Below are positions 1-64,000 of a stretch of DNA of 64,000 bases, piece by piece. The translations under genes were made by a program, and so were the position numbers. This stretch comes from Haloferax marinisediminis (GTDB lineage Archaea; Halobacteriota; Halobacteria; Halobacteriales; Haloferacaceae), in the NCBI RefSeq assembly GCF_009674585.1, contig NZ_WKJP01000001.1, forward strand, positions 1,922,001-1,986,000. The letters are read 5' to 3'. The notes beneath the pieces were generated by a model. The model saw only the letters and a list, made by a program, of their open reading frames with translations, did no database searches and was not told the DNA's origin. Position 1 is the first letter of the stretch; each line of letters opens with the position of its first letter.

Positions 1-560
1 ACCACGACGGTCATTTCGAAGACCTCTCTACCGGACTCGAAGACCACGACAACCGCCTCCACGACCACCACGAACGGTTGGAAGACCACGACAGTCGTAT
101 CGACGCCGCGTCGCGCAACATCGACGCTGGTGCCGCGCGCCTCGATTCGGTCGAAGAGACGCTCGCCGAACGGTCCGAGGAACTCGATTCGATTCACGGA
201 ACGCTCGACGAACTCGCCGGTCGTATCGACGAGACGGCCGAGCGACTCGACAGCGTCCAAAGCGACACCGAAGATGCGAACCAGACGGTCTCGACGCTCA
301 ACGAGGAGATTGGCGAGATTCGAGAAGACATCGCATCCCTCGACGGAGACATCGTCAGCACCCGTGATTCGCTCGAATCACGCCTCGAAGACGTACAGGC
401 TGGCATCGAAGACGCCGCCGCCGAAGAGGAACTCGCGTCGCTCCGCGACGACATCGACGAGCTGAACGACACTGTCGCAGAACTCGACACCTTCCGCGAG
501 CGCCTCGCAGGCGCGTTCGGAACCGGAATGGACGGCCAACCGCAAGACGACGACGAATAG
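1..560 (+). CDS. Coiled-coil protein, 5' end cut by window edge
   Basis: The reading frame is already open at the window start (frame from base 3) and runs to the stop at 558-560, so the N-terminus is missing. The TTG at 78 is only an internal codon. The visible part is almost entirely polar heptad-like sequence rich in E, D, L and R (for example ARLDSVEETLAERSEELDSI), which predicts one long alpha-helical coiled coil with no membrane segment. Such acidic coiled-coil proteins in haloarchaea are often phage-shock-like, SMC-like or cell-structure proteins, but nothing here decides between them. The C-terminus ends in a short acidic DDDE tail. The gene is followed after 74 bp by the HisG-like gene on the same strand and could be co-transcribed with it. 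Function unknown. Confidence 0.75.
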   Translation, partial: HDGHFEDLSTGLEDHDNRLHDHHERLEDHDSRIDAASRNIDAGAARLDSVEETLAERSEELDSIHGTLDELAGRIDETAERLDSVQSDTEDANQTVSTLNEEIGEIREDIASLDGDIVSTRDSLESRLEDVQAGIEDAAAEEELASLRDDIDELNDTVAELDTFRERLAGAFGTGMDGQPQDDDE

Positions 561-634
561 TCGACCCTCGATTTTTCTCGCGAGAGACGTTTTCCCGAAG
601 CGCAACCTGTTTAGCGGGCCACCACGACCATCCG

Positions 635-1534
635 ATGATGACAGAGACGGTGCGCGTCGCCGTTCCGCGGAAGGGACGCCCCCTCGAAGCGGTGCTCGAA
701 CGGTTCGCCACGACCGACAGCATTGCCGAGGTGGCAGACGAAATCACCTCGACTCTCAGGTACGAGAAGTCGGTCACGAAGGGCCATGCCCATCCGGAAC
801 GAGACGTGTACGAACGACTCGCTGATTACAGCGACCTCTCGGACCCCACGTCCCCCGAGTACACACTCTTGCGCGACGACCGAGAGGGGATGCCACGCCG
901 AATCGTCTTCGACAGCGTCTCCTTCGAAATCGACGGCGTGGACATCCATCTCGTCGGCCGCGAAGAGCCGTTTCGCGCCCTCAGAACCCACGAATTTGGC
1001 CTCGGATTCGACAGTGCGGACCTCGTTCTCGAAGAGGTCGTCACACTCGAACCCGACGGCATCGGCAGTATCGAGGACGTGAACGCCCGAATCGACCCGA
1101 TGGACACAGACGTTCGGGTCGTCTCCGGCCTCGGCGATACGGTCTATCACACACTCATGGCCGACCCCGAGATTCTGCCACCGGGTGCGGACCTCGACCG
1201 AGATTTCGTCGCCGACTACGCAGGTGACCTCTGTATCTCGCCACGGTACGAACGTCTCGTGGAAGCAGTGCTCGGCACGCGGTGTCTCGACGACGTGTCG
1301 TTCGCGTATCCCAGCGAAGGGCCCGAAGAAGAGGCCGCCATCGCAGAAGTCGGTCTCGGCGTCTACCTCACGATGACCGGGTCGACCGCACGCGAACACG
1401 GTCTCGTCCTCGGAGAACACCTCTTCCCGAGCGAGACGGTGTTGATGGAGAACGTCGCGGAAGCGACCGACGCCGCCGAGACGGTCAAAGACGCCATCGA
1501 GTCGCCCGATTTAGAGACGGAACTTCGGGTCTGA
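635..1534 (+). CDS. HisG-like (ATP phosphoribosyltransferase fold) orphan protein
   Basis: This 299-residue protein begins VRVAVPRKGRPLEAVLERF, which resembles the N-terminal strand and loop of HisG (R-x-A-x-P-K-G-R). Near residues 245-275 it carries TMTGSTAREHGLVLGE followed by an S-x-T-V-L-M-E-N end, close to the HisG phosphate-loop pattern V-S-T-G-x-T-L-x-x-N-G-L. These are seen in the sequence; the fold assignment is inference from motif similarity. The middle (about residues 30-200) matches nothing I recognise, so it is not an ordinary histidine-pathway HisG, and no other his genes are nearby. It may be a divergent paralogue binding PRPP or a nucleotide. The start could be M1 (635) or M2 (638). 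The upstream neighbour is the coiled-coil gene, 74 bp away. Confidence 0.6.
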   Translation: MMTETVRVAVPRKGRPLEAVLERFATTDSIAEVADEITSTLRYEKSVTKGHAHPERDVYERLADYSDLSDPTSPEYTLLRDDREGMPRRIVFDSVSFEIDGVDIHLVGREEPFRALRTHEFGLGFDSADLVLEEVVTLEPDGIGSIEDVNARIDPMDTDVRVVSGLGDTVYHTLMADPEILPPGADLDRDFVADYAGDLCISPRYERLVEAVLGTRCLDDVSFAYPSEGPEEEAAIAEVGLGVYLTMTGSTAREHGLVLGEHLFPSETVLMENVAEATDAAETVKDAIESPDLETELRV

Positions 1535-1642
1535 GACGGGACCCACAGCACAGCCGACTCCCACGGATTTTTGGCGACACACAGTGTCGGGTGTGAAACT
1601 TTTCTGCTGTAGATACTGTGTCGGAACAGGCGATATGTCGAC

Positions 1643-2629
1643 TCACTCGTCAGAGCGTTTTGTGTCCCCCTCCTGCTCGCTGAACGGGACGGGACAACGG
1701 AGGACGATTTGACAGTCACAACTGGTGAACGACCGGCCGACCGCTCCCTGTGGCCGAACCGTTTCCACAGACGTGTCGACGGACGGGTCAGAGTTGTTGA
1801 TGATGACTTCCTCTCCTGCGAGGTTGGTAATCGTCGTGTTCTCGAGTGAGAGATTCGTCGACCCCAGGACTGCAATACCGACGCTGACGCCCGAGCCGAC
1901 CGTGTTCGAGACGGTAACCACGTCTGAGTCGATGACAGAGATTCCGATAAGCGAGAGCCACGTCACCTCTGCGTCGTCGATTTGGACGGTCTCAGAACCA
2001 ATGACGTTGAGGCCATCGTATCCGTTCGTTGTCCGCACTCTGTCGATCGTGACGTTCGTACTGTTCACGACCGAGATTCCGTCTACGGTTTGGTACGTTC
2101 GGATGTCCGTGAGAGTCGAATTTTCGACATCTGTGTAGACGACACCGAACACCCAGTTCGTAAGTGAGACGTTTCGTATGGTGACGTTCTGAATGGGTTC
2201 TGACCCGTTTTCAGGCGGTCTCACGACTATCGCGGCCGTGCCTTGTTGGAGTGTCCCACTGACGACGTGACCGTTGCCGTCGAACACGACGTCGCTTGCC
2301 CTCACTTCGAAGCACGTGTCGGTCTGATTCCGAATCTGTGTCGTGAGGACGTAGCTCCCAGATTCGTCGATGGTCGTACACGACTCGAGTATCTGTGAGT
2401 CGCTCGTGTGGTTATCGCTGGACGACGCTGCTGCTGTCCCAACGGCACCACCGAACAGGAACAGCCCGCTTACACTGGACACACTCACGAGAATACAGAT
2501 GACGAGGACAACGAGACGGTTCTGTGCAGGGCGGAGGGTCCGGATTCTCCGTACAGAGAGCGCGAGTCTAGACAGGAGGCCGAATGAGAATGCGAGTACT
2601 GACACGCGGTTATGTTCATTCTCTGTCAT
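1643..2629 (-). CDS. Secreted right-handed beta-helix (NosD/pectate-lyase-like) surface protein
   Basis: The protein has an N-terminal hydrophobic segment (about residues 39-60 from the chosen start, LVVLVICILVSVSSVSGLFL), then about 240 residues of short repeating beta-strand turns rich in N, T, V and S (NVTIRNVSLTNWVFG, NSTLTDIRTYQTVDGISV). This is the pattern of a right-handed parallel beta-helix of the NosD/pectate-lyase type. An outward location and several N-x-S/T sequons are inferred from the signal and composition. The C-terminus has a CDC motif but no PGF-CTERM-type anchor. I chose ATG 2629, because a TATA-like element lies at 2651-2660, about 28 nt upstream, giving a leaderless transcript. 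The ATG at 2656 would add nine residues lying over a direct repeat. It neighbours the recombinase locus. The ligand or substrate is unknown. Confidence 0.6.
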   Translation of the reverse strand: MTENEHNRVSVLAFSFGLLSRLALSVRRIRTLRPAQNRLVVLVICILVSVSSVSGLFLFGGAVGTAAASSSDNHTSDSQILESCTTIDESGSYVLTTQIRNQTDTCFEVRASDVVFDGNGHVVSGTLQQGTAAIVVRPPENGSEPIQNVTIRNVSLTNWVFGVVYTDVENSTLTDIRTYQTVDGISVVNSTNVTIDRVRTTNGYDGLNVIGSETVQIDDAEVTWLSLIGISVIDSDVVTVSNTVGSGVSVGIAVLGSTNLSLENTTITNLAGEEVIINNSDPSVDTSVETVRPQGAVGRSFTSCDCQIVLRCPVPFSEQEGDTKRSDE

Positions 2630-2640
2630 CACGAACAGAT

Positions 2641-2681
2641 AGTAGGCGACTATCATATTATCGTCAGTAGGCGATTCTCAT
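2641..2681. repeat. Imperfect 16-bp direct repeat upstream of the beta-helix gene
   Basis: The 16-mers at 2641-2656 (AGTAGGCGACTATCAT) and 2666-2681 (AGTAGGCGATTCTCAT) agree at 14 of 16 positions with a 25-bp period. The repeat brackets the TATA-like element at 2651-2660 used for the minus-strand beta-helix gene, so it may be a two-site regulator target or a local duplication. Only the sequence match is observed; the regulatory role is a guess. Confidence 0.4.
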
Positions 2682-2905
2682 CACGCGGGAGTGCCAGTTC
2701 AAAGGCAAATAGCGGCGAATATTGGGCTTTCAGATTATGTCAGATATGTCGGACTGTTCCGAAGAAGCAACGTTTTCGCCCAGCTCAACAGCTTGTGTTG
2801 TCTTCCTCGCTCGCTGATTTGTGCGCTTGAGCTATCGAAAGACACACCGATTGGATATAGCGACATACAATTCATCAGTCGTGGCTCAGACACCTGATTC
2901 ACCAC

Positions 2906-3955
2906 TCAGAGTAGTGAATAAATGTTGGATTCGTACGTCTCACGCACTCTATCGCCCCAATTGTGGGTGTACGTGTCGATGATGTCGCCAGCGACGTCGC
3001 CGCGGAGATATTTCACGATACCACGGTCACCGGTCCGGTCACGGAGATGGGTCGTGAAGAAGTGCCTGAAGTAGTGGGGTGTAACGTTCTCTTCGCGGTC
3101 TCCACCCCTGCGGTACCACCCCGCATCGGCGGCATGCGAGGTCACGATGTGGTGCACTGCGTCCGGTGTCAAGCGCGTTCCCCACCCCGAGGCAGTCCCG
3201 ACGAACAGCGGTTCTGCGGGTGATTCAGTATCTGGACGAATTGCGAGCCAGCGCAGGAGAACGGTCTCGACTTCGTCGTCGACGGGGACGACCGTCGAGC
3301 GTTTTCGCTTGTTCGAGGCCGTCCGCGTCTCACCGTTCGTGACGGTTCCGACGCTCGGTTCAGAGGAGACGTATATCGACGGACCACGCCCATCGAGTGC
3401 GGCACGGGTCGATACACTGGCTAGTGGTGTGTCGATGGACAGCGACAGGTCGCGTAAGTCGAGGTTGCACAGTTCGCCGACACGCATCCCGGTCTTGAGG
3501 AGGGTAACGACGAGTGCGTGTTCGAGTGGATGGTGGATTTCGCGGACGAACTCCCGCATTTGCGGGACCGAAACCTCCCTTCGGGCGGGGTTGGTGTCGA
3601 TTTTTTCGTCCATCTCCTCCATCACGAGCCCCATCGGGTTCGAGTCGAAGACGCCGACTTGGGCCATGTAGGCGTAGAATCGGTGCAGATAGGAGGCGTA
3701 CGTCGCTACCGTGCTGGGTGCGACGGCCCGGTTTCGAAGGGTGTGTATCCAGGCCATGCAGTCGCGGTGACTCGCTTCGTCGACCGACTGTGCGGTTCCA
3801 GTGGGGTTCCGAGACGGGTCTCCGAGGAACGATTCGAACGCTCTGAGCACTCGTTCGTAAGCCGCACGGGTCCGGTCGGTCTTCCCGTGATAGGTCATAT
3901 CTTGGAGGAAATACCCGACTGGATCGTCCACATCTGCCGGTCGCTCAGCGGCCAT
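2906..3955 (-). CDS. Tyrosine recombinase / integrase (XerC/D-like, haloarchaeal type)
   Basis: A full-length tyrosine recombinase of 349 residues. An N-terminal SAM-like DNA-binding domain (about 10-110, with TVATYASYLHRFYAYM) precedes the catalytic domain (about 128-345). Visible catalytic residues are Arg158 in LLKTGMRVGEL, a Lys-rich beta-hairpin around 216-219, the H294-x-x-R297 motif in TPHYFRHFF, and the probable nucleophile Tyr329 in IDTYTH. The usual second-box LGH histidine is absent: the aligned stretch reads YLRGDVAGD. The gene overlaps the upstream DUF5805-like gene by 11 bp, so the two are translated from one transcript. It may act in chromosome-dimer resolution, integration of an element, or local inversion. 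No attachment site was proven, and the AT-rich DNA upstream could be a target. Confidence 0.85.
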   Translation of the reverse strand: MAAERPADVDDPVGYFLQDMTYHGKTDRTRAAYERVLRAFESFLGDPSRNPTGTAQSVDEASHRDCMAWIHTLRNRAVAPSTVATYASYLHRFYAYMAQVGVFDSNPMGLVMEEMDEKIDTNPARREVSVPQMREFVREIHHPLEHALVVTLLKTGMRVGELCNLDLRDLSLSIDTPLASVSTRAALDGRGPSIYVSSEPSVGTVTNGETRTASNKRKRSTVVPVDDEVETVLLRWLAIRPDTESPAEPLFVGTASGWGTRLTPDAVHHIVTSHAADAGWYRRGGDREENVTPHYFRHFFTTHLRDRTGDRGIVKYLRGDVAGDIIDTYTHNWGDRVRETYESNIYSLL

Positions 3956-4391
3956 CGTCCTCAGCTAACGTGTACCCGCCATGTCGTCCACTGTACACAA
4001 CTCGACCCGACGACTGGAGGTCTTGGAGGGTCGCTTCGAGACGTTCTTCGATGTCGTCGGTCAGCGCCGAGACGAGGTCGTCCCACGAGAGGTGTGAGTC
4101 GGCCGCTAACGCCTCGACGACTCGGCCTGTGAATCCTTCGTTAATTCCATCCTCTGTAGATTGATTTGAACTGCCGTTCTGGAGGGCCGTTTCACCCCCA
4201 TCAACCCCTGGGGTTGTGGCCGTCTCATCACCTCTCTCGGGAACGTCGAAATCGGCGCGACCCGCCTGTACCATCGTTCTGACAAATTCACTCTGACTCA
4301 TGCCGAGTTGGTCGGCGTGGTCCTTCCAGACCTCCTTCTGGTGGGCCGGTACGTAGGTTTGAACCGTCGCCCGGTCGGCCTCGTCGCTCAT
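3945..4391 (-). CDS. DUF5805-like DNA-binding partner of the recombinase
   Basis: A 148-residue protein. Residues 1-50 (RATVQTYVPAHQKEVWKDH, then QLGMSQSEFVRTMV) look like a ribbon-helix-helix type module of the haloarchaeal DUF5805 family, as I recall it. A low-complexity linker (about 55-85) leads to a C-terminal winged-helix-like part (about 90-145, LSWDDLVSALTDDIEERLEATL ending GGYTLAEDDGR). The ATG at 4391 (MSDEADRATV) is preferred over 4421, because it begins the conserved module and the upstream ten residues are unlike it. It overlaps the recombinase start by 11 bp, which implies translational coupling. It is likely an accessory factor or autoregulator that binds the dyad at 4431-4470. 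That role is inferred from context only. Confidence 0.7.
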   Translation of the reverse strand: MSDEADRATVQTYVPAHQKEVWKDHADQLGMSQSEFVRTMVQAGRADFDVPERGDETATTPGVDGGETALQNGSSNQSTEDGINEGFTGRVVEALAADSHLSWDDLVSALTDDIEERLEATLQDLQSSGRVVYSGRHGGYTLAEDDGR

Positions 4392-4430
4392 GGATGGGTC
4401 GACTCGGGGGGCGATATTCAATCTACCGGC

Positions 4431-4470
4431 ACTATCACGAATAAGAGACCTTATCTGAAATTGTGATAGT
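4431..4470. promoter_or_regulatory. Nested palindrome upstream of the recombinase operon
   Basis: A perfect 8-bp inverted repeat, ACTATCAC at 4431-4438 and GTGATAGT at 4463-4470, encloses a second perfect dyad, ATAAG at 4441-4445 and CTTAT at 4450-4454. The block lies 40-79 bp upstream of the DUF5805-like start codon (4391), where a regulator could control the operon. It could also be a core recombination site, since tyrosine recombinases use inverted arms around a short spacer. The repeats are seen directly; the role is inference. Confidence 0.5.
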
Positions 4471-5783
4471 GGATTTTTGGCAAAAATATCGAGTTATCCT
4501 AATTAGTGCACCCCTCAAATTGGCTATTTGCTAGTACAATTCAGGATAAGTATATTCTCTCGATTCGCCCGATTTCGGGCGTTTCGAGCATATCTGAAAA
4601 TCCACTCAGAATGTGTCCTCTAATAAGGCACAGAATACTCGCCGAGTCATCTCTATTTTGGAACACATGCCGAAATTTGGATGGCTGTTCTCCTCGTGTT
4701 TACCCTCGGAGTTGGGGTGCCAAGATATGTCTTCAGCGGGTTCGTTATTTCACCATATTATTCTCTGAATGATTATAAAATCTCGATTTATGATATTTGT
4801 GTCGTCGTTCGATACGGCAACAATAGTCGCGTAACTATCTCTAAATTTATCGAAACAATATTTTATTAGTTCAACAGCACCTATTTGTGATTTATATATC
4901 GAACACTGACCGATTATACCATAGAACCTGACGACGAAATTTGTCTATAGTTTCCAAGCTCAAATTGACTGGATTCAATGTGTATATATCGATCTCTTGG
5001 AGACGAAATATAGTCGTGATTTCCGAAGTCGTTGCCGCCACGTAGAGCAGTGTAGTGTTGTATCGAAACAACACGGTTCTATCTTCACATTTGACCGAGA
5101 CCGGTCCCCGAAGACTAGTCGGTTTGTCGTACCGATGCAGGCGTCGGCCGACGGTCGCGATCGTTCTGTGCAGCGTTGTTTGGTGGGTACTTCGCCGACG
5201 ACGAACGTGGTTGAAGCATCTCATTCGCTCGGCGTGAGATGCCGCTCAGTAGCTGTCTCTGGCGTTTCTTCTCCTCGTCGCCAACGTACCTCGAATATCG
5301 GAACCGCTCACGCTCTAGGGCGGCCTGAGGAGGTTACTGGCAACCACGACGCGTTGGGGGAGAATGGACTTCGCCGGCCGGTGGCTGTGCAGTCATTGGC
5401 GCTGCTGCGTCTGCCCAGCCGCACTCGACCCCTCGAACTCGGTGGGCCTCGGACACAACCTCGTTCGTCGATGTCCTCGATTTTCTTTGGACAGCAGAAA
5501 CTGCCACTGACTGTATCATCTCCGCTGGTGGCAAACCCATTCGGTCGACTCGCGGGAGTCGACTTGCGTTGACTGCGAGTTTTCTGGTTTCACACCGCAA
5601 TTTGGTCTGTTCTCTCCGATTTAACACGGTAGCGCTCGTCTGAACCGAGTATTTCGCTGTTCGCCAGCAAACCCATATATCACATTTCGCTATATACAAT
5701 CGGTAGTGCGCATCGAATCGAAAACTGTCTACTAACTCACCTCTGTAATCCTTCTTCCATCGGCCGAGATGGCCCTCTCACCG
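4471..5783. other. AT-rich 1.3-kb stretch with no convincing gene
   Basis: From about 4422 to 5100 the DNA is markedly AT-rich compared with the rest of the window, with runs such as AACAATATTTTATTAG, then drifts back to higher GC towards 5783. Open frames are present (for example 4681-4869 plus, which starts with a hydrophobic stretch, and 4892-5224 minus), but none has haloarchaeal codon bias, an acidic product or a recognisable family. A 20-bp hairpin sits at 5544-5563. The stretch may be remnant foreign DNA associated with the recombinase. I see no tRNA, transposase remnant or clear repeat array. Confidence 0.5.
5544..5563. repeat. Perfect 8-bp inverted repeat with 4-nt loop
   Basis: GTCGACTC at 5544-5551 and GAGTCGAC at 5556-5563 pair perfectly around GCGG. 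The hairpin lies in otherwise gene-free DNA, 220 bp beyond the 3' end of the minus-strand SRAP gene, too far to be its obvious terminator. It may be a small-RNA element, a protein-binding site or a remnant of mobile-element end structure. Confidence 0.4.
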
Positions 5784-6488
5784 TTACACCTCGACCTGTT
5801 CAATCAAGCGAGGTCCGTCGTTCGCAGGGCTGTTCACCCGCGTCGAGACCGGATAGGCCGTCAACTCGTCGTCAGGGTACGGGTCGAGGAGCGATGCCGC
5901 CTCGTCTGGGTCGCCGTGAAGCCACGTCTCTTCTTCGTCGGGTGCGAGAACGACGGCCATCCGGTTGTGTAACTCCGAGATGAGGTCGTTCGGTTCCGTC
6001 GTGACGATGGTAAAGGTCTCCAGTGGTTCTTGCTCGCGTGACGGGTCGCCACTCCCGAAGTCACCGAGTCCAGTCTGTTTTGTCTGCGGCGTCCACCGTT
6101 CCCAGAGACCGGCCATGGCGAACGGGCGGTCGTCTTCGAACGCGACGCGATACGGTTGTTTGGAACCGCCGCGGTCGACCCACTCGTAGAACCCATCTGC
6201 GGGGACGAGACACCGACGCGACTCGTAGGCGTCGGCGAAACTGCGCTTCTGGCGGACTGTTTCACCACGGGCGTTGATGCGGTCGTTTCCGACCTTCGCG
6301 CTGTCGGCCCACGACGGAACGAGGCCCCACTTCAGGAAGCGGAACTCGTCAGGGGCTTCGTTCGTGACCACTGGGAGTTCCTGACTCGGTGCGCAGTTGT
6401 AGCGCGCTTCCAGCGGTCGCGTCGGTTCTGCGCCGAACCGTTCTTGGAGGTCTTCAGGAGGCGTAAACAGCGTGTAGCGACCACACAT
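5784..6488 (-). CDS. SRAP-domain protein (HMCES / YedK family), abasic-site shield
   Basis: The family crosslinks to abasic sites in single-stranded DNA through its residue-2 cysteine and so protects them during replication. The chosen ATG at 6488 gives MCGRYTLF, the invariant start whose Cys2 becomes the new N-terminus after Met removal. An upstream ATG at 6656 would bury this cysteine and is therefore wrong. Other family motifs are visible: RYNCAPSQ (about 36-43), NARGET in the middle, a YEWV glutamate (about 117) and ELHNRMAVVL with the catalytic histidine near 175. The length of 234 residues is normal. It is divergent from the RNase H-like gene starting at 6577, with 88 bp between, so the two may share a promoter region. 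Both point to DNA damage processing. Confidence 0.93.
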   Translation of the reverse strand: MCGRYTLFTPPEDLQERFGAEPTRPLEARYNCAPSQELPVVTNEAPDEFRFLKWGLVPSWADSAKVGNDRINARGETVRQKRSFADAYESRRCLVPADGFYEWVDRGGSKQPYRVAFEDDRPFAMAGLWERWTPQTKQTGLGDFGSGDPSREQEPLETFTIVTTEPNDLISELHNRMAVVLAPDEEETWLHGDPDEAASLLDPYPDDELTAYPVSTRVNSPANDGPRLIEQVEV

Positions 6489-6576
6489 ACGTACAGCGTA
6501 CGCGGGGTGTGGGTAAAACGGCCGCGGCGGGCAGACGACGACGCATTTAGGGTCGCCCCACTCCCCGATACGGTAT

Positions 6577-7332
6577 ATGCGAATCGAGAACAGTTTCATT
6601 CCCGTCCGTGGGGTGGGCCAACGGACGGAACGAAACCTCTGGGAGTCCGGCGTCACTCATTGGGACGAGTTCGACCCGACACTCGTCGGCGGGAAGACAG
6701 CCGACCGAATCGAGTCGTACATCGCAGAAGCGAGTGAGCACCTCGACGACGGAAACTCTCGTTTCTTCGACGACTCGTTCCCCTCCGGTGAGCGGTGGCG
6801 ACTCTACGAGAACTTCCGCGACGAGACGTGTTTCTTCGACATCGAGACGACCGGTCTGTCGGCCGAACGCGATTCCGTCACCACCGTCTCGTTCTACCGT
6901 GACGGCGAAACGACGACGCTCGTCCGCGGCGACACCCTGACCGCAGAGGCGCTCTCCGAGCAGTTCGCCGACGCGAAACTCATCGCGACGTTCAACGGCG
7001 CACGGTTCGACGTTCCGTTCCTCGAGACGTCGTTCGACGTCGATATCGACGTTCCACACGTCGACTTGATGTACCCGTGTCGGACACTCGACCTGACCGG
7101 CGGCCTGAAACAAATCGAGAAGGACATCGGTATCGACCGCGACCGACCGGATATCTCGGGACGTGACGCGGTCCGACTCTGGCGCGAATACGAACGTGGC
7201 GACGACTCCTCGCTCGAAACACTCGTCTCGTACAACCGCGAGGACACGGTCAACCTCGAACGCCTCATGGAGACGGTGACCGAGAAACTTCACCAACGTG
7301 CGTGCGAGGGTCTCGATACGACGTTCGTCTGA
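6577..7332 (+). CDS. RNase H-like 3'-5' exonuclease domain protein (YprB type)
   Basis: A 251-residue protein. The N-terminal 60 residues include a helix-hairpin-helix-like start (IPVRGVGQRTERNLWESG), followed by a DEDD-type exonuclease fold. FFDIETTG (about 87-94) supplies the first Asp and Glu, ATFNGARFDVPF (about 136-147) the second Asp, and YNREDTVNL (about 223-231) the last Asp. This matches the YprB RNase H-like family, related to DnaQ/RNase T exonucleases. Substrate (RNA or DNA) is not shown. The gene is divergent from the SRAP gene, which suggests, but does not prove, a role in damaged-DNA processing. Confidence 0.8.
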   Translation: MRIENSFIPVRGVGQRTERNLWESGVTHWDEFDPTLVGGKTADRIESYIAEASEHLDDGNSRFFDDSFPSGERWRLYENFRDETCFFDIETTGLSAERDSVTTVSFYRDGETTTLVRGDTLTAEALSEQFADAKLIATFNGARFDVPFLETSFDVDIDVPHVDLMYPCRTLDLTGGLKQIEKDIGIDRDRPDISGRDAVRLWREYERGDDSSLETLVSYNREDTVNLERLMETVTEKLHQRACEGLDTTFV

Positions 7333-7420
7333 CTCGTCTGCTGAACCAACTGCACACTTCGCGCACGTCGTTCGTACAGAATCACTCCCCTTTTTGCTCC
7401 CCCACACCGACCCGGCGCAC

Positions 7421-7735
7421 ATGAGCGAGGACTCCGAGGCCGAGGACGCTGGTGCTGACCCCGACGTCGAGGCGGACGAATCGGCCGACGACGTGACTGT
7501 CAACGGCGAGTCTCAACAAGCCGCTGACGGCGGAACCGACGAAGACGAGAACGGCTACGGCGACGAAACCGTCCCCCACGTCGAACTCGAACTGTACCAA
7601 CTGTCGGTCCGCGTCAGCGGACAATCGACCGACGAACTCGAAGACGTCGAGTCGTCTGCGACCCGTCTGATGAACTTCCTCATCGACCAGGCGAAGCAAC
7701 TCGAAGACCAACCCGACACACGCGGATTGAGCTAA
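7421..7735 (+). CDS. Small acidic haloarchaeal protein
   Basis: A 104-residue protein with a strongly acidic, disordered first half (MSEDSEAEDAGADPDVEADE) and a folded-looking second half (VPHVELELYQLSVRVSGQS, then ATRLMNFLIDQAKQLEDQ). ATG 7421 is preferred over an upstream in-frame GTG/TTG, because acidic MSED-type starts are typical and the upstream part is basic out-of-character sequence. No family with a known role is recognised. It sits 88 bp after the exonuclease gene and 61 bp before the glycosyltransferase gene, on the same strand. Confidence 0.65.
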   Translation: MSEDSEAEDAGADPDVEADESADDVTVNGESQQAADGGTDEDENGYGDETVPHVELELYQLSVRVSGQSTDELEDVESSATRLMNFLIDQAKQLEDQPDTRGLS

Positions 7736-7796
7736 TCTCACACACTGTTTTTGGCGAACCTAAAAATTCAAGTCTGACCGTCGGTAATCCCGCACA

Positions 7797-8483
7797 ATGA
7801 GTACCTACACGTTCGACGACGTCGCCGTCGTGATGGGAACGTACAACGAAGAACAGGCCATCGGGTCCGTCTTGGCCGACATCGACCGCATCACCGACGG
7901 TCGGGCAGAGGTCGTCTGTGTCGACGGCTCGGACGACCGGACACCGCAAATCGCGCGAAAGATGGGTGCCCGCGTCATCGAACAGGAACCACAGGGATAC
8001 GGTGTCGCCGTCGAGGCCGCCGTTCTCGCACCTGACCGTCCAGTCGTCGTCACGACAGACTGTGACGACACGTACCCGATGGAGTACCTCCCGAAGTTCC
8101 TCGACCTCATCAACGAGGGGTACGACGTGGTCTCGGGTGACCGAATCTCGATGGGCGCGGAGACGATGCCTCGACTCAACCGATTCGGGAACATCGCCTT
8201 CGCCCGACTCGCGAGCTTCCTCATGGGTGCGACGGTCCACGACACCACGACTGGAATGCGAGCGTATCGCCGTGAACTCCTCCACGATATCGACTGGACC
8301 GAGAACACCGGCCTCTCCGCCGAACTCCTCATCCGCCCCGCGATGCGCGGGTACAAGATTGCCGAGGTGCCCATTCCGTACCGCGAACGCGCTGGCGAGA
8401 CCAAACTCGACCCGTTCGCCGGCGGCGCAGCAATCGCGAAATCCATCGTGAAGGTCTGTCTCGAAGAGCGCAGCATCTTCTGA
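7797..8483 (+). CDS. Family 2 glycosyltransferase (polyprenyl-phosphate sugar synthase-like)
   Basis: A 228-residue GT-A glycosyltransferase without membrane segments. It shows the nucleotide-binding start VVMGTYNEEQAIGSVL, the VDGSDDRT loop, a D-x-D-like TDCDDTYPMEYL (about 83-94) and the TTTGMRAYRR acceptor-side motif (about 159-168). This is the layout of dolichol-phosphate mannose or glucose synthase-type enzymes, which charge a lipid-phosphate carrier for protein N-glycosylation. In Haloferax, Agl proteins of this family act on S-layer glycosylation. I cannot tell which sugar or carrier is used. No other glycosylation genes are adjacent, although the epimerase at 44584-45504 could supply a nucleotide sugar. 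Confidence 0.85.
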   Translation: MSTYTFDDVAVVMGTYNEEQAIGSVLADIDRITDGRAEVVCVDGSDDRTPQIARKMGARVIEQEPQGYGVAVEAAVLAPDRPVVVTTDCDDTYPMEYLPKFLDLINEGYDVVSGDRISMGAETMPRLNRFGNIAFARLASFLMGATVHDTTTGMRAYRRELLHDIDWTENTGLSAELLIRPAMRGYKIAEVPIPYRERAGETKLDPFAGGAAIAKSIVKVCLEERSIF

Positions 8484-8567
8484 GACGCCGGCGCAATCGG
8501 TTCGTCGGTCGTGCGAGAAGTCACCATACCGCACGTCGTTCATACATCGGTCGAACGAACAGTGAGT

Positions 8568-9704
8568 ATGAATCGCCGACGGTTCCTCGCTGCACTCGGT
8601 ATCACGTCTACGCTCGCAGGGTGTCTCGGAAGTGACCCACCAGTCGCAGGCGACGGTGACGCGACCGATGGTGGTGGGAGCGCTCCCGGCGGAACTGGCA
8701 CACCTCGTTCCGGTCCGTTCGACTTACCGATTCCCGAAGACGAACTCCGCCGTGGAGCACCAAAAGACGCCATCCCGGCTATCACCGCTCCTGTCTTCTC
8801 GGACGACTGGGCCGGATTCGACGAGGTGAACGTCGAACTCGAAGACTCCTTCGAGGTCGTCGGCGTCGAACTGGACGGAATCGCACGGGCGTACCCGCTC
8901 GCCATCTTGAACTGGCACGAAATCGTCAACGACACGTTCGACGGCCGACCCGTGGTCGTCACCTACTGTCCGCTCTGCGGAAGCGCCGTCGTCGCGGACA
9001 GACTCGTCCAGGGAGAACCCACGTACTTCGGCGTCTCCGGCTTCCTCTGGATGTCCGACCTCGTGATGTACGACGACCGAACCAACTCACTGTGGAGTCA
9101 GGTGCTCGCCACTGCGATTCGGGGCGAACTGACTGGCGACACGCTCTCGCTCCTTCCAGCGACCATCTCCACGTGGGGTGAGTGGAAGGCCTCACACCCG
9201 GACACCGAAGTCCTCGTTCCACCACCAGTATCCGGCACGATTCGCGGCCGACAGACCCGCCAGTACGCAGTCAATCCGTACACGAGTTATCAACAATCTC
9301 GGTCGATTGGTATCGGATTCAACGACGAAGTCGACGAGCGCATGCACCCCAAAACGTCGGTCATCGGCGTCACTGCCGGTGGCGTCGCCCGTGCGTATCC
9401 GTTCGACCCGGTTTCGAAAGCCGGGGTCGTCAACGACCAGGTTGCCGACCTTCCGGTCGTCGTCGCCGCGACTGACGATGGGACGCTCGTCGCGTACGTT
9501 CGTGAAATCGAGGGAACGGTCGTCGAGTTCGAGCGTGACGGTGACGTCCTCGTCGCCGACGGGTCACGGTGGGATATCGTCACTGGGCGTGCCCTCGATG
9601 GCCCGCACGACGGAACCGTCCTGACTCGTGCCAACGACCGCTCTCCGATGTTCTGGTTCGCGTGGGCGGATTTCAACCCGGGGACGGAGATTTACGGAGA
9701 ATAG
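8568..9704 (+). CDS. DUF3179 family lipoprotein, Tat-exported
   Basis: The chosen ATG (8568) gives MNRRRFLAALGITSTLAGCL, with a twin-arginine signal RRRFL and the lipobox LAGC (Cys18), so the mature protein is exported folded and lipid-anchored. The rest is a DUF3179 domain with paired features: PVVVTYCPLCGSAVV near residue 128 (a C-x-x-C pair), FGVSGFLWMSDLVMYD, SLWSQV, and the second half DGTVLTRANDRSPMFWFAWADF. The family is widespread, and its CPLC/W-rich motifs suggest metal or redox binding, but the reaction is unknown. The length of 378 residues is normal. Upstream in-frame starts at 8511 are rejected because they place residues before the signal. Confidence 0.87.
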   Translation: MNRRRFLAALGITSTLAGCLGSDPPVAGDGDATDGGGSAPGGTGTPRSGPFDLPIPEDELRRGAPKDAIPAITAPVFSDDWAGFDEVNVELEDSFEVVGVELDGIARAYPLAILNWHEIVNDTFDGRPVVVTYCPLCGSAVVADRLVQGEPTYFGVSGFLWMSDLVMYDDRTNSLWSQVLATAIRGELTGDTLSLLPATISTWGEWKASHPDTEVLVPPPVSGTIRGRQTRQYAVNPYTSYQQSRSIGIGFNDEVDERMHPKTSVIGVTAGGVARAYPFDPVSKAGVVNDQVADLPVVVAATDDGTLVAYVREIEGTVVEFERDGDVLVADGSRWDIVTGRALDGPHDGTVLTRANDRSPMFWFAWADFNPGTEIYGE

Positions 9705-9782
9705 ACCCGCACGAGAGACACTTCGAGGGGTGAGACTGTGTGACAAGAGACTTATACCGCTGTGCATCACCTCAGTGCGACA

Positions 9783-9908
9783 GTGTCTCCTCGGACCCGC
9801 ATTTTCGTCGTTGCCCTCCTCCTCGTCGGAACGCTCGTCCCCGGGATTCCACTGTTCGTTCTCGGGTACGTCTTCGGCGGTGGTGCCACCGCAGTCGAGA
9901 CTCAGTAG
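9783..9908 (+). CDS. Small single-span membrane protein
   Basis: This short gene is easily missed. GTG at 9783 opens a 41-residue frame (SPRTRIFVVALLLVGTLVPG, then IPLFVLGYVFGGGATAVETQ) ending at TAG 9906-9908, with one continuous hydrophobic helix or hairpin and a short polar tail. A TATA-like CTTATA lies at 9751-9756, about 27-32 nt upstream, as expected for a leaderless haloarchaeal gene. A second in-frame GTG at 9762 would add seven residues. It stands between the DUF3179 lipoprotein and the convergent DUF5800-like gene. Two lines of support (hydrophobicity and promoter spacing) are visible. Function unknown. Confidence 0.5.
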   Translation: MSPRTRIFVVALLLVGTLVPGIPLFVLGYVFGGGATAVETQ

Positions 9909-9946
9909 ACGGTGGTCTGTTGGAGAAGCAGATGCAGTAGAACCGA

Positions 9947-10150
9947 CTACGCCGAGTTCAGGATGTCGCGGACGCGACGCGGTTCGCCAGAGAGCGAGGG
10001 GCGCTTTTCGACGATTTTCAGCACCTCGTGGTCAGTGATGTCGGGATAGGCTTTGCCGACTGCCTCCTCGATGAGTTTCTTTTCGAGACGGAACTCCGTG
10101 CCCTCGTAGACCACGTCTACGCCGTCGTCGTCGAAAGAGAGAATCGTCAT
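9947..10150 (-). CDS. DUF5800-like small protein
   Basis: A 67-residue acidic alpha/beta protein (MTILSFDDDGVDVVYEGTEF, then EEAVGKAYPDITDHEVLKIV, ending PRRVRDILNSA). It matches a small haloarchaeal conserved family that I recall as DUF5800, with no known role. The ATG at 10150 is chosen over an in-frame GTG or TTG at 10171, because TATTTAAA at 10173-10180 lies 23-30 nt upstream and would make the transcript leaderless. It is divergent from the bactofilin gene, with 98 bp between start codons, so regulation could be shared. Confidence 0.75.
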   Translation of the reverse strand: MTILSFDDDGVDVVYEGTEFRLEKKLIEEAVGKAYPDITDHEVLKIVEKRPSLSGEPRRVRDILNSA

Positions 10151-10172
10151 ATCAGTTCTTGCTCTCTGCACG

Positions 10173-10180
10173 TATTTAAA
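10173..10180 (-). promoter_or_regulatory. TATA box of the DUF5800-like gene
   Basis: TATTTAAA on the plus strand reads TTTAAATA on the transcribed strand, centred about 26 nt before ATG 10150. This is the spacing for a leaderless haloarchaeal transcript and it fixes the start choice. Confidence 0.6.
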
Positions 10181-10248
10181 CGCACGTTGTCGGATGCGAA
10201 ATCGAGCGACAGCGTCGCGTCAGACGGTTGTCTTGCGGACGGTTTATT

Positions 10249-11124
10249 ATGGACCGCGTGTTGGTTCGGAGCGTGTCACTGGGTTCGGACCCGCTCGAAG
10301 CGCTCGAAATACCTGATGAAACGACGGTCGAAGAACACGACCTCGTGACCGACGGCGACGTCGTCGTCGGTGGACAGAGCACTATCGAGTTCGGGGTTCG
10401 CGGGCGGAACGTATTAGCCGGAGAGCGCGTCACCTTCGGCGGCGATATCGAGGCGGAAGGCGACTGCCGACTCGACATGCTGGACGACGTCGCTGGAAAC
10501 GTCCTCGTCGGCGAGGACGCCTACCTCGGCGAGCGCGTCCACATCGCTGGTCGACTCATGGTCTCGGGTGACCTCGACATCGGCGACGACGTGGACATCG
10601 AAGAGGGATTCGAGGCGAACGGATGGATCGTCATCCGCAACCCGGTCCCGACGCTCGTCTTCTACTTCATCGTCCTCTCACAACTCCTCCGACTGGGCGA
10701 AGACGAAGCGGCGGACGAACTCGCCCAGACGCTACAGGGAGACTCGGCGAGCGACCCGCTCGTGATTCCCCGGAACGCGACCGTCTCCGACGACGCGTGG
10801 CGCGTCTCCACACCAGCGGAGATTGGGTCTGCGTGCCGCATCCACGGCAACATCCGTGCGCGGTCTATCGAACTCGGCGATGACAACAACGTCTTCGGGA
10901 GCCTTCGCGCCCGCGAAGACATCGTCGTCGGCTCGGGAACACGCATCCACGGCGACGTCACCACGCGAAACGGTGAAGTCGTCATCGAAGAGGGTGCGCG
11001 CGTCCTCGGCGACGTCTCCTGTAAGGACCTCCTGCTCGAACAGGGTGCGCTGGTCGACGGGACGATGCGCGCCCGTGGCGAGATGCGCATCCACCGCGAC
11101 AACATCTCACGAGACGTCGAATAA
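10249..11124 (+). CDS. Bactofilin-family polymer-forming protein (halofilin HalA-like)
   Basis: A 291-residue protein made of two beta-solenoid blocks (about 35-125 and 185-285) of repeating short G-D/G-E turns (HIAGRLMVSGDLDIGDDVDI, then IRARSIELGDDNNVFGSLRA). This is the bactofilin architecture that self-assembles into filaments without nucleotide. A hydrophobic stretch (about 131-149, NPVPTLVFYFIVLSQLLRLG) lies between the blocks and could touch the membrane. A bactofilin homologue of H. volcanii, halofilin HalA, has been described as a cell-shape cytoskeletal protein. The gene-order match suggests this is its orthologue, an inference from memory. ATG 10249 is chosen, as the upstream GTG adds unrelated residues. 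It is followed after 92 bp by a DUF4349 lipoprotein on the same strand. Confidence 0.8.
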   Translation: MDRVLVRSVSLGSDPLEALEIPDETTVEEHDLVTDGDVVVGGQSTIEFGVRGRNVLAGERVTFGGDIEAEGDCRLDMLDDVAGNVLVGEDAYLGERVHIAGRLMVSGDLDIGDDVDIEEGFEANGWIVIRNPVPTLVFYFIVLSQLLRLGEDEAADELAQTLQGDSASDPLVIPRNATVSDDAWRVSTPAEIGSACRIHGNIRARSIELGDDNNVFGSLRAREDIVVGSGTRIHGDVTTRNGEVVIEEGARVLGDVSCKDLLLEQGALVDGTMRARGEMRIHRDNISRDVE

Positions 11125-11216
11125 CCGACCGCCAGACGAGTCCCCTCTCGGGCGATAAGAACAGTCGCTGTTTGTGTCTACCCAACGATTAACCCACGAC
11201 GAGGAGACTGTCGTGT

Positions 11217-12089
11217 ATGGACAAACGACTGAAACTTCTTGCTGTCGCCCTCCTCGTGGCCCTCGCTGGGTGTACCGGCGGCGCAAACGTCGGTGGCGGC
11301 GGTGCTGACGGCGGTGAGAGTGTCAGCCTCACGGCCGACGCCTCGGGAGGCATGGAAGTCGAACCGGGGAGCGCCAGCGACGACGACATTCCACAGGTCC
11401 AACAGCGCGCAGTCATCAAGAACGGCTACGTCAGTCTGACCGTCGAGCAGTTCAACACCTCTCGTGACGCCGTCGAATCGGCGGCCGAGTCCTACGGCGG
11501 GTACGTCAGCGACTCGAACGAGCAGGTGAATCGCCGAAGCGGTGGCACCTATCGCTCTGGGTACCTCGTCGTGCGCGTCCCCTCGGACAACTTCGAGGCA
11601 TTCATCGACGAGACGGAGACGCTCGGTGAAGTCGAACGCGTCGAGACGAACTCACAAGACGTGACCGACCAGTTGGTCGACATCGAAGCGCGACTGGACA
11701 ATCTCCGTGTGCAGCGTGACCGACTCCGCACCCTCTACGAGAACGCGAACACAACCGACGACGTGCTCGCCGTCGAACGGCGTCTCACCGAGGTACAGAC
11801 GGAAATCGAGCGACTCGAAGCACAGCAAGCGTCGCTCGAAAACCGCGTCGCGCTCTCGACGGTTCGAATCTCGCTGTCTGAGCGGCCGCCGGGCCCGGTT
11901 CAGTGGTACGACACGCCCGTCCTCGAAGCGTTCTCCGAGTCGGTCAACGGTGCGTTCGTCGCGCTCCGCGCAGTCGTCGTCGCGTTCGCCTTCGCACTGC
12001 CGTACATCGTCGTCTTCGGCGGTCTCCTGTCGCTCCTCGGCGGTGGTGTATTCGTCGCAGGGAGAGCGGCGTACAGGCGATTGACGTAG
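11217..12089 (+). CDS. DUF4349 lipoprotein with C-terminal membrane anchor
   Basis: A 290-residue protein. A lipoprotein signal (MDKRLKLLAVALLVALAGC, lipobox LAGC, Cys19) is followed by a Gly/Ser-rich linker (about 20-60), a DUF4349 core containing PQVQQRAVIKNGYVSL (about 60-75) and YRSGYLVVRVPSDNFEAF (about 111-128), a heptad-rich coiled coil with E, R and Q (about 140-205), and a hydrophobic C-terminal segment (about 245-275). The protein would be anchored at both ends on the outer face. The family role is unknown. It lies downstream of the bactofilin gene on the same strand, so an envelope or shape-related role is possible; that is a neighbourhood inference only. Confidence 0.82.
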   Translation: MDKRLKLLAVALLVALAGCTGGANVGGGGADGGESVSLTADASGGMEVEPGSASDDDIPQVQQRAVIKNGYVSLTVEQFNTSRDAVESAAESYGGYVSDSNEQVNRRSGGTYRSGYLVVRVPSDNFEAFIDETETLGEVERVETNSQDVTDQLVDIEARLDNLRVQRDRLRTLYENANTTDDVLAVERRLTEVQTEIERLEAQQASLENRVALSTVRISLSERPPGPVQWYDTPVLEAFSESVNGAFVALRAVVVAFAFALPYIVVFGGLLSLLGGGVFVAGRAAYRRLT

Positions 12090-12168
12090 TTTCCTCGCTG
12101 GCCGCGCTCGGTTTTCTGTCATCCACTCACGGCGAGCGTTTTTCCGCCTCCACGACGTTCGTCCACGC

Positions 12169-13344
12169 ATGCTTTCACTCGCACTCGCCGGCAAACCGAA
12201 CGCCGGCAAGTCGACGTTCTACACTGCCTCGACGCTCGCGGAGGTGGACGTGGCGAACTATCCGTTTACCACTATCGACGCCAACCGCGGTGTCTCGCAC
12301 GCGCGAACGCGATGTCCCTGTCTGGACCGCGACGAACGCTGTGGCAACTGTGAAGACGGGATTCGGTACGTCCCGGTCGAACTCGTGGACGTTGCGGGTC
12401 TCGTCCCGGGTGCCCACGAAGGTCGCGGCCTCGGCAATCAGTTCCTCGACGAACTCACGAACGCAGACGTCATCGTCAACGTCGTCGACGCCTCTGGTGG
12501 CACGAACGCCGAGGGTGAACCCGTCGAAGTCGGGACGTTCGACCCGGTCGAAGAGGTCGATTTCATCGAAGAAGAGCTCGAACAGTGGTTGGCAGGCATC
12601 GTCCACCGCAACTGGGAGTCGGTGGTTCGAAAGTCTCGCTCTCCGGATTTCGACCTCGACGACGCCCTCGCGGACCTCTTGACTGGCGTCGGTGCGAGTG
12701 AGTACGACATCGCCGCAGTCCTGCGAGAACTCGACTACCCGCCGAACCCACGCGAGTGGACCGACGAGGACCGCGTCGTCCTCGCGCGGGCGATTCGCCG
12801 CCGGACGAAACCCATCGTCCTCGTCGCCAACAAAGTCGACATCGCACCGGAAGAGAATCTCGAACGGCTCGCCGAGACGGGAAAACCCGTCATCGCGGCG
12901 ACGGCCGACGGCGAACTCGCTCTTCGACGGGCGCGAGAGGCAGGCATCATCGATTACCATCCGGGCGACGACGACTTCGACCTCGTCGGCGACGTGAGCG
13001 GCCCCCAAGAGAAGGGACTCGAACGGATTCGAGGCCTGATGGCAGAACACGACGGGACCGGCACCCAGACTGCAATCGACACCGCCGTCTACGACGTACT
13101 CGACCACATCACCGTCTACCCGGTCCAAAACGAGTCGAAGTGGACCGACGGGACGGGGAACGTCCTCCCCGACGCCTTCCTCCTCCCACGAGGGTCGACG
13201 CCGCGTGACCTCGCCTACGCTGTTCACTCCGACATCGGTGATGGCTACCTGCACGCCGTCGATGCCAAGTCGAAACGTCGCATCGCCGAAGACCACGAAC
13301 TCGAAGAGGGCGACGTCATCAAAATCGTCTCGACGGCCAAATAG
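12169..13344 (+). CDS. YchF/Obg-type P-loop NTPase with TGS domain
   Basis: A 391-residue GTPase of the archaeal YchF-like group. The G1 motif GKPNAGKST (residues 8-16) and the G3 element DVAGLVPGA (about 74-82) match Obg-type enzymes, and G4 is NKVD (about 224-227), the GTP-specific form. Bacterial YchF, by contrast, has NxxE and prefers ATP. A short Cys cluster (RTRCPCLDRDERCGNC, about 47-62) sits before G3 and may bind zinc; it is a known trait of the archaeal branch. The C-terminus has a TGS domain (about 310-390, VYPVQNESKWTD and LEEGDVIKIVS). It likely associates with ribosomes or RNA. The gene stands alone, 79 bp after the DUF4349 gene. Confidence 0.9.
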   Translation: MLSLALAGKPNAGKSTFYTASTLAEVDVANYPFTTIDANRGVSHARTRCPCLDRDERCGNCEDGIRYVPVELVDVAGLVPGAHEGRGLGNQFLDELTNADVIVNVVDASGGTNAEGEPVEVGTFDPVEEVDFIEEELEQWLAGIVHRNWESVVRKSRSPDFDLDDALADLLTGVGASEYDIAAVLRELDYPPNPREWTDEDRVVLARAIRRRTKPIVLVANKVDIAPEENLERLAETGKPVIAATADGELALRRAREAGIIDYHPGDDDFDLVGDVSGPQEKGLERIRGLMAEHDGTGTQTAIDTAVYDVLDHITVYPVQNESKWTDGTGNVLPDAFLLPRGSTPRDLAYAVHSDIGDGYLHAVDAKSKRRIAEDHELEEGDVIKIVSTAK

Positions 13345-13678
13345 CTGTCAGCTGAGTGTATTTTTGTTGCAGTTGTGTTGCTCTCAGATGGTCAGTACCT
13401 TGTCTGCAGTGCGGCATATAAACTGTACGTTGCTATATAGAAATGGGCGATTACTCTGCGGGTAGCTTCCCGCTCGAGAGCAAATTCCCGAAACTGAGTT
13501 CCTCTCGCGCAGGGTGAGGCATACGGGGCCGACACCGATGTTTTCGTTTTGGTAATCGTTGAAGACTATCGCAAATTCTCTTGTGAAGTGTTAATTTTGT
13601 CGCCAAACACAGTCATCAAATATTCACTTTATACGAGCTATTATATAATCTCACAAAATGGACTATGTACGGTAAAAT
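13345..13678. other. 334-bp AT-rich intergenic region before the amidase gene
   Basis: I see no convincing gene. A weak 5-bp hairpin GCGGG/CCCGC lies at 13458-13473. The amidase promoter is at the end, with TTATATAATC at 13641-13650, 29-38 nt before ATG 13679. The stretch is clearly more AT-rich than the genes around it. No tRNA, transposase remnant or CRISPR-like repeat was found. Confidence 0.5.
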
Positions 13679-15175
13679 ATGTTTGACGTGACAGAAAAAA
13701 CGATAGACGACGTCCACACGGCGTACGAGAGTGACGAACTCACCTGCCGTGAACTCGTCGAGAGCTATCTCGAACGAATCGACGCATACGACACGAACGG
13801 CCCCGAACTCAACTCGATCATCACGGTCAATCCGAACGCGACAGCACGCGCCGACGAACTCGATGCTGCGTTCGACGAAGACGGATTCGTCGGCCCCCTA
13901 CATGGCATTCCAATCGTCGTCAAAGACCAGGTCGAAACAGCCGATATCAGGACGACGTTCGGGTCTGAAGCTTTTGCAGACTACCACCCCACCGCGAACG
14001 CGACGCTCATCACGAAACTCGAGGCTGCCGGGGCCGTCATCCTCGCGAAGACGAACTTGCCGGATTGGGCGACCTCGTGGTTCGGGTACTCTTCGATTAT
14101 TGGGCGGACGAAGAACCCCTACGACCTCGCTCGTGACCCCGGTGGTTCGTCGAGTGGGACGGGAGCAGCAGTAGCGGCGAACCTCGGGACCGTCGGCATC
14201 GGTGAAGATACCGGCGGCTCGATTCGCCTCCCTGCTGCGTACAACAACCTCTTCGGCCTCCGTGTGACACCCGGACTTCTCAGTCGGAATGGCATGTCTC
14301 CACTCGTCGTGTCACAGGACACCCCGGGGCCGATGGCACGCACAGCAAAGGAGTTAGCACAAATCCTCGACGTCACCGTCGGATACGACGCCGAAGACGA
14401 GTACACGGCGGTGAACGAACTCACCGAAGACGCTGGCCACTACGTTGATTCACTCGACGCGGACGCCCTTTCGGGTGCGAGAATCGGTGTCCTCCGCGAT
14501 GCGTTCGGTGACGAAGACGACCCGGAGAGCGGTCCAGTTACTCGGAAAGTCAACGAGGCCATCGAGACGATGGCTGATGCAGGTGCTGAGATAGTCGACC
14601 CTGTCGAAGTCCCAGACCTCGACACCCACTTAGAAAATACGTCACTCTACATCCTCCAGTCCAAGCGCGACTTGAACGAGTTCTTCGCAGCCCGTGATGA
14701 CGCTCCTGTCGACTCTGTCGCAGAACTGTACGAATCCGGGCAGTATCACGAGATTCTCGACCTCCTCATCGGCATCGCCGAAGAGGGTCCAGAAGACCCG
14801 ACCGAAGACCCTGACTACTGGAAGAGCGTTGCCGCCCAGTTGCAGTTCCAACGGACGGTGTTGAACGTGTATGCCGCTCACGACCTCGACATCCTTCTGT
14901 GCCCCGACGTGCAGGTCATTCCACCGACTGCCGAGGCAATCGAGGCAGGCGAACTCGACACGCTAACGTTCCCAACGAACACCATCCTCGCCTCACAGGC
15001 CGGGCTCTGTGCAGTCTCCGTTCCCACGGGACTCACTGACGATGGCCACCCGGTCGGTGTCGAACTCATCGGCAAGCCATATCGAGAGACGACCGTGCTG
15101 TCACTCGCGTATGCGTTCGAGCAGGTTGCTGACCCACGTGTCCCACCAACGACTGCGCCACCACTCGACGAGTAA
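13679..15175 (+). CDS. Amidase signature family enzyme
   Basis: A 498-residue amidase signature hydrolase. Its Ser-cisSer-Lys catalytic triad can be read: VVKDQV (Lys81) for the lysine, the glycine/serine loop GGSSSGTGAAVAAN (about 157-170) with the cis-Ser, and the nucleophile region GEDTGGSIRLPAA (about 179-191). The family hydrolyses amides, including aryl- and aliphatic amides, nitrile-derived products and glutamyl-tRNA amidation intermediates. It lacks the GatB and GatC neighbours of the tRNA enzyme, so a catabolic amidase is more likely. The substrate is unknown. A TATA element is at 13641-13650. A pair of overlapping hairpins lies downstream at 15194-15231, before the CapA-like gene. 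Confidence 0.88.
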   Translation: MFDVTEKTIDDVHTAYESDELTCRELVESYLERIDAYDTNGPELNSIITVNPNATARADELDAAFDEDGFVGPLHGIPIVVKDQVETADIRTTFGSEAFADYHPTANATLITKLEAAGAVILAKTNLPDWATSWFGYSSIIGRTKNPYDLARDPGGSSSGTGAAVAANLGTVGIGEDTGGSIRLPAAYNNLFGLRVTPGLLSRNGMSPLVVSQDTPGPMARTAKELAQILDVTVGYDAEDEYTAVNELTEDAGHYVDSLDADALSGARIGVLRDAFGDEDDPESGPVTRKVNEAIETMADAGAEIVDPVEVPDLDTHLENTSLYILQSKRDLNEFFAARDDAPVDSVAELYESGQYHEILDLLIGIAEEGPEDPTEDPDYWKSVAAQLQFQRTVLNVYAAHDLDILLCPDVQVIPPTAEAIEAGELDTLTFPTNTILASQAGLCAVSVPTGLTDDGHPVGVELIGKPYRETTVLSLAYAFEQVADPRVPPTTAPPLDE

Positions 15176-15193
15176 CCGCTCTCTACGGAGCGT

Positions 15194-15231
15194 GGTGAAG
15201 CGACCACTTCACCCCAACCCCTGACGGGGTG
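15194..15231 (+). terminator. Two overlapping hairpins after the amidase gene
   Basis: Stem A is GGTGAAG at 15194-15200 paired with CTTCACC at 15207-15213, 7 bp perfect. Stem B is CACCCC at 15210-15215 paired with GGGGTG at 15226-15231. They share bases 15210-15213 and cannot form together, a layout seen in attenuators and switchable terminators. It could simply be a strong terminator for the amidase transcript, or a leader element for the CapA-like gene that starts at 15330. Pairing is seen directly; function is not proven. Confidence 0.45.
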
Positions 15232-15316
15232 TCGTTTCAGAACTCGTGACAAGCGTTGACGATACTCGGGCACGTTTTGTAACACATGGTGTGGGGTGGA
15301 ACACCAGTTGGAAGAA

Positions 15317-15324
15317 GGAGGTGG
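15317..15324 (+). promoter_or_regulatory. Strong Shine-Dalgarno site of the CapA-like gene
   Basis: GGAGGTGG lies 6-13 nt before ATG 15330 and complements the 3' end of 16S rRNA. It decides the start in favour of 15330 and means a translated leader is expected, in contrast to the many leaderless genes in this window. Confidence 0.65.
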
Positions 15325-15329
15325 TCACG

Positions 15330-16331
15330 ATGACTGAGACCGTCAGAATCGGATTCACGGGGGACGTGATGCTCGGCCGTCTCGTGAACGAGCGACAGGA
15401 GCATCGCTCGTCGGATGCGGTGTGGGGGTCGATGCGAGACCATCTCGCTGCACTCGATGGCCTCTTCATCAATCTGGAGTGCTGTCTCTCGACGCGAGGC
15501 CGGCAGTGGACACTCACACATCATCCCTTCCACTTCCGCGCTGACCCGGACTGGGCAGTTCCAGCACTGCAGGATGTCGGCGTCACGTGGGCCACGCTGG
15601 CTAACAATCACGTCCTCGACTTCGGGGAAGACGCGCTCGAAGACACGTTCTCGACGCTCGAATCGGCGGAGATTCCGTATGCCGGTGCAGGCCGAACCGA
15701 GGACCTGGCGTGGGAACCGAGTCACGTCTCCGTCGCAGGCCTCGACGTCGGACTCGTCGCGTTCACCGACAACACGCCGGAGTTCGCCGCCGACACGGAC
15801 TCACCGGGAACTGCCTACGTCGAAATCGACCCGGACGACGAGGCGTGTCTGGAGCGAGTCGGGACTGCACTCGAGCGTGCCCGAGCAGGCGACCCGGACC
15901 TGCTCGTCGCGTCGGTACACTGGGGCCCGAACATGCGCGAGTATCCACCGAGGTCGTTCCGCAGGTTTGCACACTGGGTGGTCGAACAGGGCGTCGATAT
16001 CTTCCACGGCCACAGCGCGCACGTGTTTCAGGGAGTCGAACTGTACGACGACTCGCTGATTCTCTACGACACTGGTGACTTCGTCGACGACTACGCGGTC
16101 GACCCCGTGCTTCGAAACGACCGGAGTTTCCTCTTCGAAGTCGAGGTGACGTCGTCGGGACGCGTTCGTTCCCTTCGAATGATTCCGACGGAAATCGCCG
16201 ACTGTGCAGTCTACAGCGCCTTCCCGACGGTGGCGTCGTGGTGTCGAGACCAGATGCGAACGCGGTCGTCTCAGTTCGAGACGCAGTTCGAGGTCGAAGA
16301 CGAGGCGCTCGTCGTTCGGGTGGATTCGTAG
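15330..16331 (+). CDS. CapA-like metallophosphoesterase family protein
   Basis: A 333-residue protein with the PGA-capsule (CapA) domain. It shows GFTGDVMLGRLV at the N-terminus (about 7-18, metal-binding D), LFINLECCLS (about 44-53, N and E), TLANNHVLDFG (about 90-100), VASVHWGPNMREYP (about 196-210) and HGHSAHVFQGVE (about 231-242, His). The family resembles calcineurin-type metallophosphoesterases and can act in poly-gamma-glutamate synthesis; the substrate here is unknown. ATG 15330 is preferred because GGAGGTGG at 15317-15324 forms a strong ribosome-binding site just upstream, unusual in a genome with many leaderless genes. The GTG/ATG frame at 15246 lacks this. Confidence 0.82.
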   Translation: MTETVRIGFTGDVMLGRLVNERQEHRSSDAVWGSMRDHLAALDGLFINLECCLSTRGRQWTLTHHPFHFRADPDWAVPALQDVGVTWATLANNHVLDFGEDALEDTFSTLESAEIPYAGAGRTEDLAWEPSHVSVAGLDVGLVAFTDNTPEFAADTDSPGTAYVEIDPDDEACLERVGTALERARAGDPDLLVASVHWGPNMREYPPRSFRRFAHWVVEQGVDIFHGHSAHVFQGVELYDDSLILYDTGDFVDDYAVDPVLRNDRSFLFEVEVTSSGRVRSLRMIPTEIADCAVYSAFPTVASWCRDQMRTRSSQFETQFEVEDEALVVRVDS

Positions 16332-16468
16332 CGACGCCGTGGTGTGACGAGTGAGGTCACGGTGGGAGACGCTGACAGTACGTGACGGCGGGAACGCTGA
16401 TACTGCTGGTGCGCGTACGACTGTGTATGGCAACTGGCTCACAAGTCGTCGCACGGACACAACTCTCC

Positions 16469-16840
16469 ATGTCCGAGACACGGGTCCTCCTCGGCGTCGG
16501 ACTCGCTATCGCTCTCGTTGCGGGTCTCGTCTTTCGCATCGTCGGCCAACTCGTGTTGGACCCGACGAATCCACTCGTCGTGAGTGTTGTCTTCGTCGTG
16601 ACTATCCCCCTGATGTGGGCGCTCGCAGTCGGTATCTTTCGCTGGCGAGGACTCACTGGCGTGAAGCGACGCGAGGCCGCAGTGCTCCTCGTCGTCCCCG
16701 GGATGCTCGTCGACGCAGTTTCGACGGCGTTGTTCTCGGTCGTCTACCCGAACATGAGTCTCGCGTCTGCCGGTCTCTTTGGCGGTCTCTTGCTCTTGGC
16801 GTACGCGACGGTACTCATCGCAGGCTTCCTCTCTCGGTGA
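16469..16840 (+). CDS. Small four-span membrane protein (DUF5367-like)
   Basis: A 123-residue protein with about four hydrophobic helices (VLLGVGLAIALVAGLVFRIV, VVSVVFVVTIPLMWALAVGI, AAVLLVVPGMLVDAVSTALF, GLFGGLLLLAYATVLIAGFL). It resembles the DUF5367 family of small integral membrane proteins, a weak recognition from memory. I chose ATG 16469 (MSETRVLLG), as upstream starts at 16382 and 16427 add a basic region; 16427 remains possible. The gene stands downstream of CapA on the same strand with 137 bp between. Function unknown. Confidence 0.65.
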   Translation: MSETRVLLGVGLAIALVAGLVFRIVGQLVLDPTNPLVVSVVFVVTIPLMWALAVGIFRWRGLTGVKRREAAVLLVVPGMLVDAVSTALFSVVYPNMSLASAGLFGGLLLLAYATVLIAGFLSR

Positions 16841-16993
16841 CCCATCGAACGCTGCTCTCTTCTCGGACTGATAGAGAAAAAGTAGCAGAGGGAGGGCGGA
16901 CCAGTGAACGGTGGCCGGTGAAAGACGGCCAGTAATCGAAGGACGGCAAACTGAAACGGGAAACCTGTTTTACCCCCCCGTAGACGAACGAGT

Positions 16994-17761
16994 ATGGGTC
17001 ACCGCCTTGACGAGATTGACAGGCTCATCCTCCACGCGCTGATGTCCGATGCCCGCGGCACCTCTGCACCGATGATTGCCGACGAGGTGAGTGTCTCTCC
17101 GGGGACGATACGCAACCGTATCCGCCAGCTCGAAGAGTACGGTGTCATCACCGGCTACCACGCCAACGTCGATTTCGAACAGACTGGTCATCGATTTACG
17201 AACCTCTTCGTCTGCACGGCACCGGTTCCCGAGCGGGAGCGACTCTCCAAACTCGTCCGTGAGATATCGGGTGTCGTCAACATCCGTGAACTGCTCTCTG
17301 GCCGGGGCAACCTCCACGTCCTCGCAGTCGGTGCGGACATGAACGACGTGACGCGAATCGGCCGTGAACTGTCGAATCTCGGCCTCGAAATCGAAGACGA
17401 GAACCTCGTCCGCCGAGAGTCGTTCGAACCGTACAGCCCCTTCGGACCGAACGAGCGACCCGGATTCGGTTCACTGGCAGACGTCGTGAGTCTCGCCGGC
17501 GGGTCTGAAGTCGTCGAACTCGTCGTCGCAGGAGACGCCTCCATCGTGGGCAAGACGCTTGGAGAGGTGGGCGACGACGACTTACTCGACGACGATGTGC
17601 TTGTCGTCTCTATCGAACGTGACGACGACGTACTCACCCCTCGCGGCAGGACGGCTATCGAACCGGACGACGTCGTCACCCTGCTCTCACGACGGGGGGT
17701 CGGCGAAGACACGATTCAACTCTTTTCGTCGCCCGACGAATCGGCGTCGACCGACGACTGA
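16994..17761 (+). CDS. Lrp/AsnC regulator fused to a TrkA_C (RCK_C) domain
   Basis: A 255-residue protein with three parts. An AsnC-type winged helix (about 4-60, LDEIDRLILHALMSDARG and SPGTIRNRIRQLEEYGVI) is followed by a RAM/AsnC ligand domain (about 65-145, with GVVNIRELLSGRGNLHVLAV), and a C-terminal TrkA_C domain (about 170-240, VVELVVAGDASIVGKTLGEV and DDVVTLLSRRG). The last domain in ion-transport regulators binds nucleotides or ions, so the regulator may sense a small ligand or ionic state. It is convergent with the NhaC-type antiporter gene at 17877-19439. GTTTTAC at 16967-16973 lies 21-27 nt before ATG 16994, which suits a leaderless transcript. The target genes are not known. Confidence 0.85.
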   Translation: MGHRLDEIDRLILHALMSDARGTSAPMIADEVSVSPGTIRNRIRQLEEYGVITGYHANVDFEQTGHRFTNLFVCTAPVPERERLSKLVREISGVVNIRELLSGRGNLHVLAVGADMNDVTRIGRELSNLGLEIEDENLVRRESFEPYSPFGPNERPGFGSLADVVSLAGGSEVVELVVAGDASIVGKTLGEVGDDDLLDDDVLVVSIERDDDVLTPRGRTAIEPDDVVTLLSRRGVGEDTIQLFSSPDESASTDD

Positions 17762-17850
17762 GTCGGCAGGGTCTCGTCTGCTGTTCAGTTGACGGTCGTC
17801 ACCAGAACTCTCTCTCAGGTGCCGTTTTGCGAAAAATGAGAACCCGAGGT

Positions 17851-17869
17851 CCTCCCACCCGACGGGAGG
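17851..17869. terminator. Bidirectional terminator hairpin between convergent genes
   Basis: CCTCCC at 17851-17856 and GGGAGG at 17864-17869 form a 6-bp G:C-rich stem with a 7-nt loop, directly between the stop of the Lrp-TrkA_C gene (17761) and the stop of the antiporter gene (17877). The position suits a shared terminator or roadblock. Confidence 0.45.
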
Positions 17870-17876
17870 TAGTGGT

Positions 17877-19439
17877 TCAGTCAGACGACGACCCGAACGC
17901 CGTCGGGACGCTCACGTCTGCGTGTTCAGACAGGTAGTACGCGGCGACGAAGAGGCCGACGACACCGACCGCGAGCAGTGGAATCGCGCTGACACCGTAT
18001 CCACTCGCGAGGAACAGGACCGTCGCGACCGCTCCGCACAGGACTGCGTACGGAATCTGCGTGTTCACGTGGTCGACGTGGTCTGACCCGGCGAACATCG
18101 ACGACAGGACCGTCGTGTCGCTGATGGGCGAACAGTGGTCACCGAACAGCGAACCGGTGAGGATGGCCCCAATCGCGCCCGGGAGTGGTGCGCCGAGGTT
18201 GAAGGCGAGTGGGACTGCGACGGGGAACATGATTCCCATCGTCCCCCACGACGTGCCGATGGAGAACGAGATAATCGCTGCGGCGAGGAAGACGACTGCC
18301 GGAAGGAGTTCCGGCGTGATGATTCCCTCTGCGATGCTGACGACGTAGGGACCGACGCCGAGTGCCTCACTGACCGACCCGATGGTCCACGCCAACGAGA
18401 GGACGGCGACGGGGAACATGACCATCTTGAATCCCTCGAAGATGGAGTCACTGATGTCTTCGAGTTCGACGCGAGCGTGGCCCACGAGGATGGCGAGCAA
18501 CAGCGCACACGCCGAGAAGACACCCCAGAGGATGGAGTCGGCAGTCGCCGCGCCTTTCAGCGCTTCGACGGGGGCCTTCGTGGGCCATCCGCCGGAGTAG
18601 AGGAGTCCGAACCCAGTCACGGCGACGAGTGCGACGATGGGTGCGGCGAAGTACCACCAGCGCGAATCGACGTGGTCTGGCGTGACGATGTCCTCTTCAC
18701 GCGTCTCGATGAGGGGGTCGGCGTCGTCGCCGAGGACCTTCCCTTCCTCTTTTGCACGACGCTCGGCACGCTTCATCGGGCCGAAGTTCCAACCCATCCC
18801 GACGAGGATGAACACGAGCACCACCGCGAGCAGACTGTAAAAGCGGAAGGGGATGCTCTGGAGGAAGACGACGAACGCGCTCTGGTCGATACCGAGCGCG
18901 GTGAACTGCTCTTTGATGAGGCCGACTTCGAATCCGACCCACGTCGAGACGACGGCGACGCTCACGACCGGCGAGGTGGTGGAGTCGAGGAGGTACGCGA
19001 GTTTCTCCCGACTGATGTCGAACTTGTCGGTGATTGGGCGCATCACCGACCCCGTAATCATCGTACTCGCGTACGAGTCGACGAAGATGAGCATCCCGAG
19101 GATGCCCGTCCCGAGTTCGGCCTGCTTTCGTGTTTTAATCCGAGAGATGATGCGCTGTGCGAGCGCGTTCATCCCGCCCGAGAGGAAAATCATCCCGAGC
19201 ATCGCCCCCGAGAGGAACGTGAACAACAGCAGTTTGCTGTTGAAGGAGGCGGTGATGTTGTCGATGACCAACTGGAGCGAGTACGCGGCCCCACCGATGG
19301 GGTTCCACCCAACCAGAATGGTCGCGCCAATCCAAATTCCAGTGAACAGTGACAAGAGCACCTGCCGACTCACCAACGTCAGCACGATGGCGAAGAGCGC
19401 TGGCAGGAGACTTATCACTCCGTGCGTCTCTGCAGGCAT
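17877..19439 (-). CDS. NhaC-family Na+/H+ antiporter
   Basis: A 520-residue membrane protein of the NhaC type (also related to malate-lactate antiporters), with about 11-12 hydrophobic segments beginning VISLLPALFAIVLTLVSRQV. A large cytoplasmic acidic loop occurs around 205-255 (AERRAKEEGKVLGDDADPLI). Family elements include SGAMLGMIFLSGGMNALAQR, the charged GILGMLIFVDSYASTMITGS and SFSIGTSWGTMGIMFPVAVP with GDHCSPISDTTVLSS near the C-terminus. It exchanges Na+ and H+ across the cytoplasmic membrane, important for a salt-in haloarchaeon. It is convergent with the Lrp-TrkA_C regulator. Substrate range (Na+ only, or with organic acids) cannot be read. Confidence 0.85.
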   Translation of the reverse strand: MPAETHGVISLLPALFAIVLTLVSRQVLLSLFTGIWIGATILVGWNPIGGAAYSLQLVIDNITASFNSKLLLFTFLSGAMLGMIFLSGGMNALAQRIISRIKTRKQAELGTGILGMLIFVDSYASTMITGSVMRPITDKFDISREKLAYLLDSTTSPVVSVAVVSTWVGFEVGLIKEQFTALGIDQSAFVVFLQSIPFRFYSLLAVVLVFILVGMGWNFGPMKRAERRAKEEGKVLGDDADPLIETREEDIVTPDHVDSRWWYFAAPIVALVAVTGFGLLYSGGWPTKAPVEALKGAATADSILWGVFSACALLLAILVGHARVELEDISDSIFEGFKMVMFPVAVLSLAWTIGSVSEALGVGPYVVSIAEGIITPELLPAVVFLAAAIISFSIGTSWGTMGIMFPVAVPLAFNLGAPLPGAIGAILTGSLFGDHCSPISDTTVLSSMFAGSDHVDHVNTQIPYAVLCGAVATVLFLASGYGVSAIPLLAVGVVGLFVAAYYLSEHADVSVPTAFGSSSD

Positions 19440-19568
19440 GACAAACGTTTCATCACTGACTCGGGAATTTAACAGTTTTCACTCAGTATCGAGCAAATAA
19501 GACGAACGAAATGTGGTGAGTTGTCGTAGTCCGAGCCTCGAATCGACAGACGAAGGTCGGATGTTGCC

Positions 19569-20690
19569 TCAGATGACCGCGTCGTACGCGTCGCCCATGA
19601 TGTCGATTGCTTCGCGGAGTGACTCGGTGTCTGTCGCGTAGGAGAGTCGGGCGTACCCCTCTCCGTTCTCACCGAACGCCTCGCCGGGGACGATGATGAC
19701 GCCGCGGTCGATACACTCGTCCACGAAGCCTTCGGGGACTTCCGGCATGGCGTAGAAGGCACCTTTCGGCGTCGGGACGTGCAGGCCGATATCTTCGAGG
19801 CCCTCGACGACGAGGTCACGGCGCTCGCGGAACGTCTCTGTCATCTCTTCGATGCGGTCTTGTGGACCAGTGAGCGCCGCTTCGGCGGCGAACTGCGCGG
19901 GTGCAGAGGCACACGCCTGCACGTACTGGTGGACACGGACCATCCGTTCGACCCGTCGGGACGACCCGTAAACCCACCCGAGACGCCACCCAGTCATCGA
20001 GAAGAGTTTGGACGCCGAGTTGACGACGACGACGTTGTCCGTCTCGGCGAACTCGATTGGCGAACGGTGTTCGCCTTCGAAGACCGTGTACTCGTACACC
20101 TCGTCAGAGATACAGAGCACGTCGTGTTCGTCGGCGATGCGGGCGAACTCCTCGATGTCTTCCGGCGGCGAGACGGCCCCCGTCGGGTTGCCGGGGCTGT
20201 TCACGACGAACGCCGCGGTGTCTTCGGTGATGGCTTCCTCGACGGCGGCGGGGTCGAGTGTCAGGTCGTCGCGGAGCGGCACAGGGACGGGCTCTCCGCC
20301 TGCGAGTTTCGTCAGCGCGTCGTACGAGACGAAGCCCGGGTCGGGGATGATGACTTCGTCGCCCTGGTTGACGTGTGCCTCGATGGCGATGTGAAGCGCC
20401 TCACTCCCGCCGGCGGTGGCGATGACGTCGTCCGGGTCGAGGTCGATGCCCTGATCGCGGTGGTGCTTCTCGGCGATTGCTTCACGGAGGCTCTGGAGGC
20501 CTTTGTTCCCGGTGTAGCCATCGGCCTCTCCCGACTGAATCGCTTCGATAGCCGCCTGCCGAGCGTGCTCGGGCGCGGGGAAGTCTGGTTGCCCCAGTCC
20601 GAGGTTGATTGCGTCCTCGCCCGCCGCTTCGAACACTTTGCGAATACCGCTGATGGAGATTCGCTCCACCCGGTCGGAGAAGTGTGTCAT
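19569..20690 (-). CDS. PLP-dependent class I/II aminotransferase
   Basis: A 373-residue fold-type I aminotransferase. It shows the substrate/cofactor signature LGLGQPDFPAP (about 30-40), GGSEALHIAI (94-103), NSPGNPTG (164-171), the D-x-x-Y loop ISDEVYEYTV (194-203), and the PLP lysine Lys228 in SASKLFSMTGWRLG, followed by an R-x-S near the C-terminus (ARLSYATDTE). The sequence is close to archaeal aspartate/aromatic aminotransferases that pass amino groups between 2-oxoglutarate and amino acids. Specificity cannot be decided. Its start is 247 bp from the divergent ABC operon; a perfect 7-bp dyad lies in that space. Confidence 0.85.
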   Translation of the reverse strand: MTHFSDRVERISISGIRKVFEAAGEDAINLGLGQPDFPAPEHARQAAIEAIQSGEADGYTGNKGLQSLREAIAEKHHRDQGIDLDPDDVIATAGGSEALHIAIEAHVNQGDEVIIPDPGFVSYDALTKLAGGEPVPVPLRDDLTLDPAAVEEAITEDTAAFVVNSPGNPTGAVSPPEDIEEFARIADEHDVLCISDEVYEYTVFEGEHRSPIEFAETDNVVVVNSASKLFSMTGWRLGWVYGSSRRVERMVRVHQYVQACASAPAQFAAEAALTGPQDRIEEMTETFRERRDLVVEGLEDIGLHVPTPKGAFYAMPEVPEGFVDECIDRGVIIVPGEAFGENGEGYARLSYATDTESLREAIDIMGDAYDAVI

Positions 20691-20776
20691 GTTCTACCCG
20701 GCGTCGGCATTCGGGATAGTTCTTCCCACGCACAGTCGGCCGAACTCGTCGTCCATTCGACGGGTTTTGGGGTTGG

Positions 20777-20797
20777 TACCGGAGATTTGTTCCGGTA
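20777..20797. promoter_or_regulatory. Perfect 7-bp dyad between aminotransferase and ABC importer genes
   Basis: TACCGGA at 20777-20783 and TCCGGTA at 20791-20797 form an exact inverted repeat with a 7-nt spacer, one helical turn centre to centre (about 14 nt). The dyad lies between the divergent aminotransferase start (20690) and the substrate-binding protein start (20938). That layout fits a dimeric repressor or activator site for one or both. Direct observation of the dyad only. Confidence 0.4.
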
Positions 20798-20937
20798 TCT
20801 GTGAGAGGCCAATTCCTCGAATTTGCTAGTTATGGGTAGTCGGACGGGGGTACGGCACGTCTACAGGGTCTTTTCGGGTAACCGACGCCGCGTCCATCAT
20901 TACCGCGTGCGTTTGCTGAATAAAGGTGTAATTCGTA

Positions 20938-21993
20938 ATGGTGGCAATGACAGAGGCACCACGACCGACTTCGACGACCCGTAGACGATTCCTGCAGACG
21001 ACCGGTCTCGCCGCGACCGCCGGGTTTGCAGGCTGTCTCGGCGGGTCGGGTGGGAGTAGCCTCGACGAACTGAACGTCGCCTACATGCCCATCTACCCCG
21101 ACATGCAGTACTTCGTCATGCAGGAAGAGGGGATGTTCGACGAACTCTCCGTCCCCGTGTCGGGAAAGAAGTTCTCCGACGGGCCGAGCATCGTCCAGGC
21201 TTCGGCGAAAGGCGACTTCGACGTGATGATGTTCGGCATCGTCCCGGCGATGATCGTCGTCGACAAGGGAATTCCCGCGAAGATTACCGCGGCGAACATC
21301 AAGAACGCGATGGAGATTCTCGCGACCGACGAGTTCGCGGCGATGTGGGACGAACACGGCAAAGAGGCGTTCGCCAAGTTCGAGGAAGAGAAGGGCCGCA
21401 AATTCACCTTCGGTACCTTCCCACCGGGGTCGGTCCCGGACATCCTGCTCCGCTACTGGGTGCAGAACACGCTCGGTCTCGACCCCGAAGAAGACGTGAA
21501 CATCAAAGGACTCGGCGGCGCCGCCGCGGTCCAGCAAGCGCTCCTCTCGAACAAAATCGACGGGACGAGCATCATGGAACCCGTGCCGACGGTCATCGAC
21601 GCCAACGACGCACCCTTCCAGTCGATCGCGTGGGCCGGCGACTTCATGCCCGGTCAACCTGCGGCGGTCACCCTCATGCACGACCGACTCCGCGAGGAGA
21701 ACCGCGAGATTGCGTCCGAGTTCGTCCAACTGCACCAAAAAGCGACGCAGTTCGTCGCCGACAACCCGCAGAAAGCCGCTGAGCACGCGAGCACGGTCAT
21801 TGGTGAGAGCGCGCTGCCGGTCGAGACGGCCCGCACGGCGCTCGACTCCCCGGCGTCGGACTTCATCACGAACCCTCACGACATCGAGGGCGGAGCGAAG
21901 ATTTTCGCCGACTACGCGCAGACGCTCGGCAAGACCGAGGCACAGTTGACCGTCGACGAACTGTTCGACTACGGCATCTACGACTCACTATGA
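20938..21993 (+). CDS. ABC importer substrate-binding lipoprotein (SsuA/TauA/nitrate type)
   Basis: A 351-residue lipoprotein with Tat signal TRRRFLQTTGL and lipobox FAGC (about residues 28-31), so it is exported folded and anchored to the membrane. The mature part has the two-lobe bilobal pattern of type-2 substrate-binding proteins of the nitrate/sulfonate/taurine/thiamine-precursor group (LNVAYMPIYPDMQYFVMQEE, KGDFDVMMFGIVPAMIVVDK, KFTFGTFPPGSVPDILLRYW). The start is M1 (20938) or M4 (20947); both precede the signal. It overlaps the permease gene by 4 bp, so an operon with 21990 and 22850 is clear. The substrate is not evident from sequence. Confidence 0.85.
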   Translation: MVAMTEAPRPTSTTRRRFLQTTGLAATAGFAGCLGGSGGSSLDELNVAYMPIYPDMQYFVMQEEGMFDELSVPVSGKKFSDGPSIVQASAKGDFDVMMFGIVPAMIVVDKGIPAKITAANIKNAMEILATDEFAAMWDEHGKEAFAKFEEEKGRKFTFGTFPPGSVPDILLRYWVQNTLGLDPEEDVNIKGLGGAAAVQQALLSNKIDGTSIMEPVPTVIDANDAPFQSIAWAGDFMPGQPAAVTLMHDRLREENREIASEFVQLHQKATQFVADNPQKAAEHASTVIGESALPVETARTALDSPASDFITNPHDIEGGAKIFADYAQTLGKTEAQLTVDELFDYGIYDSL

Positions 21994-22853
21994 GCAACGA
22001 CGAAGTCGGCGCGAACGTCGCCCTCTCGGACACCGACGAGCGACTGCTCGACCGACTCGCAGCGTTCTCTTCGGAACAGACGGGCCTCGCCGCCGCTGGC
22101 TTCGTTGGCTTCCTCGCTATCTGGTACGTCGCTGCGTCGTTCCAACCGACGTACCTCCTCCCATCACCGGTCGAAGTGTCGGCGGCGTTCGTCACCGAAC
22201 TCACCACGCCAGAGACGCTGGGTGTTCCATTCACCGGTGTCGAACTCCCCGCGACGCGCCTCCTCGCGAAACTCGTCCAGAGTCTCTATCACTACATTCC
22301 GGGACTCCTCATCGGGACGACGCTCGGTATCACTGCCGGCGTCGCCATGGGATGGAACGACCGGGTCGACAGCGTCTTTACGCCCGTCACGCGCATCCTT
22401 CGCCCGATTCCCCCACTGGCGTGGATTGGCTTCGCCGTCATCTGGCTCGGCGTCAACCACCGGGGCGCGACGTTCATCGTCGCCATCGGGTCGTTCTGGA
22501 TCAACTTCTACAGCGCCTACGGCGGTGTCGAAGGCGTCTCGAACGACCTCAAGGAAGTCGCCGCGACGCTCGGCGTCGACGACGACCTGACCATGATTCG
22601 GAAGGTAGTCCTTCCCGCCGCCAGTCCCTCTATCATGACCGGCATCCGGACGAGCATCGGCCAGTGTTGGATGATCGTGGTCGCGGCCGAACTCATCGTC
22701 GGCGTCGGCGTCGGCTACGAGATTCTCAACACGGCACAGAACCTCGCGATGGACGTCTCCGTCGCCTACATGCTCGTCATCAGTCTCGTCTTCCTCGTGA
22801 GTGACGGCCTCTTCCGCCGGGTCGAACGGCGGGTTCTGGAGTGGAGAGCATGA
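21990..22853 (+). CDS. ABC importer permease (SsuC/TauC-like)
   Basis: A 287-residue inner-membrane permease with about six transmembrane helices (for example AGFVGFLAIWYVAASF and WIGFAVIWLGVNHRGATFIV). The EAA-type cytoplasmic loop that contacts the ATPase is visible as VEGVSNDLKEVAATLGVDDD. The family is the BPD_transp_1 type used for nitrate, sulfonate, taurine and similar substrates. It overlaps the binding-protein gene by 4 bp and ends inside ATGA with the ATPase start (22850), so all three are translationally coupled. Confidence 0.85.
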   Translation: MSNDEVGANVALSDTDERLLDRLAAFSSEQTGLAAAGFVGFLAIWYVAASFQPTYLLPSPVEVSAAFVTELTTPETLGVPFTGVELPATRLLAKLVQSLYHYIPGLLIGTTLGITAGVAMGWNDRVDSVFTPVTRILRPIPPLAWIGFAVIWLGVNHRGATFIVAIGSFWINFYSAYGGVEGVSNDLKEVAATLGVDDDLTMIRKVVLPAASPSIMTGIRTSIGQCWMIVVAAELIVGVGVGYEILNTAQNLAMDVSVAYMLVISLVFLVSDGLFRRVERRVLEWRA

Positions 22854-23638
22854 GTAGTAACCTATCCCAGCAGACGACCGACGAACCGGCCAAGGAGACC
22901 ACTGTCGCCGTCGAATCGCTCGGCAAGACGTACGAATCCGACCGCCGGACCGTCGAGGCGCTCTCGGACGTGAACTTCACCGTCGACGAAGGCGAGTTCG
23001 TCTGCATCGTCGGCCCGTCGGGGTGTGGCAAGACGACGCTGTTTCGCGTCATCGCCGGCCTCGAAGAGGCAACAGTTGGGCAGGTCACGCTCGACGGTGA
23101 ACCCGTCACCGGCCCCGGAACCGACCGCGGAATGGTCTTCCAAGAGTACGGCCTGTTCCCGTGGCGGACCGTCGCCGAGAACGTCGCCTTCGGCCTCGAA
23201 GAACAGGGCGTCGACGGGCCGACACGCGCTGCCCGTGTCGACGAGATGCTCCGACTGGTCGGCCTCGACGGGTTCACCGACGCCTACCCGAAGGAACTCT
23301 CCGGCGGGATGAAACAGCGCGTCGGCATCGCTCGCGCCCTCGCCGTCGACCCCGAACTGCTCCTCATGGACGAACCGTTCGGCGCAGTCGACGCCCAGAC
23401 CCGTGACATGCTCCACGAGGAACTCCTCGACATCTGGGCCGAGACGGACAAGACCGTCCTCTTCGTCACCCACGACGTGGAGGAGGCAGTCACGCTCGCC
23501 GACCGCGTGGTCGTCATGGCCGCGAATCCCGGCCGCGTCCGCGAAATCGTGAGTGTCGATATCGACCGCCCACGCGAGCGAACCGACCCAGTGTTCGCCG
23601 AGTACGTCGAGCGGATTCGCGGACTGATTGGGGAGTAA
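22850..23638 (+). CDS. ABC importer ATP-binding protein (SsuB/TauB-like)
   Basis: A 262-residue ABC ATPase. The Walker A loop GPSGCGKTTL (about 55-64), the signature LSGGMKQRVGIARAL (about 150-164), Walker B LLLMDEPFGAVDA (about 171-183) and the switch histidine in LFVTHDVEEAV (about 205-215) are all present. The chosen ATG overlaps the permease stop (ATGA), better than an upstream GTG at 22841. The LGKTYE start and the C-terminal RIRGLIGE are usual. It powers uptake with the permease and binding protein above. Confidence 0.88.
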   Translation: MSSNLSQQTTDEPAKETTVAVESLGKTYESDRRTVEALSDVNFTVDEGEFVCIVGPSGCGKTTLFRVIAGLEEATVGQVTLDGEPVTGPGTDRGMVFQEYGLFPWRTVAENVAFGLEEQGVDGPTRAARVDEMLRLVGLDGFTDAYPKELSGGMKQRVGIARALAVDPELLLMDEPFGAVDAQTRDMLHEELLDIWAETDKTVLFVTHDVEEAVTLADRVVVMAANPGRVREIVSVDIDRPRERTDPVFAEYVERIRGLIGE

Positions 23639-23655
23639 CGGTCCCTACTCGGGGC

Positions 23656-23805
23656 TCACTCCCGCGCCTCTCGTAACTCCTCGACGTGTGAATCGATGAC
23701 CGACAGCGTCGCGTCGGCGTCGACGTAGCCATTCTCGTACTCCGACATCGCGCTGTTGTAGTCGCTCAGGAACTGTGCTACGGCGTCGTCCAGTTCGTCG
23801 CTCAT
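23656..23805 (-). CDS. Small acidic alpha-helical protein, 49 residues
   Basis: The frame (MSDELDDAVAQFLSDYNSAM, then SEYENGYVDADATLSVIDSH, ending VEELREARE) has codon use and acidic composition typical of haloarchaeal coding DNA and looks like two short helices. The ATG at 23805 is preferred over longer starts upstream (23904), whose added residues are basic and unlike the rest. It sits opposite and just before the XPB gene start (23925), so the genes are divergent with about 120 bp between. Function unknown. Its shortness makes it easy to miss. Confidence 0.6.
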   Translation of the reverse strand: MSDELDDAVAQFLSDYNSAMSEYENGYVDADATLSVIDSHVEELREARE

Positions 23806-23924
23806 ACACGTCCGTTGCCCCGCCATCTGATTTGAACCTTCGGCACGCGAGCGACGAAGCGACGACCACGAACACCCGCGTTCGGACCGTCGATTTATCA
23901 CCACGCCTCGCCAACGCGCCGGTA

Positions 23925-25280
23925 GTGACGACCCTCCGCTTCGAGGACGGAACCGTTCACGTCGACGGCGACCCAGACGTCGGTGCCGCGCTCGCCGACC
24001 TGTCGAGCGTCGAAGCCGACCCGAGAAGCGGCGGCTATCGCGCGCCGGCGATGCAGTACGCCGCGATTCGAGACGCCCTCGACGCGGCCGGTCTCAACTA
24101 CGACGACCGAGTCGCGGCCACGACCCACTCTGGTCTCGCGCTTACGACCACCTACGACCTCCGCGAGTACCAACGAGCGGCCCTCGATGCGTGGCTCGAC
24201 GGCGACAGTCGCGGTGTCATCGAACTCCCGACGGGCGCGGGAAAGACGGTCATCGCCGTCGCGGCGATGGTCGCCCACTCAGTGCCGACGCTCGTCGTGG
24301 TTCCGACCATCGACTTACAGGACCAGTGGATTCGCGAACTCGAAACCGAATTCGACGTTCCAGTCGGTCGGTTCGGCGGCGGTGAACAGCGACAGGAGGC
24401 TCTCACCGTCTCGACCTACGACTCGGCGTATCTCCGCGCCGACGACGTGGGTGGCGATTTCGGACTCGTCGTCTTCGACGAAGTTCATCACCTCGGCGGC
24501 GCGGGCTATCAGGACATCCCGCGATTCCTCACGGCACCCGCCCGACTCGGCCTCACCGCGACGTTCGAACGCCCCGACGACGCCCACGAACAGGTTGCCG
24601 AACTCGTCGGCCCACGAGTCTACGAACTCGCCGTCGACGACTTGGCGGGCGACCACCTCGCCGACTACGAGGTTCGCCGAATCGAAGTCGAACTCACCGC
24701 CGAGGAGCGCGGGACGTACGACGAGGCACAGGAGACGTTCGTGAACTACCTGCGGACCTCGGGCCTCTCGATGCAGTCCGGAAGCGACTACCAGAAACTC
24801 GTGATGCGTTCGGGGACCGACCCGCGTGCGCGAGAGGCCCTCCTTGCCAAGCAACGCGCCCGCGACGTGATGATGAACTCCGACGCGAAGGTGGACAAAC
24901 TGGCCCGCCTACTCGCCCGGCACCGAGACGACCGAGTCATCATCTTCACTGCCTCGACGGACCTCGTCTACCGCATCGCACGGCGGTTTCTCGTTCCGCC
25001 AATCACCAGCGAGACGGGCACGAAAGAGCGCAGAGAGATTCTCACCCGATTCCGCGACGGCACCTACGACACTGTCGTCGCGGCCAACGTCCTCGACGAA
25101 GGTGTGGACGTGCCCGACGCGAACGTCGGTATCCTCCTCTCCGGGTCGGGGTCTGAACGTGAGTTCACCCAGCGACTCGGACGCATCCTTCGCCCGAAAG
25201 CCGACGGTTCGACGGCGCTGCTCTACGAACTCGTGAGCGTCGAGACGGCAGAAGAACGCGTCGCCGAGAGACGACGGTGA
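23925..25280 (+). CDS. XPB/Rad25-family DNA helicase
   Basis: A 451-residue superfamily 2 helicase. An N-terminal damage-recognition-like region (1-80) precedes YQRAALDAWLDGDSRG and Walker A ELPTGAGKTVIAV (about 103-115). Motif II is VVFDEVHHLGGAG (about 181-193), motif III TATFER (about 213-218), then the thumb insertion, motif IV IIFTAST and motif VI FTQRLGRILRPKADG (about 418-432). GTG 23925 is chosen, because earlier in-frame starts give a basic stretch atypical of the family, and a TATA-like element ATTTATC lies at 23892-23898. In archaea XPB works with Bax1, encoded 508 bp downstream on the same strand. It likely unwinds DNA in repair. Confidence 0.88.
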   Translation: MTTLRFEDGTVHVDGDPDVGAALADLSSVEADPRSGGYRAPAMQYAAIRDALDAAGLNYDDRVAATTHSGLALTTTYDLREYQRAALDAWLDGDSRGVIELPTGAGKTVIAVAAMVAHSVPTLVVVPTIDLQDQWIRELETEFDVPVGRFGGGEQRQEALTVSTYDSAYLRADDVGGDFGLVVFDEVHHLGGAGYQDIPRFLTAPARLGLTATFERPDDAHEQVAELVGPRVYELAVDDLAGDHLADYEVRRIEVELTAEERGTYDEAQETFVNYLRTSGLSMQSGSDYQKLVMRSGTDPRAREALLAKQRARDVMMNSDAKVDKLARLLARHRDDRVIIFTASTDLVYRIARRFLVPPITSETGTKERREILTRFRDGTYDTVVAANVLDEGVDVPDANVGILLSGSGSEREFTQRLGRILRPKADGSTALLYELVSVETAEERVAERRR

Positions 25281-25292
25281 GTCGGGCCGACG

Positions 25293-25685
25293 TTAGACGA
25301 GAGAGACGTCTAACTCGCCGTTCTTGGCGAAGTCGCCGTACTGCGCGTCGAATTCGACGCTGAAGGAGGCCGTTTCACCCGATGGAACCGTCACGTCGGC
25401 GTCTCGAATCGACTCGCTTCCGCCGACGACGATTCGAACTCTGACCGTCGCCACTCGCTCTGAGCCGGCGTCGTTGACGACCTCACCGAAGACGCGAAGT
25501 CGTCCGTCGTCGGTCGATTCGAAGTCGAAATCCGAGATACGAACCGGTGGAACCTCCGGTGTGTTCCGTGGTTCGCCGGCGGGCGCCTCTGGTGGGTTTC
25601 GCGGCCCCGTGGCGTTCGGGAGTGCGCCGAGACAGCCCGACGAGAGACCGAGTGCGACCAGTCCAAGGAGGCGACGTCGCTCCAT
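25293..25685 (-). CDS. FxLYD-like lipoprotein
   Basis: A 130-residue lipoprotein. It starts MERRRLLGLVALGLSSGCLG with an RR-type signal and the lipobox SSGC (Cys18). After a proline-rich linker (25-55) there is one beta-sandwich-like FxLYD domain with FDFESTDDGRLRVFGEVVND and the closing VPSGETASFSVEFDAQYGDF. ATG 25685 is chosen because it creates the signal; upstream in-frame starts add unrelated residues. It lies antisense between the XPB gene and Bax1, whose gene pair is normally adjacent in archaea, so it is an insertion in that order. Role unknown; it may bind a ligand at the cell surface. Confidence 0.78.
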   Translation of the reverse strand: MERRRLLGLVALGLSSGCLGALPNATGPRNPPEAPAGEPRNTPEVPPVRISDFDFESTDDGRLRVFGEVVNDAGSERVATVRVRIVVGGSESIRDADVTVPSGETASFSVEFDAQYGDFAKNGELDVSLV

Positions 25686-25787
25686 ACGCTGGCGTCCGCC
25701 GCGGATGCAAAGAACCTTGCCGTCCGCACCGACGGCCCGGACCGACCGCCCGAGGTGCTTTTGTCCCACGCTCTCCTCGTGTCGATA

Positions 25788-27299
25788 GTGCTGACGAAGG
25801 ACCTGCTTCGCGTGTCGCGGGCGGGCGGTGGCTATCATCCACAGTTCGCCGACAGAGGGGACCGGCCACTCGCCGCGAAGACGATTGGTGTCTTCCAGCG
25901 TCACGTCGGAGCGTCGAGAGACAGTCTCGACGAGGCGCTCGCGGCGCTCGAATCGGAGGCCGACGATTTCAAACTCGCCAGAGGGTTCGCGTCGCTTCTC
26001 GACCGCGAGGCAGTGTTCGAGACCGACGCACCGCTCCCACCGGTTCGCGCCCGCCGTGCCGCGTTCGAGGCGGCGATGGCTGTCGGTGGCGTCACGACAC
26101 CCGAGGAACGCGACGCGGCGCTCGAAGCGGCGGCGACGTCGCTCGGGTCCACGCCCGAGGCCGTGGATTCGTCGCTCACTGCCGACCGTGACGTCGAACA
26201 GGTACTCGTCGAGTTCGACCCACGGTGGACACCTGACGAGTTGCTCGCCCAGTACAATCTATCGCTCGCACAGACCTGCCTTTTCGATGCGACCGAAGTT
26301 CGCGTCCGCAGTTCCGACCCGAAAGCGCTGGTCTCTGCAGTCAAACGGTTGCGACTCATGTACGAGATTCAGAAGACTGACCGTGGGCGTGAAGTCGTCG
26401 TCACTGGCCCAGACGCACTGTTTCAGCGGACGCGCCGCTACGGGACGTCGTTCGCCCGCCTGCTCCGGTCAGTCGCAACCGCTGGTGAGTGGTCCCTGAC
26501 CGCGACCATCGACGACCGGGGCCGTAAGCGAGAGATGCGACTCACGAGCGACGACGTCTCCGTTCCGGGTGTCGAACCGATGGCAGAACCCGGATTCGAC
26601 AGCGACGTGGAAGCGGACTTCGCCGCCCGATTCCGTGGCCTCGACCTCGACTGGGAGTTGGTCCGTGAACCCGAACCGCTGGAGACCGGAACGAGCGTCA
26701 TGATTCCCGACTTCGCGTTCGACTACAAGTTCGGTGAGTTCCGCGTCTTCTTCGAAATTATGGGCTTCTGGACGCCCAACTACGTCGACAAGAAACTGCG
26801 ACAACTCGACGACGTCGAAGAGGTCGACATGCTCGTCGCTGTCGACGAATCGCTCGGCGTCAGCGAAGACATCGAGGCGCGCGACCATCGGGCGATTCCG
26901 TACACTGGGTCTGTGCGCGTAAAAGACGTGGTAGACGTGCTTCGGGAGTACGAATCTGCACTCGTCGCAGACGCCACGTCGTCGCTACCGGACGAACTCG
27001 TCCCCGACGACGACGTGGTATCACTCGCGGACCTCGCGGCCGCCCGTGGCGTCGCTCTCGATGCTCTCGAAGACGTCGCGTTCCCCGACCACGAACTCGT
27101 CGGGCGGACACTCGTTCGGCCGCACGTTCTCGACTCGGTCGCTGCGTCGGTCGAACCCGGGATGTCGCTTTCCGAGGCGGAAACCGCCCTCGACGAGTGG
27201 GGTCTCGACGATGCGAGCGCGCTGCTCTCACGTCTCGGCTACCGAGTCGAGTGGGAGGGGTTGACCGGCGGAACGGTTCGAAAGAAAGACGAGACGTAG
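25788..27299 (+). CDS. Bax1 nuclease (DUF790), XPB partner
   Basis: A 503-residue protein of the DUF790 family. Archaeal members are named Bax1, bind XPB and cut DNA near the bubble edge. The start MLTKDLLRVSRAGGGYHPQF is the usual family beginning, which supports GTG 25788 over the upstream TTG/GTG. The nuclease core is seen as MIPDFAFDYKFGEFRVFFEI and MGFWTPNYVDKKL (about 305-335), with D-E residues of a PD-(D/E)xK-like site. XPB is encoded upstream on the same strand, with only an antisense lipoprotein between. The two likely act together in repair. Confidence 0.87.
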   Translation: MLTKDLLRVSRAGGGYHPQFADRGDRPLAAKTIGVFQRHVGASRDSLDEALAALESEADDFKLARGFASLLDREAVFETDAPLPPVRARRAAFEAAMAVGGVTTPEERDAALEAAATSLGSTPEAVDSSLTADRDVEQVLVEFDPRWTPDELLAQYNLSLAQTCLFDATEVRVRSSDPKALVSAVKRLRLMYEIQKTDRGREVVVTGPDALFQRTRRYGTSFARLLRSVATAGEWSLTATIDDRGRKREMRLTSDDVSVPGVEPMAEPGFDSDVEADFAARFRGLDLDWELVREPEPLETGTSVMIPDFAFDYKFGEFRVFFEIMGFWTPNYVDKKLRQLDDVEEVDMLVAVDESLGVSEDIEARDHRAIPYTGSVRVKDVVDVLREYESALVADATSSLPDELVPDDDVVSLADLAAARGVALDALEDVAFPDHELVGRTLVRPHVLDSVAASVEPGMSLSEAETALDEWGLDDASALLSRLGYRVEWEGLTGGTVRKKDET

Positions 27300-27302
27300 G
27301 AT

Positions 27303-27839
27303 TCAGTCCAGTTTGACGAGGTCTTCTTGTCGGCCCTTCGGGACCGTCGAGCGGAGCTCGCCGTGGAGGTAGAGACCGACGCCGAGGGGTTCGAGTTCGC
27401 CGGCGAGTTCGTGGGCGGCGACGAGGTAGCCCCAGTCTCCCTCCCATCGGTCGAGTTGCTGGTCGTGCCCGGCGACGAACGCCTTCGCTTCGCCCGGACT
27501 GAGTTCGATGACGTTCTTCGTCGCGCCGCGACAGAACCGCTGGACGGCGTTGGTCGAAGGTTTCCAGTGTCGCTGTCGCGTTCGGAGGATGCGCATTCCG
27601 AGCCCTTCGACCTGAATGGGGTCGACCATCTCGGCGGGGAACGCCCAAATCTTCCCTGCGCCCTTCTCCCAGAAGGTGTAGTTCTCGAAGGTCTCGGGGT
27701 CGAGGCCGAAGCGCTCGACCCACCAGTCGACGACTTCTTCCCGAGAGGGGCGGCCTTCGACGACGCGGTCTTCGGGGGTCTCTGGGAGCCGGTCGAACTG
27801 CTGACCCCAGTTTTCGTCTTCGGCGGTCTCGTCTCTCAT
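27303..27839 (-). CDS. PUA-like domain protein, partner of NSUN methyltransferase
   Basis: A 178-residue protein that overlaps the upstream methyltransferase gene by 4 bp (ATGA). The C-terminal half resembles the PUA-like RNA-binding tail found fused to RsmF/NSUN enzymes: GLGMRILRTRQRHWKPSTNA, KNVIELSPGEAKAFVAGHDQ, then GYLVAAHELAGELEPLGVGL and STVPKGRQ. The N-terminal part (1-75) is acidic with a WWVERFGLDPETFENYTFW motif. I infer that this is the separate RNA-binding half of a split two-gene methyltransferase. A haloarchaeal DUF number exists for it, but I do not rely on it. Confidence 0.7.
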   Translation of the reverse strand: MRDETAEDENWGQQFDRLPETPEDRVVEGRPSREEVVDWWVERFGLDPETFENYTFWEKGAGKIWAFPAEMVDPIQVEGLGMRILRTRQRHWKPSTNAVQRFCRGATKNVIELSPGEAKAFVAGHDQQLDRWEGDWGYLVAAHELAGELEPLGVGLYLHGELRSTVPKGRQEDLVKLD

Positions 27840-28777
27840 GTCTTCACCTCCAGTTTCGCGGTGAAGAACCCGCCCGTGTCGTTCTGGTGCGGGTAGACGC
27901 GACGGGCCTTGGCGACCGAGGGGTCGTACTCGTCACCTTCCCACTCGGTGACGCCCGGCGACGTTTCGAACTCGTCGGGGACGTCCCACTCGACGACTTC
28001 ACAGTCTTCGCGTTCGAGCACGAAGTCGAGGATTGCTTCGTTCTCTTCGGGCGCGAACGTACACGTGGAGTAGACGACTGTCCCGCCGGGTTTCGTCACC
28101 TGCACGGCACGTCGGAGGATGCCTTTCTGGACGCCTGCGACGCTGTGGACGTGGTTCATCGTCCACTCGTCGAGCACGTCCGGGTTCTTTCGACAGGTGC
28201 CCTCACACGAACACGGTGCGTCGACGAGGACGCGGTCGAACTGGTCGAACGCGCCCGGTTTCTCGGGCGTCTGCTCGCCGAACGGTTTCATCGAGAAGTT
28301 CCGCGCGTCCTGATTGGTCACGACCAGATTGGTTACGCCGAGTCGTTCGGCGTTGTGGCGGAGCGCTGAGAGACGCCCGAGGTTGTTGTCGTTGCCGACG
28401 AGGACGCCTTCGTCGTTCATCATCGCTGCAATCTGGGTGGTCTTCGACCCGGGCGCTGCGCAGGTATCCCAGATGCGTTCGCCCGGTTGTGGGTCGAGCG
28501 CGATAGCCGGGAGGGCAGAGACTTCCTCTTGCCCGTGGAGCCAGCCGTGGAAGTACGGCCAGTTCGTCCCTGCAGTGCTATCTTCGAGCTTCAGGATGCC
28601 AGGGTGCCAGTCTGTCTGTTCGTACGCAACGCCCTCGTCGTCGAGTGCCTCGCGGGCACGCTCCACCGTCGTTTTGATGGTGTTGACGCGGACGACAGAC
28701 GGGAGTGGCCGCTCACAGGCCTCGAAGAATGCCTCCTCGTCGTCCACGAGTGGCGCGTACCGCTGGAGCGGGTTCAT
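27836..28777 (-). CDS. NSUN/NOL1-NOP2-type RNA (cytosine-5) methyltransferase
   Basis: A 313-residue SAM-dependent methyltransferase that makes 5-methylcytosine in tRNA or rRNA. SAM-binding motif I is DTCAAPGSKTTQIAAM (about 103-118), the motif IV proline-cysteine is VDAPCSCEGT (about 188-197), and the catalytic cysteine motif VI is VYSTCTFAPEENE (about 232-244). The usual RsmF-like C-terminal PUA tail is missing, but the following gene (27303-27839), overlapping by 4 bp, supplies a PUA-like partner. The two are translationally coupled. The exact RNA site is unknown. Confidence 0.88.
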   Translation of the reverse strand: MNPLQRYAPLVDDEEAFFEACERPLPSVVRVNTIKTTVERAREALDDEGVAYEQTDWHPGILKLEDSTAGTNWPYFHGWLHGQEEVSALPAIALDPQPGERIWDTCAAPGSKTTQIAAMMNDEGVLVGNDNNLGRLSALRHNAERLGVTNLVVTNQDARNFSMKPFGEQTPEKPGAFDQFDRVLVDAPCSCEGTCRKNPDVLDEWTMNHVHSVAGVQKGILRRAVQVTKPGGTVVYSTCTFAPEENEAILDFVLEREDCEVVEWDVPDEFETSPGVTEWEGDEYDPSVAKARRVYPHQNDTGGFFTAKLEVKT

Positions 28778-28932
28778 ACCAGTCGATTCCGTGGGGGCGC
28801 GTTTGTCGGTTTCGGAGTGAGCGAGCGCCGTGTTCTCGACCGACTGTTCGAACTGGCCCCGTTCGACCGGCCGATTTCAGCCGGGCGCACACCCCCGTCG
28901 CATTTACCTCGCGTGGGGATTCATGTTCACAT

Positions 28933-29679
28933 ATGGCACAAATACGCGTCCTCGCCGAGGAACTCACCGACCAGTTGGACTCTCCGACGCTCGTCGAGGG
29001 ACTTCCGGGTGTTGGACTCGTGGGGAAGATTGCGGCCGACCACCTCGTCGAGGTGTTCGACATGACTCACTACGGTGACGTCTACTGCGGGGGTGTCCCG
29101 AAGGTGGCGGTGTACATGGAGGGTAAACCGACGATTCACCCGCCAGTCCGACTCTACGCCGACGCCGAGCACGACTTACTCGTCCTCCAGAGCGACATCC
29201 CGATTCGACCTGACTCGGCGACCGAACTCGCGACGTGTCTGGAGACGTGGTTCGAGCAACTCGACGTGACGCCGATATACCTCTCTGGAATCGCACGGGA
29301 GAAGACCGCAGACGTCCCTGCACTGTACGGCGTGGGTTCTGACGGCGTCCTCGACCGACTGGAATCCGCGGAAATCGGTCTCCCGACCGAGACCGGCCTC
29401 GTCTCGGGGCCGACGGGCGCCATGCTGAGTCACGCAGTCCAGTCTGGACGGCCTGCGTTCGGACTCATCGTCGAATCCGACCCGCAGTTCCCCGACCCAG
29501 AGGCGGCCCGAGTCATCATCAAACACGGAATCGAACCGTTGACCGGTATCGAGGTTCCGGTCGACGACCTCGTCGACAGCGCGGCCGAGATTCGGCAGGC
29601 GAAAGAACAGTTGGCCAAGCAGATGCAACATGGCGAAGAGGAGAGTACACAAGCACAGCCGCTCGGTATGTACCAGTAG
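28933..29679 (+). CDS. PAC2-family protein (proteasome assembly chaperone-like)
   Basis: A 248-residue PAC2-domain protein. The family motif PTLVEGLPGVGLVGKIAADH (residues 19-38) is clear, with YLSGIAREK (about 118-126) and SGPTGAMLSH (about 159-168) following. The C-terminus has a helix with QAKEQLAKQM and then a short tail. In eukaryotes the family assists 20S proteasome assembly; archaeal members (PbaA/PbaB-like) are related. psmB is 32 kb away in this window. The ATG at 28933 is chosen from the family start MAQIRVL; it is divergent from the NSUN methyltransferase, with 155 bp between. Confidence 0.85.
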   Translation: MAQIRVLAEELTDQLDSPTLVEGLPGVGLVGKIAADHLVEVFDMTHYGDVYCGGVPKVAVYMEGKPTIHPPVRLYADAEHDLLVLQSDIPIRPDSATELATCLETWFEQLDVTPIYLSGIAREKTADVPALYGVGSDGVLDRLESAEIGLPTETGLVSGPTGAMLSHAVQSGRPAFGLIVESDPQFPDPEAARVIIKHGIEPLTGIEVPVDDLVDSAAEIRQAKEQLAKQMQHGEEESTQAQPLGMYQ

Positions 29680-29742
29680 GTGTCGCGGACTGCAACTCAC
29701 CCCAACAGTGAGAATGTTTCGGCCCGACGCCAGTCTACACTC

Positions 29743-29747
29743 TTAAG
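29743..29747 (+). promoter_or_regulatory. TATA-like box of grpE
   Basis: TTAAG at 29743-29747 lies 25-29 nt before the grpE ATG at 29772, the normal spacing for a leaderless haloarchaeal promoter. Confidence 0.45.
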
Positions 29748-29771
29748 CCATATCAGGCACTTTTCCCGCCC

Positions 29772-30494
29772 ATGAGCGACGACCCTGCCGAGTCGGTTAC
29801 GGAACCAACTGCAGAAGGTGACACCGAGACGGCCGCTGACGCCGACGCGTCGGGCTTCGAAGACGCGGAGGTAGTCGATGTCGAGTCCGAACCGGACGAG
29901 TCGGCTGCCGACGCATCCGAAGACGACGCCGCTGACGCTGCCGAAGCGTCTCCTGCGGACGATTCAGTTTCCGTTGCTGACCGCGTAGCCGAGTTCGACG
30001 ACGAACTCGCAGCCGAAGTTGCAGCACTCGAAGCACGCGTTTCCGACCTCGAAGCCGAGCGCGACGAGGCTGCAGAGACCGCGTCCGAACTCGAACAACG
30101 CCTGAAGCGGACGCAAGCCGACTTCCAGAACTACAAGAAGCGAGCCAAGAAGCGCCAAGACCAGATCAAAGACCGCGCGACCGAGGACTTCGTCGAACGC
30201 GTCGTGACGGTCCGAGACAACCTCGTCCGCGCGCTGGACCAAGACGAGGACGCCGACATCCGCGACGGCCTCGAATCGACGCTCAAGGAGTTCGACCGCA
30301 TCCTCGAAGACGAGAACGTCGAAGTCATCGACCCCGAACCGGGAACTGACGTCGACCCGACCCGTCACGAAGTAATGATGCGCGTCGACAGCGACCAACC
30401 CGTCGACACCATCGCCAGCGTGTTCCAACCCGGATACGAGATGGCAGACAAGGTCATTCGCGCGGCGCAGGTCACCGTCAGTAAAGACGAGTAG
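29772..30494 (+). CDS. grpE: GrpE nucleotide exchange factor
   Basis: A 240-residue GrpE. A highly acidic, low-complexity N-terminus (1-70, rich in D, E, A) precedes the coiled coil (about 75-125, LAAEVAALEARVSDLEAERD) and the GrpE core: TQADFQNYKKRAKKRQDQ (about 115-132) and the beta-wing end MRVDSDQPVDTIASVFQPGY. It accelerates ADP release from DnaK. The acidic extension is long compared with bacterial GrpE and is common in haloarchaea. An alpha/beta hydrolase gene stands between grpE and dnaK on the same strand. A TATA-like TTAAG is at 29743-29747, suiting a leaderless transcript. Confidence 0.95.
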   Translation: MSDDPAESVTEPTAEGDTETAADADASGFEDAEVVDVESEPDESAADASEDDAADAAEASPADDSVSVADRVAEFDDELAAEVAALEARVSDLEAERDEAAETASELEQRLKRTQADFQNYKKRAKKRQDQIKDRATEDFVERVVTVRDNLVRALDQDEDADIRDGLESTLKEFDRILEDENVEVIDPEPGTDVDPTRHEVMMRVDSDQPVDTIASVFQPGYEMADKVIRAAQVTVSKDE

Positions 30495-30565
30495 TTCCCC
30501 AGTACGCTCCTCGAATTGGCTAAATCCGGGGAGGACTTTTCTTCTCACCCCTCCTCCTGTGACAC

Positions 30566-31348
30566 ATGCGATTCCGTCCCCGTCGACGTCGTCCGACGGT
30601 TCGGGTTACCCAACACGGGGACCCGCTCGACGACGGGCTCCTGTTCGTTCTCGGGTGGGGGAACAAACCCAGTCACCGAAGCGTCCAGTGGCTTATCGAC
30701 CGCCTCACGTACGATGGCTACCGCGTGCACGCCGTCGAACTCCCGACGAACGGGTGGGAGTTCGAACAACAGTACGTCGCGCCGGTCAGGGCCTACGCAG
30801 TCGACCGAAACATCGACCTCGTACTCAGCCACAGCACCGGTGGTCTCGTCGCGTCCCACCTCGACCTCGCCGTTCGGAACGTCTTCTTGAGTCCGTGGTG
30901 GGGGATGGCCCTCAGTGGGGTCGGCCGACTCCTCTATCCCCTCGTCAGCAGACTCCCGACGACCAGACCAATCGTCCCGAGTGGAATCTCACGGACCGAC
31001 CTCGGTGAGATGAAACTCGCGGCAGAGGTCGCCGACACGCCGGATACCGTCTCACCGGCGTTCCTCCGGATGATTCGGTCGGCACAGCAAACACTGCCTC
31101 CGTTTAGGGAGACAGACGTGGTCTTCTTTACTCCGACCGACCGCGTCGTCGACGTTCGCAGTATCGGTGAGCGCACACCGGCGGCGAACCTCGTCCCCTA
31201 CGACGGTGGCCACGAGTTCTTCGCCAGCGAAGCACGCGAGCGAACGTTTTCGAAGGTCCTTACGGCCCTCGAAGACGGCCCCGACGCGTTTCCATCGGTA
31301 AAACCGAACACCATCGAGGCACTCGAAGGGTCTCTCTCGGCGGACTGA
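30566..31348 (+). CDS. Alpha/beta hydrolase family protein
   Basis: A 260-residue alpha/beta hydrolase-like protein. It has LLFVLGWGNKPSHRS (about 25-39) for the oxyanion loop, the nucleophile elbow SHSTGGLVAS (about 88-97, Ser90), an Asp near FFTPTDRVVDV and the catalytic His in PYDGGHEFFA (about 211-220). No lid or specific family marker is clear. It is placed between grpE and dnaK, on the same strand, with gaps of 71 and 215 bp. An involvement in chaperone function is not supported by the sequence. Confidence 0.75.
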   Translation: MRFRPRRRRPTVRVTQHGDPLDDGLLFVLGWGNKPSHRSVQWLIDRLTYDGYRVHAVELPTNGWEFEQQYVAPVRAYAVDRNIDLVLSHSTGGLVASHLDLAVRNVFLSPWWGMALSGVGRLLYPLVSRLPTTRPIVPSGISRTDLGEMKLAAEVADTPDTVSPAFLRMIRSAQQTLPPFRETDVVFFTPTDRVVDVRSIGERTPAANLVPYDGGHEFFASEARERTFSKVLTALEDGPDAFPSVKPNTIEALEGSLSAD

Positions 31349-31529
31349 GTCTCGACACGGCAGCCGACTCGCCGAGTCATCGCGAGTGACAGATTTGTAA
31401 CTGCTTAGCGTGTCGAACGACACGGTGGGCGGTTCTACATAAATCGACCGACCTGTTTCGACGCGAGAATGCAAAATCGCAAGACAGCGTCGACCTCGTG
31501 TCACCGTGTGTGTCGCAGTATCTAGTAAC

Positions 31530-31550
31530 CTTTAACCGGCAAAGGCCGGT
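31530..31550 (+). promoter_or_regulatory. dnaK promoter with perfect dyad between TATA and start
   Basis: CTTTAA at 31530-31535 is the TATA-like box. Directly after, ACCGGC at 31535-31540 and GCCGGT at 31545-31550 form a perfect inverted repeat around AAAG, ending 13 nt before ATG 31564. A repressor bound here would block transcription start, as heat-shock repressors do. The dyad is observed directly; its use is inference. Confidence 0.5.
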
Positions 31551-31563
31551 ATCTGTGACCAAG

Positions 31564-33423
31564 ATGGCGAGCAATAAGATTCTGGGTATCGACCTTGGTA
31601 CCACGAACAGCGCGTTCGCGGTGATGGAAGGTGGAGACCCGGAGATTATCGTGAACGCAGAAGGCGACCGAACGACACCCTCCGTCGTCGCGTTCACCGA
31701 CGATGGTGAGCGCCTCGTGGGGAAGCCGGCGAAGAACCAGGCTATCCAGAACCCTGAGCGCACCATCCGCTCCATCAAGCGCCACATGGGTGAAGACGGC
31801 TACACCGTCGAGATCGAGGGCGAAGACTACACGCCCGAGCAGATTTCGGCGATGATCCTCCAGAAGATTAAACGCGACGCCGAAGACTACCTCGGCGACG
31901 AACTCAAGAAAGCCGTCATCACGGTCCCTGCGTACTTCAACGACAAACAGCGGCAGGCGACGAAAGACGCCGGCGAAATCGCTGGCCTCGAAGTCGAGCG
32001 CATCGTCAACGAACCGACTGCGGCGTCGATGGCGTACGGTCTCGACGACGAGTCGAACCAGACCGTTCTCGTCTACGACCTCGGTGGCGGGACGTTCGAC
32101 GTTTCGGTCCTCGACCTCGGTGGCGGCGTCTACGAAGTCGTCGCGACGAACGGGGACAACGACCTCGGTGGGGACGACTGGGACGAGGCCATCATCGACT
32201 GGCTCGCCCAGGAGTTCAAGAACGACCACAACATCGACCTCCGCGAAGACCGGCAGGCGCTCCAGCGCCTGAAGGACGCAGCCGAAGAGGCCAAGATCGA
32301 ACTCTCCTCGCGCAAGGAGACCACCATCAACCTCCCGTTCATCACGGCGACGGACTCCGGCCCGGTCCACCTCGAATACGACCTCACGCGCGCCAAGTTC
32401 GAGTCGCTCACGAAGGACCTCATCGACCGTACGGTCGAACCGACGGAGCAGGCCCTCGAAGACGCCGACTACTCGAAAGACGACATCGACGAAGTCATCC
32501 TCGTCGGTGGGTCGACCCGCATGCCGCAGGTCATCGACAAGGTCGACGAGATGCTCGGCTCTGAGCCGAAGAAGTCCGTCAACCCCGACGAAGCCGTCGC
32601 ACTCGGTGCGGCGATTCAGGGTGGTGTCCTCGGCGGCGAAGTCGACGACATCGTTCTCCTCGACGTGACGCCGCTCTCGCTCGGTATCGAGGTCAAGGGT
32701 GGTCTCTTCGAGCGTCTCATCGAGAAGAACACGACCATCCCGACCGAGGAGTCGAAAATCTTCACCACGGCGGCCGACAACCAGACCACGGTTCAGGTTC
32801 GCGTCTTCCAGGGTGAACGCGAGATGGCTGCCGACAACGAACTCCTCGGCGAGTTCACGCTCTCGGGCATCCCACCGGCACCGGCCGGCACCCCGCAGAT
32901 TGAAGTCGGCTTCAACATCGACGAGAACGGTATCGTCAACGTCTCTGCAGAGGACAAAGGCTCCGGCAACGCCGAGTCCATCACTATCGAAGGCGGCGCT
33001 GGTCTCTCCGACGAGGAAATCGACCGGATGCAGCAGGAAGCAGAGCAGCACGCCGAAGAGGACAAAGAGCGTCGCCGCGCCGTCGAGGCCCGCAACGAGG
33101 CCGAAGGCGCAGTCCAGCGCGCAGAGACGCTCCTCGAAGAGAACGAAGAGAACGTCGACGACGAACTCCAAGCCGACATCGAGGCGGCTATCGAGGACGT
33201 CGAAGCGACCCTCGAAGACGCGGAAGCCTCGACGGAAGAACTCGAAGACGTCACCGAACACCTCTCGAAGGAACTGCAGGAGATTGGCAAGCGCATGTAC
33301 CAGCAGCAGGCACAAGCGCAGGCTGGCGGCCCCGGCGGTATGGGCGGCGGCGCCGACCCTGACCCAGAGGACTTCGTCGACGCTGACGCCGACTTCGACG
33401 GCGACGAAGACGACGACAAGTAA
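31564..33423 (+). CDS. dnaK: Hsp70 chaperone DnaK
   Basis: A 619-residue Hsp70 chaperone. The ATPase starts [17 protein letters not shown], followed by the second signature [19 protein letters not shown] (near 170) and the third [17 protein letters not shown] (near 310). The substrate domain begins with [14 protein letters not shown] and ends in a helical lid; the tail is Gly/Asp-rich ([20 protein letters not shown]). It refolds proteins with GrpE and DnaJ, which flank it. ATG 31564 is chosen over upstream GTG/ATG at 31498, because a TATA box and dyad lie directly upstream. Confidence 0.97.
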
Positions 33424-33587
33424 CCGCTCGTTCTGACCGCTTCGTCGGTCCCCGACGAAGTCGGTCGATTTTCTCTCTCACGACCAGCCAGCGACAGCGC
33501 TCTCGCTCGTCTCGCCCCATCACGCGGGTGCTCGTCGGCGAGAGGCGCACTTTTCAAATACCTCCACGGATTACAAGGCAGTAACCG

Positions 33588-34736
33588 ATGAGCGAGGACT
33601 TCTACGACGTGCTCGGGGTCTCGCGGGACGCCTCGAAAGACGAGATCAAGAACGCGTACCGCAAGAAGGCCGCGAAATACCATCCCGACGTCTCTGACGA
33701 AGACGACGCCGAGGAGAAGTTCAAGAAGGTCCAGAAGGCCAAGGAGGTCCTCACGGACGACGAAAAGCGCCAGATGTACGACCAGGTCGGCCACGAACGC
33801 TTCAAACAGGCACAGAAACACGGTGCCGGCGGCGGTGGCCAAGGTCGAGGCAACCCGTTCGGAGGCGGTGGCAACCCCTTCGGCGGCATGGGCGGTGGCG
33901 GGTTCGAAGACCTGTTCAACAACCTGTTCAACGGCGGTCGAGGCCAACAGCGCAACCGCCCGCAGCAGGGTCGTGACGTCGCCCAGCGCATCACCATCGA
34001 CCTCGAAGACGCCTATCACGGCATCGAGCGCGATGTGACGATTCGTCGCCGTGAGGTCTGTCCCGAGTGTGACGGCGCGGGCCACCCCGAAGACGCCGAC
34101 GTGAACACCTGTTCTGAGTGTGGCGGGTCGGGCCAGCAGACGACCGTCCAGCAGACGCCCTTCGGCCGGGTTCAGCAGTCGACCACCTGTCGTGCCTGCG
34201 GCGGCGAAGGCGAGACGTACAGCGAAGACTGTTCGGAGTGTCGCGGCAGTGGCCGCGTCCGTCGCACTCGTGACGTGACTATCACCATCCCCGCCGGCTT
34301 CCGCGACGGTCAGCGCCTCCGGTACCGCGGTGAGGGTGAACCCGGTGAGAACGGTGGACCGAACGGCGACCTCTTCGTCGAGGTAACCGTCCGCGAACAC
34401 GAGGACTTCAAACGCGAGGGTGACGACCTCTACTACACCCACCCCATCTCCTTCCCACAGGCAGTCTTCGGCGCAACCGTCGACGTACCGACGGTCGACG
34501 GTGAGGAAGAACTGAAGGTTCCCGCTGGCACACAGAGTGGGTCGACGTTCACCGTCTCCGACGCAGGGATGCCCCATCTCGACGGCCGCGGGTCCGGTGA
34601 CCTGCACGTCGAAGTTCACGTCGTCACGCCCGAAGACCTCAACAAAGAACAGCGCGAGGCGCTCAAGCAGTTCGCCGAAGCAGGTGGCGAAGAGGTCAAA
34701 GAGGGCCTCTTCCAGAAACTGAAGAACTCGCTGTAA
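33588..34736 (+). CDS. dnaJ: DnaJ co-chaperone (Hsp40)
   Basis: A 382-residue type I J-protein. The J domain (1-70) contains the HPD motif in [10 protein letters not shown] (about 29-38). A Gly/Phe-rich region (about 80-125) follows, then the zinc domain with four C-x-x-C-x-G-x-G repeats: [32 protein letters not shown] (about 155-225), and the C-terminal substrate domains. It delivers unfolded proteins to DnaK and stimulates its ATPase. The gene is 164 bp downstream of dnaK and may have its own promoter, since TTTTCAAATA at about 33551-33560 suits that. Confidence 0.96.
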
Positions 34737-34819
34737 TCGCGTCAGTCCGCCGACGAACGGGTCCTCACTCCCGTTCGGTCGCCGACACGTTCAGGGTTCT
34801 CGCGGACGATTTCTAGCCG

Positions 34820-35140
34820 ATGTCCTACACGAAGGCCAACTACCGCGACGTAGACGAACTCGGCGGTGGCCTCCACTTCATGCGTGACGCGCTCGAAACC
34901 GAACGACTCGGCGTCACCATCCTCGAGTGCGACCCGAACTGGACCGGAAAGGCACACGACCACGCCGAAGAGGGTCACGAAGAGGTGTACTTCCTCGTCT
35001 CCGGGGTGGCCACGCTCGTCGTCGACGGTGAGGTGATTCCGCTCGAATCTGGTGACGCCGTTCGGGTGTCGCCGGAAGCGACGCGGCAGTTCCGAAACGG
35101 GGACACAGCGAGTTTCGTCGTCGTCACCGGGTCGCCCTGA
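34820..35140 (+). CDS. Small cupin-fold protein
   Basis: A 106-residue single-domain cupin. The metal-site motif is visible as KAHDHAEEGHEEVYFLVSGV (about 47-66) with H49/H51/H57-type histidines and Glu, followed by LESGDAVRVSPEATRQFRNG (second half). Such proteins bind metal and may be sensors, isomerases or dioxygenases; the role here is unknown. It follows dnaJ on the same strand and is 56 bp before the AMP-binding-like gene. Confidence 0.8.
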   Translation: MSYTKANYRDVDELGGGLHFMRDALETERLGVTILECDPNWTGKAHDHAEEGHEEVYFLVSGVATLVVDGEVIPLESGDAVRVSPEATRQFRNGDTASFVVVTGSP

Positions 35141-35195
35141 GGCACCCGACGGGCACCTCGGCGCCTTTTTTCACACCGACTCCGTAGGGGCGCGT

Positions 35196-35909
35196 ATGGA
35201 CGTCATCGGCGACCTCATGGCTCGCGACCGGCGAAGCGACCAACTCGCCTTACAGGTCGACGGTCCCGGCCGGACCTACACGTACTACGACCTCATCACC
35301 ACGTCGTACAAGGCGGGAAACGTGCTCCGGTATCTCGGGGTCGGAAAGGGAGCCAGTGTCGCCATCGAACCAGTCGCCCTCCCCGAACCGATACTGACCT
35401 TCCTCGGCGCGGCACAGCTCGGTGCCGTGACCGTCTTCGACCCGACGGCCGACGCACGCGCCGTCTTGGTCGACGTCGCTCGTGAATCGGAGTTCGACCT
35501 CCCACCGGGACGGAAACTCGCCGTCTACAACGGGCCACCGAGTTCGCCATCGACGACGCACTGGGAGAAAGAAGTGTGGAGCGAGAACCCGGCGGTCCAC
35601 CCAGAGATTGTCGATACTGACGACGTGGCGCTCGTCGCCGACGGCAGTGAGTATACACACGGCGAACTGCTCGATGCGGCACGAGAGGTCGTCGACGAGT
35701 ACGGTCTCGGCCCCGACGACACCGTGGCAGTTCGCTCGTCGCTCTCCCATCCCGGAACGCTCGCCGCCGGGATTCTCGCACCGCTTCTCGCTGGCGGAAC
35801 GATTCGGGTCACCGATGGGGACGACCCGGTAGAGGCAGCCCTCGCCGTCGGTGACGGCGCTCCCGAATCACCGTCGATATCACCCGACAACGCCATACCG
35901 AACCGTTGA
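35196..35909 (+). CDS. Short AMP-binding-like (acyl-CoA synthetase-related) protein
   Basis: A 237-residue protein whose N-terminal part resembles the first lobe of adenylate-forming enzymes (GRTYTYYDLITTSYKAGNVL and GASVAIEPVALPEPILTFLG), and a later part with DDVALVADGSEYTHGELLDA. Standard acyl-CoA synthetases have 500-660 residues with an SSGTTGxPKG ATP loop and a C-terminal cap; neither is present here. It is therefore a shortened relative, perhaps a regulatory or carrier-like protein, or a decayed gene. It stands 44 bp before the GNAT gene, and a full acetyl-CoA synthetase is encoded nearby at 36502-38496. ATG 35196 is chosen, since the upstream frame overlaps the cupin gene. Confidence 0.6.
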   Translation: MDVIGDLMARDRRSDQLALQVDGPGRTYTYYDLITTSYKAGNVLRYLGVGKGASVAIEPVALPEPILTFLGAAQLGAVTVFDPTADARAVLVDVARESEFDLPPGRKLAVYNGPPSSPSTTHWEKEVWSENPAVHPEIVDTDDVALVADGSEYTHGELLDAAREVVDEYGLGPDDTVAVRSSLSHPGTLAAGILAPLLAGGTIRVTDGDDPVEAALAVGDGAPESPSISPDNAIPNR

Positions 35910-35948
35910 CGCAGAAAGTACTTACCACGTTCACGTCCTGTGTTTTTC

Positions 35949-36485
35949 ATGGCAGACACCACCGTCGTCTCCGGCGACCGAGTCTCACTTCGCCCCGTCG
36001 AACGCGACGACGCTGAACTCCTCCAGCGGTCGACGACTGACCCCGAGATTCGCGTCCCGCTCGGTGCCCCGAAACCACAGAATCGGAATCAAGCCACCGA
36101 GTTCATCGAGAAGACGGTCGAAGAGGGCGACAACATCGCGTTCGTCGTCGAGGTGGACGGCGAGTCGGTCGGATTCGTCATGGTCGAAATCCGCGACTAT
36201 GGTCGCCCGGAACTCGTCTACTGGTTGCTCCCCGAGTATCACGGACAGGGCTACGGGACCGACGCCGTCGGCTGTCTCGTCGACTACGTCTTCCGAACGG
36301 TCGACTGCCACGGACTCCAAGCAGTCACGTTCGATTTCAACGACGCCTCGCGTGGCGTCCTCGAACGCCTCGGATTCAGTCGAGAAGGGCGATTACGCGA
36401 AGCGGCGTTCGTCGACGGGTCGTACGTGGACGTCCTTCGATTTGGCCTGCTTCGCCGAGAGTGGGACGCGGCACAGTCCGACTGA
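35949..36485 (+). CDS. GNAT N-acetyltransferase (RimJ/RimL type)
   Basis: A 178-residue GNAT enzyme. It has VSLRPVERDDAELLQRSTTD near the start, the acetyl-CoA pyrophosphate loop PEYHGQGYGTDAVGCLVDY (about 93-111) and NDASRGVLERLGFSREGRLR (about 132-151), the RimJ/RimL pattern for N-terminal or small-molecule acetylation. ATG 35949 (MADTTVV) is preferred over 35940. The acceptor is unknown. It is convergent with the acetyl-CoA synthetase gene, which makes its cosubstrate, but a functional link is not shown. Confidence 0.83.
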   Translation: MADTTVVSGDRVSLRPVERDDAELLQRSTTDPEIRVPLGAPKPQNRNQATEFIEKTVEEGDNIAFVVEVDGESVGFVMVEIRDYGRPELVYWLLPEYHGQGYGTDAVGCLVDYVFRTVDCHGLQAVTFDFNDASRGVLERLGFSREGRLREAAFVDGSYVDVLRFGLLRREWDAAQSD

Positions 36486-36501
36486 CTGTCTGTTCGGCGG
36501 C

Positions 36502-38496
36502 TTACGACGCCTTCTCTATCTTTTCGAGCGCCTCTGGGTTCTCGATGCTGCTCATGTCGCCGAGGTCTTCGCCTGCGTAGATGGCCGAGATTGCCCGCCG
36601 GATAATCTTTCCAGATTGGGTCTTCGGGAACTCGTCCACGAAGAGAATCTCGCGGGGGCGGAACGGCTTGCCGAGTTCGTCGCCGACGACGCCACGGAGT
36701 TCCTCGCGCAGGTCGTCGCTGCCGTCGACACCGTCTTCGAGGACGACGTAGGCGACGACGGCGGTTCCGGTGGTGTCGTCTGGAACGCCGACGGCGGCGG
36801 CTTGATTGACAGCGACGTGTTCGATGAGTGCGCCTTCGACTTCAGCGGGGCCGACCTTACGACCCGCCACGTTGAGGGCATCGTCGGCACGGCCGTGGAG
36901 GAACCAGAAGCCGTCTTCGTCTTTCTGTGCCCAGTCGCCGTGGTCCCAGAGGTCCTCCCACGAGGACCAGTAGGTGTCGAGATAGCGCTCGTCGCCGTCC
37001 CAGAGGCTCTTGGTCATCGACGGACAGGAGTCGCGAGCGACGAGGAAGCCACGTTCGTGGGTATCGGCGATGGACTCACCCGAGGAGTCCACGATGTCGA
37101 TATCCATCCCGATGCCCGGACCACCGAGCGAACACGGTTTGAGGGGTTGTGTCGGCATCGGCATGAGGAAGCACCCACAGATTTCGGTCCCGCCGGAGAT
37201 GTTGATGATTGGTGCCTCGCCGCCGCCGACGTGCTCGTAGAACCACATCCACGACTCGGGGTCCCACGGTTCGCCGGTCGACCCGAGCAGTCTGAGTGAC
37301 GACAGGTCGTGTTGGTCGACGTACTCGTCGTCGTACTTCCGGAGGGCTCGAATCGCAGTGGGCGAGATGCCGAACGTGGTCAGGCGATGGCGCTCTATCA
37401 TATCCCAGAACCGGTCGGGTTCCGGGTAGTCTGGTGCGCCTTCGTACATGAAGATGGTCCCCGCGAAGGTGTGGTTCCCGATGAGCGTCCACGGACCCAT
37501 CATCCATCCGATGTCGGAGACCCAGAAGAAGCGGTCTTCGGGTTTCTGGTCGAAGCCGAAGTGAATCTCCTTGGCCGTCTGCATCAGCACGCCTGCGTGC
37601 GTGTGAACGATTCCTTTCGGCTTGCCCGTCGTCCCCGACGAGTACAAGAGCATCGACTCGGCGTCCGACGGGAGGTGTTTCGTCTCGTACTCGCTGTCGG
37701 CCTCGCCGACGGTGTCGTCCCACCACTCGTCGCGGCCGTCGGTCCACGGGACGGCTTGGTCGCTGTCTTCGAACCGCTGGTAGACGACAGTGTGTTCGAC
37801 ACACCCAGCCTCTTCGATGGCCTCGTCAGCAGTCTCTTTCAGCCGGATTTCCGACCCACGGCGGTAGAATCCGTCGGCGGTGAAGAGCACCGAGCACTCG
37901 GGGTCTTCGAGACGCGTCGCCGTGGCGTCGACACCGAATCCGGAGAAGATCGGGACGGCGATGGCACCGACTTTGAAACAGCCATAGAGGATGGAGATGA
38001 CCTCGGGAACCATCGGCATGTAGAGGCCGACGGTGTCGCCTGTCTCGATGCCGTAGGATTCGAGGACGTTGGCGACGCGGTTCGCCTCCTGATAGAGGTC
38101 GTGGTAGGTCCGTTGGACGACTTCGCCGTCCTCGCCCTCCCAGATGCAGGCGACGCGGTTCCGGTTCGGCGAGTCGACCGCCGCGTGGCGGTCGAGGACG
38201 TTGTGCGCGATGTTGAGTTCACCGCCGGGATACCACTGTGAGAACTGTGGGCCGTCGGTGTCGTCCCGAACTTCGTCGTAGTCTTCGTAGAAGTCGATAC
38301 CGAGGTAGTCGACGAGTTCGTCCCAGAACCACTCGACGCCGGACTCACCGACGCCCGGAATCTCTGTCGTAGTCCGCTCGATGAGTTCGTCGTAGTCCGA
38401 AATGTCGTACTCCCGCATGAACTGCGTCACGTTGGCGTCCTCGACGAACGCCGGGTCGGGTTCGTGCACCACCGTGTCGGTATCGGGTACGTCCAT
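36502..38496 (-). CDS. acs: Acetyl-CoA synthetase family (AMP-forming)
   Basis: A 664-residue adenylate-forming acyl-CoA synthetase. The ATP loop YSSGTTGKPKGIVHTHAG (about 262-279), NISGGTEICG (near 405), the hinge and A8 region FWFLHGRADDALNVAGRKVG (about 535-555) and the C-terminal lysine motif PKTQSGKIIRRAI (about 630) are all present. The length fits Acs enzymes that make acetyl-CoA (or propionyl-CoA) from the acid, ATP and CoA. Haloarchaea often carry several Acs paralogues, so the exact acid is not certain. ATG 38496 (MDVPDTDTVV) is chosen over 38523. The gene is divergent from the GNAT gene at 38620. Confidence 0.87.
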   Translation of the reverse strand: MDVPDTDTVVHEPDPAFVEDANVTQFMREYDISDYDELIERTTTEIPGVGESGVEWFWDELVDYLGIDFYEDYDEVRDDTDGPQFSQWYPGGELNIAHNVLDRHAAVDSPNRNRVACIWEGEDGEVVQRTYHDLYQEANRVANVLESYGIETGDTVGLYMPMVPEVISILYGCFKVGAIAVPIFSGFGVDATATRLEDPECSVLFTADGFYRRGSEIRLKETADEAIEEAGCVEHTVVYQRFEDSDQAVPWTDGRDEWWDDTVGEADSEYETKHLPSDAESMLLYSSGTTGKPKGIVHTHAGVLMQTAKEIHFGFDQKPEDRFFWVSDIGWMMGPWTLIGNHTFAGTIFMYEGAPDYPEPDRFWDMIERHRLTTFGISPTAIRALRKYDDEYVDQHDLSSLRLLGSTGEPWDPESWMWFYEHVGGGEAPIINISGGTEICGCFLMPMPTQPLKPCSLGGPGIGMDIDIVDSSGESIADTHERGFLVARDSCPSMTKSLWDGDERYLDTYWSSWEDLWDHGDWAQKDEDGFWFLHGRADDALNVAGRKVGPAEVEGALIEHVAVNQAAAVGVPDDTTGTAVVAYVVLEDGVDGSDDLREELRGVVGDELGKPFRPREILFVDEFPKTQSGKIIRRAISAIYAGEDLGDMSSIENPEALEKIEKAS

Positions 38497-38619
38497 AAAT
38501 CGACGTACTGCCACTGGGGGCATGAATCTTTACTGTTCTTTCATGCGAATGGGGGCGACCGACGGGAATCGCCTCACCTGGCCGGGGTGTTTTTATCCAC
38601 CGGAAGGGTATACTGAGAT

Positions 38620-39204
38620 ATGTACGTCCGGGATGCCAAGAACCGAGACGAGGCCTGGTTGCTCGATGCACTCGAGGACTTGGAACTCGACGATGGCGCG
38701 TTCCGCTCCCGCGACTACGTCATCGCACTCGACGAAGAGACGAACGAGAAGGCTGGATTCGGCCGGATTCGCGTTCACAAGGGTGACGAGTCGTTCTGTG
38801 AGATTACCTGTGTTGGCGTTCCAGAGCGGTGGCGTGGGCAGGGAGTCGGTGCACACGTCATCGAGCGCCTGGTCGACCGTGCGACGGCCGAGGGCTACGA
38901 CACCGTCTACGGCTTTTCGTCTGCACACCGCTACTGTATGCAGTTTGGGTTCGACCCTGTCGATGCTGCGGACCTCTCCGAACGGGTCGAGCGTCGCTTC
39001 GAGCAGGTCAAGTCGCGTGACGCGGACGCCATCGCGGTCCGACTTTCCAACGACGAGTTCATGATGCCGGACCGACTCCGAGAGCGGTTCAAGGTGGCTA
39101 CCCCGGCCTCCAGCGCCGACGAGGCGGAACCGGAACTCACGGCAGAAGATTTCGGCTACGACGAAGAGACGCCGACGAAGTACTCCACGAACCTGCGGCG
39201 CTGA
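38620..39204 (+). CDS. GNAT-family N-acetyltransferase
   Basis: A 194-residue GNAT protein. After MYVRDAKNRDEAWLLDALED, the acetyl-CoA loop is CVGVPERWRGQGVGAHVIER (about 66-85), and then YGFSSAHRYCMQFGFDPVD (about 99-117). The C-terminus carries an acidic extension (about 150-194, PASSADEAEPELTAEDFGYD) of unknown role. The acceptor is not identifiable, although the loop is similar to arginine-pathway acetyltransferases. It is divergent from acs with 123 bp between starts. Confidence 0.8.
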   Translation: MYVRDAKNRDEAWLLDALEDLELDDGAFRSRDYVIALDEETNEKAGFGRIRVHKGDESFCEITCVGVPERWRGQGVGAHVIERLVDRATAEGYDTVYGFSSAHRYCMQFGFDPVDAADLSERVERRFEQVKSRDADAIAVRLSNDEFMMPDRLRERFKVATPASSADEAEPELTAEDFGYDEETPTKYSTNLRR

Positions 39205-39207
39205 CAC

Positions 39208-39474
39208 TCAGGTTCGGTCGTCGAGGAAGTCCGTGCTGAAGACAATCCACGTCAGCACGCTACAGAAGAGAATCGGCGGAAGGATAGCGAAGCCCCAGAG
39301 TGGTTCGAGTCCCTGCATCAAGATGAGCACGACGTCTGCGAGTCCGAGTGCGAGGAACGGGGCAGTCGCCAACGCGGCGCGTTTCCGGTTCTTTCCACCC
39401 TCTTCTTCCGGAAGCGGCCCGGGCGATGGCTCACCGGTCGAAGACGACGTGGATGTCGACGAGGGCGCGTCCAT
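39208..39474 (-). CDS. Small two-span membrane protein
   Basis: An 88-residue protein with a Ser/Thr/Asp-rich N-terminus (MDAPSSTSTSSSTGEPSPGP) and two hydrophobic helices (ALATAPFLALGLADVVLILM and LWGFAILPPILFCSVLTWIV). ATG 39474 is preferred over 39501. It stops just after the GNAT stop on the other strand and lies downstream of another small membrane gene (39538-39789) in the same direction, 63 bp away. Function unknown. Confidence 0.65.
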   Translation of the reverse strand: MDAPSSTSTSSSTGEPSPGPLPEEEGGKNRKRAALATAPFLALGLADVVLILMQGLEPLWGFAILPPILFCSVLTWIVFSTDFLDDRT

Positions 39475-39537
39475 GGTCGTCCCTCTGACCCGAACGAGCA
39501 AAAACAGTCCGCCTTTCGACTGCGAACAGTGTGGCCC

Positions 39538-39789
39538 TCAAGCGTCTTCGAGGCGCGACGCGAACTCGACGAGACCGAACAGGACTGCGAGGACGAGCGC
39601 CGAGACGACCATCCCGTAGAGGCTGAACGCCAGCGGTGACGTCGGGAGCGAGAGGACGCCGAACAGTGATACTTCGGCGGTGACCTGTCCACCGTTTTCG
39701 CCGATGAAGACGCCGAGAATTCCCGAGATTACCACGACGGTCGCACCGACGAGGAGGAGGATGTTTCGGCCGCCCAATGTGTCGTTCAC
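39538..39789 (-). CDS. Small two-span membrane protein (DUF7520-like)
   Basis: An 83-residue membrane protein with two hydrophobic helices (ILLLVGATVVVISGILGVFI and SPLAFSLYGMVVSALVLAVL) separated by a short outside loop, and the C-terminus EFASRLEDA. I recall a haloarchaeal DUF7520 family of this appearance, at low certainty. The gene is paired with 39208-39474 in one direction. It is divergent from cdd. Function unknown. Confidence 0.62.
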   Translation of the reverse strand: MNDTLGGRNILLLVGATVVVISGILGVFIGENGGQVTAEVSLFGVLSLPTSPLAFSLYGMVVSALVLAVLFGLVEFASRLEDA

Positions 39790-39925
39790 GATGCCGGCTT
39801 AGGACTGAACGGTATAGTCGTTTGCGGGACGGTGCGACGTGAGAGGTGAGAGACGACTCTCAGCTATTCCTGACAGTCACGGAGACGAACGAACTAAGCT
39901 ACCCCGCACGAATCACGGCCACACG

Positions 39926-40348
39926 ATGCCCGAACTACTCGTCGAACGCGCCCGCGAAGCGCTCGACAACGCCTACGTTCCGTACTCTGAGTACACTGTC
40001 GGTGCCGCGCTCAGAACCGCCGATGGGTCGGTGTACGTCGGGTGTAACATCGAGAACGCCAACTACTCGAACAGCCTCCACGCCGAAGAAGTCGCCATCG
40101 CGGAAGCGGTGAAGAACGGCCACACCGAGTTCGACAAAATCGCAGTCACCTCGGGTGCGCTCGATGGCGTCACCCCGTGTGGGATGTGCCGGCAGACACT
40201 CGCCGAGTTCGCCGACGAGGACCTCGAAATCGTCTGCGACCTCGGCGGCGACGACACGGCCGTGTACACACTGGGTGAACTCTTGCCCAACACCATCTCA
40301 CTGGACACCCTCGAAGCCGCCGCCGAGAAGCGCGACCGCGACGAGTAA
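39926..40348 (+). CDS. cdd: Cytidine deaminase
   Basis: A 140-residue cytidine deaminase. The zinc site is complete: NSLHAEEVAIAEAV (His and catalytic Glu, about 50-63) and TPCGMCRQTLAEF (two Cys, about 84-96). The nucleoside-binding part is GCNIENANYSNS (about 38-49). The enzyme converts cytidine and deoxycytidine to uridine forms in salvage. ATG 39926 is chosen, because upstream 29 residues are basic and family members start MxELLxxAxxA. The stop at 40346-40348 is one base before the GTG start of the metzincin gene, so the two are co-transcribed. udp follows. Confidence 0.93.
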   Translation: MPELLVERAREALDNAYVPYSEYTVGAALRTADGSVYVGCNIENANYSNSLHAEEVAIAEAVKNGHTEFDKIAVTSGALDGVTPCGMCRQTLAEFADEDLEIVCDLGGDDTAVYTLGELLPNTISLDTLEAAAEKRDRDE

Positions 40349-40349
40349 C

Positions 40350-41456
40350 GTGCCATCCACCGCCGACCACGGCGGGCGTTCGCTCGTACTCGCGCTGCTC
40401 GTTCTCCTCTCGGGATGTGCTGGGCTCCCGGCGGAACCATCGGTCGACGCCGCCCTGTTCGACTCGTCGTCTGGCGTTGCACTCGGTGTTGGCTCGGACC
40501 CGGTGCCGACAGCGTCGCCTGCGGTGCCGAACTCTGAGGTGGAACCCGCAGACAATCCGTGGGGTCACACACCCATCGTCGTCGGAGTCGATGGACTCGA
40601 CGACGGCCGAGATTACGCATCGCTGGTCGAGTCGGCGGTCACGTACTGGCACGAGAACGCGACTGAAACTGCCTACGACCCGGCGTTCGTCGTTAGACCG
40701 AACGCGTCGAATCCGGACGTTCGCGTCACAGTCGTCGAAGAGATTACGTCCTGCGGTGGGTACCACGGGCGAGATGCCGTCGGATGCGCTCCTATCTTGA
40801 ACAGTTCGAGCAGTGAGAACACGACTCCCGTGCTGGTGAGTGCTGGCTACGACGACGAGACGACGAGAACCGTCATCACCCACGAGTTCGGTCATCTTCT
40901 GGGCCTCACCCACGACGATGCCGAGCGATACGACGTGATGGGGCCTCGAATCGAGACGACACCACTCCCGGTTCCGAACGCAACGACCCGCGACTATCCG
41001 TACCACGACACCACGCTCACTGTGTACGTCGACCTCTCGAACGTCTCGGCAGCCGAACGAGACGCCTACGAGGCCGAAATCGACCACGCGTTGAGCTACT
41101 ACGAGTCGGGTGCAGCGGGCTTTTCGCCCGAGGGACTCACGCTCACTCGTGTTTCAGACCCGTCTCGGGCGCAGGTCGTCATCTCGGTCGCCCCCTTCGA
41201 AGATGGATACTCGGGGGCCCGATGGCGACGAACTGGCGAGTCGACCGACGGTGACGACGCGTTCGAGTGGTACACCGGCGGAGACATCATCGTAGACGCG
41301 GGCATGGGTCCCACCCTCGTCGATTGGTACGTCGGGTCTGCACTGGGGTATCTGCTCGCGGCCGACGACCGGTCGGAGTTGCCGCCACCGTTCCGCGATA
41401 GCGACCTGCGAGACGACCCACAGTGGCGCGGTGTGACGAACGAATCGGCGTGGTGA
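40350..41456 (+). CDS. Secreted zinc protease lipoprotein (metzincin type)
   Basis: A 368-residue lipoprotein with the signal SLVLALLVLLSGCAG (lipobox LSGC) and a metzincin zinc site HEFGHLLGLTH (about 182-192), followed 7 residues later by YDVMGPR, the met-turn. The extra ligand His is in place, so it is probably active, a matrixin/archaemetzincin-like protease at the cell surface. The C-terminal half (about 230-360) resembles a second domain ending in the unclear WYTGGDIIVDAGMGP motif. GTG 40350 follows the cdd stop by one base. A protease gene between cdd and udp is unusual. Confidence 0.75.
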   Translation: MPSTADHGGRSLVLALLVLLSGCAGLPAEPSVDAALFDSSSGVALGVGSDPVPTASPAVPNSEVEPADNPWGHTPIVVGVDGLDDGRDYASLVESAVTYWHENATETAYDPAFVVRPNASNPDVRVTVVEEITSCGGYHGRDAVGCAPILNSSSSENTTPVLVSAGYDDETTRTVITHEFGHLLGLTHDDAERYDVMGPRIETTPLPVPNATTRDYPYHDTTLTVYVDLSNVSAAERDAYEAEIDHALSYYESGAAGFSPEGLTLTRVSDPSRAQVVISVAPFEDGYSGARWRRTGESTDGDDAFEWYTGGDIIVDAGMGPTLVDWYVGSALGYLLAADDRSELPPPFRDSDLRDDPQWRGVTNESAW

Positions 41457-41521
41457 ACGGTTCTGCGGTCGGTCATTTTGGAGAACGCAAGAATTTCCAC
41501 TGTTCACCTTGGAGTAGTCGT

Positions 41522-42340
41522 ATGAACGACAGTGAGGACCCAAACGCCGAGGTACAGTACCACCTCGAAGTCGGTCCAGCGGACCTCGCAGATGCCGTCT
41601 TGCTCCCCGGAAACCCCGAGCGCGTCGACAAGATAACCGCGCTGTGGGACGACCACGAGGAGAAAGCATACCATCGTGAGTACCGCACCGCGACCGGGAC
41701 GTACGACGAGACACCAATCTCGGTCACGTCGACGGGTATCGGCAGTCCATCGGCCGCAATCGCCGTCGAAGAACTCGCGCGCGTTGGCGTCGATACGTTC
41801 ATCCGCGTCGGGTCGTGTGGTGCCATCCAACCCGAGATGGACGTCGGTGACCTCGTCATCACCTCGGGCGCTGTCAGGCAGGAAGGAACCTCCAAGGAGT
41901 ACGTCCGCGAGGACTACCCCGCCGTCGCCGACCACGAAGTCGTCTCTGCTCTCGTCGCTGCGGCCGAGCGACTCGGATACGACTACCACGTCGGTCTCAC
42001 GATGAGCGCAGACTCGTTCTACGCCGGTCAGGGTCGCCCGGGACTCGACGAATTCCGCGCTGCAGGCTCTGAGTCGCTCGTCGAAGAGCTCCAGAACGCG
42101 AACGTGAAGAACATCGAGATGGAGGCGTCGGCGCTGTTGACCATCGCCAACATCTACGGACTGCGCGCCGGTGCCGTCTGTTCTGTGTACGCGAATCGCG
42201 TCACAGGAGAGTTCCGAACCGAAGGCGAGTCCCGTGCGGCCGAAGTCGCGAGCCTCGCGGTTCACCTCCTCGCGAAGATGGACGAAGTCAAACAGGAAGC
42301 GGGTGTCGACCACTGGCACGCCGGACTGAGCCTCGAGTAA
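41522..42340 (+). CDS. udp: Uridine/purine nucleoside phosphorylase (PNP_UDP_1 family)
   Basis: A 272-residue phosphorylase. It begins VQYHLEVGPADLADAVLLPG, with phosphate-loop LPGNPERV (about 27-34) and GIGSPSAAIAVEEL (about 72-85), and the base-site region FIRVGSCGAIQPEMDVGDL (about 94-112), NVKNIEMEASALLTIANIYG (about 195-214). The family splits uridine or other nucleosides with phosphate; cdd upstream produces uridine, so this is likely Udp. The ATG at 41522 is preceded by a weak SD CTTGGAG at 41509-41515. It stands 65 bp behind the metzincin gene and may be part of the same operon. Confidence 0.88.
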   Translation: MNDSEDPNAEVQYHLEVGPADLADAVLLPGNPERVDKITALWDDHEEKAYHREYRTATGTYDETPISVTSTGIGSPSAAIAVEELARVGVDTFIRVGSCGAIQPEMDVGDLVITSGAVRQEGTSKEYVREDYPAVADHEVVSALVAAAERLGYDYHVGLTMSADSFYAGQGRPGLDEFRAAGSESLVEELQNANVKNIEMEASALLTIANIYGLRAGAVCSVYANRVTGEFRTEGESRAAEVASLAVHLLAKMDEVKQEAGVDHWHAGLSLE

Positions 42341-42424
42341 TCCGACAACCGTCGAACCCGAATTTCGACGATATGGGCCGTATAGTCCCAAAATTGCCAC
42401 CGAGCGGGAGACGGTTTCAAAGCC

Positions 42425-42432
42425 CCTTTATC
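42425..42432 (+). promoter_or_regulatory. TATA box of ndh
   Basis: CCTTTATC at 42425-42432 lies 23-30 nt before ATG 42455, suiting a leaderless promoter for the NADH dehydrogenase gene. Confidence 0.5.
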
Positions 42433-42454
42433 TGATGACTGCACAGACGACGAC

Positions 42455-43648
42455 ATGAGCACGCAGGTCGTCGTTCTCGGCTCGGGCTACGCCGGGGCCG
42501 GCGCAGTAAAACGCCTCGAAAAGGAACTCGGTCACGACGCACAGCTGACGTGGGTCGCCGAACACGACTACCACCTCGTCCTCCACGAGGTCCACCGATG
42601 TATTCGTGACCCGAGCGTCGAGTCGAACATCGCGATCCCCATCGACGACGTGAAATCCAGCGAGACGGACTTCGTCAAGGGCCGTGTGACCGACGTCGAC
42701 GCCGACGAGCGCGTCGTCGAACTCGAAGGTGGCGACACCGTCGACTACGACTACCTTCTGGTCGCGATTGGGTCGTCGACGGCCTTCTTCGGCATCGAGG
42801 GCCTCGAAGAGTACGCACACCAGCTCAAGGGTCTCGACGACGCCCGCGAGATTCACCAGGACATCAAGCAGGCCTCCGCAGACGCCTCGCGTGACGACCC
42901 CGCACAGGTCGTCATCGGCGGTGCTGGCCTCTCCGGTATCCAGACGGCCGCGGAAGTCGCCGAATACCGCGACCTGAACCGCGCCTCCATCGACATCAAA
43001 CTCGTCGAAGGGATGGACGAAATCTTCCCCGGCAACGACCCAGAACTGCAGGGTGCGCTCCGGCGTCGTCTCGAAGATCTCGACATCGACATCCTGACCG
43101 GCGACTTCATCTCGAAAGTCGACGAGGAGACCGTCTTCATCGGCGGTGGCGAAGACGAAGCACCCGACGAAGTCGCCTACGACGTGCTAGTTTGGACGGG
43201 CGGCATCACGGGGCAGCCCGAAGCGCAGGAACTCGAACTCGAACAGGACGAGCGCTCCCACCGCTTCTACGCCGAGGACGACTTCCAGACGAGCGACGAG
43301 CGCATCTTTGCGGTCGGTGACTGTGCCCTCGTCGAACAGGGCTCCGACAGCGTCGCGCCGCCGACGGCACAGGCCGCCTGGGACGCCGCAGACGTCGCCG
43401 GAGCGAACGTCGCCCGCGCCATCGACGGACGCCCGCTCAAGCGCTGGTCGTTCACGGACAAAGGGACGGTCATCTCCATCGGTGAGGACGCCGTCGCACA
43501 CGGTGTCAAGTTCCCCGTCGTCGGTGAGTTCCCGGTCAACGTCTTCGGCGGTCCGCTCGCGAAAGTGCTGAAGAAGGGTATCGCTGCGAACTGGATTGCC
43601 GACGTGACGACCGTCAACCGCGCAGTCTCGGCCTGGAGCGACCTGTAG
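42455..43648 (+). CDS. ndh: Type II NADH dehydrogenase (NDH-2)
   Basis: A 397-residue flavoprotein with two Rossmann folds: the FAD-binding QVVVLGSGYAGAGAVKRLEK (about 4-23) and the NAD(H)-binding VVIGGAGLSGIQTAAEVAE (about 150-168). The second FAD contact FAVGDCALVEQ (about 287-297) and the quinone-side C-terminus are typical. NDH-2 oxidises NADH without pumping protons and passes electrons to menaquinone at the membrane. Haloarchaea lack a typical NADH-using complex I input module, so NDH-2 is the main entry point. ATG 42455 follows TATA box 42425-42432. Confidence 0.88.
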   Translation: MSTQVVVLGSGYAGAGAVKRLEKELGHDAQLTWVAEHDYHLVLHEVHRCIRDPSVESNIAIPIDDVKSSETDFVKGRVTDVDADERVVELEGGDTVDYDYLLVAIGSSTAFFGIEGLEEYAHQLKGLDDAREIHQDIKQASADASRDDPAQVVIGGAGLSGIQTAAEVAEYRDLNRASIDIKLVEGMDEIFPGNDPELQGALRRRLEDLDIDILTGDFISKVDEETVFIGGGEDEAPDEVAYDVLVWTGGITGQPEAQELELEQDERSHRFYAEDDFQTSDERIFAVGDCALVEQGSDSVAPPTAQAAWDAADVAGANVARAIDGRPLKRWSFTDKGTVISIGEDAVAHGVKFPVVGEFPVNVFGGPLAKVLKKGIAANWIADVTTVNRAVSAWSDL

Positions 43649-43654
43649 AACGAC

Positions 43655-43759
43655 TCGCTCCGACCACCTCGCTCCGACCACCTCGCTGCATCTTCTCTCT
43701 TCCCCCCCACGTCTCTTCTCCCCCCACACGTCTTTTTCCCTCACACGTCTCTTCTCGCT
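43655..43759 (+). repeat. Tandem repeat and polypyrimidine tract after ndh
   Basis: After the ndh stop there are two exact tandem copies of TCGCTCCGACCACC (43655-43668 and 43669-43682) and a partial third copy. They are followed by a pyrimidine-rich run (43691-43759) with repeated CACGTCTCTTCTC at 43708-43720 and again from 43744. It contains a short T run at 43732-43736. The tract could serve as the transcription terminator for ndh and the convergent regulator at 43886-44419. It could also be slippage-prone. Confidence 0.5.
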
Positions 43760-43885
43760 TCGTTGGGTCGCGTTCGTACGACTCGGCGTCTCCCAGTCGC
43801 CGAGTCTGGAGGCTGACGTCTTGTGTTGCGGCGACGCTCTCGTGGCGGTTGCTCGAAGAGATAAAAACGAGACTGGGCGGGGAAC

Positions 43886-44419
43886 CTAGTGCGAGGGTTC
43901 GCCGACCGGTGCTTCCATATCGTCGATACGGAGGATGAGAATGTTACTCGTGTCGTCTTTTCCGTCGAGTGTTCCGTCGATGACGAGTTTCGAAAGCGGC
44001 GTCGGACCGACACGAACCTTGTCACCCTCGTGGAAGTCGCGGACCGACCCCTGAACGTGAATCTCTGCGCGGCAGAGTTCCGGGTGGTGGACACTGGAGA
44101 GGTCGATCTCGTCGACGTTCACGCCTTCGACTTTCTCGTCGTTGTGGAAGAGGGGGACCGACGCGGGTTCGTCCATCTTGTCTACGTCGAGTGCCTCGTA
44201 CGCGTTCGCCGTCGGCTTGTACCCGCCTTTCGGACCTGGGACACCTTCGACGAGTTGGAGCGCTTTCAGACTCTGCATCTGGTTGCGGATAGTACCGGGG
44301 TTGCGGTTGACTTCTTCCGCGATGTCTTCACCCTTCACCGCATCTTCGGAGTCTCGGTAGAGGTTGATGAGTGCGGTAAGGATAGTTTTCTGACTCGAAG
44401 TCAGCTCGATTGACGACAT
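43886..44419 (-). CDS. Winged-helix transcription regulator
   Basis: A 177-residue protein. Residues 1-70 form a winged helix (LTSSQKTILTALINLYRDSE, then VNRNPGTIRNQMQSLKALQL), resembling Rrf2/TrmB-like haloarchaeal regulators, followed by a beta-rich domain (about 100-175, CRAEIHVQGSVRDFHEGDKV and GPTPLSKLVIDGTLDGKDDT) that may bind a ligand. ATG 44419 is chosen over 44500, because a TATA element is at 44443-44452, 24-33 nt away. It is divergent from the epimerase gene, with 164 bp between, and convergent with ndh. The target is unknown. Confidence 0.78.
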   Translation of the reverse strand: MSSIELTSSQKTILTALINLYRDSEDAVKGEDIAEEVNRNPGTIRNQMQSLKALQLVEGVPGPKGGYKPTANAYEALDVDKMDEPASVPLFHNDEKVEGVNVDEIDLSSVHHPELCRAEIHVQGSVRDFHEGDKVRVGPTPLSKLVIDGTLDGKDDTSNILILRIDDMEAPVGEPSH

Positions 44420-44442
44420 GGAGAGTGGTTCGCTACATGCGT

Positions 44443-44452
44443 CCTTAAATCC
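44443..44452 (-). promoter_or_regulatory. TATA box of the winged-helix regulator
   Basis: CCTTAAATCC at 44443-44452 reads GGATTTAAGG on the transcribed strand, about 28 nt before ATG 44419. It supports the shorter start and leaderless translation. Confidence 0.55.
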
Positions 44453-44552
44453 GATGGATGATGGTCCGAATATTCTGTTCCCTTCGGTTGTAACGAACAC
44501 CTATTCAGGAATGTTCAACCAGTCTCAACGTTCTTCGAGATAGTGTCGATAG

Positions 44553-44563
44553 CACTAAACACC
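44553..44563 (+). promoter_or_regulatory. CACTAAACACC promoter element of the epimerase gene
   Basis: CACTAAACACC at 44553-44563 starts 31 nt before ATG 44584. The identical 11-mer stands 30 nt before the arginase ATG (45765-45775), so both genes seem to use the same core-promoter element. Confidence 0.5.
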
Positions 44564-44583
44564 TCACTGATGTGTTGTTGATT

Positions 44584-45504
44584 ATGAACGGGAAACGAGT
44601 CCTTGTCACCGGCGGTGCGGGGTTTATCGGTTCCAACCTCGCCAACTCGCTCGCCGAAGACAACGACGTGGTCGCCATCGACGACCTCTATCTCGGAACG
44701 CCCGAGAATCTCGATTCGAGTGTGGAGTTCCACGACGTGAGCGTCCTCGACGACGACCTCCCAACCGAGGACGTGGACGTGGTGTTCCACCTTGCGGCGC
44801 TGTCCTCGTACAAGATGCACGAAGAAGACCCCGCACTGGGTGCCCGCGTCAACGTCGAAGGCTTCGTCAACACCGTCGAACAGGCCCGAAACGACGGCTG
44901 CGACACCGTCGTCTACGCGTCGACGTCGTCGATTTATGGCTCTCGAACCGAGCCATCGCCCGAAGACATGCCCGTCGAGGCACGGACGGGGTACGAAGCG
45001 TCGAAGCTCGCCCGCGAGCGCTACGCCGAGTACTTCCATAACCACTACGACATGCAACTCGCCGGACTCCGTTTCTTCTCGGTGTATCAAGGCTTCGACG
45101 GCGCCGAAGAACACAAAGGCGAGTTCGCGAACACCGTCGCACAGTTCGCCGACAAGATCGCTGCTGGCGAACGCCCAGAACTCTTCGGTGACGGGTCGCA
45201 AACACGTGATTTTACCCACGTCGACGACATCGTCCGCGGTATCGAACTCGCGGCAGAACACCGACTGCAGGGCATCTACAACCTCGGAACCGGTGAGAGT
45301 TACTCGTTCAACGAGATGGTCGAGCTGATAAACGAGGCTCTCGGAACCGACGTCGAACCCGCGTACATCGAGAATCCCCTCGAGGTGTACGTCCACGATA
45401 CGATGGCTGATTGCACGAAGATTCGCGAGGAGACCGGATGGGAACCAGAAATCTCGTTCGAAGAAGGCGTCCGTCGCGTCTGCGAACCGTATCTCTCTGA
45501 GTAA
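44584..45504 (+). CDS. NAD-dependent sugar epimerase/dehydratase (UDP-glucose 4-epimerase-like)
   Basis: A 306-residue short-chain dehydrogenase of the extended type. NAD binding is VLVTGGAGFIGSNLANSLAE (about 6-25), and the catalytic Tyr-Lys is in RTGYEASKLARERYAEYF (about 133-150, Y-x-x-x-K), with a Ser/Thr-rich YASTSSIYGSRTE before it. The motif FTHVDDIVRGIELA and NLGTGESYSF follow. It probably converts UDP-glucose/galactose or dehydrates a nucleotide sugar for glycan synthesis. The gene is divergent from the winged-helix regulator. The substrate is not determined. Confidence 0.85.
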   Translation: MNGKRVLVTGGAGFIGSNLANSLAEDNDVVAIDDLYLGTPENLDSSVEFHDVSVLDDDLPTEDVDVVFHLAALSSYKMHEEDPALGARVNVEGFVNTVEQARNDGCDTVVYASTSSIYGSRTEPSPEDMPVEARTGYEASKLARERYAEYFHNHYDMQLAGLRFFSVYQGFDGAEEHKGEFANTVAQFADKIAAGERPELFGDGSQTRDFTHVDDIVRGIELAAEHRLQGIYNLGTGESYSFNEMVELINEALGTDVEPAYIENPLEVYVHDTMADCTKIREETGWEPEISFEEGVRRVCEPYLSE

Positions 45505-45509
45505 CCACA

Positions 45510-45686
45510 CTACTCGTCGGTCGACGGCGACCGACTCCGTTGTTCGAACTCCACGGTTACTGTGACGTCTCGCTGTGTGGTCTCGCGTATCTGACTTCTC
45601 AGAATCGTCACCGTGTAGTACGCCGTCGGTTGCGGGGTGAGTTCGTAAGCCGAACTTCGGCGAGGGAGGTCACCACCTCGTCGCAA
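45510..45686 (-). pseudogene. Probable gene remnant between epimerase and arginase genes
   Basis: On the minus strand a frame stays open from 45722 to the TAG at 45510-45512 and gives a plausible beta-strand tail (RSSAYELTPQPTAYYTVTIL, then RSQIRETTQRDVTVTVEFEQ, ending RSRSPSTDE). The third-position GC content of this frame is about 70 per cent, higher than random non-coding DNA. There is no ATG; only TTG at 45686 or an internal GTG could start it, so it looks like the C-terminal piece of a decayed gene, or a small real protein. It ends 6 bp beyond the epimerase stop. Family not recognised. Confidence 0.3.
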
Positions 45687-45764
45687 AAACCGGGTGGCTG
45701 ACTGGTCTGAAACACCAGACGGTCACGCAGTGTGAGGTGTCCGTCAGGGTGTGTTTTCCGATGC

Positions 45765-45775
45765 CACTAAACACC
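45765..45775 (+). promoter_or_regulatory. CACTAAACACC promoter element of the arginase gene
   Basis: CACTAAACACC at 45765-45775 starts 30 nt before ATG 45795. It is identical to the element before the epimerase gene at 44553-44563 and probably acts as TATA/BRE core for a leaderless transcript. Confidence 0.5.
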
Positions 45776-45794
45776 CCGACTGAGTGGTTCGAAT

Positions 45795-46694
45795 ATGGAC
45801 CGAAACGTAAGAATACTCGGTGCACCGACGGACTACGGTGCAAATCGACGTGGTGTGGACATGGGTCCCTCTGCGATTCGATACGGAGGGCTGACGTCCC
45901 AACTCGAATCGGCCGGTGTCTCGGTGACGGACGCAGGTGACCTCACCGTCCCCCATCACGCGACCCGCGATGCCGACGCCGGTGCGGAGAATGCAAAACA
46001 TATCCAAGAAGTCGAAGAGGTCTGTACGGCCCTCGCCGACGCCGTGTCGACTTCGATTTCGGATGGCGAGACACCACTCGCCCTCGGTGGTGACCACTCT
46101 ATCGCCATCGGTTCGATGGTCGGAAGCGCACGTGACGCCGACATCGGCGTCGTCTGGTTCGACGCACACGGCGACTTCAACACGCCAGAGACCTCGCCTT
46201 CGGGGAACGTCCACGGGATGCCGCTCGCCGCAGCACTCGGCATCGGCGACTTCGCGGGTGTCGAATGGGCGAACGCGGCAGGTCTGAAAGAAGAGAACGT
46301 CGCTATCGTCGGTCTCCGCGACGTGGACAGGAACGAGGCGGCAGCGATTCGCGACACCGACGTGACTGCCTACACGATGTCCGACATCGACGAACGCGGC
46401 ATCACCGAGGTCACACAGGATGCCCTCGACGTTGCCACGAGCGGAACCGACGGTATCCACGTCAGTCTCGACCTCGATTGGCTCGACCCCCGGGAGGCAC
46501 CCGGTGTCGGGACCCCCGTCCGTGGCGGTGCGACGTACCGCGAGGCCCACGCAGCGATGGAACTCGTCGCCAAGTCGGACGCACTTCGCTCGCTCGAACT
46601 CGTCGAAGTCAACCCAATCTTGGACCAGCACAACGAGACGGCAACGCTCGCAACCGAACTCGCCGCTAGCGCCTTCGGCAAGCGCATCCTCTAA
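45795..46694 (+). CDS. rocF: Arginase / ureohydrolase
   Basis: A 299-residue ureohydrolase. The three manganese-binding motifs are visible: LALGGDHSIAIGS (about 96-108), VVWFDAHGDFNTPETSPSGN (about 119-138) and HVSLDLDWLDPREAPGVGTP (about 222-241). The sequence begins VRILGAPTDYGANRRGVDMG, typical of the arginase branch, so it likely makes ornithine and urea from arginine, although agmatinase or formimidoylglutamase is possible. It overlaps the NUDIX gene by one base (TAATG), so an operon is clear. A shared promoter element precedes it. Confidence 0.87.
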   Translation: MDRNVRILGAPTDYGANRRGVDMGPSAIRYGGLTSQLESAGVSVTDAGDLTVPHHATRDADAGAENAKHIQEVEEVCTALADAVSTSISDGETPLALGGDHSIAIGSMVGSARDADIGVVWFDAHGDFNTPETSPSGNVHGMPLAAALGIGDFAGVEWANAAGLKEENVAIVGLRDVDRNEAAAIRDTDVTAYTMSDIDERGITEVTQDALDVATSGTDGIHVSLDLDWLDPREAPGVGTPVRGGATYREAHAAMELVAKSDALRSLELVEVNPILDQHNETATLATELAASAFGKRIL

Positions 46695-47161
46695 TGGCGG
46701 TCCCAAGAGAAGCCCCCGCCCCGCACGACCTCGCTGCTGGCGTCGTCGTTCTCCGCGACGAGTCGGTACTCGCAGTGTACGAGAAAGGTCGCTGGGGACT
46801 GCCGAAAGGTGGGTCTGAACCCGGAGAGTTCTTCTACGAGACGGCCGCCCGCGAGGCGGGCGAAGAGACCGGTCTCAACGTCGAGATTCAGTCACTCGCG
46901 TTCACGACCGAGATTCGCGCCCCCGACCGCCGTATCTATCTTCAGCGATTCTACCACGGGGTCGCGAACGACGACGTCGAACCTGAACCGCTCGACCCCA
47001 CAGACGAAATCGAGGAAGCGAAGTTCCTCCCGCTGTCTGAACTCGGGTCGACGCTCACCTACCGCCCACGAGTCGAACCCCTCCGTGAGTGGCTCAGAGA
47101 CCGCAAACCGCGACACTACACCTACGACCTGACGAACTCGCCGTCACACGTCGACGAGTAA
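46694..47161 (+). CDS. NUDIX hydrolase
   Basis: A 155-residue NUDIX protein. The signature is GGSEPGEFFYETAAREAGEE plus TGL (about 38-60), matching G-x5-E-x7-R-E-U-x-E-E-x-G-U with the metal-binding glutamates. It hydrolyses a nucleoside diphosphate linked to another moiety; the substrate (ADP-ribose, dinucleoside polyphosphate or similar) is not readable. The start overlaps the arginase stop (TAATG), so the two are translationally coupled. A link to arginine metabolism is not obvious. Confidence 0.85.
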   Translation: MAVPREAPAPHDLAAGVVVLRDESVLAVYEKGRWGLPKGGSEPGEFFYETAAREAGEETGLNVEIQSLAFTTEIRAPDRRIYLQRFYHGVANDDVEPEPLDPTDEIEEAKFLPLSELGSTLTYRPRVEPLREWLRDRKPRHYTYDLTNSPSHVDE

Positions 47162-47165
47162 ACGG

Positions 47166-47567
47166 CTACGACGTTTCGGCCGTTCGTTGCTCTTCTCTCG
47201 CCCGTCGAACGACGTACCCAACGGTTCCACCAACACCGCCCAACAGGAGTGCGATACCCACGCCGCTGGCGAGCGGGTAGACCACCCATGCCGCGGACTC
47301 CGGTGCCGCAACTGGCACGAATAGGTTGAACGTGAACGCCAGACTCGGACCGAGGGCGAGTACTACTCCTGCGACGACGCTTCCACCACGGTACACGAAG
47401 ACCGCGACCGCGGCTCCAATCAGCACTGCGCCGCCATCGATGACCAACGACTGCACAGGCGTCGGTGGCGAGAGATTCCACGTCCGCAGCGCGGTAAGCG
47501 CCGCGAGGATGACGACGAAGACGAGCGCTGATATCCCCGCCACTCTCGATAGCGGCCAGTCTCTCAT
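47166..47567 (-). CDS. Small four-span membrane protein
   Basis: A 133-residue protein with four hydrophobic helices (VAGISALVFVVILAALTALR, LVIDGGAVLIGAAVAVFVYR, VVAGVVLALGPSLAFTFNLF, VVYPLASGVGIALLLGGVGG), and a basic cytoplasmic tail RRAREEQRTAETS. It is convergent with the NUDIX gene (5 bp between stops) and downstream of no identifiable partner. The family is not recognised. Confidence 0.65.
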   Translation of the reverse strand: MRDWPLSRVAGISALVFVVILAALTALRTWNLSPPTPVQSLVIDGGAVLIGAAVAVFVYRGGSVVAGVVLALGPSLAFTFNLFVPVAAPESAAWVVYPLASGVGIALLLGGVGGTVGYVVRRAREEQRTAETS

Positions 47568-47645
47568 ACGAAGGCGACTCCGTGGCTGAAGTAAGTGTCT
47601 TCGGGCGAACCGCGCGAAAAAGAACCGTCGGTGGAGCGAGTCATC

Positions 47646-50207
47646 TTACTCTTCGGCCGCTTCGGACGCTTCGACTGCGTCGTCTGCGCCTTCTTCGAGT
47701 TCCTCGTCTTCGGTCGTCATCGCTGGTGGAATCACGTCGACAGAGGCGACGGAGTCGCCGTCGTCGAGGTCCATGACGATGACACCCATCGTGTTGCGGC
47801 CGACCGTCGAGATGTCCTCGACGGGCGTCCGAACGATTTGGCCTTCGTCGGACATGACGACGAGATGGTCGCCTTCACCGACGGTGTTGATGGCACAGAC
47901 GGGGCCGTTTCGCTCGTTGGTCTTGATGTCGATGAGACCCTTCCCGTTGCGGGACTGTGGGCGGTACTTGTCGAGGTCAGTCCGCTTGCCGTAGCCGTTG
48001 TCGGTGACAGTCAGAATCCAACTGTGGTGGTCTTCGTCGATTGCGGCGACACCGGCGACTTGGTCGTCGCCAGTGAGTTTGATGCCGCGGACACCGCGGG
48101 CCGAGCGACCCATCGCACGAACCTCGTCTTCCTCGAAGCGGATGGACATGCCCTGTTCGGTGCCGATGACCAGGTCGTGTCCGCCGTGTGTGACCTCGAC
48201 GTCCGCGAGTTCGTCGCCGTCGTCGAGTTTGGTGGCGATGATACCCGTCGAGAGGATGTTCTGGAATCGGTCGACGCTGGTGCGTTTGATGTACCCGTTT
48301 CGGGTCACCATCGTCAGATAGCCGTCGACTTCCTCTAAGTCGTCGCAGTTGACGACGGCGGTAATCTCCTCGCCCTTGTCGAAGTCGAGGAGGTTGACGG
48401 CGGACTTTCCGCGAGCAGTCCGGGACATCTCCGGAACTTGGTAGGTTTTGAGTTGGTAGACCTGCCCGTGGTTGGTGAAGCACAACAGGTCGTCGTGGGT
48501 GTTCGCGACGAACACCGACGACACCTTGTCGCCTTCTTTGAGGTCAGTCCCGATGATGCCCTTGCCACCGCGGTGTTGGGCACGGAATCGCGAGACTGGC
48601 ATGCGCTTGATGTAGTCGTCTTCGCTGACGACGACGACAACGTCCTCTTCGGGGATGAGGTCTGCACGCGTGACTTCGCCAGTGTCGGCGACGAACGAGG
48701 TTCGCCGTTCGTCGGCGTACTCGTCTTTGATATCGAGGAGTTCGGACTCGATGACGGCGTCGAGTTCTGACGCGTCACCGAGGATGGTTTCGAGGCGCTC
48801 GATGGTCGCCTGAACCTCCTCGTACTCGTCTTCGATTTCGGCCGCTTCCATCGAGGTGAGCGAGCCAAGTTGCATCGAGACGATGTGGTTGGCCTGGTCT
48901 TCGGAGAAGTCGAACGACCGGAGCGCCTCGCCGTCGACTTCGACGACGACTTCGCCACGGAGGGCGGCCTTGGCGTCGTCACGACTCTCGGAGTTCCGGA
49001 TGGTCTCGACCACGGCGTCGATGTGTTCGAGGGCCTTCAGACGGCCTTCGAGGATGTGTGCACGGTCTTCTGCCTCGGCGAGTTCGTACTCGGAGCGCCG
49101 TCGAACCACGTCGCGTCGGTGGTCGAGGTAGTGCTGCAGCGTCTCCTTGAGCGTGAGCACTTGCGGTTGCCCGTCGACGAGCGCGAGGTTGATGACACCG
49201 AAGGTAGATTCGAGGTGGTTGTCGAGAAGCTGGTTTTTGACAACTTCGGCCATCGCGCCGCGCTTGAGTTCGATGACGACGCGGATACCGTCGCGGTCGG
49301 ACTCGTCGCGGATGTCGCGGATGCCCTCGATTTTGCCGGCGTTCACGTCGTCGGCGATTCGCTCGATGAGGCGGGCCTTGTTCTCCTGGTATGGGAGTTC
49401 GTTGATGATGATGCGGCCTTCCTCTTCTTCGACCTCGTAGTCGGCGCGGACGCGAACGCGTCCACGACCCGTCTTGTACGCTCTGTGGACCGCGTTGCGG
49501 CCGACGATGTTGGCACCAGTCGGGAAGTCGGGCCCTTTGACGTGCTCCATCAGGTCGGTGATGGTGGCGTCGGGGTTCTCGATGAGTTCGACGGTTGCGT
49601 CGACGACTTCACCGAGGTTGTGTGGCGGGATGTTCGTGGACATCCCGACGGCGATACCCGACGAGCCGTTGACGAGCAAGTTCGGGAACGACGACGGGAG
49701 GACCGTCGGTTCCTGCTTGCGGTCGTCGTAGTTGGACTGGAAGTCGACAGTGTCCTTGTCGATGTCCGCGAGGAGTTCCTCTGCGATAGAGGACATCCGC
49801 GCTTCCGTGTACCGCATGGCGGCCGGCGGGTCGCCGTCGACAGACCCGAAGTTCCCCTGTCCGTCGACGAGGGGATAGCGCATGGAGAAGTCCTGTGCCA
49901 TGCGTGCGAGGGTGTCGTAGATTGCAGAGTCGCCGTGTGGGTGGTAGTCACCCATCGTCTCGCCCACGATGGACGAGGACTTCCGGTGTGACGAGTTGGA
50001 GGTCACGCCTGCCTGGTGCATCGCATAGAGGATGCGCCGGTGGACCGGCTTGAGGCCGTCGCGGACGTCCGGGAGGGCGCGTCCCGCGATGACCGACATC
50101 GCGTAGTCGATGTACGACTGCTCCATCTCGTCTTCGATGCGAGCGTTTCTAATCTCCGCCGCGATGCCCGCGCCGGGTTCGAATGAATCAGGTGCGTCAG
50201 AACTCAT
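47646..50207 (-). CDS. gyrA: DNA gyrase subunit A
   Basis: An 853-residue GyrA, the DNA-cleaving subunit that, with GyrB, introduces negative supercoils. The winged-helix cleavage domain has the catalytic Tyr133 in [13 protein letters not shown], and [14 protein letters not shown] near the start (51-64). The C-terminal beta-pinwheel holds the GyrA box QHRGGKG (near 565), which separates gyrase from topoisomerase IV. A highly acidic tail ends the protein. The gene starts one base after the gyrB stop, so the two are co-transcribed. Haloarchaea acquired gyrase from bacteria. Confidence 0.97.
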
Positions 50208-50208
50208 A

Positions 50209-52161
<1,953 letters not shown>

Positions 52162-52268
52162 CCTCGCACGCGCGGGCGCGAACTATTTACAGTAGCGTCG
52201 CTGTGACCTGTCGGTCCCGACATCGTCGGCCGATTTTCGCGCTCGTGTGACTCGCACACTGAGAGACG

Positions 52269-52283
52269 ACGGTGCCACACCGT
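52269..52283. promoter_or_regulatory. Perfect 6-bp dyad in the gyrB-top6B intergenic region
   Basis: ACGGTG at 52269-52274 and CACCGT at 52278-52283 form an exact inverted repeat with a 3-nt spacer, 26 bp before the top6B TATA-like TACTTAAC (52309-52316). The position upstream of the promoter suits an activator site. No role is known. Confidence 0.35.
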
Positions 52284-52344
52284 TCACTTTCACCCTGGTG
52301 CCGGTGAGTACTTAACGCGGGACTGGGTAGATGCGGCACAGGAA

Positions 52345-54741
52345 ATGACGTCGTTCCAGTCGACGCTCGGTGAAGACGAGGGGATTGCAGAGGAGTTGGC
52401 GAAAGGCCAGCGAGAGATCTCCATCGCCGAGTTCTTCGAAAAGAACAAGCACATGTTGGGCTTCGACAGTGGAGCCCGCGGGTTGGTCACCGCCGTCAAG
52501 GAGGCTGTGGACAACGCGCTCGACGCCACGGAAGAGGCGGGTATCCAACCCGACATCTACGTGGAAATTAGCGAGGTACGCGACTACTACCGCCTCGTCA
52601 TCGAAGACAACGGGCCGGGCATCACGAAAGAACAGGTGCCCAAAGTGTTCGGGAAACTCCTCTATGGGTCTCGTTTCCACGCACGCGAACAGTCCCGTGG
52701 TCAGCAGGGTATCGGTATCTCCGCGGCAGTTCTCTACTCACAACTGACCAGCGGGAAGCCAGCGAAGATTACGAGTCGGACGCAGGGCTCTGCGGACGCC
52801 GAATACTTCGAACTCGTCATCGACACGGACAAGAACGAACCCGAGATTCGAACGTCGAAGACCACGTCGTGGGACCGCCCACACGGGACGCGAATCGAGT
52901 TAGAGATGGAAGCGAACATGCGGGCACGCCAGCAACTCCACGACTACATTCTCCACACGGCAGTCGTGAACCCGCACGCACGCTTCGAACTCCGAGAACC
53001 CGGCCTCGACGAACCGATGAAGTTCGAGCGGGCGACCGACCAACTCCCGGCACAGACGACCGAGATTCGCCCGCACCCTCACGGGGTCGAACTCGGGACA
53101 CTGCTGAAGATGCTCGCCGCGACGGAGTCGTACTCTGTCTCCGGATTCCTCCAAGAGGAGTTCACCCGCGTCGGGGCGAAGACCTCCAGCAAGGTCATCG
53201 ACGCCTTCCGCGACCGGCACTTCGGCCGCGAGATGACGTGGAAGACGCCGGCCAAACACGAAGCAGGCGAACTCGTCGCCGTCGTCGAAGACGCCGTCGC
53301 CAACAAAGGCAAAGGGCCGACGGCCGCGTTCGCCGAAGAACTCGTGGACATCGTCGTCGGCAAAGACCGCATCGCACACGAGGAACTCGTAGACATCGTC
53401 GGCAACGTCGCCGAGTCTGTCGGTGAGGAGACGGACACGTCGTTCGGTGAGACGGTCCAAGAGAACGTCGTCGAAGCGGTGTGGCCCGTCCTCACCGAGA
53501 ACCGCGCAGACGACATCTACAGCATCGTCGACGAGGTGACGACGACGAAGAAGAGCGACGCCGGCAAGGTGTCGATTGCACGGTCGATTGCGACGCAGTT
53601 CGCCGAGACGACCGGCCCTGCGGACCGCGCCACCCACGACGACGTCAAAGAGTTCGTCACGTGGGCGGCCGAGCGAACCAAAGAACGCGAAGACGAGACG
53701 TACGGTGAGACTGCCCGCGAGAACATCATCGACGCGCTCTGGTCGCGCATGCGAACCGTCTCGGACGACGTGCCGAAAGTCCGCGACATCGCCGACGACA
53801 GAGACGTCGCGCGGGACTTGCTCGAAGGGATGCGCGAGACGGACATCCTCGCACCGCCGACCGACTGTCTGTCGCCCATCACTGCCGAACTCGTCGAAGA
53901 AGGGCTGAAAAAGGAGTTCGACGCCGACTTCTATGCCGCGGCAACCCGTGACGCGGAAGTCCACGGCGGCGACCCGTTCATCGTCGAAGCGGGCATCGCC
54001 TACGGCGGCGAACTGAAATCCGAGGGCAGCATCGACTTGCTCCGGTTCGCGAACCGTGTCCCCCTCGTCTACCAGCAGGGTGCGTGTACCATCACGCACG
54101 TCGTGAAGGACATCGGATGGCGAAACTACGGCCTCGACCAACCGGGTGGCAGCGGCATGCCGAACGGCCCCGCCGTCCTCATGGTTCACGTCGCCTCCAC
54201 GAACGTTCCGTTCACGAGTGAGTCGAAAGACGCACTCGCCGACGTTCCGGCGATTCAAGACGAGGTCGAACTGGCCATCCGTGAGGCAGCACGCGAACTC
54301 AAATCCTACCTCTCGAAGCGCCGGTCGCTCCAGAAGCGCCGGAAGAAACAGGACGTGCTCGGTCGCATCCTCCCGCAGATGGCGACGAAACTCTCGGAGG
54401 TCACCGGCCGCGAGGAACCGAACATCGAGGGTGCACTGGCCCGCATCATGAACAACGTGAGTGTCGACCGTGAAGTCGAAGACGGCACGGTGACGCTCAC
54501 GGTGAAGAACTACTCCAGCACCAACGAGACGCCCGACATCACCGATATCGTCTCTGCCGAACCGAGCGGTCTCAACGGAGAGGCGACGGTGGTCGACCTC
54601 GACGGCGAGTGGTTCGTCAAGTGGAGTCCCGAGGTGTCGTCCGGTGAGTCGGCGACACTCACGTACTCGGTTGCACAGGACGCGTCGTTCGACATCAACG
54701 TCGACGGCGTCGAAGCAGAGAAACTCACGGTGAACGCATAA
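52345..54741 (+). CDS. top6B: DNA topoisomerase VI subunit B, with large insertion
   Basis: A 798-residue subunit of topoisomerase VI, well above the roughly 530 residues of crenarchaeal Top6B. The GHKL ATPase is intact: [17 protein letters not shown] (about 48-64), [13 protein letters not shown] (85-97) and [18 protein letters not shown] (117-134). The excess is an acidic helical insertion at about 315-500, with two similar modules ([15 protein letters not shown] at about 366-380 and [15 protein letters not shown] at about 452-466). The transducer resumes at [12 protein letters not shown] (501-512). It binds and hydrolyses ATP to open and close the top6A dimer. Its stop overlaps the top6A start (TAATG). 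Confidence 0.95.
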
Positions 54742-55841
54742 TGGCATCCGAATCCAAGACGTCCGAGGAGATCGCCCGCGAACGGCTTATCGACCTCGCA
54801 GCGGAGTTCTACGACCAGTTCGACCGCGGGGAGATTCCCGAGATGAAGCTCCCGACGCGGACGAAGAGCAACATCGAATACGACGAAGACTCGCACGTGT
54901 GGGTCTACGGCGACCGAACCTCGACGCGGTCGGCAAACAGCGTCCGCGGCGCGCGGAAACTGCTGAAAGCCACGTACACCATCGAGTTCCTCGCGCGCCA
55001 ACTCGACGAGGACCGCTCGTCCACCCTTCGTGAACTCTACTACCTCTCTGAGTCGTGGGACGCCGAGGAGGCGCACTTCTCCGACCAGGACGAGTCGAAC
55101 CAACTCGTCGAAGACCTCGAAATCGTCTCGAACGTCACGCGTGAGGACCTCCACATGCGGCCCGAAGAGTCGGGTGCGACGCTCATGGGTCCATTGAAGA
55201 TCCGTGAACAGACGCGCCGTGGCGAACGCGAGATTCACTGTCAGGGCGACGTCGGCGAAGGTGGCTACCAGATTCCGAACAACCCCGATACCATCGACTT
55301 CCTCGAACACGACATCGACTTCGTGATGTGCGTCGAGACCGGTGGTATGCGTGACCGCCTCATCGAAAACGGATTCGACGAGGACTACAACGCGCTTATC
55401 GTCCACCTGAAGGGACAACCGGCCCGTGCGACCCGTCGCATCACCAAGCGACTCCACGACGAACTCGACCTGCCCGTCGTGGTCTTCACAGACGGTGACC
55501 CGTGGTCGTACCGCATCTTCGGCTCTGTCGCCTACGGGTCCATCAAGTCGGCACACCTCTCTGAGTACCTCGCCACGCCGGAAGCCCGGTTCGTGGGTAT
55601 CCAACCGCAGGATATCGTCGACTACGACCTGCCGACCGACCCACTCGCGGACTCGGACATCAACGCCCTCCAGTCGGAACTCGAAGACCCGCGCTTCATG
55701 ACCGACTACTGGGAAGAACAAATCGAGCTGCAACTCGACATCGGGAAGAAGGCAGAACAGCAGGCACTCGCGGCCCGCGGGCTGGACTTCGTCACCGACG
55801 AATATCTGCCCACGCGTCTCGACGAGATGGGCATCATCTAA
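54741..55841 (+). CDS. top6A: DNA topoisomerase VI subunit A (Spo11-like)
   Basis: A 366-residue DNA-cleaving subunit. The winged-helix part has the catalytic tyrosine in [13 protein letters not shown] (Tyr100 or Tyr101), and the Toprim domain contains [14 protein letters not shown] (Glu, about 196-209) and [17 protein letters not shown] (about 248-264, D-G-D). Spo11, the meiotic break enzyme of eukaryotes, is a homologue. The start overlaps the top6B stop (TAATG), and translational coupling keeps the subunits balanced. It relaxes and decatenates DNA after replication. Confidence 0.96.
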
Positions 55842-55883
55842 CGAGGAGGGACGCGGTTCGGGTGCGCACTTCGGTGGACCCGC

Positions 55884-56717
55884 TTACGGATAGAGGCCGT
55901 CACCGCGGAACCCTTCGAAGAAGCGCTTGACGATTCCGTTGAGTTTTCTCGGCTCGCTCGTCGCGAGGTTGTGACCAACGCCTGTGAACAGTGCGAGCGT
56001 CGAATCGTCGATTCCGTCTTTTAGCTCGCGGATTCGAGGTTCGGGGAACAGTCGGTCTGCGCTGCCCGCCGCGACGAGGGTCGGTGCGGTGATGCTGTCG
56101 AGAACCTCCCGGGAGTCGTGTTCGAGACTGGCGGTACAGGAGAGGACCACGTCGGCAGGAACCTCCGGACGGAAGTCGGCGAATCGACCGGCGAATTCGA
56201 TGAGCGGTGGGGCGATGGTCTTCTCGTAGCCATCTGCTGCTTCCCGCTCGGTGTCTGCGAGAACGTCGCTCCACTTGCCTTTTCCTGCCCAGTTCCGCCA
56301 TCGCTTCACCGCTTCTTCGCCGTGGCCACCGAGACGAGTCCCGGCCGAGACGATGGCGACAGACCCGACGTAGTCGGGGTAGTCTGCGGCGAGATACTGG
56401 GCGACGAGGCCACCCATCGAGACGCCGATAACGTCTGCGGGCCACAGGTCTTCTTCGTCGATGATGGTCGCGTATGCGGCCGCCATATCCCGAGTCGACG
56501 ACCCGACAGGGAGGTGTTTGCGCCGGCCGACGACCCAGACGTCACGGTCGGAGAACTCACGGAAGAGACCGGTGAGCGCCATCGCTGTGCTTCGGTTCGG
56601 TTCGCCACGCTGGAAGGCGTCGGAGAGGCCGGGGAGGACGAGCAGTGGGTCGCCGTCGACGTCACCAAAGCGGTAGTAGGGACGCCGGCCGTCGAGCATG
56701 CCGTAGTCGAGGTCCAT
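55884..56717 (-). CDS. Alpha/beta hydrolase
   Basis: A 277-residue alpha/beta hydrolase. It starts MDLDYGMLDGRRPYYRFGDV with the oxyanion loop LLVLPGLSDAFQRGEPNRST (about 25-44), nucleophile elbow ADVIGVSMGGLVAQYLAADY (about 94-113, Ser101), acid in APTLVAAGSADRLFPEPRIR and the catalytic His in LFTGVGHNLATSEPRKL (about 247-263). ATG 56717 is chosen over 56744. The substrate is unknown. It is convergent with top6A and precedes an MBL-fold gene in the same direction. Confidence 0.82.
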   Translation of the reverse strand: MDLDYGMLDGRRPYYRFGDVDGDPLLVLPGLSDAFQRGEPNRSTAMALTGLFREFSDRDVWVVGRRKHLPVGSSTRDMAAAYATIIDEEDLWPADVIGVSMGGLVAQYLAADYPDYVGSVAIVSAGTRLGGHGEEAVKRWRNWAGKGKWSDVLADTEREAADGYEKTIAPPLIEFAGRFADFRPEVPADVVLSCTASLEHDSREVLDSITAPTLVAAGSADRLFPEPRIRELKDGIDDSTLALFTGVGHNLATSEPRKLNGIVKRFFEGFRGDGLYP

Positions 56718-56807
56718 GCTTCGATAGACGGCGCGATGTGGCAAAACCGTTCTGTCCAGTTACACCTTCGAGCGCAGAGAACCGAACGACGGTGCTGCCG
56801 AGCGGTG

Positions 56808-57518
56808 CTAGACCTGTTCGGGGTCGTCGAGGACGACCGGAATCCCACGTTTTGCCACGTCAACGACGAACGCTTCTTCGTCTGCTTCGAGGAGTGGAAT
56901 CGTATCGTAGTGGATGGGCAACACGAGGTCGGGGTCCAGCGTCTCCGCGAGGTCGGCGGCCTCGTGGCGGTCCATCACGACCGTCCCGCCGATGTTCGCG
57001 AGGAATAGCGAGACTTCGAGATGCTCGAAGCCCTCCAGCACGTCGGAGTCGCCCGGCCAGAAGACGGTCCGGTCGCCGATAGAGATGTGGAACGCACAGC
57101 CCAGTCCGCGCGGGTGGTGTGGTTCGCCGTTCTCCTTGACGTGCGGGCCGTCCGGGTCGTTGAACGCCGGGAGTGTCCACACGTCGACGCCGCCGACGGT
57201 GAGGTAGTCTTCGTCGCTGACGCGAATCGTCTCGTACGGAAGTTCTTCGACTGGCGTCACGTCGCGGTCGATGTTTGCGGCGTCGACGCCCTCGAATGCC
57301 ACGACGGTCGCATCACTGTCGGCGACCTGTTCGATGGCATCCGAGTCGTAGTGGTGGTCGTGCGTGACGAGAATCAGGTCGCCGTCGCGGGCGTAGTAGT
57401 CGTCGAGGACGCCGTAGCGTCCGGGGTCGAAGTAGACGACGAAGCCATCTTGGGACTCGATTCGGACCGTGGCGTAGCCAAGCCACGAGACGGAGAGGCC
57501 GTCGTGTTTGATGCTCAT
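56808..57518 (-). CDS. MBL-fold metal-dependent hydrolase (UlaG-like)
   Basis: A 236-residue metallo-beta-lactamase fold protein. The metal-binding motif is LILVTHDHHYDSDAIEQVAD (about 48-67), H-x-H-x-D type, with later ligands at VFWPGDSDVLEGFEHLEVSL (about 152-171, Asp) and DLVLPIHYDTIPLLE (His, about 199-213). The VSWLGYATVRIES start is that of the UlaG-like hydrolase group, which includes lactonases and phosphodiesterases. The substrate is not evident. It lies in one direction with the alpha/beta hydrolase and the DNA ligase; gaps of 90 and 83 bp suggest independent or loosely linked expression. Confidence 0.82.
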   Translation of the reverse strand: MSIKHDGLSVSWLGYATVRIESQDGFVVYFDPGRYGVLDDYYARDGDLILVTHDHHYDSDAIEQVADSDATVVAFEGVDAANIDRDVTPVEELPYETIRVSDEDYLTVGGVDVWTLPAFNDPDGPHVKENGEPHHPRGLGCAFHISIGDRTVFWPGDSDVLEGFEHLEVSLFLANIGGTVVMDRHEAADLAETLDPDLVLPIHYDTIPLLEADEEAFVVDVAKRGIPVVLDDPEQV

Positions 57519-57601
57519 AGGCGTGAGGTGGGCCTGCCGGATGAAAAACGCGACTACTGCGACACGAGCGAGACGTCCGAATCGACTGCGAGTGTCGCAG
57601 A

Positions 57602-59362
57602 CTACTGCGATTCCGCTAGTCGCTCGACGCGTTCGAGCGTGTCTGCTGTCTCTGCAGTCTTGTCTTCCCGAACGGTGACGAATCGTGGGAACCGGAGCGC
57701 GTACCCCGACGAGTACGTCGGTGACTGCTGAATCTCCTCGTAGCCGACTTCGAAGACGACCGACGGGCGGATATCGACATCTTTGCCGGACTCCTGTTCG
57801 ATTTCGGGTTCGAGGAGGTCGGTGAGTTCGACGAGTTGCTCGTCGGTGATTCCTGTCGCAACCTTTCCGATGGTCTCGAATCCGTCACCATCGCCCGTCT
57901 CGCTGTCGACGCGGGCCGAAAGCAGGAACGTTCCGAGGAACTTGGCTCGGCGGCCTTCGCCCCACTCGGCGCCGGTGACGACGAGGTCCAGCGTCTCCAC
58001 GTCGGGTTTCCGTTTCAGCCAGTTCTTCCCGCGGTCACCCGGCGAGTACGGAGCGTCGGGATTCTTCAGCATGATTCCCTCGTGGCCAGTGTCGAGTGCC
58101 TCGGTCTCGTAGGCGGCGATTTCGTCGGCGTCCTCCGAGAGAAGCAGGTCGGAGACGGCGTCCGACTCCGGTCCGAGAACCGTCGCCAGTCGGTCGTGTC
58201 GAGTCGTCAGTGGTTCGGTCAACAGGTCGTCGCCGGCTGCGTGGAGGCAGTCGAACGCCCGGAGTTCGACGCGGACCTCCTCGCGCATCCGCCCGACGTC
58301 GTGTTTGCGGCGGAACCGGCGGAGAATCTCCTGAAACGGAAGTGGTTCGCCGTCGTCGTCCATCGCGACGACCTCGCCATCGAGGATGACCGGGTCGTCG
58401 ACGGTCTCTTCGACGAACTCGACGACTTCGGGGAGCGGGTCCGTCACGTCCTCCATGTTCCGCGAGAACAACGACACGTTGCCGGATTCGTCGTGATGGA
58501 CCTGCACGCGAGCGCCGTCGAACTTGGTCTCGACGGCAACAGCGTCCCACTCTTCGAGTGCATCTGCCGCCGTGCCGGCCTGCGCGAGCATCGCCTGAAC
58601 CGGTCGACCGACTTCGAGGCGTACCTCGTCGAGGCCTGCTTCGCCCTCGTTGCGCGTAATCTCTGCGACCATGCCGTAGTCGTTCGAGACTTGCAGGGCC
58701 CGCGCGACGCTCGCGATGGCGCCGTCGCGTCGTTCACGGGCGGCCGCCTCCGTCTCTGAATCAGTGTCGTCGTCGCGGATTGCGACCGCGTCTTCGGGCG
58801 CGACGAGGAACGCTTCGGCGATCGCGTCGCGGACGCTCCCTTCACCGACGCCGATTCGCATCTCCGAGAGGACGAGTCGTGCGAGGAAGCGCGCTTCGTC
58901 CGGTTCGGTTCGGTTGAACAGGCCGTAGAGTGTCTTGAGCTTCGTATCTTCACTCCCAGACCCCGAGGCAGCGGCGAGCGCACGAAGCTCGGAATCGAGC
59001 TCGGCGACAGTGAGAGTGTCCTGCCCACCGCCTCCGAACGCAGCGAGGCCGCGTTGGCCACCGAAATCGTAACTCGCGGCGACGGCACCAATCTCGCCGA
59101 GGTCCGCGAGTCGGTCTTCGACGTCGTCCGCAGAGACGTTCGGTCCCGCAGCGCGGGCAATCGCCTCGTGGCAGAGGCGGGGGCCGATATCGAGCGTCGT
59201 CGAGTCCCACGCCGGGAAGACGCGTCCTTGCACGAATCGGGCGACCGTCGAGAGGTCGTCACCCGAGTCGCGAAACAGGTCGGAGAGGAGCGAGACGACG
59301 GCGAGGTCCGCGCTCTCTGTCTCGATTTCGGCGGCGCGGGTTGCGAACTCGGCGAACTGCAT
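57602..59362 (-). CDS. ligA: ATP-dependent DNA ligase
   Basis: A 586-residue archaeal/eukaryotic type DNA ligase. The N-terminal DNA-binding domain (1-235) includes FAEFATRAAEIE and RMGVG-like EMRIGVGEGSVRDAIAEAFL. The adenylation motif I is ETKFDGARVQVH with Lys280, followed by motif III (SRNMEDVTDPLP), motif IV (ILDGEVVAMDDDGEPLPFQE), HEGIMLKNPDAPYSPGDRGK (motif V region) and the C-terminal OB fold. It seals nicks in replication and repair using ATP. In Haloferax a second, NAD-dependent LigN exists elsewhere; this is LigA. It is divergent from the GCS2-like gene with 118 bp between starts. Confidence 0.95.
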   Translation of the reverse strand: MQFAEFATRAAEIETESADLAVVSLLSDLFRDSGDDLSTVARFVQGRVFPAWDSTTLDIGPRLCHEAIARAAGPNVSADDVEDRLADLGEIGAVAASYDFGGQRGLAAFGGGGQDTLTVAELDSELRALAAASGSGSEDTKLKTLYGLFNRTEPDEARFLARLVLSEMRIGVGEGSVRDAIAEAFLVAPEDAVAIRDDDTDSETEAAARERRDGAIASVARALQVSNDYGMVAEITRNEGEAGLDEVRLEVGRPVQAMLAQAGTAADALEEWDAVAVETKFDGARVQVHHDESGNVSLFSRNMEDVTDPLPEVVEFVEETVDDPVILDGEVVAMDDDGEPLPFQEILRRFRRKHDVGRMREEVRVELRAFDCLHAAGDDLLTEPLTTRHDRLATVLGPESDAVSDLLLSEDADEIAAYETEALDTGHEGIMLKNPDAPYSPGDRGKNWLKRKPDVETLDLVVTGAEWGEGRRAKFLGTFLLSARVDSETGDGDGFETIGKVATGITDEQLVELTDLLEPEIEQESGKDVDIRPSVVFEVGYEEIQQSPTYSSGYALRFPRFVTVREDKTAETADTLERVERLAESQ

Positions 59363-59480
59363 CGACCGTGACTATCCCCTCCCGGGGCAAAAGCACCTCG
59401 ACAGTCGTCGGTGATGTGATTCGCTGTCGAACGCAGTCGGTGCCGGGACGTTCAAGGGTCTCGACGTACGAACGCCCGGT

Positions 59481-61010
59481 ATGAGCGACGACCTCGCAGA
59501 GCGCGTCGAAGACGTGCTCGCGGTCGACGCGGCCGAATTCGAAGCGCAGGCGAAAGCCGACGGCGAAGTGCTCAAGCGCGAACTGCGCGAGGGCACCTTC
59601 GACAACCATCAGTCCATCGTCGGACTGGAGTACGAGTTCTACGCCGTCTCTGACGGCCGATGGTCCGCAAGTGAAGATGACGTGCACGCACTGATGCGGG
59701 TGCCACGCCGACTACTCGGCCTCATGGGCTTCGAGAAGGAACTGGGTCTACACAACGCCGAGATGACGACGAGTCCGCAACCGCTCAATCCGCACGGGCT
59801 TCGCGCGCAGGAGTCCGAGGTTCGCGCTCGACTCGACGCCGCCCTCGATTGCGCCGCCGCCGAGGGAATGCGCCTCGTCTCCGACGGGATGTGGAGTATC
59901 CCACCCGCGGGTGAGACCGCTCGCGAGTACCTCACGGATTCTGTCACCGACGGCGGTGTCCGCCTCGCGACGAACATGAGCAACTCGGACCGCTACCACG
60001 CGATGGCCAACGGACCGACTGCTCCCGATTCGTTCTCCTTAGAGGCGCCGCACGTCTCGCTCGAATCGGATACGGTGATGCCCGAGGCACTCATCACGTC
60101 CATCCAACCGCACTATCAGGTCCCCCACGCGGCCGACCTCCCGCACTTCTTCAACTACGCGCTCCGCGTCGCCGGACCGCTCCTCGCGCTCGGGGTCAAC
60201 TCGCCGTTCTTCCCGGCCGACCTCTACGACGACGATGCGACAGCCGAGGAGATTCTCGCCGACGGATGGGACGAACACCGTATCGCCGTCTTCGAGTCGG
60301 TCCTCAACTCCGGCGACCACGAGAAGGTCACGTTCCCGGGAGACCTCGATACCGTCGAAGACGCCGTCGACCGTGTCGTCGCCGACTCGACGATGGTCCC
60401 CATGTCCGTCGCGCGTGGGGACCGCTTCGACGACGAGTTCGCCACGCTCCGCCGGAAACACGGGACCTACTGGCGGTGGGTCCGTCCGGTGTTCGACGGC
60501 GCAACTCGGTCGTCGGCGAACGCGCGCATCGAGTTCCGACCAATCGCTGGCCAACCGACCGTCCGCGACTCCGTCGCCTTCCAAGCCGCGTTCGCGGGCC
60601 TGATGGAGCGTCTCCCACGGCAGGACCACCCCGTCATCGACCTCGACTGGGACGTGGCGAACGAGAACTTCTACACGGCGATGCGCGAGGGCCCGCACGG
60701 CGACCTCCAGTGGATAGACATCGATGGCAACGAGGTTGCAGGCGCGGAACTTTACGAAGACCTGCTCGTACACGCGCGCGACGGCCTTCGACTGGCCGGG
60801 TGTACGGAAGAAGAGGCGAACTACTACCTCGAACCCCTGCGGAAGCGCGTCGAGACGGGCGTCACTCCCGCCGACTGGAAACGCGAACGGGTGCGCGAAC
60901 ACCTCGACAGTGGTGCCGACTTCGAGGCCGCGCTCCGCGAGATGCAGCGTGAGTATGTCGAAAAACAGTCAGATACGCTCCTCGAGGGTGCCTTCGCGGA
61001 CTGGTTCTGA
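59481..61010 (+). CDS. GCS2-family carboxylate-amine ligase (glutamate-cysteine ligase-like)
   Basis: A 509-residue ATP-dependent carboxylate-amine ligase of the GCS2 family. It shows QSIVGLEYEFYAVSDGRW (about 43-60), LHNAEMTTSPQPLNPHGLRA (about 91-110), PHYQVPHAADLPHFFNYALR (about 208-227) with LLALGVNSPFFP, and the arginine motif NARIEFRPIAGQPTVRD (about 349-365). The E-x-E metal residues of the family are visible. Haloferax makes gamma-glutamylcysteine as its main thiol with a GshA of this family, but I recall gshA at another locus, so this may be a paralogue with a different amine. It is divergent from ligA. Confidence 0.78.
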   Translation: MSDDLAERVEDVLAVDAAEFEAQAKADGEVLKRELREGTFDNHQSIVGLEYEFYAVSDGRWSASEDDVHALMRVPRRLLGLMGFEKELGLHNAEMTTSPQPLNPHGLRAQESEVRARLDAALDCAAAEGMRLVSDGMWSIPPAGETAREYLTDSVTDGGVRLATNMSNSDRYHAMANGPTAPDSFSLEAPHVSLESDTVMPEALITSIQPHYQVPHAADLPHFFNYALRVAGPLLALGVNSPFFPADLYDDDATAEEILADGWDEHRIAVFESVLNSGDHEKVTFPGDLDTVEDAVDRVVADSTMVPMSVARGDRFDDEFATLRRKHGTYWRWVRPVFDGATRSSANARIEFRPIAGQPTVRDSVAFQAAFAGLMERLPRQDHPVIDLDWDVANENFYTAMREGPHGDLQWIDIDGNEVAGAELYEDLLVHARDGLRLAGCTEEEANYYLEPLRKRVETGVTPADWKRERVREHLDSGADFEAALREMQREYVEKQSDTLLEGAFADWF

Positions 61011-61045
61011 GACGGCGGAGAGACGAACTCCGCCCACCGGTTCGG

Positions 61046-61198
61046 TTACGTGGTGGGTACGAAGTACGCGTCGTCGTCCATCGTGTGCGTGATTTCTTCG
61101 AGTCTCCCGCCGTCGCAGGTGTCGCACTCTCTCTGGGCCTCGGGGAGTGCGTAGACGGTGTCACACCGGACACAGGCGAAGAATCTCAATCCGAGCAC
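61046..61198 (-). CDS. Small zinc-ribbon protein
   Basis: A short gene of 50 residues beginning at GTG 61198 (or TTG 61189). It reads LGLRFFACVRCDTVYALPEA, then QRECDTCDGGRLEEITHTMD, ending DDAYFVPTT, with two C-x-x-C pairs at 9-12 and 25-28 that make a zinc ribbon. Haloarchaea have many such small zinc-finger proteins of CPxCG-related type, some affecting stress and swarming. It is 94 bp downstream of psmB on the same strand, so it could be expressed with it. The start choice is uncertain because no ATG fits. Confidence 0.68.
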   Translation of the reverse strand: MLGLRFFACVRCDTVYALPEAQRECDTCDGGRLEEITHTMDDDAYFVPTT

Positions 61199-61292
61199 GA
61201 GCGGGGTTCGTGGTCGGTGGAGATAAACTGGACACTGAGCGAGTCCTGCGGGTACGAACGTCGTCGAAAGCGGAGAGAAAGCGAGAGGTGCC

Positions 61293-62024
61293 TTATTCGA
61301 GGCCTTCGAAGTTCTGGTGGCGCTGGATGTCGACGCCGTCTTCGGTGACGACGGCGAGGTTGATGCCGTTACCCGACGCGAGGTCACGCTCGACTGCCGC
61401 GCGGATGGCGTTCGTCGCAACCTGCTTCGCTTCGTCGACGGTCAGGTCGTCTTTGTACTCTCGTTCGAGGACACCGAGGGCGTACTGACTGCCGGAGCCA
61501 GTGACGGTGTACTCTTCTTCGAGGACGGACCCTGCGGGGTCGATGCTGTAGATGTGGCCGCCTTCTTCGTCGACGCCGCCGAGGATGGGCTGGACGATGT
61601 AGAAGCCACCGGAGCGCAGGAAGTTGCCGACGAGCGTCGACAGCGCCTTCATGCTCATGTCTTCGCCGCGACGGGCCTCGTAGAGGCGGACTTCCGCGCG
61701 GAGCGAACTAATGAGCGACTGGGCGGCCGAGACGGACCCAGCGATGGTCAGTGCACCCGTCGGGTGAATCTCTTCGACCTTCTGGACGTCCTTCGACGAG
61801 ACCATGTAGCCCATGCTCGCGCGCATGTCGGTCGCGAGGACGACGCCCTCGTCCGTTTTGATGCCGACGGTCGTCGTTCCAGTCTTCGTCTCTTTGTCAC
61901 CGAGTGATTCGGCTCGACGCTCGGCGTGTGGGAACTCGCCGAGTTCGGGGCCGAACACGTTCGAGTGGTCGCCGTTGAGCGAATCGAGACGGCCGGAGAA
62001 CTCGTCGTGAGTCGGGGTACGCAT
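61293..62024 (-). CDS. psmB: Proteasome beta subunit precursor
   Basis: A 243-residue precursor of the 20S proteasome catalytic subunit. A 49-residue propeptide ends in ETKTG, and cleavage exposes Thr50 as nucleophile in TTTVGIKTDEGVVLATDMRA. The lysine and other catalytic residues (Lys82-like MGYMVSSKDVQKVEEI; Asp66) follow, with GSGSQYALGVLEREYKDDLT near 178. ATG 62024 (MRTPTHDEF) is chosen because TATA-like GATAAATGC at 62049-62057 lies 25-33 nt upstream. It degrades proteins in the cytoplasm with PsmA. Confidence 0.95.
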   Translation of the reverse strand: MRTPTHDEFSGRLDSLNGDHSNVFGPELGEFPHAERRAESLGDKETKTGTTTVGIKTDEGVVLATDMRASMGYMVSSKDVQKVEEIHPTGALTIAGSVSAAQSLISSLRAEVRLYEARRGEDMSMKALSTLVGNFLRSGGFYIVQPILGGVDEEGGHIYSIDPAGSVLEEEYTVTGSGSQYALGVLEREYKDDLTVDEAKQVATNAIRAAVERDLASGNGINLAVVTEDGVDIQRHQNFEGLE

Positions 62025-62048
62025 TGTCTGCGATTGCACTTCGGCGCT

Positions 62049-62057
62049 GATAAATGC
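62049..62057 (-). promoter_or_regulatory. TATA box of psmB
   Basis: GATAAATGC at 62049-62057 reads GCATTTATC on the transcribed strand, 25-33 nt before ATG 62024. It fixes this start over the in-frame ATG at 62039. Confidence 0.55.
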
Positions 62058-62161
62058 AACCCTTCACCTCGCCGTTGCCGGTGTTGCGCTGTCTGACGCC
62101 TGTCATCGGCCGCGTCGCTCTTCGGAGGACGAGATTGTCAAAATGTGGCGTGTGACCCGGG

Positions 62162-62335
62162 TTAGCGGGCCGCAGCGCGTTCGTATGCGTTACCAGTCGT
62201 CTCGACGAGACGACGAATTGGGAGGGTCACGCCCATTCGGCGGGCAGCGAGTGCAATCGGCAGCAGCGCGATTCCGGTCGCGACTGACAGCTGATAGGCG
62301 GCGAATAGGACGTATTTCGTCAAGCGGTGGATCAT
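62162..62335 (-). CDS. Small membrane-associated protein, 57 residues
   Basis: This gene is below usual length limits. ATG 62335 opens MIHRLTKYVLFAAYQLSVAT, then GIALLPIALAARRMGVTLPI, then RRLVETTGNAYERAAAR, ending at TAA 62162-62164. One long hydrophobic helix (about 8-31) is followed by a basic amphipathic part, as in small membrane-anchored proteins. ATTATAAAG at 62373-62381 reads CTTTATAAT on the transcribed strand, about 42 nt from ATG, leaving a leader of about 15 nt. It precedes psmB on the same strand with 137 bp between. Function unknown. Confidence 0.65.
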   Translation of the reverse strand: MIHRLTKYVLFAAYQLSVATGIALLPIALAARRMGVTLPIRRLVETTGNAYERAAAR

Positions 62336-62673
62336 TACCGTGTGTCCTCAGTTGGGGCTCGGGCGACCCCTGATTATAAAGCTTCTCACCTCGGCGAAAA
62401 GCCACCTCGCCGCTGTCTTGCGATTCAAGTACACTTGTACATTCTCCAACACGAGCGACTATTCCAGGTGGGTAGTGCGTGGCCAGTCTGGTGCATTCTC
62501 ATAACTTATGGAGATAATATCGGTTGCATGCGCAGTAGGTGCGCGCTCGCGTCGGATTTTGAGAGTTTCGTCGGCAGGTGACTTCTACGTGAGAATTTCA
62601 CACGGGTGGAACTCTCTCTCACCCGTCCGCGCGAACCACAAGACACGAAACCCCACGGGCGCGTAACGAATGT
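62336..62673. other. Intergenic region with divergent promoters and hairpins
   Basis: This 338-bp stretch holds the TATA box of the small membrane gene (62373-62381), a palindrome GTACA/TGTAC near 62431-62442, and a perfect 7-bp hairpin ACGGGTG at 62602-62608 with CACCCGT at 62620-62626, 48 nt before the UPF0212 start. No further gene is evident on either strand. The hairpin could be a leader element of the UPF0212 gene. Confidence 0.45.
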
Positions 62674-63033
62674 ATGAGCAACTATCTCGTCGCGATGGAG
62701 GCGGCCTGGTTAGTTCGGGACGTCGAAGACATCGACGACGCCATTGGTGTCGCCGTCAGCGAGGCCGGAAAGCGCCTCAACGAAAAAGACAAAGAGTACG
62801 TCGAAGTCGAAGTCGGTGCGACGCCGTGTCCGGCCTGTGGCGAACCGTTCGACTCCGCGTTCATCGCGGCAAACACCGCACTCGTCGGTCTCCTCCTCGA
62901 GATCAAGATCTTCAACGCGGACGGCGAGAAACACGCCTCGCGAATCGCGAAGAGCGAAGTCGGTGGCGCACTCCGTGACGTTCCCCTCGACGTCATCGAC
63001 ATCATGGAGTTCGAGTCCGACGAAGACGCCTGA
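62674..63033 (+). CDS. UPF0212 / DUF555 family protein
   Basis: A 119-residue conserved archaeal protein. The family start MSNYLVAMEAAWLVRDVEDI is followed by DDAIGVAVSEAGKRLN, the C-x-x-C in TPCPACGEPFDSAFIAANTA (about 50-69) and ALVGLLLEIKIFNADGEKHA (about 69-88). Two cysteines can bind metal. The biochemical role is unknown in the literature I know. It is 42 bp ahead of the HTH-CBS gene on the same strand, likely co-transcribed. Confidence 0.88.
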   Translation: MSNYLVAMEAAWLVRDVEDIDDAIGVAVSEAGKRLNEKDKEYVEVEVGATPCPACGEPFDSAFIAANTALVGLLLEIKIFNADGEKHASRIAKSEVGGALRDVPLDVIDIMEFESDEDA

Positions 63034-63075
63034 GCGACCAGAACCTTTTTTCATAACCGTGGGTTATCCCTCGGC

Positions 63076-63615
63076 ATGGAACTCCCCACGCCGCAGGACC
63101 TACGGGAACGCCGCAAGTCACTGGAGTTGACCCAGAGTAAACTCGCCGATATGGCGGGTGTCTCGCAACCCCTCATCGCCCGTATCGAGGGCGGTGACGT
63201 CGACCCACGGCTTTCGACGCTCCGTCGAATCGTCGAAGCACTCGACGAAGCGGAGGGTCGCATCGTCCGCGCAGAAGACATCATGAACACGAAGGTTCGG
63301 AGCGTCGCGCCCGACAACTCCGTCCTCGAAGCACGCGACATGATGCTCGACGCCGGATTCTCGCAGCTGCCGGTCATCGAAAACGGCCGTCCGCTCGGCA
63401 TCATCTCCAACGCGGACATTCGCCACGTCCAAGAAGACAACGTCGCAGAGCGCCCGGTCAACGAGGTCATGTCCGAGAGCATCACGACGGTCGAACCTGA
63501 GACGACGCTCGACGAAGTCGGTGTCTACCTCGACCACAACTCTGCGATTCTCGTCGTCGAGGGTGGCGAGACGGTCGGAATCATCACTGAAGCAGACATC
63601 GCCGCGCATATCTAA
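63076..63615 (+). CDS. HTH (XRE-type) regulator with two CBS domains
   Basis: A 179-residue protein. An N-terminal Cro/C1-type helix-turn-helix (about 5-60, DLRERRKSLELTQSKLADMA and GVSQPLIARIEGGDVDPRLS) is followed by a pair of CBS domains (about 67-120 and 125-179, MNTKVRSVAPDNSVLEARDM and VNEVMSESITTVEPETTLDE). CBS pairs bind adenosine nucleotides such as AMP or ATP, so the protein likely senses energy or ligand state and controls DNA binding. Its start is 42 bp after the UPF0212 gene. Targets are unknown. Confidence 0.9.
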   Translation: MELPTPQDLRERRKSLELTQSKLADMAGVSQPLIARIEGGDVDPRLSTLRRIVEALDEAEGRIVRAEDIMNTKVRSVAPDNSVLEARDMMLDAGFSQLPVIENGRPLGIISNADIRHVQEDNVAERPVNEVMSESITTVEPETTLDEVGVYLDHNSAILVVEGGETVGIITEADIAAHI

Positions 63616-63669
63616 CGTCGGCAGACGCGCTACTGGGGTGCTACTGACGGCAGACGCGCTGCCGGTGCG

Positions 63670-64000
63670 CTATCGACGACGGACGACGAGGGGAGTCGCT
63701 CCGTCCGGTTGGGTCGTCATCTCGGGTGTGATTCCGAGCGGTTCGTCTGTCCCCCACTCGAGTTCGAACTCGCGGAGGACCGTCGCGAGGACGAGTTTTG
63801 CCTCGGTGAGGGCGAACGCCCGGCCGAGACAACTCCGTGGACCGGCACCGAAGGGCAGATACGCGTACTTCGGTCGGTCACTGGCTTCGGTCCATCGCTC
63901 GGGACGGAACTCGAGTGGGTCGTCGTACCAGCGTTCGTCGCGGTGGAGACGGAGGACAGAGAGTTGCACGTCGGTCCCTGCAGGAATAGTACATTCACCG
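63670..64000 (-). CDS. Cytochrome P450, C-terminal part, 5' end beyond window
   Basis: The frame is open up to the right edge and ends at TAG (63670-63672), so only about 109 C-terminal residues are visible. It begins GECTIPAGTDVQLSVLRLHR and DERWYDDPLEFRPERW, the ERR-type region, then the haem-binding loop PFGAGPRSCLGRAFALTEAK with the thiolate Cys. The end is LEWGTDEPLGITPEMTTQPD. It is a haem monooxygenase, usually oxidising hydrophobic substrates with a ferredoxin or similar electron donor. The substrate is unknown. The codon use and acidity are normal for the genome. Confidence 0.93.
   Translation of the reverse strand, partial: GECTIPAGTDVQLSVLRLHRDERWYDDPLEFRPERWTEASDRPKYAYLPFGAGPRSCLGRAFALTEAKLVLATVLREFELEWGTDEPLGITPEMTTQPDGATPLVVRRR

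Follow-up and report, generated by a model that had tools for sequence, protein, structure and literature searches.

The closest described systems include the archaeal XerA/dif systems of the Thermococcales and Sulfolobales (Cortez et al., 2010; PMC2958812). Features shared with the locus analysed here are the inverted arms, the 6-bp spacer, the single copy, the location on the terminus side and the lack of FtsK. As here, dif lies close to xerA in the Sulfolobales, whereas in the Thermococcales it does not adjoin xerA. Unlike the present site, these dif sites are described without accessory half-sites in the available portion of that text, which also leaves haloarchaea unmentioned. The XerS/difSL and XerH/difH systems are alike in using one recombinase, with its gene beside the site (PMC5357621). 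The central region of difSL measures 11 bp as against the 6-bp spacer found here; both systems depend on FtsK, and accessory half-sites go unmentioned in the sections of that source at hand. At the plasmid Xer sites cer and psi, accessory DNA beside the Xer core confers selectivity for resolution, a further likeness; this DNA spans about 180 bp, is bound by PepA, ArgR or ArcA and, unlike the DNA here, contains no half-sites matching the core arms, as far as the same sections describe it (PMC5357621). The TnpI/IRS systems of Tn4430 and Tn5401 resemble the present locus in layout, with no homology claimed: the site lies directly upstream of the tyrosine recombinase gene and has four subsites, two extra repeats being added to an inverted-repeat core at which recombination takes place (PMC7157771). 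Promoters are found within this site, and TnpI modulates expression in Tn5401. TnpI/IRS is, however, a resolution system of transposons, whereas the site here stands beside a core gene of the order, and the extra motifs are two direct repeats in TnpI/IRS versus one direct and one inverted repeat here (available text of PMC7157771).

Archaea are without an FtsK homologue, so that control of dimer resolution must differ from that in bacteria, according to the accessible part of a review of archaeal recombinases (PMC8371274). In Haloferax volcanii, Xer-like genes have been said to suggest "the possibility of Dif sites", their role being left open, in the accessible text of a 2020 review of replication; four XerC/D-like genes of this species, which may or may not include the counterpart of the gene described here, can be deleted with viability kept (PMC7776575). 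HVO_1422 of H. volcanii is likewise termed XerC/D-like in two papers, no identity with the present gene being claimed. Neither a described haloarchaeal dif nor the protein family DUF5805, taken up below, was found in the literature searched, with subscription journals and preprints mostly outside its coverage.

The locus lies in a 64,000-nucleotide stretch of the Haloferax marinisediminis genome, here called the window. With a probability of about 0.82, the region upstream of its tyrosine recombinase operon is a chromosomal dif-type site furnished with accessory half-sites and belongs to an Xer-like system that relies on one recombinase and dates back to the ancestor of the order Halobacteriales. 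Sequence comparison brings out the core, the two half-sites, the linkage to the operon, a single copy where tested and a place in the half of the chromosome opposite the oriC1 marker; we infer that recombination would take place at the site. It would be a chromosomal dif equipped with half-sites of the IRS kind. The analysis names, for the whole order, a likely enzyme and a possible partner protein together with the exact 28-bp site and its two accessory half-sites; as the order includes the genetically tractable Haloferax, the question of a haloarchaeal dif becomes directly testable. The features of the locus are as follows.

2906..3955, minus strand: tyrosine recombinase gene, 349 aa, haloarchaeal Xer-type (PF00589, 56 bits; near-universal in the order)
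3945..4391, minus strand: DUF5805 gene, 148 aa, overlapping the recombinase gene (PF19121; predicted DNA-binding)
4413..4433, minus strand: stretch between core and start codon, strongly conserved in Haloferax, AGTGCCGGTAGATTGAATATC, a probable promoter (alignment of 15 Haloferax loci)
4430..4471, no strand: outer dyad of the preliminary description, species-specific and unconserved
4434..4461, no strand: dif-like core of 11-bp arm, 6-bp spacer and 11-bp arm, ATCACGAATAA GAGACC TTATCTGAAAT (locus comparison)
4445..4450, no strand: 6-bp spacer GAGACC, predicted strand-exchange region, of fixed length and reverse-complemented between congeners
4494..4503, minus strand: half-site A1, ATTAGGATAA, direct with respect to the proximal core arm, 43 bp upstream
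4540..4549, plus strand: half-site A2, TTCAGGATAA, inverted, 89 bp upstream

The recombinase is matched in 145 of 148 genomes of the family, in 184 of 195 genomes of the order and in all 157 order genomes of good quality. Its best NCBIfam match is recomb_XerA_Arch (NF040815) at 109.2 bits, below the cut-off of 220 for that XerA model, which suggests an Xer-like family related to, yet separate from, archaeal XerA. The catalytic set of tyrosine recombinases is R-K-H-R-(H/W)-Y. Across the 170 aligned rows, residues R158, K216, H294, R297 and Y329 never vary, and residue 320, where His or Trp is usual, is Asp (motif YLRGD), again in 170 of 170. The low XerA score and this Asp both count against the dif reading. 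The same genome encodes a second, distant tyrosine recombinase (G000:C1:447371-448303, L002) with 32% identity.

DUF5805 is identified by its Pfam profile (PF19121, 89.3 bits against a cut-off of 28.5). Weak profile matches are to NikA-like proteins (15 of 35 members) and MCM4_WHD (19 of 35), and the predicted secondary structure places helices at 16-29 and 33-43, then at 83-97, 103-111 and 114-127 together with a beta hairpin (mean pLDDT 69). From these weak profiles and this modest model, the N-terminus is predicted to be ribbon-helix-helix-like and the C-terminus winged-helix-like. A fold search with the model returned nothing at E <= 0.001, the best match being a VapB chain at E = 0.11, and a sequence search of solved structures with DUF5805 gave nothing significant. 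An open reading frame of DUF5805 size precedes the recombinase gene in 80 named loci, with one doubtful reading (L319).

The preliminary description had drawn attention to an 8-bp dyad enclosing a 5-bp dyad, about 40 bp before a DUF5805-like gene that overlaps a tyrosine recombinase gene, and had offered two readings, an autoregulatory operator or a dif- or att-like recombination site. Both gene identities and the overlap hold, and the first ATG of the DUF5805 gene, at 4391 on the minus strand, is indeed 39 bp from position 4430. The outer arms are exact reverse complements, over 9 bp rather than the 8 given (4430-4438, CACTATCAC; 4463-4471, GTGATAGTG), and in the inner dyad ATAAG at 4441-4445 pairs with CTTAT at 4450-4454 as described. 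The centres of the two differ (4450.5 for the outer, 4447.5 for the inner), and the dyads are not concentric. When the 83-bp region was shuffled, 24 of 1000 approximate dinucleotide shuffles and 38 of 2000 base shuffles contained an 8-bp dyad whose gap did not exceed 40; the outer dyad, chosen post hoc, is by itself only mildly unusual. Its arms pair at 9 of 9 positions in the window only, and at 2-6 of 9 in the remaining 14 of 15 Haloferax loci, and as a functional element it was dropped. The inner 5-bp dyad taken alone carries no meaning; it is part of a wider element of arms, 6-bp spacer and two upstream half-sites. A shift of register turns the inner dyad into ATAA-N6-TTAT, as typically found in dif sites. 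The arm and spacer layout of 11-6-11 bp is likewise that described for dif in the available text of two sources (PMC8371274; PMC5357621). Of the two readings offered, the dif-like recombination site thus has good comparative support, whereas the operator role alone does not; and beside orthologous recombinase genes it is the outer dyad that goes missing and the core that persists, in 46 of 58 genera.

The search for the core across the order covered the interval 430-570 bp ahead of the recombinase start and accepted any of three 5-bp arm classes around a 6-bp spacer, with no more than one mismatch; symmetry and conservation were assessed on the inner 5 bp of either arm. From 170 loci read, four (L061-L064) were dropped as repeats of the genomes of L034, L032, L033 and L031, leaving 166, a chosen subset of the genomes with a recombinase match (145 in the family, 184 in the order). 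Of the 166 loci, 121 have two inverted arms around a spacer of exactly 6 bp, as in Xer/dif resolution sites, ahead of the DUF5805-recombinase operon; absolute counts of this kind are biased upward because the classes were defined from the same loci. Other spacer lengths (2-5 and 7-11 bp) account for 0-5 of the 166 loci each, and control windows further upstream contain a core in 0-2 of 136 loci versus 106 of 136 at the expected place, both controls sharing the same arm classes. The other 45 loci are without a core at <=1 mismatch in the expected window, and most of these have a site that is diverged or displaced. Diverged cores with more mismatches occur in Halobellus (g6) and some Haloplanus (g25), and the arms in Halobaculum (g5) are AATTA/TAGGA; in Halogeometricum (g26) and genus g8 the core is displaced. 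Counts of half-sites and spacers given below refer to 160 loci in 55 genera, six loci having been set aside for want of a confident site at the default place; two of the six do carry a site (L102, displaced; L068, diverged), and in the upstream DNA of the other four (L147, L152, L059 and L138) no confident site was found. The core position in L013 and L022 was set by hand.

The arms vary between lineages in a coordinated manner on both sides. Most lineages have GATAA/TTATC, genera g3 and g4 have GATTA/TAATC, and g11, g20 and one genus of family f12 have TCTTA/TAAGA. Such covariation is the pattern that selection by a protein reading both arms would be expected to produce. In one g28 genome (L106), two core-like sites lie 63 bp apart, at about -541 and -478.

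Upstream of the core, similarity to the locus' own core arms, genus-averaged across the order, peaks at -43 on the same strand (A1) and at about -89 on the opposite strand (A2). A core with two extra motifs upstream of a recombinase gene is the arrangement of TnpI/IRS sites, from which the locus departs in that A2 is inverted and the neighbour is a core gene of the order rather than a transposon function. A score of at least 7/10 is reached by A1 in 63 of 160 loci (27 genera; control windows 1-13) and by A2 in 77 of 160 (29 genera; control windows 2-15), in each case under half of the loci, which counts against the reading as a whole. When the arms were swapped for those of another genus, the mean match of A1 and A2 was lower in all 200 trials (0/200 reach the observed value); the half-sites covary with the core arms. 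The recombinase would be a candidate to bind A1 and A2 as well as the core. Alignments of g1, g3, g14 and g25 seem to show a further box, GTAC- or GGTACC-like, some 10 bp beyond each half-site on its outer side and also at the right arm of the core, a possible target of DUF5805. The interval 4501-5000 of the window, containing A2 and the DNA upstream of it, is AT-rich, at 39% GC versus 51-65% elsewhere in the first 12 kb.

The position of the site was measured against an Orc gene (orc1-1) beside a signal-peptidase-like gene, which from the Haloferax gene order we take to mark oriC1 and which is present in 50 of 50 genomes. Two other Orc genes were tried as origin markers and replaced, having been found in 19 and 29 of the 50 genomes at the cut-off used. 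Angular distances between this marker and the locus were calculated with contigs taken as complete circles. In all 50 chromosomes or chromosome-sized contigs they fall between 100 and 179 degrees (median 162; at least 150 in 34 of 50), which puts the locus on the terminus side throughout, as for an Xer/dif site. The gyrB gene served as a control; it is 45 kb from the site in the window and more than 100 kb from it in 26 of the 50 genomes. Among these 26, the site has a median of 161 degrees (minimum 102) and gyrB one of 140 (minimum 39), with p = 0.04 across related and hence non-independent genomes, and the site is closer to the antipode than gyrB in 15 of 26. Position supports a dif function and is partly shared with neighbouring genes, which makes it only partly independent evidence. 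An origin-type gene is also present near the presumed terminus: of 20 chromosomes with the site and a second conserved Orc-type gene (for example G000:C1:1818627-1819823, L190) on one contig, 18 have the two 86-326 kb apart.

The site is also single where copy number was counted. Over the six contigs of its own genome, the 20-base core has one match at <=3 mismatches, which means that the other replicons are without the site. Among 52 Halorubrum genomes, 35 contain the sequence ATAAGTGACCTTAT exactly once each and 17, whose spacers differ where the sequence is known, are without it; a control sequence was never found. The single copy thus extends to the 35 matching Halorubrum genomes, and 29 of 30 inspected ATAAGTGACCTTAT loci lie directly before DUF5805.

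By the mechanism that we propose, the recombinase would bind the two arms of the core, two copies of the site on sister chromosomes would synapse, and strands would be cut at the ends of the 6-bp spacer and exchanged across it, converting a chromosome dimer to two monomers. Less certainly, the accessory half-sites, perhaps with DUF5805, may assemble the synapse in a way that makes resolution likelier than fusion, as at res, IRS and cer-type sites; because archaea are without FtsK, these half-sites are a candidate source of selectivity. The recombinase could instead act at this site in a main role other than dimer resolution, such as decatenation, the upkeep of its own locus or, where cells are polyploid, the control of inversions. 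Haloarchaea are polyploid, H. volcanii has many XerC/D-like genes of which four are dispensable (accessible text of PMC7776575), and inversion of the spacer, described below, would imply that antiparallel exchange is tolerated. Dimer resolution nevertheless fits best a single copy opposite oriC1 and conservation across the order, and a different main role is considered unlikely.

Comparison of spacers within genera provides a separate line of evidence. Among 731 within-genus pairs, 138 spacers are identical and 100 are exact reverse complements, while none is a plain reverse or a complement. Most of the inverted pairs come from Halorubrum; without this genus 12 of 296 pairs are inverted, and inverted pairs are seen in 6 of 28 genera with at least two loci. 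A Halorubrum tree of 30 rows, several forks of which are poorly supported, requires at least 7 changes of orientation, compared with 14 changes of spacer sequence in all. Loci L357 and L351 are about 90% identical across 700 bp downstream, and beside the core they have the same bases except for the inverted spacer, with an asymmetric fifth arm base unchanged. Such asymmetry of the fifth base, with T to one side of the spacer and C to the other, is seen in many Halorubrum loci, and the base keeps its place when the spacer inverts. Replication slippage would hardly produce inversion of a block confined to the inner 14 bp, which an enzyme cutting at both spacer ends could achieve with ease. Exact inversions between close species may have been left behind when the recombinase occasionally carried out an antiparallel or hairpin-type exchange. 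Template switching at a hairpin during replication could also generate them, in which case they would be uninformative on recombinase activity, and small loop inversions between inverted repeats are indeed known elsewhere; the non-flipping fifth base in many Halorubrum loci, however, leaves a stem of 4-5 bp only, and template switching, which competes with this one line of evidence alone, seems quite improbable as the source.

A broader proposal, made tentatively and held at somewhat under even odds, is that haloarchaea possess a self-contained, FtsK-free form of dimer resolution, in which the dif core, two accessory recombinase half-sites and DUF5805 as a dedicated DNA-binding partner would constitute, on the chromosome itself, a topological filter of the IRS or cer kind and the near-palindromic arms would permit occasional inversion of the spacer by the enzyme. 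If true, past recombination could be read from genome sequences in the form of spacer inversions.

The site might also be solely an array of operators, at which DUF5805, with its predicted ribbon-helix-helix and winged-helix parts, binds the half-sites and represses its own operon, with no recombination. In most loci the DUF5805 start follows closely on the site, the protein looks DNA-binding, and repeated half-sites would fit a cooperative repressor. The module does not, however, always stay with its promoter. In Haloferacaceae archaeon XH8 (L102), the clear case, the whole A2-A1-core module is kept 3.2 kb from the DUF5805 start and about 3.7 kb before the recombinase start, with A1 still at -43 and A2 at -89, and VapBC-like and other genes intervene. 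Displacement is partial in L024, where a gene resembling an HNH nuclease lies between core and DUF5805 (-1086 to -441 from the recombinase start), and in genera g8 and g26, where extra DNA separates the two. An operator serving DUF5805 alone would not be expected to survive displacement as in XH8 and L024; nor does repression account for block-wise inversion of the spacer. The site has a dif architecture, and a recombinase gene adjoins it. A purely regulatory role is thus judged very unlikely. Autoregulation through the recombination site itself is possible, since the core adjoins the likely promoter, and binding there may, again with less certainty, regulate the operon as well.

An attachment-site reading, in which an element integrated long ago would have supplied the recombinase as its integrase and the core as its att site, is scarcely credible, for although a tyrosine recombinase does adjoin an inverted-repeat core and, in XH8, a segment with VapBC-like genes separates the core from a right-half-like remnant close to DUF5805, the gene is near-universal in the order (in every genome of good quality), vertical inheritance of gene and site is largely seen across it, the window is without a tRNA gene, and no element with duplicated core ends was noticed in an unsystematic look through the loci read. 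Mobile elements using the site were also sought, by scans of viral contigs with 16-17-mers; the 46 and 10 stretches returned were judged unrelated from their listing, many of the 46 from the first scan having the pattern repeated several to tens of times. In XH8, the DNA from about -3670 to -400, between the intact core and the right-half-like remnant by DUF5805, contains VapBC-like pairs and a PLP-enzyme-like gene, and this segment may represent an insertion at the site.
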